Shown piece after piece: positions 1-64,000 of a stretch of DNA of 64,000 nucleotides (its first letter is position 1; the number at the start of each line of letters is the position of its first letter). The position numbers and the translations under genes are program-made. Origin of the DNA: Aggregatilinea lenta (GTDB lineage: Bacteria > Chloroflexota > Anaerolineae > Aggregatilineales > Aggregatilineaceae); the NCBI RefSeq assembly GCF_003569045.1, contig NZ_BFCB01000003.1, positions 124,001 to 188,000 of the forward strand. The letters run 5' to 3'. Below the pieces are notes generated by a model, which searched no databases, was not told the DNA's origin, and saw nothing but the letters and a program-made list of their open reading frames with translations.

Positions 1-1749
1 GGTGATTCCGTGGCGCACGGTTGGGCACCTATCGCCGCGCAGCAGGTGAAGCTCGACCTCGCGCCCGGCGAGTCGCGCACGGTGATCTTCCTGCTCGGCT
101 ACGGCGAAAATCTGCAGGACGAAAAGTTCGACCCGCCAGAGTCGCAGGCGGTCAACAAGCAGCGCGTGCGCCCGGTCATCGCGCGTTACCTCGATCCGGC
201 GCAGGCGGACGCGGCCTTCGAGGATCTGGGTCGCTACTGGGAACGGCAGTTGGCGGGCCTGCAAGTCACCACGCCGGACGAGCACACCAACCGCATGGTC
301 AACATCTGGAACGCCTACCAGTGCATGGTGACGTTCAACCTGTCGCGCTCGGCCTCCTATTTTGAATCGGGCGTGGGGCGCGGCATGGGCTTCCGCGATT
401 CGGCGCAGGACCTGCTCGCCTTCGTGCAAATGGACCCGGTCCGCGCGTGCGAGCGCCTGCTCGATCTGGCCGCGACGCAGTTGGAGACAGGCGGCGCATA
501 CCACCAATACCAGCCGCTGACGAAAAAGGGCAATGACGCGGTCGGCAGCAACTTCAACGACGATCCGCTGTGGCTGGTGCTGGCGGCGGCGGCGTATGTC
601 AAGGAGTCGGGCGACTGGTCGATACTGGACGCGTCGGTCCCCTACGAAAACCGCCCCGGCACGGAACAGCCATTTTACGAGCATCTACAGCGCTGCGTGC
701 AGTACACGCTGGACCGGCTCGGCCCGCACGGCCTGCCGCTGATCGGGCGCGCCGACTGGAACGACTGCCTGAACCTGAATACATTCTCCGACACGCCCGG
801 CGAGAGCTTCCAGACGACGACCAACAAGGACGGCGCAGTAGCCGAGTCAGTGCTGATCGGGGGCATGTTCGTGCAGGCTGCCAACGAAATGGCCGATCTC
901 GCGGCACGCTGCGAGGGTGGCGAGGCAGCGGAGCGTTATCGCGCGGTGGCACAGCAGATCGAGGCCGCCGTGCGCGAATACGGCTGGGACGGCGCATGGT
1001 TCCTGCGCGCCTACGACGCGCTTGGGGACAGGGTCGGCTCGCACGAGTGCGCCGAGGGGCAAATCTACGTGGAGCCGCAGGGCATCTGCATCCTGGCCGG
1101 GATCGGCGTCGAGGACGGGCTGGCCGAGCGCGCGCTGGAGTCGGTCGCGGAGCGGCTCGCCACGCCGCATGGCATCCTGCTGCACCAGCCCGCCTATACA
1201 CGCTATTACCTCAACCTGGGCGAAATTTCGTCGTACCCACCCGGCTACAAGGAGAACGCGAGCGTGTTCTGCCATACCAACCCGTGGATCATGATCGCGG
1301 AGGCGATCGTGGGGCACGGCGACCGGGCGTTCGACTATTACACGCGCATCAGCCCGTCCGCGCGCGAGGCGATCAGCGACGTGCATCGCAGCGAGCCGTA
1401 CGTCTACGCGCAGACCATCGCCGGGCGCGATGCGCCGACGCAGGGCGAAGCGAAAAACTCGTGGCTGACCGGCACGGCGGCGTGGAATTACGTCGCCATC
1501 ACGGAGTGGATTCTGGGCATCCGCGCCACGCACGAGGGCCTGTGCGTCGCGCCGGTCATCCCGGAGGCATGGTCCGGCTTCACCGCCACGCGCGCCTTCC
1601 GGGGCACGCCCTACCACATCACCGTGACGCGCAAGGGACCGGGGAATGCCCTGGCGCTGACGGTGAACGGCCAGCCGGTCGCGGGTACGGTTGTGCCGCT
1701 GGCGGCGGGTCCCGATCCGGTCACGGTCGAGGTGGCGCTGGGCGGGTGA
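1..1749 (+). CDS. GH94 cellobiose/cellodextrin phosphorylase-like protein, 5' truncated by window edge
   Basis: The frame is open from base 1, so about 582 C-terminal residues of a protein that is usually around 800 residues are visible. GH94 enzymes cleave beta-glucosides such as cellobiose with phosphate in the cytoplasm, releasing glucose-1-phosphate. Family signatures include the GRADWNDCLN stretch, whose second aspartate is the expected general acid. Others are FRDSAQD, the (alpha/alpha)6-barrel segment GNDAVGSNFNDDPLW, and a C-terminal beta domain (RAFRGTPYHITVTRKG). The exact substrate (cellobiose, cellodextrin or another glucoside) cannot be decided from this fragment. A strong terminator follows directly. 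The GTG at base 10 is not the real start, because the frame continues upstream. Confidence 0.88.
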   Translation, partial: GDSVAHGWAPIAAQQVKLDLAPGESRTVIFLLGYGENLQDEKFDPPESQAVNKQRVRPVIARYLDPAQADAAFEDLGRYWERQLAGLQVTTPDEHTNRMVNIWNAYQCMVTFNLSRSASYFESGVGRGMGFRDSAQDLLAFVQMDPVRACERLLDLAATQLETGGAYHQYQPLTKKGNDAVGSNFNDDPLWLVLAAAAYVKESGDWSILDASVPYENRPGTEQPFYEHLQRCVQYTLDRLGPHGLPLIGRADWNDCLNLNTFSDTPGESFQTTTNKDGAVAESVLIGGMFVQAANEMADLAARCEGGEAAERYRAVAQQIEAAVREYGWDGAWFLRAYDALGDRVGSHECAEGQIYVEPQGICILAGIGVEDGLAERALESVAERLATPHGILLHQPAYTRYYLNLGEISSYPPGYKENASVFCHTNPWIMIAEAIVGHGDRAFDYYTRISPSAREAISDVHRSEPYVYAQTIAGRDAPTQGEAKNSWLTGTAAWNYVAITEWILGIRATHEGLCVAPVIPEAWSGFTATRAFRGTPYHITVTRKGPGNALALTVNGQPVAGTVVPLAAGPDPVTVEVALGG

Positions 1750-1773
1750 TGCCCGGCGTGTATTGGATACGTC

Positions 1774-1810
1774 ACACAAAACGCCCCGCGAACCGGGGCG
1801 TTTTTTTGTG
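1774..1810. terminator. Bidirectional rho-independent terminator
   Basis: An 8-bp perfect stem (1781-1788 with 1794-1801) with a 5-base loop is flanked by an A-run on the left and a T-run on the right. It can stop transcription both of the plus-strand phosphorylase gene and of the minus-strand feo operon that converges on it. Confidence 0.85.
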
Positions 1811-1832
1811 AGGCGGAGATGGGCACAAATGC

Positions 1833-1902
1833 GTAGGGGCAATTCATCTACGGAAATGCCTGCGATATGTGATGCCGTAGGGGCGTAGCCATACGCCCCT
1901 AC
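1833..1902. repeat. Dispersed GTAGGGGC palindrome (family A), full copy plus half copy
   Basis: 1877-1902 is a 26-base palindrome with arms GTAGGGGCGTA and the matching TACGCCCCTAC. A half copy (GTAGGGGCAATTCAT) sits at 1833-1847. The same arms recur at 9231, 40808, 48033 and 63921. Confidence 0.8.
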
Positions 1903-1918
1903 GAGATGGTTTGCGGCC

Positions 1919-3340
1919 TTACACCAACCCCAACGTGCGCGCGATGGTGGCCGTGGTGATGGTGATGGCGAAGCCCATGACCAGCGGCAGCAGCGTCGCG
2001 ACCGCCGTCCACTTGGCGCTCTTAGTTTCGTTGAAGATGGTCAGGATCGTGGTGCTGCACGGGTTATGGATCAGGCTGAACAGCATCAGGTTGACCGCCG
2101 TCAGCGTCGTCCAGCCGCCCGCGTCCAGCACGGTGCGGATCGCGTGGCTCGAATCCAGCTCGAACATGACGCCCGCACCCTGCCCGACACCGGTCAGACC
2201 GGTGGTCAGCACGGTCAGCATCAGCACGGTCGGGATCACGATCTCGTTGGCCGGGATTGCCAGAATGTAGGCTACCAGGATCACGCCGTTGATGCCCATC
2301 AGCCAACCGAGGCCGTCCAGGGAGCCGACGAGGTGCGCGGCGAGGCTGGCATCTCCAATCGTGATGTTTGACAGCAGCCAGATCGCTACACCAGCCGGGA
2401 TCGCCATCGTCACCGCGCGCCACAGCACGATCAGCGTGCGGTCGATGATGGACGTGTAAACCGTCTGCCAGATGCGCGGGCGGCGATAGGGCGGCAGCTC
2501 CAGGCTGAACACGGACGCCTCGCCCTTGAGCCACGTTTTCGACAGGAACCACGAGACGAGGAACGTCATCACCACGCCCAGCACCGCGACGCCCACGACC
2601 GCCGCCGCCGAGATCAGCCCGGCCATCGCCGCCGGGACCGCGCTGCCGATGAACACGGTCGAAACCATGATCAGGGTCGGCCAGCGCCCGTTACACACGG
2701 CGAAGTTGTTGGTGATGATCGCGATCAGCCGCTCGCGCGGGCTGTCGATGACGCGGGTGGCGACCACGCCCGCCGCGTTGCAGCCGAACCCCATCGTCAT
2801 TGATAGGGCCTGCTTGCCGTGCGCCCCGGCGCGACTGAACATCCGGTCCAGGTTGAACGCTACGCGCGGCAGGTAGCCGAAGTCTTCGGCCAGCGTGAAC
2901 AGCGGGAAGAAGATCGCCATCGGCGGCAGCATCACGCTGATCACCCACGCCATCGCCAGGTACGCGCCGTCGAACAGCACGCCGCTTAGCCACCACGGGA
3001 AATGCAGCGTACTGCCAACGTCCTTTAGAATGGGCAGCAGGTCACCGATCAGCAAAGTAGAGAGCATTTGCGACGGCACGTTCGCGCCCTGGATCGTCAG
3101 CCAGAACACAGCGGTCAGCATCAGAATCATCATGGGGAAGCCCCACGTCCGGCTGGTTACGAGCTGGTCGATCTTGCGGTCCAGGTCGAAGCGCGGACGC
3201 TCGCCCGGCAGCGTCACCGCACGGTCCGCGATTTGCGTCGCGTCGGTGTACAGCGCTTCGGTCAGGCGATCGTGAAACTCATCGGATAGCCCCTCACGGA
3301 GTCCTTTGGCTGTAGTGAGAATGTCAACGTTGGTGCTCAT
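1919..3340 (-). CDS. feoB: Ferrous iron transporter FeoB, membrane (Gate/nucleoside-recognition) half
   Basis: This 473-residue integral membrane protein corresponds to the C-terminal permease part of FeoB, which moves Fe2+ across the cytoplasmic membrane. Both Gate motifs are visible: [13 protein letters not shown] and [11 protein letters not shown] each keep the conserved cysteine found in E. coli FeoB (GCN... and ...CSAR...). About eight to ten hydrophobic segments follow an N-terminal soluble part of about 60 residues. I place the start at 3340 because that ATG overlaps the TGA of the GTPase half (ATGA). An upstream in-frame extension reads into that gene and looks like shadow sequence. 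The two halves are normally one polypeptide, so they presumably assemble as a complex. Confidence 0.88.
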
Positions 3341-4176
3341 CGTGCCGGTATCTCCGCGACCATCAGCCGTTCCGCCACAGCCTGCGTGCGATCGCCCTTC
3401 GACAGATCGCCCAAGCTGCCGTCGCGGATGGCGCGTTCGATCTGCTCGTCGCCGTCCAGCAGCCGCAGCGCGACCCAACGGGCGTTGGGCAGGCCGGGAT
3501 AGGCTGTTTCGATCTGCGCGACCAGGGTGTCAATCGCCCCGTCGAACGCCGCGTTATGCGTCTTGCCGATGCGATGCGGGCGCGTAGCGACACGGCCCTG
3601 CGCCATGTCGTTGATGGCGCTCAGCAGCTCGGCGATACCTTCGCCCTGCCGCGCGGACATCGGGATGACCGGCACGCCCAGGTCGCGCGCCAGCCGCCGG
3701 TCGTCCACGGTCAGGCCGTGCCGCCGCGCTTCGTCGATCAGGTTCAGGCAGATCACGGCCTTGTCGGTGATCTCCAGCACCTGAAGGGCCAGGTTCAGGT
3801 TGCGCTCCAGCCGCGTCGCGTCCACGACGATGGCCGTCACGTCCGGCTGGCCGAACAGGATGAAGTCACGCGCGATTTCCTCGTCCACGCTGGCGGCCAG
3901 CAGCGAATACGTGCCGGGCAGGTCCACCAGCTTATAGCGCTTGTTGTCGTACTCGTAGCCACCTTCGGCGCGCGCGACGGTCTTGCCCGGCCAGTTGCCG
4001 GTGTGCTGCCGCAGGCCGGTCAGCGAATTAAACACCGTGCTCTTGCCGGTGTTGGGATTGCCCGCCAGCCCGACGACGTAATCCCAGTTGTCGATGTTGA
4101 CGCCCAATCGCGCCATGTGGCGGTTGACCGGGCAGGTTGCGCAAGCCGATGCGGTGCTCATCGTGTCAATGCTCAT
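3337..4176 (-). CDS. feoB: FeoB GTPase half (G domain plus GDI-like helices)
   Basis: This 279-residue soluble GTPase carries G1 [10 protein letters not shown]3 DLPGTYS and a G4-like NLID, followed by a helical region of about 90 residues equivalent to the FeoB GDI domain. An N-terminal CATC motif comes before the G domain. It would bind GTP and gate Fe2+ uptake through the membrane half encoded immediately downstream with an ATGA overlap. The 4176 start is preferred because GGAGA lies about 7 bases upstream. The next ATG (4161) has no ribosome binding site. The gene overlaps the end of feoA by 11 bases, so translation of the three genes is probably coupled. Confidence 0.9.
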
Positions 4177-4438
4177 CGTTTGTCTCCTCGTCCCCCCGCA
4201 GGGTGATTTGCCGGGCCTGGCTGCGCCGCAGCCCGACCAGCGTGCCGCGCACCTTGTAAGCCGTCGGGTCGCCCAACGGGCTGCGCATTTCCACCTCGAT
4301 GCGGGTGCCGGGCAGAATGCCCAGATCCATCAGGCGGCGGCGCTCCGGCCCTCTAGCGTAGAGCGCGGCGACGACGCCCGATTCGCCGGGCTTCAGGTCG
4401 TCCAGGGTGCGTGTGGTGGGGGGTGTCTGAATACTCAT
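4166..4438 (-). CDS. feoA: Ferrous iron transport protein FeoA
   Basis: This 90-residue SH3-like FeoA protein is the usual cytoplasmic partner of FeoB. The signature is the segment around GPERRRLMDLGILPGTRIEV, followed by the core strands ending in VGLRRSQARQITL. It is the first gene of a three-gene operon (feoA, feoB GTPase half, feoB membrane half). A near-consensus promoter with an internal palindrome lies 62-90 bases upstream. Confidence 0.93.
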   Translation of the reverse strand: MSIQTPPTTRTLDDLKPGESGVVAALYARGPERRRLMDLGILPGTRIEVEMRSPLGDPTAYKVRGTLVGLRRSQARQITLRGDEETNDEH

Positions 4439-4499
4439 CTTGGCCTCGTGCTGCTTTGTGATTTCTGCGTTTCGGCTCTTATTTCTCGATGCTGTAGAG

Positions 4500-4528
4500 A
4501 TTATATTTTAGGTATACCGAAATGTCAA
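4500..4528 (-). promoter_or_regulatory. feo promoter with embedded metal-regulator-like operator
   Basis: Read on the minus strand, TTGACA (4523-4528) and TATAAT (4500-4505) are both perfect matches to the housekeeping sigma consensus, separated by exactly 17 bases. The spacer contains a 16-base near-perfect inverted repeat (4507-4522, half sites TTTAGGTA and TACCGAAA, one mismatch). The arrangement fits repression by an iron-sensing repressor of the DtxR/IdeR or Fur type. That assignment is inference. Confidence 0.8.
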
Positions 4529-4722
4529 ATAGTAAGTTGGCGAAAATTCGATGAATCGCCGTGCAATTGCCGGATGAATTTTTTTGGGGGACGCACGGAA
4601 AAGAAACCTCATCCCCATTCGCTGACGCTCGTTTCCCCTCCCCAATCCAGAATTCGACATTCTGCCCCGCCCGGCGCAGTATTTGGCGCACGAACTGCGT
4701 TTTACCCTGTAGAGCGCGCACA

Positions 4723-5319
4723 ATGGACACCTTCATGCCGGACATGACACAGGGACCGATCGACGAGCGGCAGATTCTCGAAGACCTGCGGCACAACCCC
4801 GATGCGTTTCGGGTCTTGTACCAGCGGTATTTTCCGCGCGTCTTCGCCTATACCGCTTACCGGATCGGTCGCAATCAGGATACCGAGGACGTGGTGGCCG
4901 AGACGTTTGCCCTGGTGGTCGAGAAGATCGACCAGTTTGAATGGCGGGGCGACGGATCGTTTGCGGCGTGGCTGTTCCGCATCGCGCACAGCCGCGTACA
5001 GCAGTTCTACCGCCAGCGCCACGTCCGCCACGTACCGGTTCCGCTCGACGATCTGCCGGAGATCGAGAGTCACTTGCCCTCACCGGATCAGGTCTTCGCG
5101 GACAAGGAACGATTTTGGGAGCTGCGGCAGGCCATCGAGACGCTGTCGCCACGCAAACAGGAGATCGTAACGCTGCGGTTCTTCGGGACGCTGCGCAACC
5201 GGGAGATCGCCGCCGTGCTGGGGTTGGACGAGCGCACCGTCGCTGCCCACCTCAGCCGGGCGGTCGCGGACTTGCAGCGCCTGTACCGGAGCGAGCCGGA
5301 GGGAGAAGGCCAGCGATGA
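4723..5319 (+). CDS. ECF-type RNA polymerase sigma factor
   Basis: This ~198-residue sigma-70 family protein has region 2 (FRVLYQRYFPRVFAYTAYRIG, then DTEDVVAETF) and region 4 (LSPRKQEIVTLRFFGTLRNREIA, then the HTH LDERTVAAHLSRAV). It lacks regions 1 and 3, as ECF sigma factors do. The start is uncertain: ATGs at 4723, 4735 and 4744 are all in frame, none with a strong ribosome binding site. Sequence before 4723 is a degenerate intergenic repeat. The stop overlaps the next gene by ATGA, the usual layout of a sigma factor with its membrane anti-sigma partner. Confidence 0.88.
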   Translation: MDTFMPDMTQGPIDERQILEDLRHNPDAFRVLYQRYFPRVFAYTAYRIGRNQDTEDVVAETFALVVEKIDQFEWRGDGSFAAWLFRIAHSRVQQFYRQRHVRHVPVPLDDLPEIESHLPSPDQVFADKERFWELRQAIETLSPRKQEIVTLRFFGTLRNREIAAVLGLDERTVAAHLSRAVADLQRLYRSEPEGEGQR

Positions 5320-6392
5320 CGCACAACCACACGCACGATGCCGACCTCATCGCGGCCATCGACCGCCTGCTGGACCAGGGCGAGCCGACCGGCATCCCGG
5401 CGCTGGACGACCTCGCGGGCACGGTTCCGCGCAGCCGCCCGGCCTTCGAACACGATCTTGAGACGCGGCTGGTCGCGCAGCTTCAAACGACCCAACAACA
5501 CGAGAGGAAAACCATCATGCAGCAAGTTCTGCGTTTCCCAACGGACACTGCTTTGCCCAGGCTTCGCCTGATTCGCCCTGCTTACACGCTGATCGCGGCG
5601 GCGCTGGCCGTAGCGCTGTTCGCCGTGGGCCTGTTCGTGGTCAGCAACCGCCCGCCGTCGGGATCGACGCCCGGTGCGATGCCGCCCGCCGGGAATCCCG
5701 ACCAGCCCGCCGCGCAGCGCTCCCCCACGCCGACGATCCCGGCGACAGTACTGGCGACCGCGACGCCCATCCCCGGTGGCCCGGCAGATAACGCTGTGTT
5801 TTACTATCCCGTGCAGCCCGGCGACGACTGCCTGAGCATTGCCGCGCGGTTTGGGCTGACCGATCCCAACATCGTGGAGCAGATTGCCACGCTGAATAAC
5901 CTGCAGTCGCCCTGCGTGCTGCCGGAACCGGGCACCACGATCCTGATCCCGGCGCCTCGGGGTGATGCGAACATGGCTTCGGCGTCGCCGACGTTTACCG
6001 CGACGCCCGTTCCGTTCGACATGACCGGACTCCCGCCGACAGCCCTGCCTCCCACGCTGGTTCCTGACGATCAGGGTGCCCCGACACTGGTCCCGGGCCC
6101 GATGGTGACGGCTACGCCTGTCAGCGCGTCGGGCGATGCGCTGCCCCCGCAGTACATCCGGCCCAGTGACCTGCGGCTGGTGTACATCGCCGCGCGGGAT
6201 ATCCCGGCAGGCACGACGCTGGTCTTCCCCGCAGCAGGAAGCGCGCTCGATCTGGACGTGATCGCGACCTACTGGCCCGCCGATCAAGTCCCGGCCTCCG
6301 CCGTCGAAACCCTCAATGGCGCGGTCACGTTGGTGGATATCCCGCAGTGGCAGCCGATCCTGGCCGATCAGGTGGCGTTGGCGGGGCAATAA
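5316..6392 (+). CDS. Putative anti-sigma-type membrane protein with LysM and SAF-like domains
   Basis: This 358-residue protein is translationally coupled to the sigma gene. Residues 1-90 are cytosolic and contain an acidic helical segment (AAIDRLLDQG...) like a short sigma-binding region. Residues 91-110 form one membrane helix. A Pro/Thr-rich linker leads to a LysM domain (about 160-213, YPVQPGDDCLSIAARFG...), a second Pro/Thr linker, and a C-terminal SAF-like domain (about 287-356). The SAF part resembles that of CpaB pilus proteins (YIAARDIPAGTTLVF ... DIPQWQPILADQV). No zinc-binding anti-sigma motif is seen. The anti-sigma role is inferred from the overlap and topology. LysM suggests the outer part binds cell wall glycan. 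Confidence 0.72.
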   Translation: MTHNHTHDADLIAAIDRLLDQGEPTGIPALDDLAGTVPRSRPAFEHDLETRLVAQLQTTQQHERKTIMQQVLRFPTDTALPRLRLIRPAYTLIAAALAVALFAVGLFVVSNRPPSGSTPGAMPPAGNPDQPAAQRSPTPTIPATVLATATPIPGGPADNAVFYYPVQPGDDCLSIAARFGLTDPNIVEQIATLNNLQSPCVLPEPGTTILIPAPRGDANMASASPTFTATPVPFDMTGLPPTALPPTLVPDDQGAPTLVPGPMVTATPVSASGDALPPQYIRPSDLRLVYIAARDIPAGTTLVFPAAGSALDLDVIATYWPADQVPASAVETLNGAVTLVDIPQWQPILADQVALAGQ

Positions 6393-6417
6393 CGCCCGAA
6401 AATCGGAGAATACCTAT

Positions 6418-6448
6418 ACGGGCGGGTTCATAGACCCGCCCGTTTTTT
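6418..6448 (+). terminator. Rho-independent terminator after the sigma/LysM operon
   Basis: A perfect 10-bp stem (6418-6427 with 6434-6443) with a 6-base loop is followed by a T-run to 6448. The stem word (GGCGGGT...ACCCGCC) is close to the inner words of the dispersed GGGGC palindromes. Confidence 0.88.
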
Positions 6449-6490
6449 GCCGTTTGCTCTTGCTTTTAACTAACTACTGAAAACTGACAA

Positions 6491-7252
6491 CTAACCACTG
6501 CTTTTCGGCCAGGGGACTTCGAGGCCGTGCCGCTCCATCAGGTCCGCGTTGGCCAGTAGGTCGCGCGTCGGGCCGTCCGCCACGATGCGCCCGGCATCCA
6601 GCACGACCACGCGCGCGCAGAGATCCCACACCAGCCGCATGTCGTGCGAGCTGACCAGCAGGGTACAATCCTCGAAGGTGCGCAGCAGCGCGATCAGGTC
6701 GCGGCGCGCGCGGGGGTCCAGCCCGGCGCTTGGCTCGTCCAGCACCAGCAGATCCGCGTCCATGCTGAGCACAGTCGCCAGCGCGATGCGCTTCTTTTCG
6801 CCCACGCTGAGGTGTACGCTGGTGCGCCCGGCGTACGCTTGCATGTCGACCGCCGCCAGCGCCCGCTCCACGCGTGCACGAATCTCGGCCTCCGGCAGGC
6901 CCATGTGCAGCGGCCCGAACGCGACGTCCTGTTCCACACGCGGCGAAAAAAGCTGATCGTCCGGGTTCTGGAACACCAGCCCGACCCGCGATCGGATCGC
7001 GCCCAGATGCGCCTCCTGCACGGGTAGGCCGTCCACGCGCACGCCGCCGTCGCGCGCGCCCAGAATGCCGTTGAGGTGCAGCATCAGCGTGCTCTTGCCC
7101 GCGCCGTTTGGCCCGACCAGCGCCACCCGCTCCCCGCGCGTCACACGCAGCGACACGTCGTCCAGCGCCAGCCGCCCATCGGGATAGCGAAAGGTGAGGT
7201 GCTCGATCTCGACCGCGCTGCCGTCGCCCATGTGTGCCTTGTTTCCATTCAT
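6491..7252 (-). CDS. cbiO: Cobalt/nickel ECF transporter ATPase (CbiO-like)
   Basis: This ~253-residue ABC ATPase has Walker A GPNGAGKST, a Q-loop in FQNPDDQLF (typical of energy-coupling factor ATPases), a signature variant LSVGEKKRIALA, Walker B LLVLDEPSAGLD and the switch histidine in SSHDMR. It would energise uptake of Co2+ or Ni2+ by the CbiM and CbiQ subunits encoded upstream. Its ATG overlaps the TGA of cbiQ. An alternative ATG at 7231 has an AAGG upstream, so the first seven residues are uncertain. Confidence 0.92.
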   Translation of the reverse strand: MNGNKAHMGDGSAVEIEHLTFRYPDGRLALDDVSLRVTRGERVALVGPNGAGKSTLMLHLNGILGARDGGVRVDGLPVQEAHLGAIRSRVGLVFQNPDDQLFSPRVEQDVAFGPLHMGLPEAEIRARVERALAAVDMQAYAGRTSVHLSVGEKKRIALATVLSMDADLLVLDEPSAGLDPRARRDLIALLRTFEDCTLLVSSHDMRLVWDLCARVVVLDAGRIVADGPTRDLLANADLMERHGLEVPWPKSSG

Positions 7253-8040
7253 GCGCGCCACCAGACCATTGCCAGCGCCTCGATCAGACCGAGCGCGATC
7301 ACCGGGATCGCGCCCCACAGCACTGCGCGCCGGGTCAGCGGCGGCGCGGCCAATACACGCATCTCGCCCCGGTAGCCGCGCGCTTGCATCGCCGCGTAGA
7401 CGCGCTCGCTGCGTTCCAGGCTGCGCAAAAACAGGCTGCCCGCCATGTGCCCGGCGATAGTCGCGCGCCACACCACATTTCCACCTGCGCGCTGTCCGGG
7501 TGCACTCGCGCTGCGCGCGGCCCGCGCGCGGTTCAGCCGCTGGACTTCGTCTTGCAGCGTATCCAGGTAGCGGATCATAAAGGACAGGATTTGCACCAGC
7601 ACGCCCGGCACGCGCAGGCTGCTCAGCGCCCATAACAGATCGGTGGGATGCGTCGTCAGGGAGAGCAGCAGCGCGGCCTGTACCGCCAGCCAGCTTTTGA
7701 GCACCACCGCCGCGAAGCGCGCGATGCCTTCGTGCGTGATCGTCAGGCCGAGCACGTGCGCCGCCGGATCGCCGGGCGTGGTGAACAGCAGCGTCGCCGC
7801 GGCCAGCGCGAACGGCAGTGCTACGCTGCCCATCCGCGCCAATCGCCCCGCGCCGGTGCCGCCCAGCGCCGCGAGGCTGGCGACCAGCGCCCACAGCAGC
7901 GGGTACGCGGGCCACGCCTGCGCGGGCGTCAGCGTGATGCCGAGCACCAGAATCAGCGTGACGACCAGCTTCACGCGCGGATCGAGCCGGTGAAGGGGGC
8001 TGCTGCCGGGTTGGTAGCGTTGGGAGAGGGAATCGGACAT
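7249..8040 (-). CDS. cbiQ: Cobalt/nickel ECF transporter transmembrane protein (CbiQ-like)
   Basis: This 263-residue membrane protein of the EcfT/CbiQ family couples the ATPase to the substrate-binding CbiM. It has about five or six hydrophobic segments. The cytosolic coupling region includes RSLERSERVYAAMQARGYRG, which carries the conserved A-R-G motif of EcfT proteins. The start is set at 8040 (MSDSLSQRYQPG) because sequence upstream is intergenic. A 79-base spacer with a 9-bp hairpin separates it from cbiM. Confidence 0.9.
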   Translation of the reverse strand: MSDSLSQRYQPGSSPLHRLDPRVKLVVTLILVLGITLTPAQAWPAYPLLWALVASLAALGGTGAGRLARMGSVALPFALAAATLLFTTPGDPAAHVLGLTITHEGIARFAAVVLKSWLAVQAALLLSLTTHPTDLLWALSSLRVPGVLVQILSFMIRYLDTLQDEVQRLNRARAARSASAPGQRAGGNVVWRATIAGHMAGSLFLRSLERSERVYAAMQARGYRGEMRVLAAPPLTRRAVLWGAIPVIALGLIEALAMVWWRA

Positions 8041-8075
8041 CGGCTGCAACGAGAGAATCAGGCGCAAAGGGGCAA

Positions 8076-8097
8076 GGGGCAGTTTGCGAACTGCCCC
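8076..8097. repeat. GGGGCA...TGCCCC palindrome between cbiM and cbiQ
   Basis: A perfect 9-bp stem GGGGCAGTT / AACTGCCCC with a 4-base loop. It is a variant of the dispersed palindrome family and could also tune mRNA stability between the two genes. Confidence 0.65.
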
Positions 8098-8119
8098 CAG
8101 TGTATCGCAACTGCCGCGC

Positions 8120-9061
8120 TTATGCCTGCGGAGAATGCTCGCGCTGGCTGACTCGTGCCGCGCCATAGCCCACCGCCGCGACGATCAGCACGCCGATCAC
8201 ACCCGCCGCAATGGTCGTGACCGTCTCGTTGTCGATGCCGGGCACGGTGTAATCGGGCAAGAGGCTGTAGGGTGCGTCCTCCGCCTCGTCGATGAACGCC
8301 TTGTCCTCCGCGACACGCTCCAGCCCGTCGGGATGCGACGACGCCAGCGGTGACGCGAACGCCACGGCCAGCGCGATCACCAGCCCGGCGGCGATCCAGC
8401 CTGTGCCGCGCGTGCTGCTGGCGGATGCCTGCGCCTGGGGCATGAGGTCGGGGCGGGTTTGCTGCACGAACGCGATCGCGCCCGCCGTGATCAGCGCTTC
8501 GCCCAGCCCGATCACCGCATGCACGCCGACCATTGCAGGCAGTGCCACGTCCAACGCGGAGGTGCCGGAGATCGCCAGTTCCAGCGCGGTCGCTGCCGCC
8601 GCCGCTTCGACCGTGACCCACGCCGCTGCTGCCGCGCCGATCACTGCTGCCATGGGCGTGCCGTTCAGCGCCTTACGCACCGCCGAATAAACTGCGTAGC
8701 CGACGAAGGCGGTCAGGATGCCCATGTTGATCGTGTTGAAGCCCATCGCCAGCAGGCCGCCGTCCTGGAACAGCAGGCCCTGTACCGCGATGACGCTGGT
8801 CATCACCAGCACCGCCGCCCACGGGCCGAGCAAAATCGCGGCCAGCGCGCCGCCTAACAGGTGGCCGGACGTGCCGCCCGCGACCGGGAAGTTGATCATC
8901 TGCGCGGCGAAGATAAATGCCGCCAGCACGCCCATCAGCGGGATCTGGCGCTCGCCAAGCTGCCGCCCGGTCTGCCGCAGCGCCACGCCGACAAACACGA
9001 TCATCAATGCCCAACCTACCAGCCCAACCGGGACGTTCACGAAGCCATCAGGAATGTGCAT
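8120..9061 (-). CDS. cbiM: Cobalt/nickel ECF transporter substrate-binding protein, CbiM fused to PDGLE (CbiN-like) domain
   Basis: The protein begins MHIPDGF, the CbiM/NikM N-terminus in which the first Met and His2 help bind the metal. About seven membrane helices follow. A C-terminal extension (about 220-313) contains SSHPDGLERVAED and one more helix, the PDGLE domain often encoded separately as CbiN/NikN. The fusion gives a single substrate-capture subunit, with cbiQ and cbiO downstream. Start oddity: the MHIP ATG (9061) has no clear ribosome binding site, whereas a GTG at 9085 lies 5-6 bases behind a GAGGAG and would add eight residues. No cobalamin genes are nearby, so Co2+ versus Ni2+ is undecided. 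Confidence 0.92.
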   Translation of the reverse strand: MHIPDGFVNVPVGLVGWALMIVFVGVALRQTGRQLGERQIPLMGVLAAFIFAAQMINFPVAGGTSGHLLGGALAAILLGPWAAVLVMTSVIAVQGLLFQDGGLLAMGFNTINMGILTAFVGYAVYSAVRKALNGTPMAAVIGAAAAAWVTVEAAAAATALELAISGTSALDVALPAMVGVHAVIGLGEALITAGAIAFVQQTRPDLMPQAQASASSTRGTGWIAAGLVIALAVAFASPLASSHPDGLERVAEDKAFIDEAEDAPYSLLPDYTVPGIDNETVTTIAAGVIGVLIVAAVGYGAARVSQREHSPQA

Positions 9062-9147
9062 CGCCAAAAAAACGGGACCAAACACGGGAATCTCCTCAAT
9101 AAGTACGGATAGCGCACCGTCCAGCCGCCTGTGCTGCACAGCGCTCC

Positions 9148-9187
9148 ATCATAGCGCTGAATGCGCTAGATGTAAAAAATTACATCT
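9148..9187 (-). promoter_or_regulatory. cbiM promoter overlapped by a 20-base palindromic operator
   Basis: On the minus strand TTTACA (9171-9176) and TATGAT (9148-9153) are separated by 17 bases. The -35 element lies inside an inverted repeat AGATGTAA-N4-TTACATCT (9168-9187). Its position suggests control by a metal-responsive repressor. The regulator's identity is unknown. Confidence 0.65.
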
Positions 9188-9230
9188 GGACGTATATGCG
9201 AGAAAAAGTGGGGAACTCGTGTGGTTTTTC

Positions 9231-9328
9231 GTAGGGGCGTATTGTGTGTGATACGCCCCTACAAAAACGCCGGGGATTTTGCCTGTCTCCCCTCTCCAAT
9301 CCGATTGGAGAGGCGCCGGGGGTGAGGT
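9231..9328. repeat. Composite intergenic repeat: family A palindrome followed by family B element
   Basis: 9231-9262 is a GTAGGGGCGTAT...ATACGCCCCTAC palindrome. 9286-9328 is a family B element: a hairpin with arms CTCTCCAATC / GATTGGAGAG followed by GCCGGGGGTGAGGT. Both lie between the convergent ends of the histidine kinase gene and the cbiM promoter. Confidence 0.8.
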
Positions 9329-9353
9329 ACTGCCGTGTCGCCCCGTGTGCCAT

Positions 9354-10610
9354 CTACGTCGTCTGCACGGGCAGCGTGAAGCTGAACGTCGTGCCGCGCA
9401 GCGGAGTGCTGTCGGCCCAGATCCTGCCGTGGTGCGCCTCGACGAAGCCGCGCGCGATCGCCAGCCCCAGTCCCGTGCCCCGGTGACCGTCGTCGCCGCG
9501 CACGCGGGACGGCTCGCCCCGGTAAAACGTGGTGAAGACGTGCGGCAGGTGCGCCGCGTCGATGCTGGACCCCGTGTTGTGCACGTCCACGCGGACCGCG
9601 CTTCCGTCGCGCCGGGCGCGGATGGCGATTTGGCCGCCGGGCGGCGTATAGCGCAGCGCATTGTCGAGCAGGTTCACCAGCACGCGCTGGATCTTGTCGG
9701 GCGCCATCTCGATCGGGTCGATGTCCGTCTCCACCGTGCCCACCAGCGCCACGTCGCGCTGGGCGGCGCGCGCGCTCATGCTGCTGATCACGTCCGAGAT
9801 CAGGTCGGTCATCGAGGCGGGGCAGATCTGCATGTCCACCTGACCCGCGTCCAGCCGCGCCAGCTCGAACAGGTCATCGATCAGGGTGTTGAGGTGCTGG
9901 AGTTCGGCCAGGGAGGTGTTGACGTAGCGCGTGACGGTGGCCGGGTCGTCCACCACGCCGTCGGCAATCGCCTCGATCATGGCGCGCAGCGAGGTCAGCG
10001 GCGTGCGCAGGTCGTGCGAGATGCCCGCGATCAGCGCGCGGCGGGCGCTCTCGATCTGGCGCTTCTGCTCGTCGGTACGCTGAAGGCTGTCGGCCATCCA
10101 GTTGAACGACTGCGCAAGATCGGCCAGCTCGTCGCTGCCGGTCACGTCCAGGCGCGTGTCGAGCTTGCCCTCGGCCAGCCGGTCCGCCGCGTCCGCCAGC
10201 GCGCGGATGCGGTCGGTGAGCGTCCCGGCGACGAAGATCCCGAACGCCAGCGCCGTCAGCCCGGCGAAGCCCAGCAGCGCGATGGTCAGCACGAGGTCGT
10301 GCTGGCTGATGAACATCAACTGCGCGGTGAACCACACGTTGAGCAGCACCACGACCACGATCATGGCGACGTTCGCCAGCAGCGCCCAGCGCAGGCTGGA
10401 AAAGCCCCGGATCATGCTCTGCCGGTACAGCACGTAGGTCGCCAGCACGGTCGCGCCGCCGCTGCCGGACATGAACAGCACCAGCAGGCGCAGGTCGCCG
10501 GGCGGCGGATCGAGCATCAGCGCGACGAAGGCCACCGCTGCGGCCAGCGCCGCCGCCATTGCCAGCAGGATCAAGCCTAACGACCGCCAGCCGTGCCGTA
10601 TCCCGCTCAT
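9354..10610 (-). CDS. Sensor histidine kinase
   Basis: This 418-residue membrane kinase has four or so hydrophobic segments in the first ~140 residues, a HAMP domain (TLTDRIRALADAADRLAEGKLDTRL), the HisKA box GISHDLRTPL with its phosphoacceptor histidine, an N box (NLLDNALRYTPPG), and G boxes ending in RGTGLGLAIARGFVEAHHG. It would phosphorylate the OmpR-type regulator encoded immediately upstream, whose TGA overlaps this ATG. The stimulus cannot be told from sequence; the sensor part is mostly membrane with no large extracytoplasmic domain. Confidence 0.9.
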   Translation of the reverse strand: MSGIRHGWRSLGLILLAMAAALAAAVAFVALMLDPPPGDLRLLVLFMSGSGGATVLATYVLYRQSMIRGFSSLRWALLANVAMIVVVVLLNVWFTAQLMFISQHDLVLTIALLGFAGLTALAFGIFVAGTLTDRIRALADAADRLAEGKLDTRLDVTGSDELADLAQSFNWMADSLQRTDEQKRQIESARRALIAGISHDLRTPLTSLRAMIEAIADGVVDDPATVTRYVNTSLAELQHLNTLIDDLFELARLDAGQVDMQICPASMTDLISDVISSMSARAAQRDVALVGTVETDIDPIEMAPDKIQRVLVNLLDNALRYTPPGGQIAIRARRDGSAVRVDVHNTGSSIDAAHLPHVFTTFYRGEPSRVRGDDGHRGTGLGLAIARGFVEAHHGRIWADSTPLRGTTFSFTLPVQTT

Positions 10611-11329
10611 GCCGGCCCCTCAAACTTATAGCCGACGCCCCACACGGTTTGTAAATAGATCGGCGCGCCGGGGTCCGGCTCGATCTTTTCGCGCAGGCGG
10701 CGGATGTGCACCGTGACGGTACTCTCGTCGCCGTAGTAGTCGTAGTCCCAGACGTGATCGAGCAGCTGCGCGCGGGTGAAGACCTGATGCGGATGGTTCG
10801 CCAGGAACCACAGCAGCTCGAATTCTTTGGCCGTCAGCGCGATCTCCGCCGCTCCGCGCCGGGCGGTATGCGCGGCGGGATCGAGCATCAGATCGCCCAC
10901 GACCAGCGGCTGCACGGACTGCGGCATGTCGGGCGCGGCACGGCGCAGCACGGCCTTGATGCGCATCACCAGCTCGCGCGGGCTGAACGGCTTGACCACG
11001 TAATCGTCCGCGCCCAGCTCGAACCCGGCCAGCCGGTCGGCTTCTTCGGAGCGCGCGGTCAGCATCACGATCGGCACGCTGCCTTCGACCAGAATCACGC
11101 CGCGATCCGCCGGGTCGCGCAGGCGGCGGGCCAGCGCGAAGCCGTCCAGGCCGGGCAGCATCACGTCCAGCACGATCAGGTCGGGCCGCTCCTCGCGCAG
11201 CAGACGCAGCGCCGCCGCGCCGCTGTCCGCCTCGATCACACGGAACGTTTCGCGCTCCAAATAGCGGCGCACCACTTCGCGCAGCGTCGCTTCGTCGTCC
11301 ACCACCAGAATGGTCTGTTGTTTGCTCAT
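10607..11329 (-). CDS. OmpR/PhoB-family response regulator
   Basis: This 240-residue regulator has an N-terminal receiver domain (acidic pair DDE at 11-13, phosphoacceptor Asp55 in LIVLDVMLPG, Lys in VVKPFSP) and a C-terminal winged helix (LTAKEFELLWFLANHP ... STVTVHIRRLREKIEPDP ... TVWGVGYKF). The start is placed at 11329. An upstream in-frame extension covers the divergent promoter region and lacks family similarity. A small insertion (DPADRGVILVEGS) lies after the receiver's third helix. It forms an operon with the downstream kinase (ATGA overlap). Confidence 0.92.
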   Translation of the reverse strand: MSKQQTILVVDDEATLREVVRRYLERETFRVIEADSGAAALRLLREERPDLIVLDVMLPGLDGFALARRLRDPADRGVILVEGSVPIVMLTARSEEADRLAGFELGADDYVVKPFSPRELVMRIKAVLRRAAPDMPQSVQPLVVGDLMLDPAAHTARRGAAEIALTAKEFELLWFLANHPHQVFTRAQLLDHVWDYDYYGDESTVTVHIRRLREKIEPDPGAPIYLQTVWGVGYKFEGPA

Positions 11330-11447
11330 AGCTCGATTATAGGAATGAATCCTTACGGGAGCATTACACACGCGGGCCGGACCGGGACGAACCTGCAAAA
11401 TTCCTGTAATAAGCCCTGGAACCGTGCCGGAATGGGCCGCCGCCCGG

Positions 11448-11453
11448 TATAAT
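11448..11453 (+). promoter_or_regulatory. Candidate -10 element for the MFS gene
   Basis: A perfect TATAAT lies 51 bases before the ATG at 11505. No good -35 hexamer is visible at the right distance, so activation by a protein or an alternative sigma factor is possible. Confidence 0.35.
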
Positions 11454-11504
11454 CCGCGCGGGGTGGAGTGCGTCTGGTTTTCGAAAGGGTAATAGGGTCA
11501 CTTT

Positions 11505-12758
11505 ATGGCTGCTGCACGACGTTCCGCGCTGTTCCTCACGCTGCTCATTTTTGTGGCGTTCATTAGCCTCGGCCTGCCGGATGGTCTGTTGGGCATCGCC
11601 GCGCCGTCGATCCGGCGCACGTTCGGCCTGCCGTTGGACGCCATCGGCATCATGTTTATCACCGGCACGGCGGGCTACTTCCTGTCCAGCATCAGCAGCG
11701 GGCGGCTGCTGGCGTGGCTGGGTGTGGGGCGGCTGCTCGCGCTCAGCTCGCTGCTGACGGCGAGCGCGCTGCTTGGCTACGCGGCCTCACCTGCATGGGG
11801 CATGATGGTGGCGCTGGGCTTCGTCTCCGGCCTGGGCGCGGGGGCCATCGACGCGGGCCTGAACACTTACGTGGCCGCCAACCGCAGCGAGCGCATGATG
11901 CAGTGGCTGCACGCGAGTTTTGGGATCGGCATGACGCTCGGCCCGCTGATCATGACCGCTGTGCTGGAAAGCGACCGCTCGTGGCGGCTGGGATACGTGA
12001 TCGTGGGCGTGGCGCAAATCGTGCTGGCGGTGACGTTCGCGGCCACGGCCTCGATGTGGCGCGGGTCCGTTAAAACGTCCGAGGAACGCGCCGAGACTGA
12101 GCCGGAGAACGCGCCCTCCCTGCTGGAGACGCTCCGGTTGCGCGGCGCGTGGCTGAGCATCGCCATTTTTGCGACGTACTGCGCGCTGGAATACAGCGTC
12201 GGGCAGTGGAGTTACACCCTGTTCACCGAGTCGCGCGGGATCGCCGAGGACACCGCCGGGCTGTGGGTGAGCATCTATTGGGGTATGTTCACGCTGGGGC
12301 GCATCCTGGGGGGCGTGACCAGCGCGCGACTGGGCATGGCGCGCCTGCTCCAGATGGGCACGATCGGCGCGATCGCCGGGACGGCGCTGCTGTGGTGGAA
12401 CCCGGTCGCCACGTCGGGCGGCGTCGCCGTCGGGCTGTTGGGCTTTTCGTTAGCGCCGATCTTCCCCGCGCTGATCTCGACCACGGCGCAGCGCGTCGGC
12501 CCGCGCCACACGCCGAACACGATCGGCTTCGAGGTCGGCGCGGCCAGCGCCGGGATCGCTGTCATTCCCGCGCTGCTGGGCGTGCTGGCCGATGCGTGGG
12601 GCCTGAAAACGATCGAGGTGGCGCTGTTCGTGCTGGCGCTATTCGTGTTCGGCCTGTACAACCTGATCCAGATGATGCTGGCGCACCGCATCCCCGTGCA
12701 GGAGTTGCCGCCCGTCGCGACGCAAGAGAGCGTCGCGCCCGTACACGATTATTCCTAA
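11505..12758 (+). CDS. Major facilitator superfamily permease
   Basis: This 417-residue protein has twelve predicted hydrophobic helices and a central cytoplasmic loop at about residue 190-205 (TSEERAETEPENAPS). The first helix motif SLGLPDGLLGIAAPSIRRTFGL and the loop GRLLAWLGVGRLL resemble the sugar-permease-like (FHS/fucose permease) branch of the MFS. The substrate is not recognisable. It is transcribed divergently from the two-component genes across about 175 bases, so the regulator may control it. A bidirectional terminator follows. Confidence 0.82.
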   Translation: MAAARRSALFLTLLIFVAFISLGLPDGLLGIAAPSIRRTFGLPLDAIGIMFITGTAGYFLSSISSGRLLAWLGVGRLLALSSLLTASALLGYAASPAWGMMVALGFVSGLGAGAIDAGLNTYVAANRSERMMQWLHASFGIGMTLGPLIMTAVLESDRSWRLGYVIVGVAQIVLAVTFAATASMWRGSVKTSEERAETEPENAPSLLETLRLRGAWLSIAIFATYCALEYSVGQWSYTLFTESRGIAEDTAGLWVSIYWGMFTLGRILGGVTSARLGMARLLQMGTIGAIAGTALLWWNPVATSGGVAVGLLGFSLAPIFPALISTTAQRVGPRHTPNTIGFEVGAASAGIAVIPALLGVLADAWGLKTIEVALFVLALFVFGLYNLIQMMLAHRIPVQELPPVATQESVAPVHDYS

Positions 12759-12836
12759 GGGCGACCTGTCTTGCGTGATACGTGGCGGCTCGTTGGGACT
12801 GGGCTGTGCGGATAAACAAAATAGCCCGGTTGGGGT

Positions 12837-12860
12837 AGAGACCTCACCCCCGGCCCCGCC
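12837..12860. repeat. Partial family B repeat
   Basis: The core GAGACCTCACCCCCGGCCCC is shared with 47947-47994 and, inverted, with 9286-9328 and 55171-55215. The hairpin half is missing here. Confidence 0.6.
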
Positions 12861-12888
12861 CGTCAGGCGAAAATATTAGGGGCAGATC

Positions 12889-12919
12889 AAAAAAGGCTCA
12901 CCGTGCGTGAGCCTTTTTT
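12889..12919. terminator. Bidirectional rho-independent terminator
   Basis: A seven-bp GGCTCAC / GTGAGCC stem is flanked by six A on the left and six T on the right, between the convergent MFS and glycosyltransferase genes. Confidence 0.9.
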
Positions 12920-12948
12920 AGTCGCAATCGTTCGAAGCGCGGGCGGCT

Positions 12949-14166
12949 TTACACTGCCGTGACGTGCTTGGTCACCTTCGTGCGTTCCAGCACCTCGACG
13001 TAAAAATCTTCCAGCTTGCCGATCAGCACGCGCCAGTCGTACTTCTCGACGGCGGTGCGCCGGGCGTTTTCGCCCAATTCACGGGCCAGCTCCGGCTGTT
13101 CCAGCAGGCACAGGACCTTGTCCGCGAAGTCGCCCGCTTCTTCCGCCGCCAGCAGGCCAATGCGGTCTTCTTCGAACAGCGGCTTGATGTCGCCCACCGG
13201 GTTGGAGACGGTCGGGCGGCCAATGCTCATATAGTCGCCGATCTTGTTCGGCCAGCGCCCGACGTTGTACACCTTTTCGGGGAAGGGCAGCAGGAACAGA
13301 TCCGCGCAGCCGAGCGCCCAGGGAAGCTCCTCGAAGGGCAGGAAACCGGTCAGGTGCAGGTTGTTTTCCATGCCGTGCTGGCTGGCGATATGCCGCACTT
13401 CTTCCCCCGCGCGCCCGGTGATCAGGATCTTCAGGTTCGGGAACTTTTCCTTGACGATGGCGGCGGAACGCATCACCAGCTCCAGGTCGAAGTGGGAGTC
13501 CATGCTGGAAAAGCCCAGGATTACGCCATCTTCGGGCAGACCCATGTGCACCCGGCATTCCGCCGTGGTCCGCGCCTGGAACAGGTCCGGCAGCGTGCCG
13601 CCCGGCAGTCGCAGGATGTGGTCGGCGGGCATCCCCAGCCCCTCGGCGCGCTTGCCCAGCGCGCGCGAGATCACGGTCAGCCCGTCCGCCTTGGTGCGGA
13701 ACGCCTCTTCGTAATACGTTTCGACGGGGCCAAACAGCATCTGGTACCAGCGCGGGCGCGCTTCGGCGATGATCCCGCCCCGGCCCCACCAATCGTTCCA
13801 GTCCGTGATCCACGGCAGGTGATGCTGCTTGACGTAGCGCATGGCCGGGTAAATGGTGGACAGGCGCGTCTCGAAGCAGTGCACCAGATCCCAGTCGCTT
13901 TCGCCCTTCAGGTAGCGCGTGCGGTTGTAAGCGTTCCAGACGTCCCACCCAGCGCGCGCCTTGCCGAACAGCAGGTCCGGCATCTCGACGATCGGCACGC
14001 CGTCCCACTCCGACTCTACGATGCCGGTGCGGCGGGATTCTGCGGTAACGATGAGCTTGACCGTGTGCCCGCGTTCCATCAGATATTTGGCGATGATGTG
14101 CGGTCTCGCCTGGGCTTTATGCCGGCGATGATGAGTCATCATGAGAATACGTAGACGAGTGGACAG
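12949..14166 (-). CDS. GT4-type glycosyltransferase (last gene of exopolysaccharide cluster)
   Basis: This GT-B fold transferase shows the acceptor-side TDWNDWWGRGG region, the donor-domain strand ILGFSSMDSHFD, LKILITGR and the C-terminal nucleotide-sugar region (ADLFLLPFPEKVYNVGRWPNKIGDYMSIGRP). Start choice: ATGs at 14142/14139 have no ribosome binding site. A perfect AGGAGG (14172-14177) sits five bases before an in-frame CTG at 14166. Starting there completes the first Rossmann strand (RLRILMMTHH), as expected in this family. A CTG start is unusual, so the first eight residues are tentative. The sugar and linkage are unknown. Confidence 0.82.
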   Translation of the reverse strand: MSTRLRILMMTHHRRHKAQARPHIIAKYLMERGHTVKLIVTAESRRTGIVESEWDGVPIVEMPDLLFGKARAGWDVWNAYNRTRYLKGESDWDLVHCFETRLSTIYPAMRYVKQHHLPWITDWNDWWGRGGIIAEARPRWYQMLFGPVETYYEEAFRTKADGLTVISRALGKRAEGLGMPADHILRLPGGTLPDLFQARTTAECRVHMGLPEDGVILGFSSMDSHFDLELVMRSAAIVKEKFPNLKILITGRAGEEVRHIASQHGMENNLHLTGFLPFEELPWALGCADLFLLPFPEKVYNVGRWPNKIGDYMSIGRPTVSNPVGDIKPLFEEDRIGLLAAEEAGDFADKVLCLLEQPELARELGENARRTAVEKYDWRVLIGKLEDFYVEVLERTKVTKHVTAV

Positions 14167-14269
14167 GGTAGCCTCCTACAGGGTTGGGTAGCTATAAGTT
14201 CACCGGGCTAAACCCCGCCAGATAGCCCGCCAGACTCGAACGTTGACTGGGGTTGATGTCTATCCGTTA

Positions 14270-16138
14270 CTATTGAACCCACACTTTCAGCGCGATATCG
14301 CGCTCGATCGGCGGCAGCGCGATCAGCATCGGCTCCGACGTGTGGATGGTCGTTTGCACGTCGGTGATCGTGCCGTCGTAGGGGTTCCAGAGTTCGATCC
14401 AGTACTGGCCGGGCACCAGCCCGCTGATGCTGAGCGTCGCGCCCTGCACGATGGCCGGTTCGGTCTGGTCGTCGAAGCTCTGCTTGTTGTGAATCCAGAC
14501 CAGCGCGCGGTCGTCCTGTGTCAGGCCGAGCGTTTCGAGCTGCACGTCCGAGACGCTGACCGTGCCCAGCGCATAGGGCGTCAGCCCTTCCGGCTCGCTG
14601 CCCAGGTAGGTCGACAGGGCGCGGAAGTGCCCGTACTGGTCGTAATCGTGCACGAGGTCGAAGTAGTGCGGCAGCAGCGCAGCTTTCATCATGGTGGCGG
14701 TCCACAGCGCGTTGTGCAGCCCGATGCCCGCCACGTCGAGTGCGTCGGTGTCGCCGTTGGAGTCGATGCCCCACTCGCCGATCAGGCACGGACTGGTCGT
14801 TTCGGCATAAAAGGCGTTCAGGTAATCCACCAGATTCTTGACCGTGTCGTTGGTGAACAGCGGCAGGTTGTACAGGTGGAAGTTGCAGATGTCCATGTCG
14901 GGAATCTGCCAGAGTTCGAAGTACCAGCTGTCTTCCGGCCAGAAGCGGATCGGCGTGGCGACGTTGGTCGTGACGAGATGATCGTAGGGATCGATCTCTT
15001 TCAGATATTCGGCCATCTCGGTATGCCAATCGACCGTCGATTCGAGTACTGCGTCGGTGGTGTCCGGCTCGCGCAGCAGCCAGTCGAACTCGTTGAACAG
15101 TTCCCAGGCGAACATCGAGGACGAATAGCCCCACCGCGCGATGATGTAGCGTAACTGATTCTTGAAATAGGACTTGGCTTCTTCGTTGCTGAAAAAGTCC
15201 AGCGGCTGCTCCAACATACCGCCATTCGCCACGTTGTACGGGCTGGAGACCCACGCCTGACTTTCGGTGCCCGCGAAACTGCCCAGCGCCAGCGCCTGCT
15301 CGATGTTCACGATGGCGGTCATGTGCTCGTCGTGCACGAGGTTCATCAACTGATCGAACTTCCACGCGCTCGCCAGGTTGTAGCCGTTCAGGCCCTGGTA
15401 GTGACGCCACACGCCATACTCGAACCGGCCCGGCGACCACGTCAGCGCGCCGTCGTTGGGCGTCATCTGCAACCGGATCATGTTGATGCCGTTGACGGCG
15501 AACTGCGGCAGGCGGTCGTAGTACACGTCCAGGCCGTAGTCATCATTCGAGGTCCACGTACTGTTTTCGTTGATCCCGATTGGCACGAACGGCTCGCCGG
15601 TTTCGTATTCGAACGTGCGCTGGCCGATTGGCCCCAGGTGGATGAATGGCTTTTCGTCGGATTCGACGGCCTCGAAGCTACCGGAGGTGAGATCCGTGGT
15701 GCCGTTAGCGTCGGTGACGCTGGCCGCATACGTATAGGTCCCCAACTGCTGCGGGGCAAAGCGTACCATCCACACGGGATCCCCGGCAGGCTCGAATTCC
15801 TCGTAGCGCCCCTCGACCGAGCGCGTGAACGCCTGGTACACGAAGCCGGGCATCACCAGCACGTCGCCATCCGGCGCGGTAAACGTCGCCTCGACGCTGA
15901 CTTGCGCCGGGTCGAACGGGTTATCGTAGCCGGTGGTCCAGTCGAGCGTCAGCTCGAACTTCTGGTACAGCCCCACGGTGGGGATGTCCTCCTGGGCCAG
16001 AGCCATCCCAGGCGCGCCGAGTGAGCCGCCTGCCAGTGACAGGATCAGCGCCAGCAGTACGGCGGTCCCGACCAGTCGCCGTGTGGCACTGTGGCCCGGA
16101 TGCCGTGCCGCTCGACGCGGCTGATCTATGAGATCCAT
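14270..16138 (-). CDS. Secreted glycoside hydrolase with N-terminal DUF5060-like domain
   Basis: This ~622-residue protein starts with a signal peptide (Arg-rich n-region, hydrophobic core, cleavage near GMALAQ). A DUF5060-like beta domain follows at about 52-155 (FELTLDWTTGYDNPFDPAQVSVEATF). The next part is a TIM-barrel GH5/GH-A-like catalytic domain with acid/base glutamate in FAWELFNEFDW and nucleophile in PCLIGEWGID, then a C-terminal beta domain. It probably trims or remodels the exopolysaccharide outside the cell, as hydrolases in such clusters often do. Two adjacent ATGs exist (16141 and 16138); AGGAG is better spaced (6 bases) for the second. The substrate is unknown. Confidence 0.85.
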   Translation of the reverse strand: MDLIDQPRRAARHPGHSATRRLVGTAVLLALILSLAGGSLGAPGMALAQEDIPTVGLYQKFELTLDWTTGYDNPFDPAQVSVEATFTAPDGDVLVMPGFVYQAFTRSVEGRYEEFEPAGDPVWMVRFAPQQLGTYTYAASVTDANGTTDLTSGSFEAVESDEKPFIHLGPIGQRTFEYETGEPFVPIGINENSTWTSNDDYGLDVYYDRLPQFAVNGINMIRLQMTPNDGALTWSPGRFEYGVWRHYQGLNGYNLASAWKFDQLMNLVHDEHMTAIVNIEQALALGSFAGTESQAWVSSPYNVANGGMLEQPLDFFSNEEAKSYFKNQLRYIIARWGYSSSMFAWELFNEFDWLLREPDTTDAVLESTVDWHTEMAEYLKEIDPYDHLVTTNVATPIRFWPEDSWYFELWQIPDMDICNFHLYNLPLFTNDTVKNLVDYLNAFYAETTSPCLIGEWGIDSNGDTDALDVAGIGLHNALWTATMMKAALLPHYFDLVHDYDQYGHFRALSTYLGSEPEGLTPYALGTVSVSDVQLETLGLTQDDRALVWIHNKQSFDDQTEPAIVQGATLSISGLVPGQYWIELWNPYDGTITDVQTTIHTSEPMLIALPPIERDIALKVWVQ

Positions 16139-16156
16139 CATTGTCTCCTTGGCCTA

Positions 16157-17287
16157 TCAGGTCGAATAGGCCTCGTAAAGCGTTTGATACTGCTCGACCA
16201 TGCGCGCCACGCTAAAGTGATCCTGGACGTGCTGCCGCCCCTGGGAGCCGATGCGCTCGCGGCGCGCGGGATCGTCCATAAGGGAGGCCAATGCGGCGGT
16301 CAGGCCCGGCACGTCGCCGGGAGCCACCAACAGTCCCGTCTCGCCGTCTGTCACGACTTCGGGAATGCCGCCCACGTGCGACGCGACGACCGGCTTATGC
16401 GCGGCCATCGCTTCGAGCAAACTGAGCGGCAACCCCTCAGAGAAAGAAGGTAGCACAAAGACGTCGGAGGCTGCTAGCACCGCAGGGATATCCCGGCGAA
16501 ATCCGCTGAAGACCACGCTGTCCGTGACGCTCAGATCCGCCGCCAACTGCTTGAGCGGCGCGTCGAGTTCGCCCTCGCCCACGATCAGCGCGCGGGCCTG
16601 TGGATGGTCGGGTGCGAGACGGGCCGTGGCGCGCAGTAGATCTTCGATCCCCTTGCCGCCGATGAGCCGCCCGGTATAGGTCATGACGAACGCGTCCGGC
16701 GCGAGGCCCAGCCCTGCGCGTGTCGTGTCGCGCGCGTCCGGTTGGTAGAAGCGTGCGATGTCGATGCCATTATAAATGGTCGTGATGCGGTCCGCGCGCA
16801 GGCGCAGCCGCTGGATGGCCTGCTGGCGCAGCAGTTCGGTCACGGTGACGACGTGGTTCGAAGCGCGCATGGTGGGCCAGTAGACCATGTTGCGCACGCG
16901 CCATCCGGTTTGGCCGCGCACGTAGGCCATGTTGTGCTTGGTCGAGATGACCACCGGATGCCGGTGCGAAATCCGCGCGGCGATCCCGCCCAGGATATCC
17001 GGACGCATGACGTGCGTATGCAGAAGGTCGATGTCGTGCGCATCGATGGCGCGCGCGATCTGCCGCACGAGGCCCAGCCCCAGCCGACCGGGGGCCATGC
17101 CGAAGTTGACGACGGTCGCACCCGCCTGCCCGAAGCGATCTTCCAGCGGCCCGCCGGTGGCTTTCAGCCCGCCAACATAGAACTCGAACTGCTCGTGATC
17201 CAATCCCTTAATCAGGGTGAGCACCAGATTGTTGCTCGACCCATCGGCAAATTCGTTGACGAGATAAAGCACTTTCGTTCTTGCCAC
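16157..17287 (-). CDS. GT4-family glycosyltransferase
   Basis: This 376-residue GT-B glycosyltransferase shows typical GT4 features: N-terminal KVLYLVNEFADGSSNNLV, HTHVMRPDILGGIAAR, NGIDIARFY, the donor-domain YTGRLIGGKGIEDLLRA, and the E-x7-E motif in SFSEGLPLSLLEAMA. It begins with GTG two bases after the stop of the upstream gene, with an AGGAG inside that gene's end. It acts on the cytoplasmic face, extending a lipid-linked oligosaccharide. The sugar is unknown. Confidence 0.9.
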   Translation of the reverse strand: MARTKVLYLVNEFADGSSNNLVLTLIKGLDHEQFEFYVGGLKATGGPLEDRFGQAGATVVNFGMAPGRLGLGLVRQIARAIDAHDIDLLHTHVMRPDILGGIAARISHRHPVVISTKHNMAYVRGQTGWRVRNMVYWPTMRASNHVVTVTELLRQQAIQRLRLRADRITTIYNGIDIARFYQPDARDTTRAGLGLAPDAFVMTYTGRLIGGKGIEDLLRATARLAPDHPQARALIVGEGELDAPLKQLAADLSVTDSVVFSGFRRDIPAVLAASDVFVLPSFSEGLPLSLLEAMAAHKPVVASHVGGIPEVVTDGETGLLVAPGDVPGLTAALASLMDDPARRERIGSQGRQHVQDHFSVARMVEQYQTLYEAYST

Positions 17288-17289
17288 GG

Positions 17290-19701
17290 TTACCCGGCTC
17301 CTGTTGCCGTCTGCTGGACGGGCAGGGGATAGGTCAGGAAGGTGCGCGGGATCGAAACGCTCTGGCGGCCTGTTTCGTCCGCCGGGTGGCGCTCGATCGC
17401 TTCGAGTGGGCGATCACCCACGATGATCTGTGCCTGGGTGCTGTCCGGCACGTAAAAGGTGATGCCCTGCAGGTCTTCGACGGGCGGCAAATGCTGCCCG
17501 GCCAGCGGATCGGCCACGCCGTAGACGCGGATCATCGTCTCGCCCTTGTCGTTCGTTTCTTGCGACCACAGCAGGTACTTGTGGTTGATGTAATACGTCA
17601 GCAGGCGCGCCGTCGTGGTGATGTAGATCTCCCCGGCGCGGTGCACCTCGGCCAGATTGCGCAGCGCAGCCTGGGTTTCGGGCGGCAGGTAGGGCGGTTC
17701 TTCCGGCCCGACGCCAATGTGCGTATAGATCACCATCACGCCTTTGGACCGGATCAGCGCTTTGAGCGTCTGGGGCCGCAGCACGTAGGCCAGCCCCCAA
17801 CTGTTGTGCCCGTACGACTGCCCCTGCCAGTAGGTGTTGCAGCGCTGGAACTCGTAGACCTGCTGGCCGTCGGTCAGGGTGTGCACGCGCATGAACTTGT
17901 TGCCCGCGTGGATGGCGAAGCGCTCTTTGCCCAGGTAGGCCAGCGTGATCTTGGCCACCTCTTTGACGAGGCTCCTGGTCGTGTCCTTCAGGTGGTGGCG
18001 GTCGAGGATGTTGGCGAAGGCCCGCAGCGAGAACGGCACGCCGTGTCCCACGATGTTGCTGCCGCGCCCCTTCCACACGAAGCGGATGCCGTAGGCCAGC
18101 GTGGCGTCGGCGTGGTAGATGGGCGAGTCCGGCACGTCACCCGTGCCGGGGGTGGTGTCCTTGCCGAAGTCCGACGGGGCCTGCGAGTGATCGACCCACA
18201 CCTTCAGCTTGCAGCCGCTGTCCTCAAGCGCCTTCAGGCCGGTGAGGGCCTGCTCGCGCGTGGTCGCCCCGTCGCCCCAGGAATGGATGCAGTCAATGTA
18301 CCCGGCCTTGATCATCGTCTCGATGACCTCGCGGTCGTGCGGGCGGCTGGAGAAGTACCCGAAGTCGTCGTCGAGCGGGTAGGGGAAGAACGTGTTGCCG
18401 ATCTCCAGCCCGACGCCCGGCCCCATCGACGTCTCTTCGGTCGTGTTCAGGAACTCCTGAATCGCCAGGAAGCGCTCGACGGTGGTCGTGCCGTCGATGT
18501 CGCTACAAATGGTCATGGCCGCCTTGTAGGGGTACGGGTAGCGCCGCAGCGCGATAGTCTCGCCCTTCGGCTGGACGGGCGCGGCTGCGGGCTGTACTGG
18601 GGCGGGTTCAGCATGGGCCGGACCGTGCTTGTGCGCGCTGGCCTGCTCGTAGACGGCTTTGGTCTGCGCCGCGACGACCTCCGGCGCCCACTCGGCTTCG
18701 TTCTTGCGCCGGGCGTTCTGGCCCATGCGGTGCCGCAGATCGGGGTCCTTCAGCAGCCTGATGATCGCGTCGGCCAGGGCGCGTTCGTCGCGCGGCGCGA
18801 CCAGCAGCCCCGTCTCGCCCTCGTCGACCGCTTCCGGCAGCCCGCCGACGGTCGTCGCCACCACCGGCTTGCCGAAGGTGTACGCGACCGGGATCACGCC
18901 GCTCTGCGACGCGTCGGTGTAGGGCAGCGCGATGACGCTCGCCTGCTGGAACAGCTCCGCACGGCGCTCATCGGGCACGTATTCGTTGTACACCGTGAAC
19001 CTGTCCGGGTGGACCATCATCTGCGTGTAGCGGTCGAAGTCCTCGCCGCGCCCGGCGATGACGATGTGCGCGTCAGGCACCTGCTCGGTGATCAGCGGCT
19101 CGGCCTTGATCAGGTATTCCAGGCCCTTGTACTCCCAGATGCGTCCGAAGAACAGGATCGTGTTCGGCTGCTCGTGCACGTGCGATTGGGCGGTTTCGTC
19201 GCCCAGCGTGATGTGCGGCACGACGTGCACGCGGTCGCCGGGTAGGTTTAGGTCGTCGATGCACACCTGCTTGAGCTGCTCGCCGTGCACGATCACCTCG
19301 TCGGCACGGCGGTAGCCGAAGTCCATGATGCGCTGTGGTACGCGTGACGCTTCGGGATCGCCGGAGTGGTGGCGCGGATCGTGAATGGTGATCACCAGAG
19401 GGTAGCGCCCAATCAGCGGCAGCGCGAGGTTGAACCACATGTGCCCGTGCTGGAAGTGCACCACATCGGGATCGAAGGCGCGGATCTGGCGCGCGATGTC
19501 CAGCGCCAGCTTGCCCTGGCGCAGCACGTGGCGCACGCGCGGCTTGTCGAACGGGCGGAAGTCCACCGACGGGCCGAGCTGGTCCACGAACGGCGCGGAT
19601 TGTTCCTTGGGCAAAAACAGCATCACCTGGGCATCCTGAAAGGCGCTTGCCAGTTTGATGCAGTACTCCTCGAACTCGAATGAGACAAACGCGATCTTCA
19701 T
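17290..19701 (-). CDS. Two-domain protein: GT4 glycosyltransferase fused to polysaccharide deacetylase-like domain
   Basis: This 803-residue protein has residues 1-353 as a GT4 transferase (VHFQHGHMWFN, FFGRIWEYKGLEYLI, TDASQSGVIPVAYTFGKPVV). An Ala/Pro-rich linker (about 355-380) leads to residues 395-803, which resemble the NodB/CE4 barrel. They hold an Asp pair in ICSDIDGT (401 and 403), CIHSWGDG with His473, and WVDHSQ with His505. The order Asp-Asp then His fits a metal-dependent deacetylase, but spacing differs from classical NodB motifs, so activity is uncertain. Strong AAGGG ribosome binding site. It may transfer and then modify an N-acetylated sugar of the polymer. Confidence 0.82.
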   Translation of the reverse strand: MKIAFVSFEFEEYCIKLASAFQDAQVMLFLPKEQSAPFVDQLGPSVDFRPFDKPRVRHVLRQGKLALDIARQIRAFDPDVVHFQHGHMWFNLALPLIGRYPLVITIHDPRHHSGDPEASRVPQRIMDFGYRRADEVIVHGEQLKQVCIDDLNLPGDRVHVVPHITLGDETAQSHVHEQPNTILFFGRIWEYKGLEYLIKAEPLITEQVPDAHIVIAGRGEDFDRYTQMMVHPDRFTVYNEYVPDERRAELFQQASVIALPYTDASQSGVIPVAYTFGKPVVATTVGGLPEAVDEGETGLLVAPRDERALADAIIRLLKDPDLRHRMGQNARRKNEAEWAPEVVAAQTKAVYEQASAHKHGPAHAEPAPVQPAAAPVQPKGETIALRRYPYPYKAAMTICSDIDGTTTVERFLAIQEFLNTTEETSMGPGVGLEIGNTFFPYPLDDDFGYFSSRPHDREVIETMIKAGYIDCIHSWGDGATTREQALTGLKALEDSGCKLKVWVDHSQAPSDFGKDTTPGTGDVPDSPIYHADATLAYGIRFVWKGRGSNIVGHGVPFSLRAFANILDRHHLKDTTRSLVKEVAKITLAYLGKERFAIHAGNKFMRVHTLTDGQQVYEFQRCNTYWQGQSYGHNSWGLAYVLRPQTLKALIRSKGVMVIYTHIGVGPEEPPYLPPETQAALRNLAEVHRAGEIYITTTARLLTYYINHKYLLWSQETNDKGETMIRVYGVADPLAGQHLPPVEDLQGITFYVPDSTQAQIIVGDRPLEAIERHPADETGRQSVSIPRTFLTYPLPVQQTATGAG

Positions 19702-19730
19702 CTAGCAACCCTTTCCGTGCCGCCGACCGG

Positions 19731-20936
19731 TCAGACGGTGTTAATGAACTCCAGCACCGGCTCAAGGACCGAGTTCCAGTCCGCATCTTCAGTGTACTGC
19801 ACCGCGTTGTTGGCATACCGCTGGCGCAGGTCCGCATCGTTCAGCAGCGCGATCGCCGCCTGCGCGATGGAGTCCGGTGTGCGCTCGACCAGGATGCCCG
19901 CGTCAGATTCCTCGATCACTTCCTCGGCCTGACCGATGCGCGTCGTGATCACCGGCAGCCCCGCCGCCATGTACTCGCGGATCTTCATCGGCGACGCATA
20001 ATGAATGAACTCGCGCTGCTTGTAGAGCGCCACGCCCACGTCCGCCTGCCGGATGTACGTCACCAGCTGATCGTGCGGCTGGCGTCCGCAGAACGACACC
20101 GCGTTGTCCAGCCCCAGCGCACGTGTCTGCGCTTCTAATGCCTCACGGAAATCGCCATCCCCCACGACGACAAACCGCACGTCCGGGATCGCCTCGCGTA
20201 CCAACGGCAGCGCCTCCAGCATCAGGTCTACGCCCCACGCCTCGCTGAGCATGCCGACATACAACAACGTGGGCGGGTGCGGCTCCTTTTCGCGCGCGCC
20301 GGTCAGGTTATCCAGCACGACGCCGTTCGGGACGACGATCACCTTTTTGACGCCCTGCTCGCGTCGCAGGGCAGCCAGCGGCGTGCTGACCGAGATCACG
20401 CCATCTGCTTGAGTCGCGGCGCGGCGCTCTTTCCAGGTCAGCGCCGCCGCCGACAGCCGTCCCGCCGCGTCGAGATGGGCCGGGAAGTAGTCGCAGTCAT
20501 CATACACCAATTTGCGGATCGTACCCCGCCGCCGCAGCAGGCCGGTGACGAAAGCCGTCTGGGGAAAAGTATACAGGCAGGTCGTAAAACGATCTTTTTT
20601 CAGCCAGCCCGGCAGCACCATAAAAACCCAAAAATCGCCAAAGAAATTTTGTAGAAGGATGGGCAGCTTCAGCTTGCGGACGACGACGTGGCGAACGTTG
20701 CCTTGTCGAAATTCCCTGCGCCGGTCGGTCAGCAGGTTTTTGGCGCTTTGCAGCATTTTCTGCGCGAAGCCGACCGGCGGGCCGCCGTACAGGTTCGCGG
20801 TTGAGACGAACACCACTTCGTCGTAGTGCGCGGCTAAAAAGTCGACCACGTGGAAGCAGCGGTGATTCGGCTCCAGGTCGATGTCGACGCCACCAATGAC
20901 AAGGATGCGAGTGCTTGTTGTATTTTCGATTGCCAT
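19731..20936 (-). CDS. GT4-family glycosyltransferase
   Basis: This 401-residue GT-B transferase shows N-terminal ILVIGGVDIDLEPNHRCFHVVDFLA, VPNGVVLDNL, the donor-domain LLYVGMLSEAWGVDLMLEALP, and a C-terminal ASPMKIREYMAAGLPVITTRIGQAEEVI. The last stretch carries the usual E-x7-region glutamates in modified form. It sits between the GT-deacetylase fusion and another GT4 gene. A 252-base spacer upstream contains no gene that I can support. Confidence 0.88.
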   Translation of the reverse strand: MAIENTTSTRILVIGGVDIDLEPNHRCFHVVDFLAAHYDEVVFVSTANLYGGPPVGFAQKMLQSAKNLLTDRRREFRQGNVRHVVVRKLKLPILLQNFFGDFWVFMVLPGWLKKDRFTTCLYTFPQTAFVTGLLRRRGTIRKLVYDDCDYFPAHLDAAGRLSAAALTWKERRAATQADGVISVSTPLAALRREQGVKKVIVVPNGVVLDNLTGAREKEPHPPTLLYVGMLSEAWGVDLMLEALPLVREAIPDVRFVVVGDGDFREALEAQTRALGLDNAVSFCGRQPHDQLVTYIRQADVGVALYKQREFIHYASPMKIREYMAAGLPVITTRIGQAEEVIEESDAGILVERTPDSIAQAAIALLNDADLRQRYANNAVQYTEDADWNSVLEPVLEFINTV

Positions 20937-21188
20937 GATCTCGCTCGGACGAACTACCGGTGGTTGTTCCCGGCAGTTCGGGCGCCTCCCATGCGCTGAC
21001 TCGTGAAGGTCTGGTAGAGGAGTGGTTCGCAGCCGTATGTGCCTCGGCCTGGCGCACGACGCGGCGTCTCAAGGCTCCTGTGGTTGGCGTCGTTATCCTT
21101 TGGCGACTGCCGATGTTTCACCCTTCGCCGCGTGGTGGTGTGACAGAAGGGGCCGGTTGGACCGTGCCCCTTCGCACCTGGGTCGCGC

Positions 21189-22559
21189 CTAGCTCAGCGT
21201 GTCCAGTGTGGCGGCCAGCTTTTCAGCCAGCGTGCGCCGGTCATATTGTTCGATGCCGTCGAGGCTGGCGTGCATAGGCTCGCCCGCCTCGCGACGTTGG
21301 TACACCTGATAAATTGCGTCGGCAATGGCGTCGGCGTCGTGCTGCGAGGCCGTCAGACCCAGCCCGTACTTGTCGAGCAGCTCGGACGCCGCGCCGGGGA
21401 CGCTCAGCAGCAGGATCGACGGGCCGCCGATGGCCCAGTACTCGTAGATCTTCCCGGGGATGAGCGTCGCAAAGCCGTCGTAATTGATGGTCAGCAGCAG
21501 ATCCGAGCCTTTCAGCAGCTTGATGAATTCCGGCTGCGGCAGGTGCCCGACTTCCTGCACCGTGTCCGACAGGCCCATCTCGCGCACCATCTCCTGATAG
21601 GTTTCCGGCAGGCGTCCGGTGAAGACCATCTTCAGCTTGCCCTGTAGCTCAGGATGCTGGACTTGCAGGTTCTTCAGCGCAGTGAACAGCGGACGCGGAT
21701 TGCGGTGCCAGCCCCCGGCGACGCTGAGCAGCCCGGCATGTACGACGGTGAAGTCCTCGCCGGGCGCGTGACCGGTGGGGATGTCCTTCGCCGCGCTAAA
21801 GTCGACCAGATCGACGCCGTTGGGGATAAAGACGAACTTATCCTTCGACTGGCGCGGGTAGCGCCGGATGAACTCGTCGCGGCTGTACTCGGTGACCAGG
21901 ATCACCCGGCTGGCGGACCTGACCACCCACCATTCCAGCCGCCGCTCGATGAAACGCTTGAACCACGGCTTGTTCTTGAACCACGGCGTATCGATCCAGT
22001 CATCGCGGTAGTCGAGGACCAGCGGTTTGCGCGTCAGCCAGCGCAGCAGCGACGCCGTCAGCGTGACCGAGTGCGGCGGCACGGTGGCGAAGATCACGTC
22101 GATGTTGTCCCGCCGGATGACGTTGCGCCCGGAGCGCACGGCGATCGGCAGCCAGGCCAGATATTCGTCGGGCATCAGCAGGTATTTGCGGGCGAAGTTG
22201 CGCATGCCACGCAGCGTATTGATCGCCAATGCGGCGATCTTGCTCTTTTCGCGCGCATGGCGGCCTCGCTCCAGGAACTCGACCGACGGCTCCCCGGCAG
22301 ACGTACGGTAGATCATCACCTCGTCGGGGATGTCGGGGAACAGTGTCTCGCTGCCCTGCTTGCGCTGCGTGTCATATTCGTGCCGGTCATCGATGGTGAG
22401 CACGCGTGGCAGCCATCCCAGGCCCGGCAGGTACTTGATGAACTTCACCACGCGAATCGATCCGCCCACCGAGAAGAACGGCGGAAAGACGTACGCAATC
22501 ATGAGGACCTTTTTGACTTTACTGGTCCGGGAATTGGTCTGGGAGCTTGCCTCGCCCAT
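21189..22559 (-). CDS. GT4-family glycosyltransferase
   Basis: This 456-residue transferase begins with a charged tail and then VLMIAYVFPPFFSVGGSIRVVKFIKYLP, typical of GT4 enzymes with an N-terminal glycosyltransferase_4 domain. It also contains VLDYRDDWIDTPWF, VTEYSRDEFIRRYP, IPNGVDLVDF and the donor-side GSDLLLTINYDGFATLIPGKIYEYWAIGGPSILL. A good ribosome binding site (AGGAG, 7 bases upstream) supports the start. Position in the cluster suggests it adds an internal sugar of the repeat unit. Confidence 0.88.
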   Translation of the reverse strand: MGEASSQTNSRTSKVKKVLMIAYVFPPFFSVGGSIRVVKFIKYLPGLGWLPRVLTIDDRHEYDTQRKQGSETLFPDIPDEVMIYRTSAGEPSVEFLERGRHAREKSKIAALAINTLRGMRNFARKYLLMPDEYLAWLPIAVRSGRNVIRRDNIDVIFATVPPHSVTLTASLLRWLTRKPLVLDYRDDWIDTPWFKNKPWFKRFIERRLEWWVVRSASRVILVTEYSRDEFIRRYPRQSKDKFVFIPNGVDLVDFSAAKDIPTGHAPGEDFTVVHAGLLSVAGGWHRNPRPLFTALKNLQVQHPELQGKLKMVFTGRLPETYQEMVREMGLSDTVQEVGHLPQPEFIKLLKGSDLLLTINYDGFATLIPGKIYEYWAIGGPSILLLSVPGAASELLDKYGLGLTASQHDADAIADAIYQVYQRREAGEPMHASLDGIEQYDRRTLAEKLAATLDTLS

Positions 22560-22703
22560 TCAGGTTCTCCTGCTTGATAGTGTGCTCGTCGTCACAGCCC
22601 GCGCCGGACATCTATGCCAGATAGCCGCGCGGGAAAGTCAGCGCCAGGGAACGATGGTCGCGCCCCGGCGCGTATGCAGTGCGTTCAGCGGTGCGCGTCC
22701 GGG

Positions 22704-24026
22704 TTAGGGCGCAGGCTCCGCGACGGTGGATGATTGAGCCTCGCCCTCGACCGTCTCTGTCGCGGACAGATGGGCCACGTCCAGCACCAGTTGGCCGGGG
22801 CGCAGGCGCTCGGCCAGCCCTTCGACCATGCCGTGCCCCAGCACGACCACGTCCGCCGACATCAGCGCCGCGTCTATCGACGGCGACATCAGCGCCGCGA
22901 TGTGCGGGATCACCTGCTCGATGTACGCCTTATTTTTACCGATCAGGCGCGTAAGCTGCACGTCGCGGTCGTAGATCCGCAGCGTGTAGCCCTTGCCGAG
23001 CAGCGTTTCGGCCAGATGGACCATCGGGCTTTCGCGCAGGTCGTCGGTGTTGGGCTTGAAGCTCAGGCCGACGATGGCGACGTTCTTCTTGCCGCTGCGC
23101 TGAATCTTGTCGAAGGCCATCTGGACCTGATGATCGTTGCTGGGCAGAATCGCTTCCAGCACGGGCACCTTGGTGTCGGTGTGGCGCGCGTAGTACAGGA
23201 TGGCGCGCAGGTCTTTGGGCAGGCACGACCCGCCGAACGCGAAGCCGGGCTTGAGGTAGCGCGCGGAGATGTTCAGCTTGGTGTCCTGGCTGAAGATGTC
23301 CATCACTTCCGCCGCGTCGATCCCGGCCTCGTCGCAGACGCGCCCGATCTCGTTGGCGAAGGTGATCTTCAGCGCGTGGTAGACGTTGCTGGCATACTTG
23401 ACCATGCAGGCCGTATCCGGCTCGGTGCGGTAGATCGGGGCGGGAATGCCTTCGTACAGTCCGGCGACGGTGTCGCCCGCGCGCTGGTCAACCTGCCCGA
23501 TGAGCGTGAACGGTGGGTTGTAGAAGTCCTTGATGGCTGTGCCTTCGCGCAGGAATTCCGGGTTGGCCGTGACGCCAAAGTCCACCCCCGCCTTCTTGCC
23601 GGATGACTGCTCCAGAATCGGCAGCAGGTGATCCATTACCGTGCCGGGCAGCATCGTGCTGCGCAGCGCGACGACCTTATAATCGTCCGTTTTGGCGATC
23701 TCCGTGCCGATCTCTTCGCAGACGCGCTTGAGGTACTGCAGGTCCAGGCTGCCGTTGAAGTCCGACGGCGTGCCGACGCAGATCAGGCACACGTCCGCGT
23801 GTGCGACGGCGGCAGCGGTGTTGCGCGTGGCCGACAGGCGGCCCGCTTCCACGGCTTCTTGCAACAGTTGCTCCAGGCCCGGCTCGATGATCGGGCTTTT
23901 CCCGCTGTTGATCGTATTGACCTTGTCCGGGTTGACGTCCACGCCCACGACGGTGTGCCCGCGCTCGGCAAAGCAAGCCGCCGAAACCGCGCCAACGTAT
24001 CCAAGTCCGAAAACGCTTACGTTCAT
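22704..24026 (-). CDS. GDP-mannose 6-dehydrogenase-like nucleotide-sugar dehydrogenase (AlgD-like)
   Basis: This 440-residue NAD-dependent oxidoreductase turns a nucleotide-hexose into the uronic acid in two steps. It has the Rossmann start VSVFGLGYVGAVSAACFAERGH, CVGTPSDFNGSLDL, TANPEFLREGTAIKDFYNPP, the catalytic cysteine in GFAFGGSCLPKDLRA and SFKPNTDDLRESPMVHLAE. Several of these stretches match Pseudomonas AlgD more closely than UDP-glucose dehydrogenases, so GDP-mannuronate is the likely product; UDP-glucuronate remains possible. It follows the heparinase-like gene by four bases. It implies an acidic exopolysaccharide. Confidence 0.88.
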   Translation of the reverse strand: MNVSVFGLGYVGAVSAACFAERGHTVVGVDVNPDKVNTINSGKSPIIEPGLEQLLQEAVEAGRLSATRNTAAAVAHADVCLICVGTPSDFNGSLDLQYLKRVCEEIGTEIAKTDDYKVVALRSTMLPGTVMDHLLPILEQSSGKKAGVDFGVTANPEFLREGTAIKDFYNPPFTLIGQVDQRAGDTVAGLYEGIPAPIYRTEPDTACMVKYASNVYHALKITFANEIGRVCDEAGIDAAEVMDIFSQDTKLNISARYLKPGFAFGGSCLPKDLRAILYYARHTDTKVPVLEAILPSNDHQVQMAFDKIQRSGKKNVAIVGLSFKPNTDDLRESPMVHLAETLLGKGYTLRIYDRDVQLTRLIGKNKAYIEQVIPHIAALMSPSIDAALMSADVVVLGHGMVEGLAERLRPGQLVLDVAHLSATETVEGEAQSSTVAEPAP

Positions 24027-24030
24027 GTCT

Positions 24031-26091
24031 TTAGTCCCCTATTTTCCCTACGTACTGGAATGTCCACCCAAAGCGAGTACCCTCTGCTGGAATTGGCCCC
24101 TCATAGGCTGCCACCAGGACGGGGTTTTCAACCTTCAGATTGTACTGGTCCGAGAACCAGCCGCGTTCGATGTTGAGCTTTACTCCCTCCGGCGGCGTGA
24201 TCCGCACGTAAGGAAGTCCTTCGTTGTCAACCACGACGGTCCGGCTGTCGTCCGTCGCGCGCAGCGCCAGGTCCGGCGCGAAGTGGAAGTGCCACGCCAG
24301 CGCGTGCGCGCCGCCGTCCTGGGCCGTGATCCGGTCACTGATGGCCCAGGTGCCGGGCCGCTCGTGCTCGACCGCGCGCTCGTGGCGCACGCCGGGCGCG
24401 GCGTCCATTGTCCCGGTCACACACGTTTCGTCAAAGGCGAGACACTCGGCCTGTGGCACGTTTTTCCACGAGAAGTAATTGATCGGGGTCGCCTGCTCGC
24501 GCCCGTCGACCATCAGCGTGTTGTGGGACGCCGTCTGCCGGAACACGTCGCGCCATGAGCCATGATAGCGGTATGTGCCGGAATCGACCAATAGCGCCCG
24601 GCCCTTGATCCACAGCAGCGCGGCCAGCATGTCGCAGTGCGAGTGCGCCGACGCGCCCTCGCCCCCCAGCCCCCACGGACCGCAGCGGAACATCAGCAGG
24701 TCCGTGTCCGGGTCCCAACTGTCGCGGATCACGTACACGCCGCCTTCGGAGAAAGCCTGCGACGTTTCTGGCGGGACGTGGGCATCGAGCTTTTCCCACG
24801 CGTCGAGGCCGTCCGCGCCGAGCAGCCAGTATGCCTCCACGCCGAACTCGCCCGCAAGCTGCTTGAAATCGCCGCGCTCGAACAGCACCGCGCCCACCGC
24901 CAGCAGCCAGCGCATATCCCAGAAGCCGTGCGCGTTCGGCAGGCCGATCGCGTAGCCGTCGTCCGAGTCGCCCCACAGCGGCCCCACGCCAGATACGCCC
25001 ACCACGTGCCGCATGTAGCCGAACATACGCTCCAGCGTGGCTTCTAGCTCCGGCTGGCGGGGCAGCAGCCCGCGCCGCCCAGGAATGATCACCGCCAGCA
25101 GAAATTCCGCGACGAAGCGCATATAGCCGGTAGCCTGTTCCTTGTTCACACCATCGTCGTGCGTCTGCGAGAGCACGGCTTCGGTCATGATGCGCAGACC
25201 GGTGTCGCGCCAGTTCGCCGCGTCTTTGAACTCCGGGAAGATCGCGCCCGCCAGCGCCAGCGCCGCCGTCTCGCCAATCAGGTGATTGTTCGGGACCGGC
25301 TCGTAGGTGGTCAGGTGGGCCGCGAGGAACGTCGCCTGCTGGTAGAAGCTTTTCAGGAAGGCGCCCGCCGCGCGCGCCTGCACCGTGCTCGACCCTCGGA
25401 AGCACTGGAAGGCCAGCATCCAGTTGATCAGGCGAATGGCGACTTCCAGCGCGCTGAACCAGTTGACGCCGTGCTCCGGCGGGTTGCCCTCGATCCAGCT
25501 CAGAAGCTGGTCGCAGAAGGCCTTCGCGTAGCGCTCGTCGCCGGTCAGGCGATAGGCCAGCCCCAGCGTGACGAAGTGCTGGTGACGGTTGACTTCCCAC
25601 ACCAGCTTAAAATCGGCGGGGCGGTCCGGTTCCCAGATGATGTCGTCGATGATCGAGATGTGCGTGAACGGCCAGTCCCAACCCGTCTCCGGGCAGCGTT
25701 GCCACGTGATGTCGCCGGGGTAGGAGGCAGGCTGGTGCAGCAGGTCGAAGGTCCGCACGCACGCGTTCTCTGATGCCGCCAGCAGACGCTCGCGCGTGCC
25801 GGGGTAGCGTCGTGCCAGCGTGGCCGCCGTATTGCCCGGCTCCAGCGCCAGCAAGAAGCTGCGGTCCTGGCGCAGCGCCAGGTGCTGCGCGACCGCGCCG
25901 ATCCCGGTCCAGTTGGTACTCAGTGCGTCGAGCAGCGCCTCGTCGCTCATGGGTCGGGTGGCTTTGGCGCGCCAGTAAAGCGCCTGGCCGCGCTGCACGG
26001 TCGCCCCGCCGGTCTTGTTCCAGGCCCGCTTCAGGGTTCCCGTGACGCCAATTTCCTTGGCGCGATTCAGATAGTGGTTCACAGAAGGCAT
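24031..26091 (-). CDS. Heparinase II/III-like (alginate lyase superfamily) protein
   Basis: This 686-residue protein has an N-terminal alpha/alpha toroid (about 100-390) with the conserved NWFSALEVAIRLINWMLAF and PNNHLIGETAALALAG segments. The C-terminal beta-sandwich of the heparinase II/III family follows (about 410-680), with GGEGASAHSHCDMLAALLWIKGRALLVDSGTYRY and SHNTLMVDG. Family members cleave uronic-acid polysaccharides by beta-elimination. No signal peptide is visible, which is unusual for a polymer lyase and suggests an intracellular or quality-control role. Its 4-base spacing to the uronate-forming dehydrogenase links the two functionally. Confidence 0.86.
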   Translation of the reverse strand: MPSVNHYLNRAKEIGVTGTLKRAWNKTGGATVQRGQALYWRAKATRPMSDEALLDALSTNWTGIGAVAQHLALRQDRSFLLALEPGNTAATLARRYPGTRERLLAASENACVRTFDLLHQPASYPGDITWQRCPETGWDWPFTHISIIDDIIWEPDRPADFKLVWEVNRHQHFVTLGLAYRLTGDERYAKAFCDQLLSWIEGNPPEHGVNWFSALEVAIRLINWMLAFQCFRGSSTVQARAAGAFLKSFYQQATFLAAHLTTYEPVPNNHLIGETAALALAGAIFPEFKDAANWRDTGLRIMTEAVLSQTHDDGVNKEQATGYMRFVAEFLLAVIIPGRRGLLPRQPELEATLERMFGYMRHVVGVSGVGPLWGDSDDGYAIGLPNAHGFWDMRWLLAVGAVLFERGDFKQLAGEFGVEAYWLLGADGLDAWEKLDAHVPPETSQAFSEGGVYVIRDSWDPDTDLLMFRCGPWGLGGEGASAHSHCDMLAALLWIKGRALLVDSGTYRYHGSWRDVFRQTASHNTLMVDGREQATPINYFSWKNVPQAECLAFDETCVTGTMDAAPGVRHERAVEHERPGTWAISDRITAQDGGAHALAWHFHFAPDLALRATDDSRTVVVDNEGLPYVRITPPEGVKLNIERGWFSDQYNLKVENPVLVAAYEGPIPAEGTRFGWTFQYVGKIGD

Positions 26092-26110
26092 CCTGCATTA
26101 ACCCTTACGT

Positions 26111-27622
26111 TTAGTCGGACGGTGCCAGCACTTCGGTGATGCTGGCATCGCCGGAGAGCAGCTCGCGGAACTTGCCCGGCGTGAACTCGCCCAGGATCCA
26201 CAACACCAGCCCGTAGACGACTACGCCCACGCCTGCGCCGCCGAAGATCACGATTGCGCGCGTGACGGCGGTCGCGTCCCGGTCGTAGCCGTTCAGCGTG
26301 TAGGCCACCGCCCACACCGCGAAGCCCATCACCGCCGAAGCGGCGAGCGCGTTTGCCAGCGAGCGCCACGGCAGCCGCAGCGTCAGGAACTGGGCCGAGG
26401 AGCGCGCCTGCAGCACCGACAGCGCCACGAAGGAGATCGCCGCCGCCCAGGCCGCGCCCATGAAGCCGATGTGCGGCACCAGCAGGAAGTTGAGCGCCAG
26501 ACTGATGATGACTGCGATGAACTGGTTGACCGCGATGGCGCGCGTCCGGTTGGACACCAGCGTGCCATAGCTGGCGAGCTGGCTCAGGCCGAACGCCGCC
26601 GTGCCTGCTGCCACCAGCCCGACCGCCTTATAGCCCTCGTAATATTCCTCGTCGGCCAGAATGCCGACCATCGGCTTGGCCAGCACCCACAGCCCGACCA
26701 CTGCCGGGATGACCATCACGAAGAACACGCGCGAGAAGATGGTGATGGCGTGCTCGGTTTCCTCGCGGCCCTTTTCCTCCCACAGGCGGAACAGGATCGG
26801 GGCGGGGACCAGCAGGAACAGCCCGACCAACAGCTCGATGCTGCGCGCCGAGATGTTATAGGACACACCGTACAGGCCGACTTCGTAGCTGCCCTCGAAA
26901 ATCTTGATGATGTAGCGGTCCGCGAGGCGCAGGCCCCACGCCGCGATGTTGCCCATCGAGAGCGGCAGCGCGTACATGAACATGATCCGCAGATCCGGCA
27001 TGGTGACGTTGGACGTCTTGACCGGCACCCCGCGCCGCGTCATGCCCAGCAGCAATATCGCGGGGATGAGCATGGCGATGATCTGGCCCCACAGGATCGC
27101 GATTGCGCCGATGCTGAACAGCAGCACCATGATCAGGCTGATGACGACGGTTCCGTAGCGGTTGAACAGCTCAAAAACCGTGTACCACTTGCCGCGCTCC
27201 TGCGCGCGCAAAATCTGCATCAGGATGTTGAACCACGACTCGACCACGAACAACACGATCGCCACCCACAGCATGGGATAAAGCTGCGAGTCGATCTCCG
27301 AGCGGGCCACGACCAGCACGATGGCCGCGAAGACCGCCGCCAGCAGGGACATCAGCCCTGTGCTGGCGAACATCGACGAGAAGTACTTCGACAGGTCCGA
27401 CTTGACCTCGTAGCTGGCGTAGAAGCGCATCGCCGACGACGCCAGTCCGGTCACGCCCGCCGCGTAGAGGAATTCCGCCACGCCGAAGGCCAGCATGTAG
27501 TTGCCGTATTCGTCAGGGAGAAACAGCCGCGTGAAGATGGGAACCGTGATGACTGCCGTCAGGGCCGGTAGTACTTTCGCCGGAAGGTAGGTCAGCAGAT
27601 CCCTGAAAATTCGTTTTTGCAT
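26111..27622 (-). CDS. Polysaccharide flippase (Wzx/MATE-like)
   Basis: This 503-residue membrane protein has about 14 hydrophobic helices and an N-terminal LLTYLPAKVLPALTAVITVPIFTRLFLPDEYGNYMLAF, the hallmark of polysaccharide biosynthesis flippases. It would move the lipid-linked repeat unit across the cytoplasmic membrane. The start is at 27622 (MQKRIFRD); upstream in-frame codons have no family similarity. Confidence 0.9.
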   Translation of the reverse strand: MQKRIFRDLLTYLPAKVLPALTAVITVPIFTRLFLPDEYGNYMLAFGVAEFLYAAGVTGLASSAMRFYASYEVKSDLSKYFSSMFASTGLMSLLAAVFAAIVLVVARSEIDSQLYPMLWVAIVLFVVESWFNILMQILRAQERGKWYTVFELFNRYGTVVISLIMVLLFSIGAIAILWGQIIAMLIPAILLLGMTRRGVPVKTSNVTMPDLRIMFMYALPLSMGNIAAWGLRLADRYIIKIFEGSYEVGLYGVSYNISARSIELLVGLFLLVPAPILFRLWEEKGREETEHAITIFSRVFFVMVIPAVVGLWVLAKPMVGILADEEYYEGYKAVGLVAAGTAAFGLSQLASYGTLVSNRTRAIAVNQFIAVIISLALNFLLVPHIGFMGAAWAAAISFVALSVLQARSSAQFLTLRLPWRSLANALAASAVMGFAVWAVAYTLNGYDRDATAVTRAIVIFGGAGVGVVVYGLVLWILGEFTPGKFRELLSGDASITEVLAPSD

Positions 27623-27733
27623 TGGATTCCCTCGTGCATCATGGAGCGCTTGGTGGGCATCTGGCGGGCAACGCGCACGGCAAAGCCAGAGCCGCGCTTC
27701 CACGCAGCAGCAAACGAACGAAAGCTCGGTTTC

Positions 27734-29248
27734 TTAAGAAGTTTGTTCCCCGGTTGACAAGCGGTAGATGACCTCATTGATCCCCATCATAGTTGGGTAA
27801 ATGAGGAGCGACCAGTGCTGGATGAAGTTTGGCGCAACAAGGTTGCTGACGAGGGTTCCGACGAACGCCACCCCAAACCCCAGATAAATCGCTCTAAGCT
27901 CGTCGTCGTGGATGTCCCGGTAGTGCCGGAACGTGCGGATAACGTAGATCGCGCACAAGATCAGGAATGGAATCAGCCCCACCAACCCCATCATCAGCCA
28001 GATCCACAGATAGGCGTTGTGCATGAACCACGTCAGCCCGGTGGTCTGGGTTTCGTACATCATCAACGGACGATAGTTGTTGCGCACTCCGATGCCGAAG
28101 ATCGGGTGCGCTTCGATTGACTGAAGCGCGTAGTGATTTTCGACGAAGCGGTATTCCAGGTTGGGATCCACCTGTCCCGTCTCACCGAGCATGGACGCCA
28201 GGCGCGCGTTCCAGGCGTCCACCTGCGTGCGAATCTGGCCGGGCTGGACCATCACGGAGATGACGACCACCGCAACGAGCAGTAGCAGCATGGGCGCCAC
28301 GCGACGGGAGAGGCGCGCGGCACCTTTGGGCGGGATCAGCAGGAGCAGCAGACCCAGGCTCATCAGGATCGCCAGCAGGTAGTTGCGCTGGAAGCTGCGG
28401 AACAGCCACAGGAACAGCGCCGCAAGCATCAGGCCGATCCAGAACTGGCGGCGCTTGCTAATCGCCAGCACGGCAGCCGCCGTGGGAATGAGCACGAAGA
28501 ACATACGCTCGCCGTAGGTATAGAGGCGGATGTTCTCGCTCTGGAGCGTGGTTGTTGCCGCTTCGGAAATCCCCGTCTCGCGCACCGGCAGCACGTGAAT
28601 CGAGTCCAGCACGTTGGGGAACAGCGTGCCCGCGAACAGGATCGCGGCCAGAATCCACAGCCCTTTGATCAGTCGGCGCAGCGTCTTTTCGTCGCGCACC
28701 AGCTCGATCACCGGGAAGAACACCATCCAGTAAGCGATGAAGCGGGCCAGCCGCAGCGCGTCGTTGGCGCCCACGCCCTGGAACAACACCGCATTGCCCA
28801 CCGAAATCACCAGCGCCAGCATGAACAGCAGCAGCGGCAGGACGAGCGGCGATCCGTACAGGCGGAAGCCCGGCTGCGACATGCCGCGCAGAAAGATCAG
28901 TGCCAGCAGGAAGATCAGCAGCAGGTCAGAGATGTGCAGCGTGATTGGACCTAATGGAATCCACGGGATCGCCTCGGTATCGACGAGGCCGCTGTTGATG
29001 CCGATGACGGTCAGGATCGCCACTTCCGGCCAGCGGAAGCCTACCCACAGGAAGATAACCACCCCCACCAGCGCCAGCGCGATGGCGCCGAACCCCAGTG
29101 CGGCCAGCAAGCCGACGAGACCGCCGGTTGCCAGCGCGATCAAAAGCTCGCGGGCCTGACGCAGGCGCGGACCGGCTTCCTGCCGATCCGTCAGCGACGG
29201 AACCAGCAGGGCTGGTTTGGTGAGCGAGGGGGACTGTGGAAGCCTCAT
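27734..29248 (-). CDS. O-antigen ligase/polymerase-like membrane protein
   Basis: This 504-residue protein has about 11 hydrophobic segments. The Wzy_C/O-antigen ligase-like region is seen in RSFQRNYLLAILMSLGLLLLLIP and in the external loop with VENHYALQSIEAHPIFGIGVRNNYRPLM followed by FMHNAYLWIWLMMGLVGLIPF. The HNxxL-type motif is typical of these polymerases/ligases. In this cluster it most likely polymerises the repeat unit (Wzy role), since no lipopolysaccharide ligation is expected in a Chloroflexota cell. Confidence 0.85.
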   Translation of the reverse strand: MRLPQSPSLTKPALLVPSLTDRQEAGPRLRQARELLIALATGGLVGLLAALGFGAIALALVGVVIFLWVGFRWPEVAILTVIGINSGLVDTEAIPWIPLGPITLHISDLLLIFLLALIFLRGMSQPGFRLYGSPLVLPLLLFMLALVISVGNAVLFQGVGANDALRLARFIAYWMVFFPVIELVRDEKTLRRLIKGLWILAAILFAGTLFPNVLDSIHVLPVRETGISEAATTTLQSENIRLYTYGERMFFVLIPTAAAVLAISKRRQFWIGLMLAALFLWLFRSFQRNYLLAILMSLGLLLLLIPPKGAARLSRRVAPMLLLLVAVVVISVMVQPGQIRTQVDAWNARLASMLGETGQVDPNLEYRFVENHYALQSIEAHPIFGIGVRNNYRPLMMYETQTTGLTWFMHNAYLWIWLMMGLVGLIPFLILCAIYVIRTFRHYRDIHDDELRAIYLGFGVAFVGTLVSNLVAPNFIQHWSLLIYPTMMGINEVIYRLSTGEQTS

Positions 29249-29288
29249 CGACGGATTCCTGTTTGCGGGCCGCTCGGCGAGCAGGCGC

Positions 29289-31394
29289 TCACGAAGAGAG
29301 CTTGCTCACGGCGCGCGAGTTTTCGGTGATGGCTTCCCGGCGCTCGCGAGCGTAATATTTGCCCAGCAGCGACATGGGAACGCGGTTCACCACCACGCCA
29401 ATGATGTTGGTCTGGATGTCGTCGAGGTACTGCAGCGCAAGGCGCAGCGCTTCGCGCGTGGTGTGGCGCTGCGACGCGACCACGATCACGGCATCGGCCA
29501 GTGCGGCCAGCACGGCGGTATCCGCCACAGCCAGCACGGACGGCGAGTCCACAATCACGTATTCGCAGTTCTTCAACAGGTCGGCTATCACGCTGGAGAT
29601 ACGCTCCGGCGTGGCGACGTCCGACAGATCCATCGCCGAGTTTCCGGCGGTCAGGATGCGCAGATTCTTGAAGCTGGTGTTCTGCAGCGCGGCCTCAAGC
29701 GGCTGGCTGCCCTGAAGCACTTCGGACAGGCCGATCTTGTTGGACTGGTTGAAGATCGAGTGTACGCCCGCGCTGCGGAAGTCACCGTCCACGATGATGG
29801 TGGAGTAACCGGCACGCGCCAGTGACACGCCCAGGTTGGCGACGACGGTCGTCTTGCCGCTGCCCTTTTCCGAGCTGGTGACCAAAATGCTGCCGCGCTC
29901 GGACAGCACGCTCTGAATGCGCACGCGCACGCCGAGCTGGCGGTAGGCATCCGCCGCGATGGAGTAGGTGTTGGCTTGCAGCGGCGGCAGGTTACGCTGC
30001 CGTGGCCAGCGTCCTTCGGAACTGGGCAGCTTGGTCAGCACGGGCAGGCCGCTGAGCACTTCGACTTCGCTGCTGCTGCGCAGCGTGCTGTCGAAGTTGT
30101 CCATGATGAAAGCCAGCAGCAACCCCGCCGCCAGACCACCCGCCAGGCCTAACACCAGATTCAAAATCTGGTTGGGACTGTCTGGTGTATCAGAGACATA
30201 GCCCGGCTCGATCACAGAAATCGCGTTGGCGCGCAGCTGCTCGTCGATGCGGATGTCTTCGTATCTCTGCAGCAGGCTGTTGTACTGGTCTTCACGCAGG
30301 ATCATTTGCCGTTCAAGGATCGCCAAATGTTCCTCTGACAGCTCGTCTGAGATCCCCACTTCATAGGCGGCGACGGCGTCGTTATAGTCGGCCTCGGCCT
30401 GTGAAACCTGATCGGACAGAATTTCGCGGGCAGAGATCGACGAATCGCCGGAATACAGTTCCAGGCTGCGTTCCTGGAGGATGTCGCCCAGGTGATTCGC
30501 CGCCGCCGCCACCAATTCTGGATCGGGACCGGAGGCAGTGATGCGCAGCAGTTCGCTGTCGGGCACGATCTCCACACTGATATCGGGCGCGGTGTCCACG
30601 TTTAGCTGGTCCGCTAGCTCATCGAGCACCGGCCCGCTGGTGACAATCGCTGAGTAGGTGTTGATCAGGCGCGTCGCCATCGTGCTGACCGACCAGATGT
30701 CCTGCTCAACACCCGCCGGGGAGGAGACAACGCGGACGGTGGCTGTTGAGGAATAGATGGGTGTCATCTGGCTCGTGATCAGCAGAGAAACACCGACTGC
30801 CACTGCAAGTGTGATGAGGATCACCCACTTGTAGCGCCCAAGCACGTGCGCATAGCCGACTATCTCGGATGCGACGGTGGCAGGGGCCTCGTCATACCGG
30901 GTGAGTCTGCGCGCTCCCGATGTCTGTGCCGGAATTTGAGTCAACTTTCCATCTTCTCCCGTTTCTACCTTCTCACTTACCTGTCCCGCACGTGCGGATA
31001 TACGTTCCGCCTTCGGATGTTTTACGCCATCCAATACGGTGTGCAGGAGTTGTTTTTTATCGAATGGTTTCAGCAAGTAGCTATCGATTCCCATATCATC
31101 TGCGTGTTTGAGGAAGGCCTGATCGTCTTTCTCCACGAGAAAGATGAACCGGATCCAGTTCCATGATTCGTTGGTTCGGACGGCGTCGAAGAACTCGAAG
31201 CCATCCTTCTTGGGCATCTTGATGTCCGACAGGATCACATCCGGGTCCAGGCCATCGTTCAACAGCTTCAGGGCAGCGGCGCCATCGGGAGCCGTTGTCA
31301 CCCGAATGTCGTTGCCCGTCAACCACTCTTCGATTTCGTCCCGCAGTGCGCGGTCGTCGTCCACCGCCAGAACGTGCCACTCAACGGAAGTCAT
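29289..31394 (-). CDS. Receiver-Wzz-tyrosine kinase fusion (exopolysaccharide chain-length/export regulator)
   Basis: This 701-residue protein has three parts. Residues 5-125 form a response-regulator receiver (AVDDD, Asp57 in ILSDIKMP, Lys109 in LLKPFD). Residues 175-435 form a Wzz chain-length domain with membrane helices at about 190-208 and 408-431 and a coiled region between. Residues 475-701 form a CpsD/CapB-type BY-kinase with Walker A SSEKGSGKTT (507-516), Walker A' IIVDGDFR and Walker B VIVDSPS. The C-terminal tail has only KYY, not a long tyrosine cluster. In the receiver the usual Thr/Ser before the Ala is replaced (FLVEKDD instead of FLTAKDD). First gene of the cluster; it probably controls polymer length. 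Confidence 0.85.
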   Translation of the reverse strand: MTSVEWHVLAVDDDRALRDEIEEWLTGNDIRVTTAPDGAAALKLLNDGLDPDVILSDIKMPKKDGFEFFDAVRTNESWNWIRFIFLVEKDDQAFLKHADDMGIDSYLLKPFDKKQLLHTVLDGVKHPKAERISARAGQVSEKVETGEDGKLTQIPAQTSGARRLTRYDEAPATVASEIVGYAHVLGRYKWVILITLAVAVGVSLLITSQMTPIYSSTATVRVVSSPAGVEQDIWSVSTMATRLINTYSAIVTSGPVLDELADQLNVDTAPDISVEIVPDSELLRITASGPDPELVAAAANHLGDILQERSLELYSGDSSISAREILSDQVSQAEADYNDAVAAYEVGISDELSEEHLAILERQMILREDQYNSLLQRYEDIRIDEQLRANAISVIEPGYVSDTPDSPNQILNLVLGLAGGLAAGLLLAFIMDNFDSTLRSSSEVEVLSGLPVLTKLPSSEGRWPRQRNLPPLQANTYSIAADAYRQLGVRVRIQSVLSERGSILVTSSEKGSGKTTVVANLGVSLARAGYSTIIVDGDFRSAGVHSIFNQSNKIGLSEVLQGSQPLEAALQNTSFKNLRILTAGNSAMDLSDVATPERISSVIADLLKNCEYVIVDSPSVLAVADTAVLAALADAVIVVASQRHTTREALRLALQYLDDIQTNIIGVVVNRVPMSLLGKYYARERREAITENSRAVSKLSS

Positions 31395-32106
31395 AGGCTT
31401 CTCTCACTCCACGCCAATGGCGCGTACTTCCCCGGATATTATTTAGTATACGGAGTCAACCTTGCAGTTCCACTAAAAGCCCTGGCCCTTCCTAACAACC
31501 GCCTATCAGCATGTAAGTTGAGGGGAAACTGACTCCGATTTTCTGGCAAAGTGGACCCTGTGGCGGCGCGCGCGACGGGCTTGCCGGGCACAAGGACCGG
31601 GGTGGGCCGGTTGTGGGCTGTTCGCCGGCAGGTATCGTAAGGCAAAATGTCGCACATTACAGGCCGGCGATCCGGCGGTTTTTCCGCGTGTGCAGTCGGG
31701 AGATGGAGGCTTTGTCACGGTCGCAGGTAGGCGAATGCGCGTTTACCGATTATCATAGAGGTGATGGGTCGGGTTCCTAACAACGGCATGCTATCCGCAA
31801 ATCCTTCGCCCTGGCAAAAGCCTGCGGTTTATTCTGGCTGCCTGAGGGACATTTGAGGGCCGAACTTGCGCAGCCTTTTGGTCTCGCCCATACTTAGTGA
31901 AGGTTATAAAATGGTTGCAGTTCGGTATTTTAGACATAATTTCGTCCAAAGATCGATTAACGCGGTAATATGTTAGGCATGGCCTATAGCTCTGCCTCCC
32001 ATTAGCTGGTAAGCGCATGCGGTAAGTCCTCATCTGCTGCACGCGCGGTTGCCCAGCATGGTACACCTGAAGGTTAACACCGAGCGTTCAAGTCGGAACT
32101 TGTGTG
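31395..32106. other. 712-base divergent intergenic region upstream of the EPS cluster and the STAND regulator
   Basis: No convincing gene lies here; the short minus-strand frames at about 31439-31718 and 31791-32066 show no family features or ribosome binding sites. An AGTATA at 31445-31450 (TATACT on the minus strand) is a weak candidate -10 for the EPS operon. Two GGTAAG words at 32008-32013 and 32021-32026, 13 bases apart, lie about 80-100 bases before the regulator start and recur before the peptide array. The segment is clearly less GC-rich than the genes around it. Confidence 0.6.
32008..32026. promoter_or_regulatory. Direct repeat GGTAAG x2, 13-base period, upstream of the regulator
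   Basis: GGTAAG occurs at 32008-32013 and 32021-32026. The same hexamer, with the same 13-base spacing but as an inverted pair, lies at 35312-35330 before the peptide array. It is a candidate binding site for the regulator itself; this is inference. Confidence 0.35.
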
Positions 32107-35100
32107 ATGGCTTCGACAATTCTCCAACGCGATACACACATCCCTCACTTTTCAGGTGTTATTCAGCGGCCTGTTCTCCTTGAGCGCTTGCAGGCAGTAG
32201 GCGATCACAAGCTGACGTTGGTCTGCGCCCCGCCTGGGTATGGCAAATCGACGATGGTGGCGCAGTTTGCCTACCAATCCTCCTATTCCGCCGCATGGCA
32301 GACGCTCGAAGAGCGCGACCGAGACGTGCCGAATCTGTACCGGCAGAGCCTTGCCTCGCTGGAACCCATCGCCGCCGGTGTTCAGGATCTGCCCGCCGAC
32401 CCGGTCGGTTATACGCCGGGCGAGCTGGCCGGGCTGATCGCGGATTACGTGCGCAACAACGTCGTCGACGATTTTGTGTACGTGCTCGACGACATTCAAT
32501 ACCTCGCGGGCGCGCCGGGCGCTGAGGGCTGGCTGCGCGCGCTGGTGTCGCTGATGCCCGCCAACTGCCATCTGGTGCTGATTGGCCGCATCCTGCCGGA
32601 TCTGCCGCTGACCGAGATGATCGCCCGCCGCGAAGTGCTGGCGCTCGGCCAGGAACAGCTCAAGTTCACGCCGACCGAAATCGACAGCCTCGCGCGCGAA
32701 GTGCTGGGCCTGTCGCCGTCGCCCGCCGAGGTCTACGACCTCGCCTCACGGCTGGAAGGCTGGCCCGCCGGGATCTTCCTGGCGCTGCGCCCGCTGCCGT
32801 CTGACCTTGAGCACGCCATGCTCAACGGCGGCGAAGGGCCGGAGGGCCTGTTCGACGCGCTGGCGAGCCTCATGCTGCGCGCCCAGCCGCCCGCCCTGCG
32901 CGACTTTCTGCTGGCTTCTTCTACGCTGGAACGGCTGACACCGGATCTGTGTACGGCGGCGCTGGGCCTGCGCGACAGCGCGCACTGGCTCAGCGAGGTG
33001 CAGAGCCGCAACCTGTTCATTTCGCGGGTGGCGAGCGGTCTGGTCTACCACCGGCTGTTCCGCACGCTGCTGCAGCACCAGCTCAAAGAGACCAATCCGA
33101 CGCTGTATTACGAGCTGCACGCCAGGGCGGCGCGGTGGTTCGAAGACAACAACCGTATCGACGAGGCGTTCGAACATTACCTGAATGCCGGGCTGTACAA
33201 GCGGGCCGTGACGATCGCGGAGCAGGTCAGCCGCTCGTACTTCACGCAGGGTAAGGTCGAGACGCTGCTGACGTGGCAAAACGCGCTGGCCAAAACCGGC
33301 GTGATCACGCCGCGTCTGGCATATGCGTGCGCGCTGATCCACACCGACCGCTACGCGTACCAGACCGCCGAGGCGGAGCTGGAACAGGCCGAGGCGGGCT
33401 TCGAGGCGACCGACAACGAGACGGGTATGGCCGAGGTCCGGCTTCAGCGCGCGATGATCAACCTGCAGCGCGGCCATTACGATCTGGCGATCGAGCAGGC
33501 GCTGCCCTTCCGGGATGCGCCGCGCGGTCCGTCGAACCTGCGCGGACGGGCGCTGCGCGTGATCGGCTTTGCCTCCGTGCGTCTTGGTCGCGTGGAAGAG
33601 GCGGTCGATTACCTCGAAGAGGCGCTGCCGCTGTTCAAGTCGTATGCCGACGCGTACGCGCTGACCAACCTGCTGCAAGACCTCGAAATGGGCTACACGC
33701 GCCTGGGCCGCAGTGAAGAGGCCAATGCCTGCCTGCAAGAGGTCGTCGCCTTGCGGCGCTCGCTGGGCAGCGCGGGGGCGCTGGCGCTGGCGCTGAACAA
33801 CCTCGGCTACCACTATCATCAGGTGGGCGATTACCAGCAGGCGCTGGTGACGTTTCAGGAAGGGCTGCGTATCGTGGCCCACGTCCCGGACAGCCGCGCC
33901 GAAAGTTACCTGCGCTGGAGTCTGGGCGACCTTCAGCGCGACCAGGGGAATTTTGAGGACGCGATTCGCCTGTATAACAAGTCGCTAGAGCTGATGGGCA
34001 GCAGTGAGCCGTCCCTACGGGCCAGCGTTCTGGTCAGCGCGTCGAACTTGCAGCGCTGGCGCGGCAAGTATTATGAGGCGCTGCTGCTGGCCGACGAAGC
34101 GGTCGCCCTGGCCGAGACGCACAACGTGGCGCTGGAACGCGCGCTGGCGCAGGCCGCGTTCTGGATCGCGCGGGCGCAGTCCGGCCAGGTGGACAGCGCG
34201 CTGCACAATCTCGACATGATCGTGATGGACCTGAAGCATCAGGGCATCAAGATCGAGCTGGTCCAGGTGCTCGGCCAAGCCGCGCACGTGGCGCTGCTGG
34301 TTGAAAAGACCAGCGTGGCGAAGGATTATCTGCAGATGGCGCTGGAAACCGCGCGTGACGGCGGCAGCGTGCAGCCCCTAGTCGCCGAAACGATCCACAC
34401 GCCGGTGCTGTACCAGCACGTTCTGCGCCAGCCCGACCACGACGTCACGCTGGTGCGGCGCATCAACCTTCTGCGCGATGCCCAGCTCAAGACGCAGCAG
34501 GATTCGACGTCCGTGACCCCGCCTGTCGTCCGGCCCGATACGTACAGCCTGCGCGTGCTCACGCTGGGGCAGGAGGCTGTCGAGCGCGACGGGCGGACCA
34601 TTTCGCCATCCGAGTGGCGGGCAGCCAGCGCGAAGGAGCTGTTCTTTTACCTGCTGTTCGAGGGCACGAAAACCCGCGAGCAGATCAGCCTGATCTTCTG
34701 GCCGGACAGCCCGACCAAGCGCGTGCGCTCCAACTTCCACACCACGCTGTACCGCGCGCGGCAAGCCGTGGGCGAAAATACGCTGCTTTTCGACAACGAC
34801 CGCTACTTCATCAACCCCGAACTCGACGTGTGGTGCGACGCGACCGAAATGGAAGGGCTTGCGCGACAGGCGCGCCTGCTCTCGCCGCACGACGCCCGCA
34901 CCGAGGACCTGTGGCGGCGAGCCGTCACACTCTACCGGGGCGAATTCCTCACCGCGCTCGACGCGGACTGGGCCTACACCCGCCGCGAAGCCTATCACGA
35001 GATCTACCTGGAAGCGCTGATTGGCCTGGGGATGTGCGCACGAGCGCGCGGTGACCTGCGCGAAGCCCTGGCGACGTTTAAGCAGGCGCTTGAGGTCGAT

Positions 35101-35268
35101 CCCTTCCGCGAAGACATCCACCGCGCCATCATGATGTGTTATGCCGAAAGTGGCGAAAAGAACAAGATCCACGTCCAATTCCAGGAGTTGAAGACTCTGC
35201 TCCAGGAGGAACTCGCCGTTGAACCAACGACGGAAACACTCCGGTTGGTGCAATCTCTGCTCGGCTAG
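32107..35268 (+). CDS. Large STAND ATPase-TPR transcriptional activator with C-terminal winged helix and BTAD domain
   Basis: This 1,053-residue MalT-like regulator has an N-terminal NTPase with Walker A CAPPGYGKST (40-49) and a Walker B-like FVYVLDDIQYL. A winged helix/arm region with LEGWPAGIFLAL comes next, then about 400 residues of TPR-like helical repeats (for example ALALNNLGYHYHQVGDYQQALVTFQ... and DLQRDQGNFEDAIRLYNKSL). The C-terminus (about 800-1053) is an OmpR-like DNA-binding domain plus a bacterial transcriptional activator domain (SNFHTTLYRARQ, YRGEFLTALDADW, LEVDPFREDIHRAIM). It has no LuxR-type HTH. TPRs in such proteins bind ligands or peptides. It reads into the small-peptide array after a terminator. 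A GTG at 32104 is an alternative start. Confidence 0.9.
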   Translation: MASTILQRDTHIPHFSGVIQRPVLLERLQAVGDHKLTLVCAPPGYGKSTMVAQFAYQSSYSAAWQTLEERDRDVPNLYRQSLASLEPIAAGVQDLPADPVGYTPGELAGLIADYVRNNVVDDFVYVLDDIQYLAGAPGAEGWLRALVSLMPANCHLVLIGRILPDLPLTEMIARREVLALGQEQLKFTPTEIDSLAREVLGLSPSPAEVYDLASRLEGWPAGIFLALRPLPSDLEHAMLNGGEGPEGLFDALASLMLRAQPPALRDFLLASSTLERLTPDLCTAALGLRDSAHWLSEVQSRNLFISRVASGLVYHRLFRTLLQHQLKETNPTLYYELHARAARWFEDNNRIDEAFEHYLNAGLYKRAVTIAEQVSRSYFTQGKVETLLTWQNALAKTGVITPRLAYACALIHTDRYAYQTAEAELEQAEAGFEATDNETGMAEVRLQRAMINLQRGHYDLAIEQALPFRDAPRGPSNLRGRALRVIGFASVRLGRVEEAVDYLEEALPLFKSYADAYALTNLLQDLEMGYTRLGRSEEANACLQEVVALRRSLGSAGALALALNNLGYHYHQVGDYQQALVTFQEGLRIVAHVPDSRAESYLRWSLGDLQRDQGNFEDAIRLYNKSLELMGSSEPSLRASVLVSASNLQRWRGKYYEALLLADEAVALAETHNVALERALAQAAFWIARAQSGQVDSALHNLDMIVMDLKHQGIKIELVQVLGQAAHVALLVEKTSVAKDYLQMALETARDGGSVQPLVAETIHTPVLYQHVLRQPDHDVTLVRRINLLRDAQLKTQQDSTSVTPPVVRPDTYSLRVLTLGQEAVERDGRTISPSEWRAASAKELFFYLLFEGTKTREQISLIFWPDSPTKRVRSNFHTTLYRARQAVGENTLLFDNDRYFINPELDVWCDATEMEGLARQARLLSPHDARTEDLWRRAVTLYRGEFLTALDADWAYTRREAYHEIYLEALIGLGMCARARGDLREALATFKQALEVDPFREDIHRAIMMCYAESGEKNKIHVQFQELKTLLQEELAVEPTTETLRLVQSLLG

Positions 35269-35283
35269 GGCAATTTCTCCGAC

Positions 35284-35308
35284 AAACCGCCAATTTTGGC
35301 GGTTTTTT
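35284..35308 (+). terminator. Rho-independent terminator after the regulator
   Basis: A 9-bp stem AAACCGCCA / TGGCGGTTT with a 4-base loop and T-run ends the regulator transcript. The peptide array therefore needs its own promoter. Confidence 0.9.
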
Positions 35309-35311
35309 GAT

Positions 35312-35330
35312 CTTACCGCGATCTGGTAAG
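35312..35330. promoter_or_regulatory. Inverted repeat CTTACC-N7-GGTAAG upstream of the peptide array
   Basis: It lies 77-95 bases before the first peptide ATG and shares the GGTAAG word and 13-base spacing with the region upstream of the regulator. I could not identify clear -35/-10 hexamers between it and the first peptide gene. Confidence 0.4.
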
Positions 35331-35406
35331 CACTCTGTTGTACACCCCCCGTTATCGTAAAGGCATCATTAATTTCCTGACACGATAAAAGCGGAGGTCA
35401 ATCCTC

Positions 35407-35565
35407 ATGAAACACCGTCTTCTGTCCGTTTCTTCCTGGTTTGCATCCGATCCTCGTCGCGCACGTACCGTCATGTTTGTCGCGTTGACGGCGCTGGCTC
35501 TCGTGCCGGGCGGTTCTGCGCTGGCCGGTCAGGCATCCGGCGGCAGCGGCAGCCCGCTTCCGTAA
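35407..35565 (+). CDS. Tandem secreted-peptide precursor, copy 1 (52 residues)
   Basis: A GGAGG lies 9 bases before the ATG. The product has a basic N-terminus (MKHRLLSV), a conserved SSWFASDPRRARTV block, a hydrophobic core (MFVALTALALVPGG) and a signal-peptidase-like site SALA before GQASGGSGSPLP. The expected mature peptide is therefore about 12 residues. This is one of five tandem paralogues repeating every 241-251 bases. Compared with copy 2 over codons 10-52 it has 23 synonymous and only 3 amino-acid-changing differences, showing selection on the protein. No known family is recognised. Alternatives are a small membrane protein or a type I toxin-like peptide. Confidence 0.8.
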   Translation: MKHRLLSVSSWFASDPRRARTVMFVALTALALVPGGSALAGQASGGSGSPLP

Positions 35566-35654
35566 CGACGGGTTAGACGTTTCACCTTTTTTAATCATTC
35601 GTTAAGCCATAAACCATTCAAGTTCAATGAATTGACGCATAGGAGAGAAATGCG

Positions 35655-35813
35655 ATGAAAAACCGTTTGATGCTGGCGACGACCTGGTTTGCTTCTGACC
35701 CGCGCCGCGCGCGCACCGTTCTGTTCGTAGCGTTGACGGCCCTCGCGCTGGTACCCGGTGGATCGGCCCTGGCAGGTCAGGCGTCCGGTGGCAGCGGCAA
35801 CCCGCTTCCGTAA
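35655..35813 (+). CDS. Tandem secreted-peptide precursor, copy 2 (52 residues)
   Basis: An AGGAGA lies upstream of the ATG. The product starts MKNRLMLATTWFASDPRRARTV and keeps the hydrophobic core and SALA cleavage-like site, ending GQASGGSGNPLP (Asn where copies 1 and 4 have Ser). The body is almost identical to copies 3 and 4 in DNA, so these three duplicated recently, whereas copies 1 and 5 are older. Its 5' spacer (35566-35654) differs from those of copies 3 and 4. Confidence 0.82.
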   Translation: MKNRLMLATTWFASDPRRARTVLFVALTALALVPGGSALAGQASGGSGNPLP

Positions 35814-35905
35814 GGCATCGCATCACTTGTCTGTGTGTCACTTGATTAGTGCTCGACTTCTTGACCTGAACGTATCCGCGCAACCGCGCGTCTGAGGAGC
35901 CTGAA

Positions 35906-36052
35906 ATGAAGAACCGTCTGATGTTGGCGACGACCTGGTTTGCTTCTGACCCGCGCCGTGCGCGCACCGTTCTGTTCGTAGCATTGACGGCCCTGGCGCT
36001 GGTGCCCGGTGGCTCGGCCCTGGCGGGTCAGGCGTCCGGTGGCAGTGGATAG
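35906..36052 (+). CDS. Tandem secreted-peptide precursor, copy 3 (48 residues, short form)
   Basis: GAGGAG lies 6 bases before the ATG. The protein equals copy 2 up to GQASGGSG and then stops (GGA TAG). The bases after the stop, TCCGCTTCCGTAA, are the remains of the longer ending found in copies 1, 2 and 4, now out of frame. The predicted mature peptide is GQASGGSG. The 5' spacer is nearly identical to that of copy 4, so the duplicated unit includes the leader and ribosome binding site. Confidence 0.8.
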   Translation: MKNRLMLATTWFASDPRRARTVLFVALTALALVPGGSALAGQASGGSG

Positions 36053-36152
36053 TCCGCTTCCGTAACGGCACGCTCGATTCGGCATCATCTGATCTATGCT
36101 CGACCTTTTGACCTGAACGTATCCGCGCAGCCGCGCGTCTGAGGAGCCTCAA

Positions 36153-36311
36153 ATGAAGAACCGTCTGATGTTGGCGACGACCTGGTTTGCTTCTGACCCG
36201 CGCCGTGCGCGCACTGTTCTGTTCGTAGCATTGACGGCCCTGGCGTTGGTGCCCGGCGGCTCGGCCCTGGCGGGTCAGGCGTCCGGTGGCAGCGGCAGCC
36301 CGCTTCCGTAA
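36153..36311 (+). CDS. Tandem secreted-peptide precursor, copy 4 (52 residues)
   Basis: GAGGAG lies 6 bases before the ATG. The protein is the same as copy 2 except that it ends GQASGGSGSPLP. The preceding ~50 bases (from about TTGACCTGAACG to the ribosome binding site) are duplicated from the leader of copy 3 with a few changes. The unit length between copies 3 and 4 is 247 bases. Confidence 0.82.
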   Translation: MKNRLMLATTWFASDPRRARTVLFVALTALALVPGGSALAGQASGGSGSPLP

Positions 36312-36393
36312 CGGCACGACGAATCGTTCGTAACCTTTCAACCGAGGCAGCGGTTTACCGGTAGGTAGTGCACCGATATACAGGGGATTCGAG

Positions 36394-36540
36394 ATGAAGC
36401 ACCGTTTGATGTTGGCAACGACCTGGCTGGCCTCGGACCCGCGACGCGCACGCACCGTCCTGTTGGTGGCATTGACGGCCCTGGCGCTGGTTCCCGGCGG
36501 GTCCGCCCTGGCAGGCCAGGCGTCCGGCGGCAGTGGATAG
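36394..36540 (+). CDS. Tandem secreted-peptide precursor, copy 5 (48 residues, short form)
   Basis: AGGGGA lies upstream of the ATG. The product starts MKHRLMLATTWLASDPRRARTVLLVAL and ends GQASGGSG followed by TAG, like copy 3. DNA and flanks are more diverged from copies 2-4, yet the protein stays close (F to L changes only in the hydrophobic parts). No remnant of the longer tail follows the stop. Last member of the array, about 120 bases before the Os1348-like gene. Confidence 0.8.
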   Translation: MKHRLMLATTWLASDPRRARTVLLVALTALALVPGGSALAGQASGGSG

Positions 36541-36667
36541 CCCTACTTAGAGAATACAGTTACTTGTTTAAGGTTGAAGGCCAATCACACCAGTTGAATT
36601 GGCGTGGCCAAAATGATTACGGCGGTTGACCGCTTGAAGATGTAATGGATACAAGGAGTGGATGACA

Positions 36668-36967
36668 ATGGCGCTTATGGATCAGACCCCGGTGATGGAC
36701 GTCCTGCCGTGGCCACAGGGACACGGATTTTCTGGAACAGGGACGTGGTGGGAATACGTCATGAATAAGGAAGAACGCGCGCGCCTCGATAGCCTGATGG
36801 GTATCGCGCTGCTGGACGATGACGTGTGCAAGCGGTTGGTCGATGACCGCGACGATAACTTGCTCGAAGCCTTCGGGCTGTCGGAGAAGACGCGCAACTG
36901 GCTGCACGCTATCCAGGCCACGTCGCTCACCGAACTGGCGCAGAAGCTCGTATCGTTGAGCAGCTAA
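36668..36967 (+). CDS. Small Os1348/NHLP-clan-like protein (99 residues)
   Basis: AAGGAG at 36653-36658 is 9 bases before this ATG; an ATG at 36662 is only 3 bases away and less likely. The N-terminal third (MALMDQTPVMDVLPWPQGHGF...TGTWW) is not recognised. The rest, LDSLMGIALLDDDVCKRLVDDRDDNLLEAFGLSEKTRNWL...SLTELAQKLV, resembles the Os1348/Franean1_4349-type NHLP leader-like proteins. In these, a short helical domain of the form L-x-L-L-G-x-A-L-x-D is followed by E-A-F-G-L-S. Such proteins are linked to ribosomal peptide systems. No core peptide or modifying enzyme is visible here. Confidence 0.65.
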   Translation: MALMDQTPVMDVLPWPQGHGFSGTGTWWEYVMNKEERARLDSLMGIALLDDDVCKRLVDDRDDNLLEAFGLSEKTRNWLHAIQATSLTELAQKLVSLSS

Positions 36968-37034
36968 GTCAGGTTTTTTCACCCACCCTATGCCGGGTGA
37001 GATCTATCCGGCGTCATAATTCAGTGCTCACTGA

Positions 37035-37062
37035 CAGGCCCGGGGACAGCTATCCGGGCCTG
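37035..37062 (+). other. Hairpin in the leader of the receiver-only regulator
   Basis: A perfect 9-bp stem CAGGCCCGG / CCGGGCCTG (37035-37043 with 37054-37062) with a 10-base loop and no T-run lies 47 bases before the next ATG. A smaller palindrome, TCAGTG-CT-CACTGA, precedes it at 37021-37034. It may be a translational control element; function unknown. Confidence 0.4.
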
Positions 37063-37108
37063 ATGACCTTTAGGGCAAAAGGTGAAAATTGTAAACAAAA
37101 GGCGCCGT

Positions 37109-37495
37109 ATGAACGAGCTAATCATGGTTGTTGACGACGATCCGGGTATCCTCGCCCTTGTGGACGTGATGCTGCGCAAACACGGCTTCACGGTGCTGAG
37201 GGCGAACGGTGCATACGAGGCATTGAAGTACCTCGATACGGTAACGCCCAGCGTCATCGTGCTCGACGTGATGATGCCGGACATGAACGGGATCGAGTTG
37301 TGCGAGCAAATTCGTATGCGGCCTCAAACGACTGTGACGCCGGTGATTATGCTATCGGCCCGCAGCGACTCACGTAGTGTAGCCAGCGCAATGCAGGTGG
37401 GCGCAAACAGCTATATTTCGAAGACGGCAGTGTATCACGAGTTGATAGCGCAGATCCGCAGCCTTCTGGACGCGCAGGCACGTAACGGTCGGTAG
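37109..37495 (+). CDS. Receiver-only response regulator
   Basis: This 128-residue single-domain receiver shows the acidic triad VVDDDPG (Asp9-11), phosphoacceptor Asp53 in VLDVMMPDMNG, the Ser of MLSARSD and Lys105 in YISKT. No output domain follows. The ATG at 37109 has AAAGG about 8 bases upstream and is preferred over a GTG at 37082. Its partner kinase is not adjacent. It may relay phosphate to another regulator or act by protein contact near the peptide system. Confidence 0.85.
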   Translation: MNELIMVVDDDPGILALVDVMLRKHGFTVLRANGAYEALKYLDTVTPSVIVLDVMMPDMNGIELCEQIRMRPQTTVTPVIMLSARSDSRSVASAMQVGANSYISKTAVYHELIAQIRSLLDAQARNGR

Positions 37496-37576
37496 AGTCG
37501 CCGTTCAGAAGGGCTAGACCGGGCAGCAGTGCGGGGCTGCTGCCGTTCTAAGCCGGGTCATCAACCGAGCAAAATA

Positions 37577-37603
37577 AAACGTGGCTTACACCAGCCACGT
37601 TTT
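37577..37603. terminator. Rho-independent terminator
   Basis: A 10-bp stem AAACGTGGCT / AGCCACGTTT with a 6-base loop lies between the convergent receiver gene and the GltD-like gene. T and A runs are short (3-4 bases) on both sides. Confidence 0.65.
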
Positions 37604-37685
37604 GCGTTCCCGAAGGCCTGCGCCGCCGTGTCAGAGACCATCTAAAAAGTTGCGTCGATTCGAGTTTGCCCCCCCCACCCATAAC

Positions 37686-37734
37686 CCCTCCACCACGCAA
37701 GCGGAGGGAGGAGGAAGGGCCGGGGATGGGGGGA
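37686..37734. repeat. Degenerate family B-like repeat
   Basis: CCCTCC...GGAGGG arms are followed by GGGCCGGGGATGGGG, a decayed version of the B element hairpin and tail. Confidence 0.4.
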
Positions 37735-37747
37735 TCTCAAAGGCTTC

Positions 37748-39202
37748 TCAGGCGCGCAGATACTCGGTGATGGATTGTGCGGCATGCAGCGCTGAATCGA
37801 TCGCCGTGCCCACCAGTTCTGGCCCGGTGACTGCGTCGCCGCCCGCCCAGACGTTGGGTAAGCTGGTTTTGCCCGTTACCGGGTCGATCACGATCAGGCC
37901 CCAGCGCGTCGTAGTCAGAGACGGCGTCGTTTCGCCGAGCAGCGAATCGGGCGTGTAGCCCAGCGCCAGGACGACTGTGTCCGCCGGCGCGACGAATTCC
38001 GATCCCTCCAGGGGCACCGGACGTCGCCGTCCGCTCTCGTCCGGCTCGCCCAGTGTCATACGCACGAACTCGATGCCGGTCAGGGTGCCTTGCTCGTCGC
38101 CGATGAAGCGCACCGGCGCGGTGAGCCAGTCGAACTTCGCACCTTCTTCCTGCGCGTTCACCCGTTCCGACTTCGATCCCGGCATTTCGGCTTCCGTCCG
38201 GCGATAGGCGCAGGCCACGTCGAGTGAATAGCCCAGCGCGTGCTGGAGCCGCAGCGCCGAGCGCACGCAGTCCATCGCGGTGTCGCCGCCGCCGATCACG
38301 AACACGTGATGCCCGACGTCCGGCAGGCCCTTCGCGGCCAGCGCGGGCGGTTGCAGATCCACCGGCACGTTGCAGCGAATCAGGAATTCGGTCGCCGTGT
38401 AGACGCCGTGCAGATCCGCGCCGTCCCACCGGGGCGGCGAATCGACGCTCGCGCCGGTCCCGACGAAGACCGCGTCGAAGGTGTCCGCGAGCTGCTGGAG
38501 CGGGATGTCCTGGCCGATGCGCGTATTGGCCACGAACTGAATGCCAATCGCTTTCAACTGCTCGATCTTCTTGACGACGCGTTCCTTTTGCAGCTTATAC
38601 GCGGGAATGCCGTACAGCAGCAGGCCACCGGGGTAGGGATTGGCATCGTAGACGGTGACCGCGTGCCCCAGGCGGCGCAGGCGCTCCGCCGCCGCCATGC
38701 CCGCCGGACCGCCCCCGACGATCGCCACGGTTTTGCCGGTGTCCGGCTCGACCTCACCCAGCGGGATGCCTTCGGTGGCGTACTGGTACTCGATCACAAA
38801 CTTTTCAATTTTGCCAATCTGAATGGGTTGCAGACTCACCCCGCCGCCATGCGTGCACGAGCCTTCGCACAGCCGCTCCTGGGGGCAGACGCGCGAGCAG
38901 ATTTCGGGCATGGGGCTGGTACGACGGAATATATTCGCGGCTTCAATAAAACTGCCTTCCTCGACGAGACGGAGGGCGGTGGGGATGTCGTTGCCGATCG
39001 CGCAGCCGAGCACGCAGGGCGCGGGATCGGGGCACTGGATGCAGCGTGAGGCTTCTGCGCGGGCAATCTCTGCTTCGTAGGTCAGGTAAATTTCTTCAAA
39101 ATGCCCGAGTCGTGTTTTAGCGTCTTGTTTCGCCACGGGCAGAACGGGCGCGTAGGCACGCGCTTTGCGGTCGATATCTAATGAGGCTCGGTGCTGGGAC
39201 AT
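37748..39202 (-). CDS. GltD-like NAD(P)H oxidoreductase (glutamate synthase small-subunit family)
   Basis: This 484-residue flavoprotein has an N-terminal Fe-S domain whose cysteines lie in CIQCPDPAPCVLGCAIGNDIP and CSRVCPQERLCEGSC (two [4Fe-4S] sets). An FAD-binding motif follows (VAIVGGGPAGMAAAERLRRLGH), then an NADPH Rossmann motif (VFVIGGGDTAMDCVRSALR) and the terminal ALGYTPDS ... VWAGGDAV. The family covers GltD, NfnB and related electron-transfer subunits. No gltA-like large subunit or ferredoxin partner lies nearby, so the true partner is unknown. Confidence 0.88.
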   Translation of the reverse strand: MSQHRASLDIDRKARAYAPVLPVAKQDAKTRLGHFEEIYLTYEAEIARAEASRCIQCPDPAPCVLGCAIGNDIPTALRLVEEGSFIEAANIFRRTSPMPEICSRVCPQERLCEGSCTHGGGVSLQPIQIGKIEKFVIEYQYATEGIPLGEVEPDTGKTVAIVGGGPAGMAAAERLRRLGHAVTVYDANPYPGGLLLYGIPAYKLQKERVVKKIEQLKAIGIQFVANTRIGQDIPLQQLADTFDAVFVGTGASVDSPPRWDGADLHGVYTATEFLIRCNVPVDLQPPALAAKGLPDVGHHVFVIGGGDTAMDCVRSALRLQHALGYSLDVACAYRRTEAEMPGSKSERVNAQEEGAKFDWLTAPVRFIGDEQGTLTGIEFVRMTLGEPDESGRRRPVPLEGSEFVAPADTVVLALGYTPDSLLGETTPSLTTTRWGLIVIDPVTGKTSLPNVWAGGDAVTGPELVGTAIDSALHAAQSITEYLRA

Positions 39203-39583
39203 GCGCGAACGTCCTTCCTTGACTTCGAAGGCTTACCTCGACGAGTACTATCTAAGGGTAATCGTGCTGCGCGTAACCTCCTAGTGCAACTTGTCGTGTG
39301 AATCACGTTATAAAAGTGATGTTTTTCACAAATAGGCCAGATCCGTTCCACCCTCTCCTATTGTGGGGCCGAAGGGCGGCGACCGTCTAGTACCATCAAT
39401 CCGTCGAATAAGTGAGTATTGCAATAAAGAAATATGAGTTATGCCGTGCCCGGACGCCGCTTTTTTGATCTCCAGGAGGCGTAGGTCAGACGTAGGCCGG
39501 GCATGCGCCGGGCGTCCATCAGTACCGCCGAAAGGCGCTAAACTAGTCGAAGACGATCAGACTATCGGGGGCAGCCGCCATCC
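39203..39583. other. 381-base divergent intergenic region with CRP/FNR-like palindrome
   Basis: No gene is supported here. 39315-39330 reads AGTGA-N6-TCACA, one base from the TGTGA-N6-TCACA consensus of CRP-family regulators. A GTTATA (39307-39312; TATAAC on the minus strand) next to it could be a -10 for the GltD-like gene. This fits cAMP- or oxygen-responsive control but is unproven. Confidence 0.45.
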
Positions 39584-40771
39584 ATGCACGCTTACGCACC
39601 TTCATCGCAGCCACCAGAGCGTTACCTCAGACCCGCCCGGCCCCGCCGCGTCCGCCCGAATTCGTGGCTGGTGTGGAGTGTCGTCGTAGCCGTGGCCTTC
39701 GCGTCGTTCGGCGCGATGGCGAGCCTCGGCATTTACATGTATGCCGCCGGATCGGAGGCGACGATTCCCGCCAACGTGAGCGTCGCTGGGGTGGAGGTCG
39801 GCGGGATGCGCCTGGACGAGGCGCAGTCAGCGCTGGCGCAGGCGCTGCCCGCGCAGGCCATCACCGCGCGCGACGGCAGCCGCGCCTGGAACCTGACGCC
39901 CTCCGACGTGGGCATCAGCATCGATCTCGACGCGACGATGCAGCTTGCAGCCGACGCCGCGCCGGGCGAAGCGATCACGCCCTGGTACACGGTCGATCTG
40001 GTCCAGGCGCAGACGGGACTGTTCGCGCTCAGTGAAGAGGCGAATATCGACGCCGTGCCGGGCGACCCGCCGCAGATGGGCCGCGTGATGGATGTGCCCG
40101 TGCTGCTGGACCGCATGCGCGTGGATCTGCGCGGCGAGCTGGCGGACGGCGCGCTGGACCTGCCCATGATCGAGGTCGCGCCGCCGGAGGAAGTCGAGGA
40201 GCCGGAACAGACCTATACCGGCGCGACGACGGTGCACGTGGTCGAGGCCGGGCAGGAGCTGGCGCTCATCGCGTTGGACTATGGCGTGACGACGGACGAG
40301 ATCGTCGCCCTGAACAGCATCAGCGACCCGGACCTGCTCTACGTCGGGCAGGAGTTAGTCATCCCGGCGACGGGCGAATATACGCCGACGGCGGCGGAAG
40401 CGCCCACGCCTTCCACCACCAGCGGCAAGGCTATCGTCGTCTCCACGCAGGAACAGCGCATCTACGCCTACGAAAATGGCCAACTGGTACACTCGCACCT
40501 GGCGTCGACCGGCCTGCCGGACACGCCGACCGTGTTGGGCGACTACAAGATCTACGTCAAGTACGTGGCGGACGACATGAGCGGGCCGGACTACTACCTG
40601 CCTCAGGTGCCCTACACGATGTACTTCTATCAGGGCTACGGCATTCACGGCACGTACTGGCACAACAGCTTTGGCCGCCCCATGAGCCACGGCTGCGTCA
40701 ACCTGCCGACCGCCGAGGCGAAGTGGTTCTTCGACTGGGCCGAGGTCGGCACGCCCGTGCGGGTAATCTAG
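39584..40771 (+). CDS. Membrane-anchored L,D-transpeptidase with peptidoglycan-binding and LysM domains
   Basis: This 395-residue protein has a basic cytosolic tail and one membrane anchor (about 27-54). A VanW-associated type peptidoglycan-binding domain follows (NVSVAGVEVGGMRLDEAQSAL), then an acidic linker (EVAPPEEVEEPEQ) and a LysM domain (about 215-262, VHVVEAGQELALIALDYGVT). The last part is a YkuD L,D-transpeptidase domain (about 283-395) with IHGTYWHNSFGRPMSHGCVNLP, including the catalytic His and Cys. It would make or edit peptidoglycan cross-links outside the membrane. Transcribed divergently from the GltD-like gene. Confidence 0.92.
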   Translation: MHAYAPSSQPPERYLRPARPRRVRPNSWLVWSVVVAVAFASFGAMASLGIYMYAAGSEATIPANVSVAGVEVGGMRLDEAQSALAQALPAQAITARDGSRAWNLTPSDVGISIDLDATMQLAADAAPGEAITPWYTVDLVQAQTGLFALSEEANIDAVPGDPPQMGRVMDVPVLLDRMRVDLRGELADGALDLPMIEVAPPEEVEEPEQTYTGATTVHVVEAGQELALIALDYGVTTDEIVALNSISDPDLLYVGQELVIPATGEYTPTAAEAPTPSTTSGKAIVVSTQEQRIYAYENGQLVHSHLASTGLPDTPTVLGDYKIYVKYVADDMSGPDYYLPQVPYTMYFYQGYGIHGTYWHNSFGRPMSHGCVNLPTAEAKWFFDWAEVGTPVRVI

Positions 40772-41099
40772 CAGATTTCCGGTCGAGCATTCGGCTGTGA
40801 GGGGATTGTCGGGGCGTATTGCGATACGCCCCGACGCGTTTATGGCGGGAGCGAAGCGCCGGGCAGGTTGCAAACCTGCTCCTATAACCGTGCATCATTG
40901 GTAATTGGGACGGCCTGCGATAGCGGATTCGTAGGGGTGGGGCTTGCTCCGCCCGGTTTTCGTATGCCGTGATTCATGCGTGCCTGAAGGGGAATTCATG
41001 AATTGCCCTTACGGCGCGTCGGGACGCGACTGAGGCTGGACAAAAAACGACCGGCCCCATCGGACCGGTCGCCTGTTTTCATGCCTGACATCACGCGCG
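40772..41099. repeat. Intergenic cluster of four different palindromic/GC repeats
   Basis: No gene lies here. In order: a family A palindrome at 40808-40835 (GTCGGGGCGTATT...), a GCAGGTT-GCA-AACCTGC hairpin at 40863-40879 preceded by GGAGCGAAGCGCC, a family C element (GGGGCTTGCTCCGCCCGG) at 40939-40956, and an AATTC-centred palindrome at 40990-41011 (GGGGAATTCATGAATTGCCC). All have relatives elsewhere in the window. Confidence 0.75.
41042..41071 (-). terminator. Terminator of the pst-phoU operon
   Basis: Read on the minus strand, a 7-bp stem CGACCGG / CCGGTCG (41048-41054 with 41065-41071) is followed by a T-run (A-run 41042-41047). Confidence 0.8.
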
Positions 41100-41783
41100 C
41101 TAATGCGTGTGATCCCGGATCTCGCTCACCTGCCCGGTGACCATGAACACCACGCGCTCGCAGATGTTGGTGATGCGGTCCGCGATGCGCTCCAGGTTGT
41201 GCGACACCCACAGCAAGTGTGTCGCACGGCTGATGTTGTGCGCGTCTTCCAGCATGAACGAGAGCAGCTCACGGTAGACCTGATCGTCGAGCGTGTCCAC
41301 CTCGGCGTCGCGCAGAGCGGTTTGGCGGGCCTGCTCCGCGTCCCAGTCCAGATATGACGTGAGGCTGGCGCGCATCATCTCGCGGCTGATTTCCGCCATG
41401 CGCGGCACGTCGATCAGCGGCTTGAGCATCGGTTCGGTCGCCAGATCGGTCGAGATTTTAGCGATCCCGGCGGCGTGGTCGCCGATGCGCTCCAGCTCTA
41501 CGACGATGTGAATCGCGGTCACGATCGAGCGCATATCGCGCGCGGTGGGCTGGTGCATCGCCAGCAGGCGATAACACGCCTCCTCGATCTGGTAGCGCAT
41601 GCGGTTGATTGGCTCGTCGTCGGCGATGACCTGCTGCGCCAGGGCCGCGTCCTGGCCCTTCAGCGACTGTACGGCGCGCTCGATGGCGGTGTCCACCATG
41701 TAGCTCAGGCGCAGCACGTTATCGCGCAGCGTCGCCAGCTCGCGGTCGAGAGTCGTTCGAGCCTGAAGTTGTGGATCGATCAT
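41100..41783 (-). CDS. phoU: Phosphate transport system regulatory protein PhoU
   Basis: This 227-residue all-helical protein has two PhoU repeats with metal-binding signatures ELERIGDHAAGIAK and NLERIADRITNICE. PhoU dampens Pst uptake and signalling by the phosphate-sensing kinase. It is the last gene of pstS-pstC-pstA-pstB-phoU, 20 bases after pstB, and is followed by a terminator. Confidence 0.95.
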   Translation of the reverse strand: MIDPQLQARTTLDRELATLRDNVLRLSYMVDTAIERAVQSLKGQDAALAQQVIADDEPINRMRYQIEEACYRLLAMHQPTARDMRSIVTAIHIVVELERIGDHAAGIAKISTDLATEPMLKPLIDVPRMAEISREMMRASLTSYLDWDAEQARQTALRDAEVDTLDDQVYRELLSFMLEDAHNISRATHLLWVSHNLERIADRITNICERVVFMVTGQVSEIRDHTH

Positions 41784-41803
41784 GGCAGTGTCTCCCCCTG
41801 AGG

Positions 41804-42595
41804 CTATCCGAACCGGCCTGTAATGTAGTCTTCGGTACGCGCATCGTCGGGCCGGTTGAAGATCTTGTCGGTCGCCCCATACTCGATCATCTCGCCCGCA
41901 CGGGTTTCGTTGGACAGCATGAAGGCGGTGTAGTCGGAAACGCGCGCGGCCTGCTGCATGTTGTGCGTCACAATGACGATGGTGTATTCCTGGCTCAGTT
42001 TACGCATCAGCTCCTCGATGCGCAGCGTGGCGATGGGGTCCAGCGCGGAGCACGGCTCGTCCATCAGGATGATTTCCGGCTCGACGGCCAGCGCGCGCGC
42101 GATGCACAGACGCTGCTGCTGCCCGCCCGAAAGCGCCAGGCCGGACTTCTTCAGGTCATCCTTGACCTCGTCCCACAGCGCGGCCTGCTTCAGGCTGCGC
42201 TCGACGATCTCCGCCAGCGCGTTCTTATCCTTCAGGCCGAGGATGCGCGGCCCGTAGGCCACGTTATCGAAGATCGACTTGGGGAACGGGTTCGGCTTCT
42301 GGAACACCATGCCGATACGGCGGCGCACTTCCACCGCGTCCACTTCCGACGCGTAGAGGTTCTGGCCGTGGAACAGCACCGCACCGTCCATGTGCGAGCC
42401 GGGGACCAGCTCGTTCATGCGGTTCAGCGAGCGCAGCAGTGTGCTCTTGCCGCAGCCCGACGGGCCGATCAGCGCGGTGATCTTCACGCGCTCGATCTCC
42501 ATGTTCACATTGCGGACGGCCAGAAAGTCGCCATAGTAGATGTTCAGATTCTGAACCTCCATAGCGACCTTACCATTGGGTGTGCTTGAGTTCAT
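41804..42595 (-). CDS. pstB: Phosphate ABC transporter ATP-binding protein PstB
   Basis: This 263-residue ABC ATPase has Walker [10 protein letters not shown], the PstB-type sequence [13 protein letters not shown], signature [15 protein letters not shown], Walker [17 protein letters not shown] and [16 protein letters not shown]. The ATG overlaps the pstA TGA, so translation is coupled. It energises high-affinity phosphate uptake. Confidence 0.97.
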
Positions 42596-44256
42596 GTCAA
42601 TCTCCGGCTAAAGCGATTGCGCAGTACGACCGCGATGGAGTTCATGGTCAGCAGCAGCACCAGCAGCACGACGATCGCGGCGGCGGCGGCGTTGCGGAAC
42701 TCCGTTTGCGGCAAGGTAGTCCAGCGATAGATGATCATCGGCAGCGCGGTGAAGTTCGAAAACGGTCCCTTGGGGTCCTGTGTGATGTACGTCGCCGCGC
42801 CGACCAGGATCAACGGTGCGGTTTCGCCGATGGCGCGCGAGATGGCGAGGATGGTGCCGGTCATGATGCCCGGCAGCGAGTACGGCAGCACGTGGTTCCA
42901 GATCGTCTGCCACTTGGTCGCGCCCAGCCCATAGCTGGCCTGGCGCAGCGAGTTCGGCACGGCGCGGATGGCTTCCTGCGCATTGATGATGATCAGCGGC
43001 AGGATCAGCAGCGCCAGGGTAAAGCCCGCCGAAAAGATCGTGCGCCCGTTGGCCGTGTTGGAGCCGAAGACATTACCGCTCGTCAGCGACTCCATCGACC
43101 GCACGAAGATCGCGAGGCCGAGCATGCCGTAGATAATCGAGGGTACCCCCGCCAGGTTGGCGATGTTGGTCTGGATGATGCGGTTGAGCCAGTTCGATCC
43201 GGCGTATTCTTCGAGGTAAATCGCCGCGCCCACGCCCACCGGGAACGCCACCAGGATGGTGATGGCGATGATCATCAGCGAGCCATACAGCGCCGGGCGC
43301 AGACCCGTCGCGTCCGCGCGGCGTGGATCGAGCGGGCTGCTGATGAAGTCCCAGGTCAGCCACGAGTGCCATTCGAGCGTCGCGTTGGGCGTCTTTTCTG
43401 CCACCGTGGCCTCGATGCCGTCGCGGTCGGTCAGCGACTCCCACAGCGACCAGCTGCCCGTCACCTGAGACTGAACGATTTCGTCCATGATCAGGGTTTC
43501 GACCTGTTCACGATCCATTGCGTGCGTCAGGATGCCCGCTGCCTCAGTCTCAGTAAGCTGGTTGAAGAGCGTGTCACCCAGCTCGTCGGGATACTGCTCC
43601 TTGTCGAGCACTTCATTGACCGGCTTGGCGCTCAGAACAGACCAGTCTTCCTGCGCGGCCCCGGAGAGGTTGGTCAGGATGTAGACGCGCAGGCGCGCGA
43701 TACGTTCGTTTTCGGCCAGGACCTGGGTCAGTTCGTCGTCCGACAGGTCGCTCACCTCACGGCCCGTCGGCGCGCCGTTAACCAGCAGATCGCCCGGCTC
43801 TACGGCGTATTCCATCGCCGTCAGGCCGATCGACTTGTTGGCGATGGTCCACAGCAGCGTCGCCAGCGCGAGTAGCGCCACGACCACCGACGCGATGAAC
43901 AGCCCGCGCGAGATATTGCCGCCGACGTGGCGCGCTTCGATGTTCAGTGCCAGCTCTTTGCCGTCGGGCAGCGTACCGTGTGTGCCGATGCGGTCGGGCA
44001 GAAGGGTCCACAGCGCGGCCAGTCCCGCCACCGCGCCCACGACGCCGCCCAGCGCGCCAACCACGCCGTTGCCGACCACGGCCAGCAGCAGCACGGCGAC
44101 GAGCATACCGCCGCCCACGCCCGCGATCAGTCCGGCCACCGCACCGAGCTTGGGGGAATAGCCCTTGCGCGCGAACACGGGAGGCGTCCGCAGGCTGCCA
44201 TTGACGCCTATCAACAGGCTGAGAAACAGCGCCGCAACCAGTGCAACACGATCCAT
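42592..44256 (-). CDS. pstA: Phosphate ABC transporter permease PstA, long form
   Basis: This 554-residue membrane protein is much longer than classical PstA (about 300). Residues ~290-554 are the normal permease core ([30 protein letters not shown] ... [12 protein letters not shown] ... [21 protein letters not shown]). The N-terminal part adds about four helices, including a Gly-rich pair ([22 protein letters not shown]...), and a soluble segment of about 130 residues rich in acidic residues. It overlaps pstB by 4 bases. Confidence 0.93.
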
Positions 44257-44284
44257 ACCGGTTCTTCCTTATAACTCGTAGAAG

Positions 44285-45274
44285 TTACTCGTAGACTTCG
44301 CGGAACCGGGCCACGACGGCGCGGCTCAGAATGTTCAGACCGAGCGTCATCAGGAACAGGAACAGGCCCACGATGAAGATACTGTTGTAGTCCAGCGTGT
44401 CGTAACCCAGGTCCCCGCCGCTGATGCTGGCGATGTAGCCGGTCATGGTCCATGCCGATTCAAACGGGTTCAGCGACAGATTCGGGCGCGCGCCCGCCGC
44501 GATCGCCATGATCATCGTCTCACCGATGGCGCGCGAGATGGCGATGATAAACGCCGCGATGATGCCGGAGATGCCCGCCGGAACCACAATACGTACAGTC
44601 GTTTCCAGCTTGGTCGATCCCAGGCCGAACGACGCTTCGCGCAGCGCGCGCGGCACGGAGCTGAGCGCGTCTTCGCTCATCGATGCCACCAGCGGCAGGA
44701 TCATGATGCCCATCACCAGCCCGGCAGACATGATGTTGAACGTCTCGACGGTCCCGCTGCCGAAGACGCCCTTGAGCACGGGCGTCATGAACTGGAGCGC
44801 GAAGAAGCCGTAGACCACGGTGGGCACCCCGGCCAGCACTTCGAGGATCGGCTTGAGGGTGTTGCGCACGCCCGGCGCGGCATATTCACTCAGGTAAATC
44901 GCGGCGCCAAGCCCCATCGGCAGCGCGACCAGCATGGCGATGGCGCTGCTGAGCAGGGTGGCCGTGACCAGCGGCGCGATGCCGACCTGATAGCGATGCG
45001 GCTGCCACTGCGTGGTGTTGAAGAAATCGATAATGTCGATAGTGTGTACGCCGCTCTGGTCAATATATTCGCTCGTGAGCAGCAGCAGAGACTCGCGGCC
45101 CAGCACCAGTACGATCGCCACTGTGGTGAAGATCGTGATAAACCCGCACAGGAACAGGAACCCCTGGATCAAGCTCTCGCTGAACCGCATGCGCCTGCCC
45201 AGCCCCATGAGCCGGTCTTCGCGTGCGGCGCCGAGGCCGGCCTTCTCCCGCATGATCGCTGCCTGGATATCCAT
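44285..45274 (-). CDS. pstC: Phosphate ABC transporter permease PstC
   Basis: This 329-residue membrane protein has six helices after a basic cytosolic N-terminus and an external loop (SEYIDQSGVHTIDIIDFFNTTQWQP). PstC hallmarks include APLVTATLLSSAIAMLVALPMGLGAAIYLSEYA, GVPTVVYGFFAL and REASFGLGSTKLETTVRIVVPA. AGGAG lies 6 bases upstream. A long hairpin separates it from pstS. Confidence 0.96.
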   Translation of the reverse strand: MDIQAAIMREKAGLGAAREDRLMGLGRRMRFSESLIQGFLFLCGFITIFTTVAIVLVLGRESLLLLTSEYIDQSGVHTIDIIDFFNTTQWQPHRYQVGIAPLVTATLLSSAIAMLVALPMGLGAAIYLSEYAAPGVRNTLKPILEVLAGVPTVVYGFFALQFMTPVLKGVFGSGTVETFNIMSAGLVMGIMILPLVASMSEDALSSVPRALREASFGLGSTKLETTVRIVVPAGISGIIAAFIIAISRAIGETMIMAIAAGARPNLSLNPFESAWTMTGYIASISGGDLGYDTLDYNSIFIVGLFLFLMTLGLNILSRAVVARFREVYE

Positions 45275-45382
45275 TCATGCTCCTAGCCATTAACCGATCA
45301 AACCTTGAAACTGAGACGATGGTGTTACAGCAAGCACGTTTTCCCATAGCATCCGGTTAAAAATGATGCCTGGTCCAGACAA

Positions 45383-45421
45383 GGCGATATGGGGCGGGAG
45401 TGCATCCCGTCCCATGTCGCC
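45383..45421 (-). other. Long hairpin between pstS and pstC
   Basis: A 17-bp stem (45383-45399 with 45105-region partner 45405-45421, two G-U type mismatches) with a 5-base loop and no T-run after it. It probably reduces read-through or protects the pstS mRNA 3' end, giving more PstS than permease. Confidence 0.65.
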
Positions 45422-45452
45422 AGTGAAATCTGGGTCAGGCAGAAGTCCTGAC

Positions 45453-46547
45453 TTATTGCGCCATCGCGTCGAGGTAAGCTTGCTTGCTGGCGTTCAGCGT
45501 TTCGATGCTCACCGGGAAGTAACCCACTTCGGTCACCACTTCCGGCGCGTTGCTCAGGTAGTAGCTGATGAACGCGGCCACCTGGGGCTTTTCGGCCAGG
45601 ATTTCGGCAGCCGAGTAGATGAACAGCGGGCGGCTGAGCATGTATTCGCCGCTTTCGGCGGTCTCGGCGTCCGGCGTGATGTAAGCAACGCCTTCGGCTT
45701 CCCACTGGTCGGCGGGGATGGCGGTCACGTTGCCGTCGTCGTCCCAGGTCACGTCATCGGCGATGGAGACGGCCTTGAGCGTGTCGGCGTTCTCGACGTA
45801 GTACGCGAAGCCGAAGTAGCCGATGGCGTAGGGGCTGCCCTGAATACCCTCGACCAGGGTGTTGTCGTTCTCGCTGGTGGTGGGGTTCGGGGAAAGCAGC
45901 GCGTCGGTGCGGGCAGCGCCGTCGGCGTAGGCGCCCTTGGTGCCGAGCACGGCTTCACCGAAGAAATCGAACGTGCCGCTGTCGGTGCCGGGCGTGAAGA
46001 GCTGGATCGTCTCGACGGGCCACTCGGGATTGACCTGATCCCAGGTCGTCACCACGCCGGTGAAGATGTCGATCAGCTGGCTGTGGGTCAGTTCGCTAAC
46101 GGGGCTGTCCTGGCTGACGGCCACGGTCAGGGCGTCGATGCCGATCTGGAAGGGCAGGACCGTGCGGCCAATCGCTTCGCAGTTCGCCAGTTCGCTGTCC
46201 TTGATCGGACGGCTGGCGTTGCTGATGTCGGTCGAGCCTTCAGCGCAGAAGCGCTCGAAGCCCGCGCCCGTGCCGGTTTCAGCGATAGCGATGTTGCCGG
46301 TAAAGCCGTCCTCGTTGAAGCGCGCGGCCATCGCCACGGTGACCGGCTCAACCGTCGAGCTGCCCGCAATAGCGATATCGCCGGTGAGGCCAAGCGGATC
46401 AACGGCTTCGAGTTCGATCGGGGTGACGTCGGCGGGTTCTTCGGTCGGCTCATCGGTCTGCGCGAAAGCGCCCGCAACGGGCAAAGACATCGATGCCACA
46501 AGGCCAAAGGCAATCATTTTCTTCCAGAAGCTACGGTTGCGTTGCAT
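45453..46547 (-). CDS. pstS: Phosphate-binding protein PstS
   Basis: This 364-residue extracytoplasmic protein has a signal peptide (cleavage near AGAFAQ) and an acidic Glu/Pro/Thr linker. The PBP fold shows phosphate-binding segments IAIAGSSTVEPVT, the AETGTGAGFERFCAEG region and TPGTDSGTFDFFGEAVLG, a typical PstS SGT motif. A lipobox is absent, so anchoring is unclear. First gene of the pst operon; GGAGGAG lies upstream. Confidence 0.95.
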   Translation of the reverse strand: MQRNRSFWKKMIAFGLVASMSLPVAGAFAQTDEPTEEPADVTPIELEAVDPLGLTGDIAIAGSSTVEPVTVAMAARFNEDGFTGNIAIAETGTGAGFERFCAEGSTDISNASRPIKDSELANCEAIGRTVLPFQIGIDALTVAVSQDSPVSELTHSQLIDIFTGVVTTWDQVNPEWPVETIQLFTPGTDSGTFDFFGEAVLGTKGAYADGAARTDALLSPNPTTSENDNTLVEGIQGSPYAIGYFGFAYYVENADTLKAVSIADDVTWDDDGNVTAIPADQWEAEGVAYITPDAETAESGEYMLSRPLFIYSAAEILAEKPQVAAFISYYLSNAPEVVTEVGYFPVSIETLNASKQAYLDAMAQ

Positions 46548-46611
46548 GTGTTCTCCTCCGCGTCTCAGCGGTTGTTGTGGGATGAAACGTTATCTTGCTC
46601 TTACCGGAGAC

Positions 46612-46687
46612 ATCTTAAGCGGGGGAGATAAAGCAACAAGTAATTCGAGGTTAAAGGGCGTGACCAATTGCTTTAAAGATTCTTAAA
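46612..46687 (-). promoter_or_regulatory. pstS promoter with upstream TTTAA-type repeats (possible Pho box)
   Basis: On the minus strand TTGTTG (46634-46639) and TAAGAT (46612-46617) are 16 bases apart. Upstream (46649-46687) three TTTAA words occur 10 and 22 bases apart, close to the 11-base periodicity of PhoB/PhoP boxes. Phosphate control is inferred from the operon downstream. Confidence 0.45.
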
Positions 46688-46730
46688 ACACAAAGCTACA
46701 AAATCGGCCCGCGCACGGCGGGCTAAGGGG

Positions 46731-46768
46731 AAAATAAAGAGCGCATGAGAACTCGCTCTCATACGCTC
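46731..46768 (-). terminator. Terminator of the sugar ABC transporter operon
   Basis: Read on the minus strand, a 12-bp stem (46739-46750 with 46757-46768, one mismatch) with a 6-base loop is followed by TTTATTTT. Confidence 0.8.
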
Positions 46769-46796
46769 GGCTGGAATCGTTAAAACGGGTTGGTAA

Positions 46797-47774
46797 TTAC
46801 GACGCGCGCCAGTACTGGCTGTTGTCAGCCGTGATCACGACCACGCCGGTGTCCACATTGGGCGGCAGCGGGGAGATGCCAGCCGCCTGCCAGTCGGACA
46901 CGGAGCTGATCAGGCCGTTGGCAACGGCATACAGGAACATCATGCCCCAGAAGCCCATCTGCCATGTGCCCTGCGCCAGGGTCGCGGTCAGCTCGCCGCT
47001 GTCGATCAGGTCGAGCGTGCCTTCGTCGTAGTCGAAGCCGACGATGGAGACGTCGCCGCTCATCCCGGCCTCGCGCACGGCCTGCCCGACGCCCACCGCA
47101 CCGGCGGCGTCCGTCGCGAAGATACCCTTGATATCCGGCTCGGCGATGAGCAGCGCGGACATCTTCTCGGCGGCGGTCGTCGAGTTGTTCTGGTCGTCCA
47201 CGATCAGGTCGTCCGAGGTGGTGACATCCGGGAACTCAGCCGCGAGGGTGTCGATAAAGCCCTGGCGGCGCTGGACGTGGTTGAGCTGCGCGGTCACGCT
47301 GGAGATGGCGACCTTACCGGACCCGATGATCGGGCCGAGGTAGCGCGCGGCCACGACGCCCGCATAGTAGTTGCCCGTGCCGACGAACGAGTAGCGGTTG
47401 CTGAGCGGCGAGTCGGCGTCGAAGCAGACCACCGGTAGCCCGGCCTCAATGGCGTTGTTGATCGGCTCCACGAACGCGTCGGGGTTGATGATCGTGGCGA
47501 GGATGCCAGCCGGGTTCTGGCCGGTGACTTCTTCGAAGACGCGTACTTCGGCGGTGATGTCATTCTCCGGCGTGCCGGTGTATTCGACGTTCACGCCCAG
47601 GAACTCGGCGGCGTCCTGCATGCCCCGGAAGCAGTCCTTCCAGTAGTCGATGCCGGACACGAACGTCACCATGTAGTACGTCTGATCTTCCTGGGCCTTC
47701 GCCAGCTTGATCCCAGGGATCGTGGCGGCGGCAGCGGCGATAGCACTGGCTTTTAAGAATTCACGGCGCTTCAT
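46797..47774 (-). CDS. Sugar ABC transporter substrate-binding protein (ribose/RbsB-like)
   Basis: This 325-residue protein has a twin-arginine-like start (MKRREFLKASAIAAAAATIPG) and a type I periplasmic-binding fold (YYMVTFVSGIDYWKDCFRGMQDAAEFLGV ... GILATIINPDAFVEPINNAIEAGLPVVCFDAD ... DIKGIFATDAAGAVGVGQAVREAG). The ATG at 47774 has AGGAG 6 bases upstream, better than the TTG two codons earlier. It belongs with the permease and ATPase genes upstream. The sugar is unknown. Confidence 0.92.
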   Translation of the reverse strand: MKRREFLKASAIAAAAATIPGIKLAKAQEDQTYYMVTFVSGIDYWKDCFRGMQDAAEFLGVNVEYTGTPENDITAEVRVFEEVTGQNPAGILATIINPDAFVEPINNAIEAGLPVVCFDADSPLSNRYSFVGTGNYYAGVVAARYLGPIIGSGKVAISSVTAQLNHVQRRQGFIDTLAAEFPDVTTSDDLIVDDQNNSTTAAEKMSALLIAEPDIKGIFATDAAGAVGVGQAVREAGMSGDVSIVGFDYDEGTLDLIDSGELTATLAQGTWQMGFWGMMFLYAVANGLISSVSDWQAAGISPLPPNVDTGVVVITADNSQYWRAS

Positions 47775-47946
47775 GAGCAACTCCTTATACTAAGTCTTGA
47801 GGGAATCGGTGCGGTCAAAACTAATACGTTATCCTGGGGAACCCAGGTCACACCCAAAAGAACAGCATTCGTCGATCAGGCGTCGGTGTCCAGCAAAACA
47901 AAGGCGACGGCGGGTTTAGCGGATTTGCTCGCCAATCCGGTCATCG

Positions 47947-48058
47947 TAGAGACCTCACCCCCGGCCCCTCTCCAGTCTGGGCTGGAGAGGGGAGAAAACC
48001 ATGCCCGGTAGGGCCGGGGCTTGCTCCGCCCGGTAGGGCGTATTGCATTACGCCCCAC
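47947..48058. repeat. Composite repeat B-C-A between permease and binding-protein genes
   Basis: 47947-47994 is a family B element with an 11-bp hairpin (CCCCTCTCCAG / CTGGAGAGGGG). 48008-48032 is family C (GGGGCTTGCTCCGCCCG). 48033-48058 is a family A palindrome (GTAGGGCGTATT...TTACGCCCCAC). They fill most of the 306-base gap inside this operon, which otherwise shows no gene, and may attenuate transcription into the binding-protein gene. Confidence 0.78.
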
Positions 48059-48080
48059 CCGAGAAATCGACCGTTCGCCG

Positions 48081-49142
48081 CTACGCCGTTGGTTTTAGCT
48101 CCGCCTCGGCGGCCTTGCGCGCCCGTGGACGCGAGCGCAGGCGCTGGCTGAGCGTGTCCGACCCGACGGCCAGCAGCAGGATGACGCCCATCGCCAGGTT
48201 CTGCCAATAGACCGGCACACGTAACTGCACCATGCCGTTGTTGATGAACCCAACGAAGATCAAGCCCAGCAGCGCGCCGAGCACGGTGCCCTTGCCGCCG
48301 TTGAGACTCGCGCCGCCGATGATGCACGCGGCGATCACCTGCAGCTCGTAGCCCACGCCCGCGCCCGGATCGGCCACGGTGAAGCGCGAGGCTGACAGCA
48401 CGCCCGCCAGTGCGGCCAGGGTGGCGGACAGGGTATACACGCCGAGTTTCACCCTATCGACGTTGATACCGGACAGCCGGGCAGCATCTTCGTTGCCGCC
48501 CACGTAATAAATCTGCCGGAACAGGGCCGAGCGTCGCATCAGGATATCCCCGATGATCAGCACTACCAGCGCGATCCAGATCAGGTTCGACAGCCCGTTA
48601 ATCTCACCCTGGCCGATCTTAAAGAACTCTTTCGGCAGGCGAGCGATGGGCGAGCCTTCCGTGATGGCATAGCCCGCGCCGCGCGCGATGCTCATCATAC
48701 CGAGTGTAGTGATGAACGGGTTGATCTGCGCGCGGGTGATCAGCAGGCCGTTGACGAACCCGGCGACTACCCCCGCAAAGATACCCAGCAGCATCGCCAG
48801 CCAGATCGGCAGGGCGGTGAACAGCATGTCGTCGCGCAGCGCGACGGCGGTCACCACGCCGCCCAGCGCGAACACGGAGCCAACCGACAGGTCGAACCCG
48901 CCGGAGACCAGCGCCGCCGTCATGCCAACGGCCATGAACGCCAGGGGTGAAAAGCCCAACGCGATGGCGGTCAGGTTGCGCTCGGTGATGAAATGGCCGG
49001 TTTTGAGGTGAAGCACAATGCCGATCAGCACGATCAGCAGGACGAGGAAGAATTCGCGCAGCCGCGCGATCTGTCCCAGGAGCGTGAGCACGACGTTGGG
49101 TTTTGCCCCGGTGTGGGGTTCACTGGATGAGAGTGCTGCCAT
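48081..49142 (-). CDS. Sugar ABC transporter permease (RbsC-like)
   Basis: This 353-residue permease of the BPD_transp_2 family has about ten helices, with NLTAIALGFSPLAFMAVGMTAALVSGGFDLSVGSVFALGG, INPFITTLGMMSIARGAGYAITEG and GYELQVIAACIIGGASLNGGKGTVLGALLGLIFVG. It is encoded between the ATPase and the binding protein. Confidence 0.94.
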   Translation of the reverse strand: MAALSSSEPHTGAKPNVVLTLLGQIARLREFFLVLLIVLIGIVLHLKTGHFITERNLTAIALGFSPLAFMAVGMTAALVSGGFDLSVGSVFALGGVVTAVALRDDMLFTALPIWLAMLLGIFAGVVAGFVNGLLITRAQINPFITTLGMMSIARGAGYAITEGSPIARLPKEFFKIGQGEINGLSNLIWIALVVLIIGDILMRRSALFRQIYYVGGNEDAARLSGINVDRVKLGVYTLSATLAALAGVLSASRFTVADPGAGVGYELQVIAACIIGGASLNGGKGTVLGALLGLIFVGFINNGMVQLRVPVYWQNLAMGVILLLAVGSDTLSQRLRSRPRARKAAEAELKPTA

Positions 49143-49196
49143 CTTAAGTCTCGCTTGACTAGTAATTAGGACTATTTTGACGTATGGATGCCGGCG

Positions 49197-50705
49197 TTAC
49201 CCGGCGACGGGTGCGTTCGCGGCCTGACCACTGGCGTACGCGATAATCTTTTCTTCTGTGGCATCCGCGCTCGGAATTTCGGCCACGATCGCGCCTTCGT
49301 GCATGACCATCACGCGGTCGCTCATGCCCAGAATCTCCGGCAGCTCCGACGAGATCATCATCACCGCCACGCCGGACTCGGCCAACTGCCGCAGCAAATG
49401 GTGAATCTCACTCTTCGCGCCGACGTCCACGCCGCGCGTCGGCTCATCCACAATCAGCACCTTCGGCTTGATCGCCAGCCACTTGGCGACCAGCACCTTT
49501 TGCTGGTTGCCGCCGCTCAAGCGCCGGACTTCCTGGTCCACGCCCGCCGTCATGATGCTGAGCTGGCGCACGTATTCTTCGGCCAGGACGCGCTCTTTCG
49601 CCGGGTTGATAAACCCGTTGGATGTGACCGCCAGACGATTAGCCGCCTCGACGTTCATCTTGACCGACATATCCAGGAACAGGCCCGCCGCCTTGCGGTC
49701 TTCGGGCAGGTAGCCGATCTGGTACCCAATCGCCTCGCCGGGCGACCCGATGTGGACCGGCTGACCTTCAAGCCGCAGCTCGCCCGCGCTGTGCGGGTCC
49801 GCGCCGAAGATCGCGCGCGCCAGCTCGGACCGCCCGGAGCCGATCAGCCCCGCGAAGCCGACGATCTCGCCCGCGTTGAGCGTGAACGTGCTCGATTCCG
49901 ACTGTCCCGGTAGGCGCAGGCCGCGCACTTCGAGCAGCGGGACGCGGTCGCTACTGCCTTTGGCCGGGTACATGTGCCCCAGCTCGCGCCCGACCATCAT
50001 GCGAATGATGTCCTCGGTCACCACGTCGCGCGTGTTGACCGTGCCGATGTACTTGCCGTCACGCAGCACGGTGATGCGGTCGGTGAGGGCGAAGATCTCG
50101 TCCAGCTTGTGGCTGATGTAGAGGATGCCCACGCCCTTGGCTGCCAGCCGCCGCAGCAGGTCGAACAGGATCTCGACCTCACGCTCGGTCAGGGCGGAAG
50201 TCGGCTCGTCGAGGATGAGCACCTTTGTGTCCATCGACAGCGCCTTGGCGATCTCGATGAGCTGCTGCTTGGCAATCGACAGCTCGCTGACCGGGGTGCG
50301 CGGGTTGACGTCGAGGTTGATGCTGTGCAGGATGGCCGCCGCGCGGCGGAACAGCTCACCGTACTTGACGAAGCCAATCGCGTTGGTTGGCAGCCGCCCC
50401 GGATAGATATTCTCAGCGACGGTCAGCGCCGGAACAAGGCTCAGTTCCTGGTGTACGATGGCGATGCCGTGTGTCAGGGCGTCGCGCGGGTTGGAAATGC
50501 TCAGCGGCGCGCCCTCGAAGGTGATCGCGCCCGCGTCGGGCGTATAGACGCCGGACAGGATCTTCATCAGCGTGCTTTTACCCGCGCCGTTTTCGCCCAC
50601 GACGGCATGAATTTCGCCTGCCTGGAGATCGAGTTGGACGTTATCGAGCGCGAGCGTGCCGGGGAACTGTTTGGTGATATTGGAGGCTTGCAGCAAGGAG
50701 GTCAT
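49197..50705 (-). CDS. Sugar ABC transporter ATP-binding protein (RbsA-like, two ABC domains)
   Basis: This 502-residue double ABC ATPase has in domain 1 the Walker A GENGAGKST and Walker B VLILDEPTSALTE. Domain 2 has a degenerate Walker A (GLIGSGRSELARAIFG) and signature RRLSGGNQQKVLVAKWLAIKPKVLIVDEPTRGVDVGAKSEIH, as in RbsA/MglA/XylG. The start is set at 50705 (MTSLLQASN); upstream in-frame codons lie in the promoter region. First gene of an ATPase-permease-binding protein operon. Confidence 0.94.
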   Translation of the reverse strand: MTSLLQASNITKQFPGTLALDNVQLDLQAGEIHAVVGENGAGKSTLMKILSGVYTPDAGAITFEGAPLSISNPRDALTHGIAIVHQELSLVPALTVAENIYPGRLPTNAIGFVKYGELFRRAAAILHSINLDVNPRTPVSELSIAKQQLIEIAKALSMDTKVLILDEPTSALTEREVEILFDLLRRLAAKGVGILYISHKLDEIFALTDRITVLRDGKYIGTVNTRDVVTEDIIRMMVGRELGHMYPAKGSSDRVPLLEVRGLRLPGQSESSTFTLNAGEIVGFAGLIGSGRSELARAIFGADPHSAGELRLEGQPVHIGSPGEAIGYQIGYLPEDRKAAGLFLDMSVKMNVEAANRLAVTSNGFINPAKERVLAEEYVRQLSIMTAGVDQEVRRLSGGNQQKVLVAKWLAIKPKVLIVDEPTRGVDVGAKSEIHHLLRQLAESGVAVMMISSELPEILGMSDRVMVMHEGAIVAEIPSADATEEKIIAYASGQAANAPVAG

Positions 50706-50922
50706 AAAAGAATCTCGCCCACCATTCTTAAGCTGCCCTGACCGCAAAAAACGGTAAACTGGGCGGATCAATAATAACGTACGAACAGAACGGGACGGTC
50801 AGTCCCCAAAAAAGTGATCTATGTGAGCGTTCACAGTATAGCGTGATCCAGATCCTGCCGTCAAGCCGTCTGATAATGTTTTTTCAGATCTGTAAGGGCG
50901 GCGTCGGGCAGGATCTTAAGCG

Positions 50923-52257
50923 TCAGGGAGTATCGCCGTCTTCGTCAGGCGTGGCGGTGGGGAAGTCGATCGCCAGGCGCTTGATCATCAGCCCATCGAC
51001 TGCTTCGACAGTGAACGTCACGTCGCCGTGCTTCACCTTGTCGCCCGCTTCGGGCACGCGGTTCAGCTCGGCCAGCACCAGTCCACCGACCGTTTCGACG
51101 TCGTGGCCGTGCTTGTCGATGGCGAAAAAGGGTTCCAGCTCGTACAGACGCGTCGTTCCCTGGGTGACGATGTGCCCCGGCTCCACGTCGAGCAGGCCGT
51201 CCTCTTCGTTCCCGTCGAACTCGTCGCGCACCTCGCCCACGACCTCTTCGATCAGGTCTTCGAGCGTGACCAGCCCCGCCGTACCCTGGTATTCGTCGAT
51301 GACGATCGCCATGTGCACGTGCATGCGCTTGAGCGTGGAGAGGAGCGCTTCGGCGTAGAGATTTTCCGGCACACGCGGCGCATCGTGCAGCAGGTCGCAC
51401 AGGTCGAACGGCACGTCGTCAAGCTGCTGCCGAACAAGGTCCTTCAGGTGCAGGATGCCCAGGATGTGATCCAGGTCGTTCTCGTAGACCGGGAAGCGCG
51501 TATGGCCGGACGCCAGCACGCGCGCGATCAGCTCGTCCTCGGCGATATCCACGGGCACGGCGTCGATGCGCGGACGCGGGACCATCAGCTCGCTGACACG
51601 CCGTTCCGAAAAGTCGAAGATCCGCGTGACGAGCTGCTGCTCCTGTGCTTCGAGCATGCCGCCTACCACGCTTTCGGACACGATCAGCTCCAGCTCGTCG
51701 GGCGTATGCAGGCGGCTAATCTTGTTGGGGGATGGCATGCGCAGCAGGTGCAGCACGCCCACGCCGATGCCGTTCAGCACGGTGATCACGGGCGAGAAGA
51801 CTGTCTGCACGAACGTTATGGGGCGAATCAGCAGGAAGACCGCGCGCTCGGTGTTTTGCAGCGCGAGGGTTTTGGGGATCATTTCGCCCAGCACGACGTG
51901 CAGGTACGTGACCAGCGCCAGCCCGACCAGGAAGCCCACGGTGTTGATTACCGCCGCTTCCAGCCCCAGCCAGTGATGCAGCGCGTAGTCGATGTGGTGT
52001 GCGATGCTCGGCTCGCCGTACATACCGAGGCCCAGGCTTGCCAGCGTCACGCCGAGCTGCGCCGTAGCAATGTAGCGATCCAGACGGGCGGGATGTCCGA
52101 CCACGTCCGCGACGATGCTCGCCGTCTGGTTGCCTTCTTCGGCGAGCTGTTCCATGCGCGAGCGGCGCACGCCGATGAACGAGAACTCGGCGGCGACGAA
52201 AATGCCGTTGATCAGGACCAGCAGGAGGATGATGCCCAGCGGCAGGAAGACGCCCAT
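50923..52257 (-). CDS. CNNM/CorC-type membrane protein with CBS pair and CorC_HlyC domain
   Basis: This 444-residue protein has an N-terminal CNNM (DUF21) domain with four hydrophobic helices (LINGIFVAAEFSFIGVRRSRMEQLA...). Two CBS domains follow (VSELMVPRPRIDAVPVD ... and PENLYAEALLSTLKRMHVHMAIVIDEYQGTAGLVTLEDLIEEVVGEVRDE), then a C-terminal CorC_HlyC domain. Relatives act in Mg2+ export or corrosion-type resistance; the old hemolysin name is not supported. Its ATG shares one base with the stop of the upstream paralogue (TAATG). Confidence 0.9.
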   Translation of the reverse strand: MGVFLPLGIILLLVLINGIFVAAEFSFIGVRRSRMEQLAEEGNQTASIVADVVGHPARLDRYIATAQLGVTLASLGLGMYGEPSIAHHIDYALHHWLGLEAAVINTVGFLVGLALVTYLHVVLGEMIPKTLALQNTERAVFLLIRPITFVQTVFSPVITVLNGIGVGVLHLLRMPSPNKISRLHTPDELELIVSESVVGGMLEAQEQQLVTRIFDFSERRVSELMVPRPRIDAVPVDIAEDELIARVLASGHTRFPVYENDLDHILGILHLKDLVRQQLDDVPFDLCDLLHDAPRVPENLYAEALLSTLKRMHVHMAIVIDEYQGTAGLVTLEDLIEEVVGEVRDEFDGNEEDGLLDVEPGHIVTQGTTRLYELEPFFAIDKHGHDVETVGGLVLAELNRVPEAGDKVKHGDVTFTVEAVDGLMIKRLAIDFPTATPDEDGDTP

Positions 52258-53603
52258 TAGGCCGTTTCCTCCTCGGTAGCGCTGTTCTCGTCACGCGGCA
52301 GCGTCAGGCTGATCTTCTGGATCGAGTGTTCGTTGACGCTGTCCACGTGCAGCAGAATGTCCTGCACGCGCACCTCGTCGTCGGGCTTGGGGATGCGTCC
52401 CATCGCGTGCAGCACCAGTCCGCCGACCGTGTACGCGTACGTATCAGGCAGATCGAGGTCCAGGTACTCGTTGAGAGTACTGATCAGCGTGTCGCCGCGC
52501 ACGATGTACTTGCCGTCCTCCCCCTTGGCGATCAGTGGGTCCTCCGCGTCGAATTCGTCCTGCACCTCGCCGAACAGCTCCTCGATCAGGTCTTCGCGCG
52601 TGACCATGCCCACCGTGCCACCGTACTCATCGAAGACCATCGCCAGATAGCTCTGGTCCCGGTCCATCGCTTCCCATACGTCGTTGGCAGGCATCGTCTC
52701 CGGCACGTAGATCAGGGGCCGCAGGATTGTCTCGATGGTGGCGTCGGGGTTTTCCTGGTAGAGCCGAAACAGATCGCGCAGGTGGACGAAGCCGACCGGG
52801 TGATCCATATCACCCTGGTAAATGGGGATACGCGTGTAGGCCGATTCTGCCGCCAACTTCAGCGCGGTGCGGACCGGCATCTCTACCGAGGCGGCTACCA
52901 GCCGCGTGCGCGGCACGGCGATCTCGCCCGCCGTCAGCTCGCTGGTACGGAACACGTTGTCTAGCAGGCGCCGCTCTTCGGCATCGACCAGGCCGCCTTC
53001 TTCGCTTTCGCCGATCAGGATCATGATCTCTTCGGGTGAATGGACGTGGCTGCTGTGCCCGCCGTACTCCGCGCCAAGCAGCTTCAAGATCAGCGCGCCG
53101 CTGCCGTTGAGCAGTAGGATCAGCGGCCTGAGCAGGAAGTCGCCCGACCAGCGCATCGGGATCGCGGTGTACAGCGCGACCTCCTCCGGGTAGCGCAGGG
53201 AGATGGCCTTGGGGACCAACTCGCCGAACACCACTTGCAGCGTCGTCAGCACGGCCAGCACCAGGATCGCGGCAAGGCCCGCTGCGGCCAGATCGCCACT
53301 ACCCAGGGGCAGCCCTTCCAGCGCGGGTTCGATACGCGGCGCGATTTCGCGTTCGCCGTAGATACCCAGCACGATGCTGGACAGGGTGATGCCCACCTGG
53401 CTGGCGGCGATGTAGCTGTCGAGCCGGTGCGGATTTTCGATCACGGGCAGCAGCATCTGCGCGAGGCGGTTTCCTTCGTGGGCCAGTTGTGCGATGCGGG
53501 GCCTGCGCGCGCTCACGGCGGCAAATTCGCCCGCGACGTACAGCGCATTGATCGCCAACATCAGCGTGACGACGAGCACGATCGTGACCAGAGTTAAAAT
53601 CAT
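52257..53603 (-). CDS. CNNM/CorC-type membrane protein with CBS pair (paralogue)
   Basis: This 448-residue protein is built exactly like its downstream neighbour: CNNM membrane domain (LAINALYVAGEFAAVSARRPRIAQLAHEGNRLA), CBS pair (AGEIAVPRTRLVAASVEMPV ... VFDEYGGTVGMVTREDLIEELFGEVQDEFD) and CorC_HlyC domain. Overlapping paralogues suggest a heterodimeric transporter. CBS domains probably sense ATP-Mg or a related nucleotide, by family analogy. Confidence 0.9.
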   Translation of the reverse strand: MILTLVTIVLVVTLMLAINALYVAGEFAAVSARRPRIAQLAHEGNRLAQMLLPVIENPHRLDSYIAASQVGITLSSIVLGIYGEREIAPRIEPALEGLPLGSGDLAAAGLAAILVLAVLTTLQVVFGELVPKAISLRYPEEVALYTAIPMRWSGDFLLRPLILLLNGSGALILKLLGAEYGGHSSHVHSPEEIMILIGESEEGGLVDAEERRLLDNVFRTSELTAGEIAVPRTRLVAASVEMPVRTALKLAAESAYTRIPIYQGDMDHPVGFVHLRDLFRLYQENPDATIETILRPLIYVPETMPANDVWEAMDRDQSYLAMVFDEYGGTVGMVTREDLIEELFGEVQDEFDAEDPLIAKGEDGKYIVRGDTLISTLNEYLDLDLPDTYAYTVGGLVLHAMGRIPKPDDEVRVQDILLHVDSVNEHSIQKISLTLPRDENSATEEETA

Positions 53604-53778
53604 GGGTATCCGTTCGGGAAAAGGGAAGCGGCTAGCACGTGACGGTCCGGTGTTTCACTGTGCCATCTCAGAAAAGCTGTGCAGCATATATAGTATTATG
53701 AGAAAAAAGCGTCGTCGCTGCAAAGCTGGACCGGGAAATTGGCCTGTTTGCGCCCAGACTGGTGCCTGAAGGAGAAAG

Positions 53779-53806
53779 AACAACCTCCCCGATTGGGGAG
53801 GTTGTT
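53779..53806. terminator. Probable terminator after the sugar-phosphate transferase gene
   Basis: A perfect 12-bp stem (53779-53790 with 53795-53806) with a GATT loop. Only a T-rich, not pure T, tail follows on the minus strand. Confidence 0.65.
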
Positions 53807-53841
53807 GTCATCGTCACGGCGTTCGTACAGGGGAGGACGGG

Positions 53842-54612
53842 CTAGGCTGCGCCCTTGCGGGAGATGACCGCGATGGGCGTCTTGAGGATGATGACCACAT
53901 CCAACCACAGGTTCTGATTCTTCACGTACCACAGGTCCAGCTTGATCGCTTCGTCGAAGTCCGTCGAGCTGCGGCCCACAATCTGCCACCACCCGGTCAG
54001 GCCCGGCTTGGTGTTCAGGCGTTCGCGGTGCCAGGGCTGGTACATATCGACTTCGTACTGGATCGCCGGGCGCGGCCCGACAAGGCTGATGTCGCCCTTG
54101 AGCACGTTCCACAACTGCGGCAGCTCGTCCAGGCTGGTCTTACGCAGAATGTGCCCGGCGCGGGTGATACGCGGGTCCTTGACCAGCTTACGCTCGGTGG
54201 ACTTTTCGCCCTTCAGCGCATCCATCGCGGCTTCGTCGTTGTTGACGAACGCCTGGAAGAACGCCTGATGCAGCTTCGAGTCGGCGTTCTGATACATGGA
54301 GCGGAATTTGAAGCATGTGAACTTAGCCGGTTCCCAAATTTCCTCGCCGTTCGGGCCTTTTTTGCGCCGCGCGGTGACACGCTCCTGCTTGAACAGAGCG
54401 GGACCATTCGAGTCGAGTATGACCCAGAGCGCCAGGGCAGCCAGTAGGGGCGCTACCATCAGGAGCGCGGCTCCGGCGACGACAATATCGATCGCACGCT
54501 TGGCTGCGAAGTAGAGACTCCGGCGCTGGTAATCAGAGAGCGCCAGGAAGTCGAACGAGTGAGTCTTGTCTGCTGCGTCGATGAACCAGCCGTGTTGATG
54601 TTGAGTTTGCAT
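53842..54612 (-). CDS. Polyprenyl-phosphate sugar-1-phosphate transferase (initiating EPS enzyme)
   Basis: This 256-residue bacterial sugar transferase has one membrane-associated helix (about 43-65), the family's catalytic core (FKQERVTARRKK ... FKFRSMYQNAD), KTSLDELPQLWNVLKGDISLVGPRPAIQYEVDMY and PGLTGWWQIVGRSS. It transfers a sugar phosphate from a nucleotide sugar to undecaprenyl phosphate, starting repeat-unit assembly. The 31-13 kb cluster lacks such an enzyme, so this gene, 22 kb away, probably serves it. Only the C-terminal catalytic domain type (WcaJ_C) is present. Confidence 0.9.
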   Translation of the reverse strand: MQTQHQHGWFIDAADKTHSFDFLALSDYQRRSLYFAAKRAIDIVVAGAALLMVAPLLAALALWVILDSNGPALFKQERVTARRKKGPNGEEIWEPAKFTCFKFRSMYQNADSKLHQAFFQAFVNNDEAAMDALKGEKSTERKLVKDPRITRAGHILRKTSLDELPQLWNVLKGDISLVGPRPAIQYEVDMYQPWHRERLNTKPGLTGWWQIVGRSSTDFDEAIKLDLWYVKNQNLWLDVVIILKTPIAVISRKGAA

Positions 54613-54994
54613 TATCTTCCCTCATAGTCGTAGGGGGGTCCTACGGTGTCGCGGTTAAGCTGTGCGCTTATTCCCTCACGCTACATGTATCATGGTAACG
54701 GGTCAACCTTTCACAGGCACAACACGATTGGGTTTTCACCTATCAATTAGTGGAGGCAATACGTTTTTTTACGGAATTTATATAAGAGGGGGATCGGACC
54801 CGGTTAGAGCGGTGTGAAATGCGAAAAATGTAAATCTCCACGCGAAGAATTGGACCGATGATGCATGGTTGGCCGGGATCCCGGCGAATCTTGCCCGGTA
54901 ATGCCGGAGTTGTGTTGCGCGGGTTGCGTTGGCGGATAACCTTACATTGTCTGTTAGTTTCGGCATTTCCGGGGTGGCTTACTTTGCAACGACG

Positions 54995-55025
54995 AAAAAA
55001 CTCACCGCCAGGGGTGGCCGGTGAG
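54995..55025 (-). terminator. Terminator downstream of the 55.2 kb gene
   Basis: Read on the minus strand, CTCACCG / CGGTGAG (55001-55007 with 55019-55025), with extra inner pairs, is followed by a T-run (A-run 54995-55000). Confidence 0.75.
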
Positions 55026-55133
55026 TCTCATGAGATCGGGCACTCTATGCCGTGTGATTGTCGATGCGCTCAGGGCGTTCTGGTGGTGTTCGCGCCTCTG
55101 TTTACCGCTGATATGGGCCGGCAAGGCAAAAGC

Positions 55134-55215
55134 CGGCGGAGCAGCAGGCCCCGCCCCCACGGAGCGCGTTTTTCTCCCCTCTCCAATTCGGTTGGAGAGG
55201 AGCCGGGGTGAGGTA
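55134..55215. repeat. Composite repeat: C-like element then family B
   Basis: 55134-55157 is a variant of the C word (GGCGGAGCAGCAGGCCCCGCCC). 55171-55215 is a family B hairpin (CTCTCCAATT / GGTTGGAGAG) ending in GCCGGGGTGAGGT. Confidence 0.7.
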
Positions 55216-55228
55216 AATCGCTTCCAAG

Positions 55229-55636
55229 TTACAGCGCGCGCATCCGGTTATTGCGCGCGTTGTGTTCCACCTCCGCCAGCCCGAGCGCTTCCAGCAGCGG
55301 CGGCAGATACATGCCGAAGCGGCCCCGATAGCCTTTCTTCAGGCCGTACCAACCGCCGATCGGGTTGTCCGGCGAGCGGCCCCACGCCTCGACCGTGCCT
55401 TCTATGGCGGGCTTCTGCTCGTCGGCGCTGCCCAGCGGCATCCAGTCGCCGTGCTGCTTGAGCATTGCGTGGAGATCGGCGATGGCGCGTAGATCGTAGT
55501 GCAGCACGGTCTTGCCCACCGTACACACCAGGATCGGCGGATCGTGGGACTCGTCTTTGTACAGCGTGTACTCCGATGTACCCGGCGGTGTTTTGAGGAC
55601 CCAGGGATTCTCTTTGGTGCCTTGTTCGGCGGGCAT
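55229..55636 (-). CDS. Conserved protein of unknown function, 135 residues
   Basis: A perfect GGAGG lies 5 bases before the ATG at 55636, so the GTG four codons earlier is rejected. The protein is soluble and begins with a compact KENPWVLKTPPGTSEYTLYKDE block, followed by VCTVGKTVLHYDLRAIADLHAMLKQHGDWMPLG and GTVEAWGRSPDNPIGGWYGLKKGYRGRFGMYLPPLLEALGLAEVEHNARNNRM. It looks like a widespread uncharacterised family of about 130 residues (probably the one termed DUF6855), but I cannot give a function. It stands alone with its own terminator. Confidence 0.75.
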   Translation of the reverse strand: MPAEQGTKENPWVLKTPPGTSEYTLYKDESHDPPILVCTVGKTVLHYDLRAIADLHAMLKQHGDWMPLGSADEQKPAIEGTVEAWGRSPDNPIGGWYGLKKGYRGRFGMYLPPLLEALGLAEVEHNARNNRMRAL

Positions 55637-55770
55637 GGTGACCTCCACTGGCTAGATCGGACGGGCGTCTGCGATGGTGTGGATTGAGTCGTTATATATA
55701 TGGTGTGGACGGGAGGAGATGACGCAGCAGCGCGTATGGCATCAACGCTATTGATGCACTTTAACTTTTG

Positions 55771-55791
55771 AATCCGGTTCGTGACCGGATT
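55771..55791. other. Palindrome AATCCGGT-N5-ACCGGATT
   Basis: A perfect 8-bp inverted repeat in the gap between the 55.2 kb gene and the end of the hybrid regulator gene; hairpin or operator, no T-run. Confidence 0.4.
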
Positions 55792-55931
55792 AATTCCTTA
55801 ATCCGCACATCTATGAGGTTATACGCCGCCACGCGCCGGAACGGATGACGGGCGGGCTGAATCAAAAGTCCCCTCCTCCAGCGCGGGCCGGGAGAAGGGG
55901 ACGGTGAGACAATGTTTGGTGTTGCCGTGGA

Positions 55932-57890
55932 TCAGGCGGGCTGCATCTTGTTTGGCGTCGCGTCGGACTGGGTGATCTGGTCCAGGCTGGGGAAGTAATA
56001 ACCCACGCCGCGCTCGGTCAGGATGTACTCCGGCTCGCTCGGATCCTTTTCGATCTTCGAGCGCAGGCGGCTGATGTTCACCCACAGGTACTGCGTCTCT
56101 TCCTTGAACAGCGGCCCCCAGACCTTCGCCACGAGCTGGTCGTGCGTCAGGATGCGCCCGGCGTTAGTCGCCAGTTGGTACAGCAGCTTGTACTCGATGG
56201 GCGTCAGGTTAATCGACTTGCCGCGCATCGTCACGAGGCGCTGCTCGAAGTCGATCACGAGGTCGCCCGCACGGAACAGCGGATCGCTGTGCGTCTTGTC
56301 GGTCAGGTACGAGCGGCGCAGGTTGGCTTGAACGCGGGCCAGCAGCTCCTTGTTGCGGAATGGCTTGGTCAGGTAGTCGTCCGCGCCGACGCCCAGACCG
56401 CGCACGATGTCCTCTTCCTTGGCGCTGCCGGTGATCATGATGATCGGCACGGCGGTGAACTCGCGGAGCTGCGCGCAGACGTCAAACCCGTTGGCGTCGG
56501 GCAGGTGGATGTCGAGCAGGACCACGTCCGGCACTTCGAGCGCGGCCAGATCGAGCGCGTCGCTGCCTTCGGACGCGGTGATCACCTTGTAGCCCATGAT
56601 TTCAAGCTGCATCTTCAGGAAGCGCAGCATGCGGGCGTCGTCTTCGACCACCAGCACCTTGGCAGTGGACTGATTGACTGGGCGCGGCGTCGCGCGGACG
56701 TCCGCGCTGGCCTGGACCTGCGTGCTGATCGCAGCCTGTTCCGTCACCGGGGTTTGCGGCCCGCTGCTGGACGTGTTGCTCATATCGACCGGCAGCACGA
56801 TCTGCACCAACGTACCTTCGCCCGGCTTCGTTTCGGCCCAGATCTGCCCGCCGTGGGCGTGCAGCAGGCCGCGCGCTACGTACAGCTCCAGCGCGAGGTC
56901 GCGCATGGGGCTGGCGTTGCCGGTGCTCACCTGATGCAGACTGCCGTAGTCGTCGCCCAGGTAGTCGCCGGGGGTCGCCATGCCGCGATCCGCGATGCTG
57001 AGCTTGATCTCGGTGTCCAGCATTTGCGCCGCGACGCGCACTTCTTTTTCGCGCGGGGAGAACTTGACCGCGTTGTCGAGCAGGCTGTAGATCACGCGCT
57101 CGATGCGCAGCGAGTCCACCTTGACCGGCGGCAGATTGTCGGGGATGTCGATGGTGAACGTGGCCTTTTCGTTCTGGGAGGCCACTTTCTTGGCGACCAG
57201 CTCGACCATGCGCTTGATGTCGGCGGGGCGGCGCTCCAACTCGATCTCGCCCAGCTCCAGCTTGGAGATCTCGCGCACGTTTTCGAGCAAGCGGATCGAC
57301 TGCTTCAGATTATCGTTGATGTTATCCAGAAATTCGCGCCGCTCGACCTCGCCCCAGTAATAGTGACCGCTGAGCAGGGTGGCGACGTAGCCTTTGATCA
57401 TGACCATCGACTGGCGCAGCTCGCTGGCGAGCAAGAAGATATCCTTCGTGCGCTGGCCGATTTTGTTCCATTCGGGACTTGCATCCCAGATGATACCGCC
57501 CCAGCCCTCTACTTCGACCTTGTCATCATGCGTGACCTGGATCGGGAACAGCCGGACTTGCAGGTGCGCGGAATGAGGGTAGCGCACCGAGATATGCGTG
57601 GTGGGCTTGTCCTGCACTTTTTCGACCCCGGACAGCAGGTCGTCGATCGTCTGCTGGGCATTGGTGCTCAGCGAGGCGACCTGGCGGAACAGGAATTCGT
57701 ACGAGCTGCCGATTACCTCGGCGGCGCGCACGCCGATCAGTTCCTCGGCGCGAGGGTTCAGGTACGAGACCTTGCCGTCTTTGTCAACAAAGAAGAGGGC
57801 CTCGCTGATACTCGAAAGGATGGCTTCACCCCCACCGCCGTGGCCATTTTTCATCTGTGAAAAGAACTGGGCTGTCGCAGTGGCTTCCAT
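55932..57890 (-). CDS. Hybrid PAS / degenerate histidine kinase / receiver / winged-helix regulator
   Basis: This 652-residue soluble protein has a PAS domain (about 22-135) and a HisKA-like dimerisation segment where LASELRQSM replaces the usual SHELRTPL, so Ser156 stands where the phosphoacceptor His should be. The HATPase (about 225-367) keeps the N box (LLDNAVKFSP) but has a poor G1 (DRGMATPG) and no GLGL. The receiver (about 410-525) keeps Asp460 in VVLLDIHLPDANG, and an OmpR-type winged helix follows (LTPIEYKLLYQLATNAG ... YLWVNISRLRSKIEKDP ... TERGVGYYF). Probably a ligand-controlled DNA-binding protein rather than an autokinase. Confidence 0.87.
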   Translation of the reverse strand: MEATATAQFFSQMKNGHGGGGEAILSSISEALFFVDKDGKVSYLNPRAEELIGVRAAEVIGSSYEFLFRQVASLSTNAQQTIDDLLSGVEKVQDKPTTHISVRYPHSAHLQVRLFPIQVTHDDKVEVEGWGGIIWDASPEWNKIGQRTKDIFLLASELRQSMVMIKGYVATLLSGHYYWGEVERREFLDNINDNLKQSIRLLENVREISKLELGEIELERRPADIKRMVELVAKKVASQNEKATFTIDIPDNLPPVKVDSLRIERVIYSLLDNAVKFSPREKEVRVAAQMLDTEIKLSIADRGMATPGDYLGDDYGSLHQVSTGNASPMRDLALELYVARGLLHAHGGQIWAETKPGEGTLVQIVLPVDMSNTSSSGPQTPVTEQAAISTQVQASADVRATPRPVNQSTAKVLVVEDDARMLRFLKMQLEIMGYKVITASEGSDALDLAALEVPDVVLLDIHLPDANGFDVCAQLREFTAVPIIMITGSAKEEDIVRGLGVGADDYLTKPFRNKELLARVQANLRRSYLTDKTHSDPLFRAGDLVIDFEQRLVTMRGKSINLTPIEYKLLYQLATNAGRILTHDQLVAKVWGPLFKEETQYLWVNISRLRSKIEKDPSEPEYILTERGVGYYFPSLDQITQSDATPNKMQPA

Positions 57891-58951
57891 ACGTGCCGTA
57901 CTCCCGGCAAAATAAACTGCAATGAACGGTAGATTACAGCCAGTGATGACTGGTGAACGCTTTCTTTGCAGCAGAACCTTACAGGATGTGTGCGCGTTTC
58001 AGGTTTTGGATGCTGAAATGCTTGTAACTGTCTAAGGATCTCTATTATATGACGTCACACGCAATGTTTTCCTGAATTATTTCCTAAAAACTTTGCAAGT
58101 AACAGCGCCGAACATTGCAGATGCCAACGAACCAGGGTTCAGCGGTCGCTATTTTAGGAATTGCGCGTGTGGCCCAAGGCCAGTGAGTCGAATAAGTAAA
58201 TCGGTCGGCGAGTACAAAAAGGTATACCGGTGATCGTGAGGCAATCTCACAGGGGGTCGCACCGGTGCATGTCTCGACAGCGATTGAATGAACGACGTTA
58301 ACCGGGTCAAATAGCCGGGAAAAAAAACACCGGAACGAATGAATGCTCACACCACGAGACGTTCAAACCCCGACAATGGATATCATAACACAGATAACTA
58401 TTAAGATTTGTTAAAAAATTACTGATTGCTTGCGGCAAGATGTTACCATGGAAGGCGGCGCAGGATTTTGACCCTGGCGCGGGGTGTAGCCGCTTGCAAG
58501 AATGGTCCTTAACCGCCTGTCCGGACCCGTGCCGGAAGGGTGCGCGGACCGCGTTGGCGCGCCACATCTGGCCCACCGGACAGAATCCTGAGCGCCAGTT
58601 TTGGCCCGATTTCTGAAAGGGCATTGATAGGAACTGCGAAGCCTTTATAGTGGCTCCGTAAGGTTGCACCCGTATACTATGCTTGGATTTTGGGAGACCA
58701 CTGATCTTGCGGCACACCCTGTGGGGATGCATGTAGGCGGCTCCATCGCCGTCGGTCTACGCGCTGCACGACCAACGACTTTATCACGCAGCCTGAGAAG
58801 TCAGCTTGACTTTTCCCCACCGCCCTGGCAACGCGTTCACCCGAAACTGCATCTGACCGGTTGTTGGCGACAGCCCCTGTCCCTGTCGGGTGGGCTGGCG
58901 CAGAAGTCTTGACTCGAACACATTCGACCTTGCCTTGGGAGTAATCTGACG
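57891..58951. other. 1,061-base intergenic region, AT-richer than the genes
   Basis: No gene is supported here; two minus-strand frames (58084-58350, 58307-58732) lack ribosome binding sites and family features. On the minus strand TATAAT (58044-58049) with TGACGTCA (58050-58057) directly upstream is a candidate promoter/operator for the hybrid regulator. On the plus strand TATACT at about 58674-58679 may start a leader of about 270 bases before the acyl carrier gene. The rest shows several short GC hairpins (for example near 58520-58590) of unknown role. Confidence 0.5.
58044..58057 (-). promoter_or_regulatory. Candidate -10 with adjacent TGACGTCA palindrome
   Basis: A perfect TATAAT on the minus strand, 154 bases before the hybrid regulator ATG, has an 8-base perfect palindrome abutting it. 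No good -35 is seen, which fits activator-dependent control. Confidence 0.4.
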
Positions 58952-59206
58952 ATGACGATTGAAGCTCAAATCCGCGACTATCTCGCCCGTTCCGTGCTGT
59001 TCACCGATGGGACCTACGACTACGAAGACGACGCATCCTTCCTCGAAGAAGGCATCGTCGATTCGGTCGCAGTGATGGAACTGGCGCTCTTCGTCGAGGA
59101 GACGTTCGGCGTCACCATCGACGACGCCGAGATCACGCCGGACAACTTCGACTCGGTCACTAAGCTGGCCAACTACGTTCGCCGCAAGCAAGCGGTGCTG
59201 AACTAA
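58952..59206 (+). CDS. Acyl carrier protein
   Basis: This 84-residue acidic protein has the carrier fold; the phosphopantetheine site is Ser38 in EEGIVDSVAVMEL (DSV instead of the usual DSL of fatty-acid ACPs). This form is typical of stand-alone carriers in secondary or cell-surface pathways. GGGAG lies upstream. It is followed by an AMP-forming ligase that probably loads it. Confidence 0.92.
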   Translation: MTIEAQIRDYLARSVLFTDGTYDYEDDASFLEEGIVDSVAVMELALFVEETFGVTIDDAEITPDNFDSVTKLANYVRRKQAVLN

Positions 59207-59281
59207 GCCTCCTGTGCGGAGGTGTCGCCTGTTTCCGCGCTGCAAGGCGGTGGGCGTGCCAGAGCTAGAGGAGCAGCCGTT

Positions 59282-60829
59282 ATGAACCTCGCAGACTACT
59301 TGCTGGAACATGTCACGCCGGGCAAGACGGCGCTGATCACCGAAACGTCTTCATATACATATGAGGACGTAATCCGGGCAGCGGACGGCATGACGCGCCT
59401 GCTGCGCGACCTGGGCGTGCACAAGGGCGAGCGCGTGGGCATCTTCGCCGACAACTCGCTGTTCTGGGTCGCCAGCTACCTGGGCATCATCAAGGCGGGC
59501 GCGGTGGTGCTGCCGTTTTATCCCACGCTCGAAGCAGCGCAATTCACCGCGCTGGTCGAGCTGACTCAGCCTACAGCCTTCTGCATGCAGGACAAGTACC
59601 TGCGCAAATATGCAGATCAGGTTCCGGCGGACGCCCCGATTGTCGTGGAATCCGAGAAGGTCGCCGCACGCTACGCGGAACGTTTCAGCGTGGCCGTGCA
59701 CGAACCGGGCGATCCGGTCCCGGCGACACCTGTGGACGAACGCACGGATCTCGCCGCGCTGATGTTCACGTCCGGCTCGACGGGCACGCCGCGCGCGGTG
59801 ATGGTGTCGCACCGCAACGTCATGGCCAACACGGATTCGATCGTCGAGTACCTGGCGCTGGACGAAAACGAGCGCGTGATGGTCGTGCTGCCGTTCTACT
59901 ACTGCTTCGGCACCTCGCTGCTGCACACGCACCTGCGCGCCAACGGATCGCTGGTGGTCAACAACCGCTTCGCGTTCCCGCAGTTGGTGCTCGACCAGAT
60001 GGAAGCGACCGGGTGCACCGGCATCGCGGGCGTGCCCAGCACGTACCAGATCATGCTGCGCGGCTCGGCCTTCCCCAACCGCCAGTTCCCCAAACTGAAG
60101 AAGATGCAGCAGGCGGGCGGCAAGCTACCCAACCCGTTCATCGAGGAATTGCGCGCGGCGCATCCACAGGTGGACTACTACCTGATGTATGGTCAGACGG
60201 AAGCCACCGCGCGGCTGTCGTACCTGCCGCCGGAGCTGCAAGATGCCAAGCTCGGCTCCATCGGCAAGGGCATCCCCGGCGTGACGCTGCGCGTGCTGGA
60301 CGAGGACGGCAATCCCGTGCCGCCCGGTGTCACGGGCGAGATTGTGGCGACGGGCGACAACATCACGCTCGGCTACTGGCAGAATCCCGAAGCGACTGCC
60401 AAGACCTTCCGCGATGGCGCGCTGTGGACCGGCGACCTGGCCCAAACAGATGAGGATGGATATATCTACATCGTGGACCGCGCCAAGGACTTCCTGAAGC
60501 CCTCCGGCCACCGCGTCAGCAGCAAGCAGATCGAGGATCACCTCGTGGAGATCTCCGATGTGGTCGAGGCGGCGGTCGTTGGCATGCCGGACGACGTTCT
60601 GGGCGAAGCGGTGAAAGCGTTTATCGTGCTGCGCCGCAGCGCCGAGATTACGGTCGATGGCGTCCTGGCCCACTGCAAGCAGGTCATGGCATCTTATATG
60701 ATCCCCAAAGAAATTGTCGTGCTGCACGCCCTGCCGAAGAATTCGTCCGGCAAGGTGGATAAAGCGTCGCTCAAGAACCCGGACTTCGTGGCAACCTTGC
60801 ACCCGGTGACCATCGGGACGCAGGGCTAG
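59282..60829 (+). CDS. AMP-forming acyl/aryl ligase (adenylation enzyme)
   Basis: This 515-residue ANL-superfamily enzyme has A3 TSGSTGTPRAVMVSH, A5 YGQTEATARLSY, A7 ALWTGDLAQTDEDGYIYIVDRAKDFLK, and the A10 lysine in NSSGKVDK. It activates a carboxylic acid as an adenylate and passes it to CoA or, more likely here, to the carrier protein encoded 75 bases upstream. The start at 59282 has AGGAG upstream; an upstream GTG in frame is rejected. The acid is not predictable from sequence alone. Confidence 0.9.
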   Translation: MNLADYLLEHVTPGKTALITETSSYTYEDVIRAADGMTRLLRDLGVHKGERVGIFADNSLFWVASYLGIIKAGAVVLPFYPTLEAAQFTALVELTQPTAFCMQDKYLRKYADQVPADAPIVVESEKVAARYAERFSVAVHEPGDPVPATPVDERTDLAALMFTSGSTGTPRAVMVSHRNVMANTDSIVEYLALDENERVMVVLPFYYCFGTSLLHTHLRANGSLVVNNRFAFPQLVLDQMEATGCTGIAGVPSTYQIMLRGSAFPNRQFPKLKKMQQAGGKLPNPFIEELRAAHPQVDYYLMYGQTEATARLSYLPPELQDAKLGSIGKGIPGVTLRVLDEDGNPVPPGVTGEIVATGDNITLGYWQNPEATAKTFRDGALWTGDLAQTDEDGYIYIVDRAKDFLKPSGHRVSSKQIEDHLVEISDVVEAAVVGMPDDVLGEAVKAFIVLRRSAEITVDGVLAHCKQVMASYMIPKEIVVLHALPKNSSGKVDKASLKNPDFVATLHPVTIGTQG

Positions 60830-60873
60830 CCGCTCCCCACACGTTTTCTAAGAACAGTTCAGGTAGGTGAGCC

Positions 60874-62892
60874 ATGTGCGGAATCGTCGGAATCCATAAT
60901 CTCAAAGCGCAGCGCCCCATCGAAGAACAGAACCTCCGCCAAATGCTGGCGATGATTCGCCACCGTGGGCCGGATCAATTCGGCATCTACCGCGATTCTC
61001 AGGTGGGGCTGGGCAGCGCCCGCCTCAGCATCATCGACCTGAGCGGCGGCCAACAGCCTATCGGCAACGAAGACGGCACGCTGTGGATCGTGTTCAACGG
61101 CGAGATCTTCAACTATGTCGAGCTGCGGCCCGAACTCGAAGCGCGCGGCCATCACTTCGAGACCAACACCGACACGGAAGTGATCCTGCACCTGTACGAG
61201 GATTACGGCCCCGCATGCATCGAAAAACTGAACGGCCAGTTCGCGTTTGCGATCTGGAATTCGCGCGAGCAGTCGCTGCTGCTGGCCCGCGACCGGGTGG
61301 GCATCTGCCCGCTGTTCTACACCGTGGCCGATGGCGCGCTGGTGTTCGGCTCTGAGATCAAGGCGATTCTGGCCGAGCCGCGCGTCGAAGCAGAGATCGA
61401 CCCCCTGGCGCTGAACCAGGTGTTCAGCTTCTGGAGTCCCCAGACACCGCGCACGATCTTCCAGAACATTCTGGCCGTGCCGCCGGGGCACTACCTGTAC
61501 GCCAAGGGCGGCAACATGACCGTCGAGCCGTACTGGGAACTGGACTTTTCCGAGGCGGAGACGTCCGCGCCGTTCACCCGCGCACAGGTGGATGAAAGCG
61601 CCGCCGAGCTGCGCGACCTGTTGATCGACGCTACGCGCATCCGGCTGCGCGCCGATGTGCCGGTGGGCGCGTACCTCAGCGGCGGGCTGGATTCGTCCAC
61701 TACGGCGGCGATCATCCGCAACTACACGCAAAGCCCGCTCGACACGTTCTCGATCACGTTCGACGATCCGCAGTTCGACGAGAGCGCCTTCCAGCAGCAG
61801 ATGGCCGCCTACCTGGGCACGGATCATCAGGTGATCCGCGTGAGCTACGAGGACATCGGGCAGATCTTCCCCGACGTCGTATGGCACACCGAAACGCCCA
61901 TGACCCGTACCGCCCCTGCGCCGATGTACATGCTCGCCAAGCTCGTACGCGACAGTAACTATAAGGTCGTGCTGACCGGTGAAGGCGCGGACGAGTTCCT
62001 GGGCGGCTACGACATCTTCAAAGAAGCCAAGATCCGGCGCTTCTGGGCGCGCCAGCCCGACTCGGCGCTGCGCCCGGAGCTGATCAAGCGCCTCTACGCC
62101 GACATCGCCGGGCTGTCCGAGGGCAGCGGCGCGTACCTGGCGGCGTTCTTCAAGCAGGGCATGGAAGAGACGGGCGACTGGTCCTACTCGCACAGCCTGC
62201 GCTGGCGCAATACCAGCCGCTCCAAGCGGTTCTTCTCCCCGACGCTGCGCGAGCGCATCGCGGACGGCATCATCGGCGACGAAAGCGACTGGGCCGCGCT
62301 GGGTGTGCGCACCCCGGCAGGTTTCAAGGGGTGGAATCCGATGGCGCAGGCGCAGTACCTGGAGATCACGACCTTCCTTTCGACCTACTTGCTCTCGTCG
62401 CAGGCGGACCGCATGAGCATGGGGCGCAGCATCGAAGGGCGCTACCCGTTCCTCGATTCGCGCGTGATCGACTATGCCAACCGCCTCTCGCCGCAGCTTA
62501 AGATGCTCGGCCTGACGGAAAAATACCTGCTGCGCAAGATCGCGCAGGAATGGCTGCCGGACGACATCTGGCAGCGGCCCAAGCGCCCCTACCGCGCCCC
62601 GATCCAGCGCAGCTTCTTTGGCGCGAACGCGCCGGAGTACGTGCGCGATCTGCTCTCTCCCCAGCAGATCGAGGCGACGGGCTTCTTCAACGCCACCGCC
62701 ATCGACCAGATGGTCAAGAAGATCGAGCGCGGCGTGAAACTCAGCGAAACTGACGATATGGCGCTGGTCGGCGCACTGTCCGCCCAGCTCGTACACCAGC
62801 AATTTGTCCGCGATTTTAAGATGCCCCCACCACTATCGACAGACGACGACGTCAAGGTCTGCGTGGGGCACGAGATCACTCAAGGAGCCTAG
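60874..62892 (+). CDS. asnB: Asparagine synthase (glutamine-hydrolysing)-like amidotransferase
   Basis: This 672-residue class II amidotransferase has N-terminal Cys2 (MCGIVGIHN), the glutaminase segment HRGPDQFGIY and the synthetase PP-loop AYLSGGLDSSTTAAI, with GEGADEFLGGY and RADRMSMGRSIEGRYPFLDSRV. It makes asparagine or transfers ammonia to another activated carboxylate. Length and motifs fit AsnB. Its place behind an ACP and an adenylating enzyme suggests amidation within a specialised pathway. Confidence 0.9.
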   Translation: MCGIVGIHNLKAQRPIEEQNLRQMLAMIRHRGPDQFGIYRDSQVGLGSARLSIIDLSGGQQPIGNEDGTLWIVFNGEIFNYVELRPELEARGHHFETNTDTEVILHLYEDYGPACIEKLNGQFAFAIWNSREQSLLLARDRVGICPLFYTVADGALVFGSEIKAILAEPRVEAEIDPLALNQVFSFWSPQTPRTIFQNILAVPPGHYLYAKGGNMTVEPYWELDFSEAETSAPFTRAQVDESAAELRDLLIDATRIRLRADVPVGAYLSGGLDSSTTAAIIRNYTQSPLDTFSITFDDPQFDESAFQQQMAAYLGTDHQVIRVSYEDIGQIFPDVVWHTETPMTRTAPAPMYMLAKLVRDSNYKVVLTGEGADEFLGGYDIFKEAKIRRFWARQPDSALRPELIKRLYADIAGLSEGSGAYLAAFFKQGMEETGDWSYSHSLRWRNTSRSKRFFSPTLRERIADGIIGDESDWAALGVRTPAGFKGWNPMAQAQYLEITTFLSTYLLSSQADRMSMGRSIEGRYPFLDSRVIDYANRLSPQLKMLGLTEKYLLRKIAQEWLPDDIWQRPKRPYRAPIQRSFFGANAPEYVRDLLSPQQIEATGFFNATAIDQMVKKIERGVKLSETDDMALVGALSAQLVHQQFVRDFKMPPPLSTDDDVKVCVGHEITQGA

Positions 62893-62894
62893 CA

Positions 62895-63893
62895 ATGACC
62901 TTTGGCGAACACGTCCTGAAGATTGACCCGGCAGCCGAAACCGATCGCATCGTCGCGTTCATGCGCGAGCAGGTCGGCAAGGTGATGCATCGCCGGGGCG
63001 CGGTGATCGGTGTGAGCGGCGGCATCGACTCGTCGGTGTGCCTGGCGCTGTCCGCCCGCGCGTTTGGCCCGCAGCGCGTGGCCGCAATCATGATGCCCGA
63101 AAAAGACTCCGAGGCCGAAAGCGAAGCGCTGGCCCGCCTGCTGTCGGACGCGTTCGACGTGCAGCCGACGCTGGAAGTCATCACGCCCGCGCTGGAAGGC
63201 TTGCGCTGCTACCAGCGCCGCGACGAAGCGATCGCGCGTGTCTTCCCGGAGTACGACCCGACGAAGGGCTACACGGCCAAGATCGTGCTGCCGAATAACC
63301 TGCTGGACAACAACACGCTCAACGTCTTCAAGCTGACGATCATCACGCCGGAAGGCGAAGAGAAGACACAGCGCCTGCCGCTGGCCGAGTACCTGCAAAT
63401 CGTCGCGGCGTCGAACTTCAAGCAGCGTACACGCATGACGACACTGTACTACCACGCCGAAGAGCGCAACTACGCCGTGATCGGCACGGGCAACAAGAAC
63501 GAGCACGAGCAGGGCTTCTTCGTGAAGTACGGTGACGGCGGCGCAGACCTGAAGCCGATCATCCACCTGTACAAGACACAGGTCTACCAACTGGCCGAAT
63601 ACCTGGGCGTGCCGGAAGAGATCCGCCGCCGCCAGCCGACCACCGATACCTACAGCGCGCACCAGTCGCAGGAAGAGTTCTTCTTCCGCCTGCCGTTCAA
63701 GACAATGGATCTGCTGTGGTATGCGCAGGAAAACAACGTGCCGGTCGCGGAAGTGGCTGAGGGCATGGGCCTGACCGAGGTCCAGGTGCAGCGCGCGTTC
63801 GACGACTTCAAGCGCAAGCAGCGCACGACGGACTATCTGCGCATGAACCCGATCGGCCTGGACGACGTGGTGGTTGAGGGCGAACCGTCGTAA
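62895..63893 (+). CDS. nadE: Ammonia-dependent NAD synthetase-like protein
   Basis: This 332-residue N-type PP-loop enzyme has GVSGGIDSSVCLALSARAFG, GTGNKNEHEQGFFVKYGDGGADLKPIIHLYKTQVYQLAEYLGVPEEI and the atypical PTTDTYSAHQSQEEFFFRLPF. No nitrilase (glutaminase) domain is present, so ammonia would have to come from elsewhere, possibly the amidotransferase encoded two bases upstream. The C-terminal third differs from housekeeping NadE. It may be a pathway-specific paralogue. Confidence 0.85.
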   Translation: MTFGEHVLKIDPAAETDRIVAFMREQVGKVMHRRGAVIGVSGGIDSSVCLALSARAFGPQRVAAIMMPEKDSEAESEALARLLSDAFDVQPTLEVITPALEGLRCYQRRDEAIARVFPEYDPTKGYTAKIVLPNNLLDNNTLNVFKLTIITPEGEEKTQRLPLAEYLQIVAASNFKQRTRMTTLYYHAEERNYAVIGTGNKNEHEQGFFVKYGDGGADLKPIIHLYKTQVYQLAEYLGVPEEIRRRQPTTDTYSAHQSQEEFFFRLPFKTMDLLWYAQENNVPVAEVAEGMGLTEVQVQRAFDDFKRKQRTTDYLRMNPIGLDDVVVEGEPS

Positions 63894-63920
63894 GGCAAGG
63901 GCAAGGTTTGGGACAATCTG

Positions 63921-64000
63921 GTAGGGGCAATGCACGAATTGCCCCTACGAAATCGCTCCCGTTGGATACGACATAAAAGGCCGGGCGGAGCAAGGCCCCG
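63921..64000. repeat. Composite repeat at right edge: GGGGCAAT palindrome then family C
   Basis: 63921-63948 is a palindrome with arms GTAGGGGCAAT / ATTGCCCCTAC (family A/E). 63981-64000 is an inverted family C element (CGGGCGGAGCAAGGCCCCG) cut by the window edge. Confidence 0.75.

Follow-up and report, generated by a model that had tools for sequence, protein, structure and literature searches.

The question raised by this locus of Aggregatilinea lenta is what five tandem genes for near-identical mini-peptides are for, and with which other genes they might work. A preliminary description, made from the letters of the window alone (the window being the whole 64-kb stretch of DNA that was analysed), had placed five frames on the plus strand here, and all five were confirmed:

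35407..35565, + strand: mini-peptide gene copy 1, 52 aa, tail GQASGGSGSPLP
35655..35813, + strand: mini-peptide gene copy 2, 52 aa, tail GQASGGSGNPLP
35906..36052, + strand: mini-peptide gene copy 3, 48 aa, tail GQASGGSG
36153..36311, + strand: mini-peptide gene copy 4, 52 aa, tail GQASGGSGSPLP
36394..36540, + strand: mini-peptide gene copy 5, 48 aa, tail GQASGGSG

Successive copies start 248, 251, 247, and 241 nucleotides apart, and each is preceded by its own purine-rich stretch suited to ribosome binding, as had been claimed. DPRRARTV, a hydrophobic core, and SALA occur in all five products, which end in GQASGGSG or GQASGGSG(S/N)PLP. Copies 1 and 2 differ over codons 10–48 by 23 synonymous and 2 nonsynonymous changes, with S49N as a further change, and the earlier count of 23 synonymous and 3 nonsynonymous differences over codons 10–52 is thus reproduced. 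Selection on the protein, which had been argued from that one pair, is borne out across the array: dN/dS lies between 0 and 0.070 in all ten copy pairs (48 shared codons). Copies 2, 3, and 4 encode an identical protein over 48 codons, pairs of them differing by 5–12 synonymous and no nonsynonymous changes, and copy 1 is the most diverged, with dS of 1.4 to 2.3 relative to the rest of the array. We conclude that the five frames are genuine and under purifying selection. The 8-residue tail of copy 3 looks secondary, since the DNA beyond its stop retains an out-of-frame trace of the SPLP extension; despite this, close relatives usually have tails of 7–8 residues.

No described family had been recognised in these peptides, and database searches agree: the mini-peptide has no match in Pfam or PHROGs (both E ≤ 0.1) or in PADLOC (E ≤ 0.01), a single sub-cutoff match in NCBIfam (14.6 bits against 35), and no tblastn match among plasmids at E ≤ 1.

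The array is not an orphan. A large regulator gene, designated REG, lies upstream on the same strand, its end at 35268 and the first peptide start at 35407, and two further genes follow the array downstream, the first of which is designated DS101:

32104..35268, + strand: REG, 1054 aa, with an N-terminal MalT-like STAND NTPase, a TPR superhelix, and a C-terminal SARP winged helix plus BTAD domain
36662..36967, + strand: DS101, 101 aa, predicted helical, conserved in 16 aligned loci
37082..37495, + strand: stand-alone receiver domain (response regulator), 137 aa, PF00072 at E 3.4e-28

The preliminary description thus recognised the mini-peptide family correctly but did not notice REG, the partner genes downstream, or the promoter element, nor that the system extends through the class and beyond. 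In REG, Pfam finds TPR_12 (E 3.1e-26) and BTAD (E 1.8e-19), NCBIfam gives sub-cutoff matches to its MalT and AfsR models, the latter covering positions 811–1053, and PADLOC returns TPR models only. A REG profile built from 40 relatives matches MalT in the PDB (8bob; positions 3–396, E 1.7e-72) and the whole SARP domain of AfsR (8jke; positions 786–1036 on AfsR 32–283, E 1.8e-43), and the winged helix plus BTAD domain that characterise a SARP are accordingly present by both Pfam and the PDB profile match. The AlphaFold2 model (mean pLDDT 87.9, pTM 0.67) displays repeated helix pairs in the TPR part, and Foldseek places it on MalT (TMt 0.75) and on the SARP domain of AfsR (TMt 0.75–0.79). REG therefore shares its N-terminal ATPase and sensor fold with MalT, the STAND activator of the maltose system (E 1.7e-72; TMt 0.75), but has another DNA-binding domain and another target. 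With the large SARP and SARP-LAL regulators of Streptomyces (AfsR, PimR), it shares the combination of STAND-type ATPase, TPRs, and SARP domain; however, the SARP domain is C-terminal in REG and N-terminal in AfsR.

Homologous loci and arrays are present in related genomes; their absence would, by the preliminary description, have spoken against its reading. When 154 genomes of the order were searched with the peptide, 29 of them, that of A. lenta included, matched at E ≤ 0.05, the best matches having the same anatomy, and tandem mini-peptide copies also occur in several relatives. The gene order regulator, mini-peptide(s), DS101, and receiver was found again in the neighbourhoods fetched. Weak peptide matches in a class search (120 of 199 genomes at E ≤ 1) mostly looked like chance, and three of 20 fetched stretches (L061, L063, and L064) held no convincing peptide and were dropped before neighbourhoods were counted. 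DS101 served as a second handle: its profile matched 42 of 154 order genomes, 38 of 396 in the class sample, and 8 of 400 in the phylum sample (the samples overlap). The upstream flank reaches at least 1800 nt in 54 of 74 DS101 loci (A. lenta included), and in 45 of the 54 a same-strand regulator stands within 2 kb.

Mini-peptide ORFs were called by a filter demanding a ribosome binding site, a basic start, a hydrophobic segment, and a short Gly-containing tail. This was loosened once, the strict form being used for 51 loci and the looser form for 49 regulator–DS101 pairs and 38 independent loci, with controls for both. Its errors are that the L188 call is a piece of a DUF5317-like protein, that one of the two L307 calls looks spurious, and that L159 and L216 were missed. 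Under the strict filter, mini-peptide ORFs follow the regulator in 41 of 51 loci (the L188 call among them being false), against 0–1 of 51 in ten dinucleotide-preserving shuffles, 2 in antisense, and none in 91 segments, each 1.5 kb long, from inside the regulator gene. Under the looser filter, 44 of the 49 pairs hold one (the L188 call again false), with 0–2 of 49 in 20 shuffles and 3 in antisense; five pairs lack one by the filter, though L159 has a clear one by eye. Arrays such as that first described do exist, but single-copy loci are commoner, as at least two mini-peptide ORFs occur in only 6 of the 49 pairs; L164, not counted among the 49 as its regulator points the other way, also holds two. 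A larger copy number would, as we propose, raise the peptide dose. Close loci were partly found through peptide similarity and so are not independent of it; distant loci, with regulators 26%–32% identical, were found by DS101 alone.

A search by the regulator profile only (E ≤ 1e-60) matched 147 of 199 class genomes and 157 of 301 phylum genomes. The 55 loci fetched are the best-scoring among the matches listed, about 30 per search; they comprise 38 new loci and 17 known ones. Within these best-scoring new loci, a mini-peptide ORF lies within 1.2 kb in 28 of 38 and none was called by the filter in 10, the shuffles giving 0–5 of 38 and antisense 5. Ten of the 38 lie outside the class, and six of these ten have a mini-peptide ORF. 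Many of the 38 are mutually related (for example, the INRQH group) and thus represent fewer independent cases; the same is true of the locus counts in general, since L053 and L054 are near-identical and six loci belong to one genus. As a control within the genome of A. lenta itself, the strict filter was applied at ten (L218–L227) of 17 other regulator matches and returned one weak ORF at one locus. The families found in at least 5 of the 51 neighbourhoods (ORFs of at least 70 aa) are the regulator, receiver proteins, DS101, a DUF5317-like protein, an ABC permease, and overlapping reverse-strand ORFs, with no peptide exporter or modifying enzyme among them; the shared ABC permease, present in 6 loci, is of sugar type by eye.

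Between REG and the first peptide gene, three features were placed:

35284..35305, + strand: terminator-like hairpin 3′ of REG, 9 pairs
35325..35344, + strand: putative promoter/operator element GGTAAGCA-ctct-GTTGTACA, aligned in 25/25 close loci
35353..35358, + strand: −10-like hexamer TATCGT, 8 bp 3′ of the element

The hairpin would set REG apart from the peptide operon, but the indication is weak: three terminator-like sites were found in the region against 2.2 expected, which makes the hairpin poor evidence taken alone. The element recurs in relatives. It lies 63–103 nt 5′ of the first peptide start in the close loci (REG identity of at least 41%; L160 and L164 were excluded, the former having no peptide ORF and no site, the latter a regulator that faces away), and the −10-like hexamer has A as its second and T as its sixth base in all 25 aligned sites. 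Against the consensus, close loci with the element score 20–30 of 34, compared with 15–19 for the top-scoring sites where it is missing; L053 and L054, at 40.9% REG identity, carry it at 20/34. It is absent, together with the peptide ORF, from the close relative L160. In the 6.2-Mb genome of A. lenta, the 16-base core is matched exactly once and with one mismatch four times (a reversed control pattern gave 2), which suggests that its principal target is the peptide operon.

In published accounts, a SARP operator consists of direct repeats with a period of 11 or 22 bp whose final unit stands 8 bp from the −10 hexamer (available text of PMC10936776 and PMC5930380). In distant loci, the repeat sequence differs from locus to locus (CGTGAGAG, TGTGAGG, TTGAAGCC, TGGTAAGA, AGCTAAAC), and direct repeats of at least 7/8 at period 11 or 12 stand before TANNNT in 14 of 21 loci with a placed peptide, these 14 including one of low complexity and six of one genus; L190 and L196, in which no peptide could be placed, were left out of the 21. 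The same 21 loci contain no such repeat at any other period from 7 to 19. In the independent set, repeats of at least 7/8 occur in 19 of 28 loci (7 at period 11 and 12 at period 12), with one repeat in total at other periods. Repeats of 11–12 bp before a −10 hexamer thus fit the SARP operator rule as given in PMC10936776. AfsR and PimR share with this system a direct-repeat operator of about 11-bp period before the −10 hexamer, a likeness that holds in the relatives and is weak at the A. lenta locus. In the A. lenta clade, the operator halves match weakly, with a mean of 4.24/8 at period 12 and at most 2.72 at the other periods from 7 to 15, and 6/7 direct repeats at period 11 were found in 0 of 21 loci; in A. 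lenta itself, the halves agree at 4/8 positions with a 12-bp period and stand 8 bp from TATCGT. Repeats of 7–8/8 that resemble the clade element in sequence occur in L155, L145, and the independent L277. Outside the class, L216 (regulator 28% identical) has an 8/8 direct repeat at 11 bp, together with a 33-residue ORF that is of mini-peptide type by eye and was missed by the filter.

Downstream of the array, DS101 shows a sub-threshold likeness to NHLP/Frankia-peptide leaders: 12 of 16 members weakly match PF14407 (best E 0.001), and the A. lenta protein scores 15 bits against a cut-off of 48. Its segments ALLDxxxxxRL and FGLSxET recall two NHLP leader motifs presented in the available text of PMC2887384. 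DS101 differs from these leaders, however, in falling below the family cut-off, and the A. lenta protein ends at the conserved region, with no terminal Gly-Gly cleavage motif and no core peptide of the kind described in the same paper; nor is a modifying enzyme or peptide transporter found among the genes common to the neighbourhoods. The Gly-Gly end is absent also from the whole DS101 ORFs of L053, L054, and L058, most other relatives being aligned over the matched part only. The structural model is helical (mean pLDDT 69.5, with the first 23 residues below 50), and it has no Foldseek match at E ≤ 0.001 and no VIA-align match at Z ≥ 5 among 33 chains; PADLOC (E ≤ 0.01) and PHROGs (E ≤ 0.1) hold no match for the protein either. 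A relative of the receiver, for which PADLOC gives three weak matches, lies no more than 700 nt from DS101 in 42 of 70 loci with at least 900 nt downstream and was undetected in 28. Both DS101 and the receiver could serve the system as outputs or as adaptors.

The peptides themselves are built to a common plan. Close relatives mostly have a W, a DPRR-like motif, a hydrophobic core, A-x-A, and a tail of 7–8 residues in the form GxA(T/S)GG(S/V)H or x(E/D)ITSGS; in regulator-only loci, tails often read SGAPxxFGG or GAPxDGGG. Tail against core identity in three groups is 0.61 against 0.23, 0.73 against 0.39, and 0.59 against 0.58, making the tail the most conserved segment in two groups and no better than the core in the third. 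In the last 8 residues of 43 peptides, Gly makes up 40%, a share to be read with the finder's demand for at least one Gly, and charged residues (KRDE) make up 4.4%. The juxtamembrane motif before the hydrophobic core (DPRR; INRQHIQ) has identities of 0.46, 0.53, and 0.86 in three groups (0.86 for INRQHIQ), and the N-terminus may thus do more than a plain signal peptide. By eye, A-x-A lies within 16 residues of the end in 20 of the 43 peptides, three of these with proline next to it, and is lacking there in 23, many of them distant. Cleavage is thus doubtful in many relatives, and the release step may differ among them; the signal-peptidase-like site proposed earlier is present as SALA in all five copies, making cleavage plausible for the A. 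lenta type but not for all relatives. In L159, DGQAPGGSY is repeated three times within one propeptide after a single signal-like segment, resembling the multi-pheromone propeptides that the available text of PMC11343458 reports from Rap systems.

The reading that we prefer, tentatively and at near to an even chance, is that the array encodes the propeptides of an exported signal that acts in a loop with the regulator, and that this loop is RRNPP-like in its working without being a member of that family. It builds on features that are observed, namely the genes and the selection on them, the conserved pairing, the operator pattern in relatives, and the domains of the regulator, and from these we infer expression, regulation, export, cleavage, and sensing of the mini-peptides as follows. 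REG would bind the putative dedicated operator before copy 1 and activate the peptide genes, with DS101 and the receiver probably switched on together with them. The product would be inserted with the basic DPRRAR motif inside the cell and the 8–12 residue Gly/Ser tail outside, and the tail would then be released, in the A. lenta type probably after ALA. The released tail would be the signal; in the simplest form, it would be re-imported and bind the TPR superhelix of REG, thereby closing a positive feedback loop. STAND proteins are presumed to await an inducer (PMC10936776, available text), and re-import is permitted by the 20 match places of oligopeptide-binding proteins (PF00496) in the A. 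lenta genome. Pheromone is the option that the evidence favours among the roles named in the preliminary description.

The model for this reading is the RRNPP/RRNPPA group of Bacillota (PlcR-PapR, Rap-Phr). The available text of PMC10075063 describes a Sec-secreted propeptide of 10–100 aa and a receptor of 250–500 aa with TPRs that adjoins the propeptide gene; the imported mature peptide binds the receptor TPRs and alters its activity. The signal consists of the last 4–10 propeptide residues, and duplicated pheromones occur (PMC10075063, PMC11343458, likewise in their available text). The likeness lies in a TPR-containing cytoplasmic regulator adjoining a small, exported-looking propeptide (PMC10075063): the A. 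lenta mini-peptides, at 48–52 aa, fall within the propeptide range and show a basic start, a hydrophobic core, and SALA, REG carries TPRs, and the two genes are neighbours, an adjacency that recurs in relatives. REG is, however, far longer than the RRNPP receptors at 1054 aa, and the A. lenta regulator differs in having a STAND ATPase and a SARP DNA-binding end, in belonging to the Chloroflexota, and in that its sensing of a peptide is inferred. Many unrelated TPR proteins match the TPR region of REG better than do the RRNPP receptors RapH and NprR.

A different account would leave the peptide uncleaved, as a membrane mini-protein whose cytoplasmic motif tethers or regulates a partner (REG, DS101, or a kinase feeding the receiver) and whose tail is an outside sensor or cap. 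Such a role would account for the conserved motif before the hydrophobic core (0.46, 0.53, and 0.86) and for the 23 of 43 peptides with no A-x-A within 16 residues of the end by eye, but it sits poorly with the conservation of the tail, which exceeds that of every other segment in two of three groups, and the triple tail unit of L159 fits release better than anchoring; we regard it as rather unlikely. Alternatively, the peptide could be an output rather than a signal: a secreted antimicrobial or surface-active product whose genes the regulator activates on some other cue. Activation of antibiotic production genes is an established role of SARP regulators (PMC10936776, available text), tandem copies could raise the dose, and several relatives have Cys-rich tails such as GTGSSCCPGC and AGHCSC. 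Nevertheless, the lack of an exporter or modifying enzyme among the families common to at least 5 of 51 neighbourhoods speaks against a cluster of bacteriocin or RiPP type. The tail is also very short, rich in Gly, and almost without charge, and within groups it is conserved instead of diversified, so this account appears unlikely to be correct. A type I toxin-like role, also raised at the outset, is disfavoured, since conservation is stronger in the tail and the juxtamembrane motif than elsewhere in the peptide; the 64-kb window yields no Rfam RNA at gathering scores.

A small intracellular effector under SARP control, as in AfsR-AfsS, is improbable. The wiring is alike, in that AfsR, a SARP with ATPase and TPRs, activates the afsS promoter (PMC10936776, available text), but the target here is a membrane or exported-looking mini-peptide, with a hydrophobic segment and a tail expected outside, and the comparison with AfsS made here concerns the wiring. 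That there is no functional system at all, only neutral repeats or spurious intergenic ORFs, can be set aside almost completely, for although the array copies do repeat one another, dN/dS of at most 0.07, conservation across families, and the shuffle controls already contradict it.

Returning to the signalling loop, the same pairing of regulator and mini-peptide in many relatives suggests, on genomic grounds, a peptide signalling system that is so far undescribed. Most descriptions of oligopeptide quorum sensing come from Bacillota (PMC10075063, available text), and no description of a Chloroflexota or SARP-linked peptide signal was found among the open-literature papers listed, as judged by titles and the openings of abstracts. 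A broader proposal, put forward with less assurance than the loop itself and somewhat short of an even chance, is that of a Chloroflexota-wide class of peptide communication in which STAND-TPR-SARP regulators would each be linked, through a diverging direct-repeat operator of its own, to an adjacent exported Gly-rich mini-peptide and would sense that peptide. This class would have evolved apart from the RRNPP systems of Bacillota, and A. lenta would represent one case amplified to five copies. The predicted operators, regulators, and peptides of 7–12 residues make the proposal directly testable in laboratory hosts by means of synthetic peptides. If it is true, the STAND-SARP regulators would gain a ligand class, and a large, little-cultured phylum would possess its own peptide signalling, made from a STAND ATPase and an antibiotic-type regulator.

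The regulator, a MalT-like STAND ATPase with a C-terminal SARP domain, is adjoined in the window by a gene that also borders a minus-strand stretch resembling, as judged by eye, a polysaccharide cluster:

29289-31394, minus strand: a receiver domain fused with Wzz chain-length and ParA-like ATPase domains

Among the loci of relatives, gene order deviates in L164 (5172 bases), where the regulator is divergent from, rather than upstream of, two near-identical mini-peptide copies, and the regulator match is broken across two frames. Within the single propeptide ORF of L159 (L159:4656-4847), the tail unit DGQAPGGSY occurs three times, preceded by only one signal-like segment. A subset of tails (L155, L156, L147, L148, L157, and L194) contains Cys pairs, with the motifs CCPGC, HCSC, CPGC, CGMC, CGSC, and CNPC, and thus disulfide or thiol chemistry is possible for those peptides.

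A membrane protein resembling the DUF5317 family lies 3′ of the regulator in L176, L182, L184, L188, and L193, with pieces of it in L277, L280, L283, L284, L288, and L300; peptide ends in loci with this protein are often SGAPxxFGG-like. It may be a substitute for, or an addition to, DS101, the 101-aa protein encoded downstream of the window's mini-peptide genes.

Outside the Anaerolineae, the regulator and a mini-peptide occur together with an 11-bp direct repeat (8/8; TGGTAAGA) in L310 and L312. The small genomes carrying these loci (about 40 contigs totalling 1.8 Mb for L310, a single 1.7-Mb contig for L312) are possible targets for culture work.
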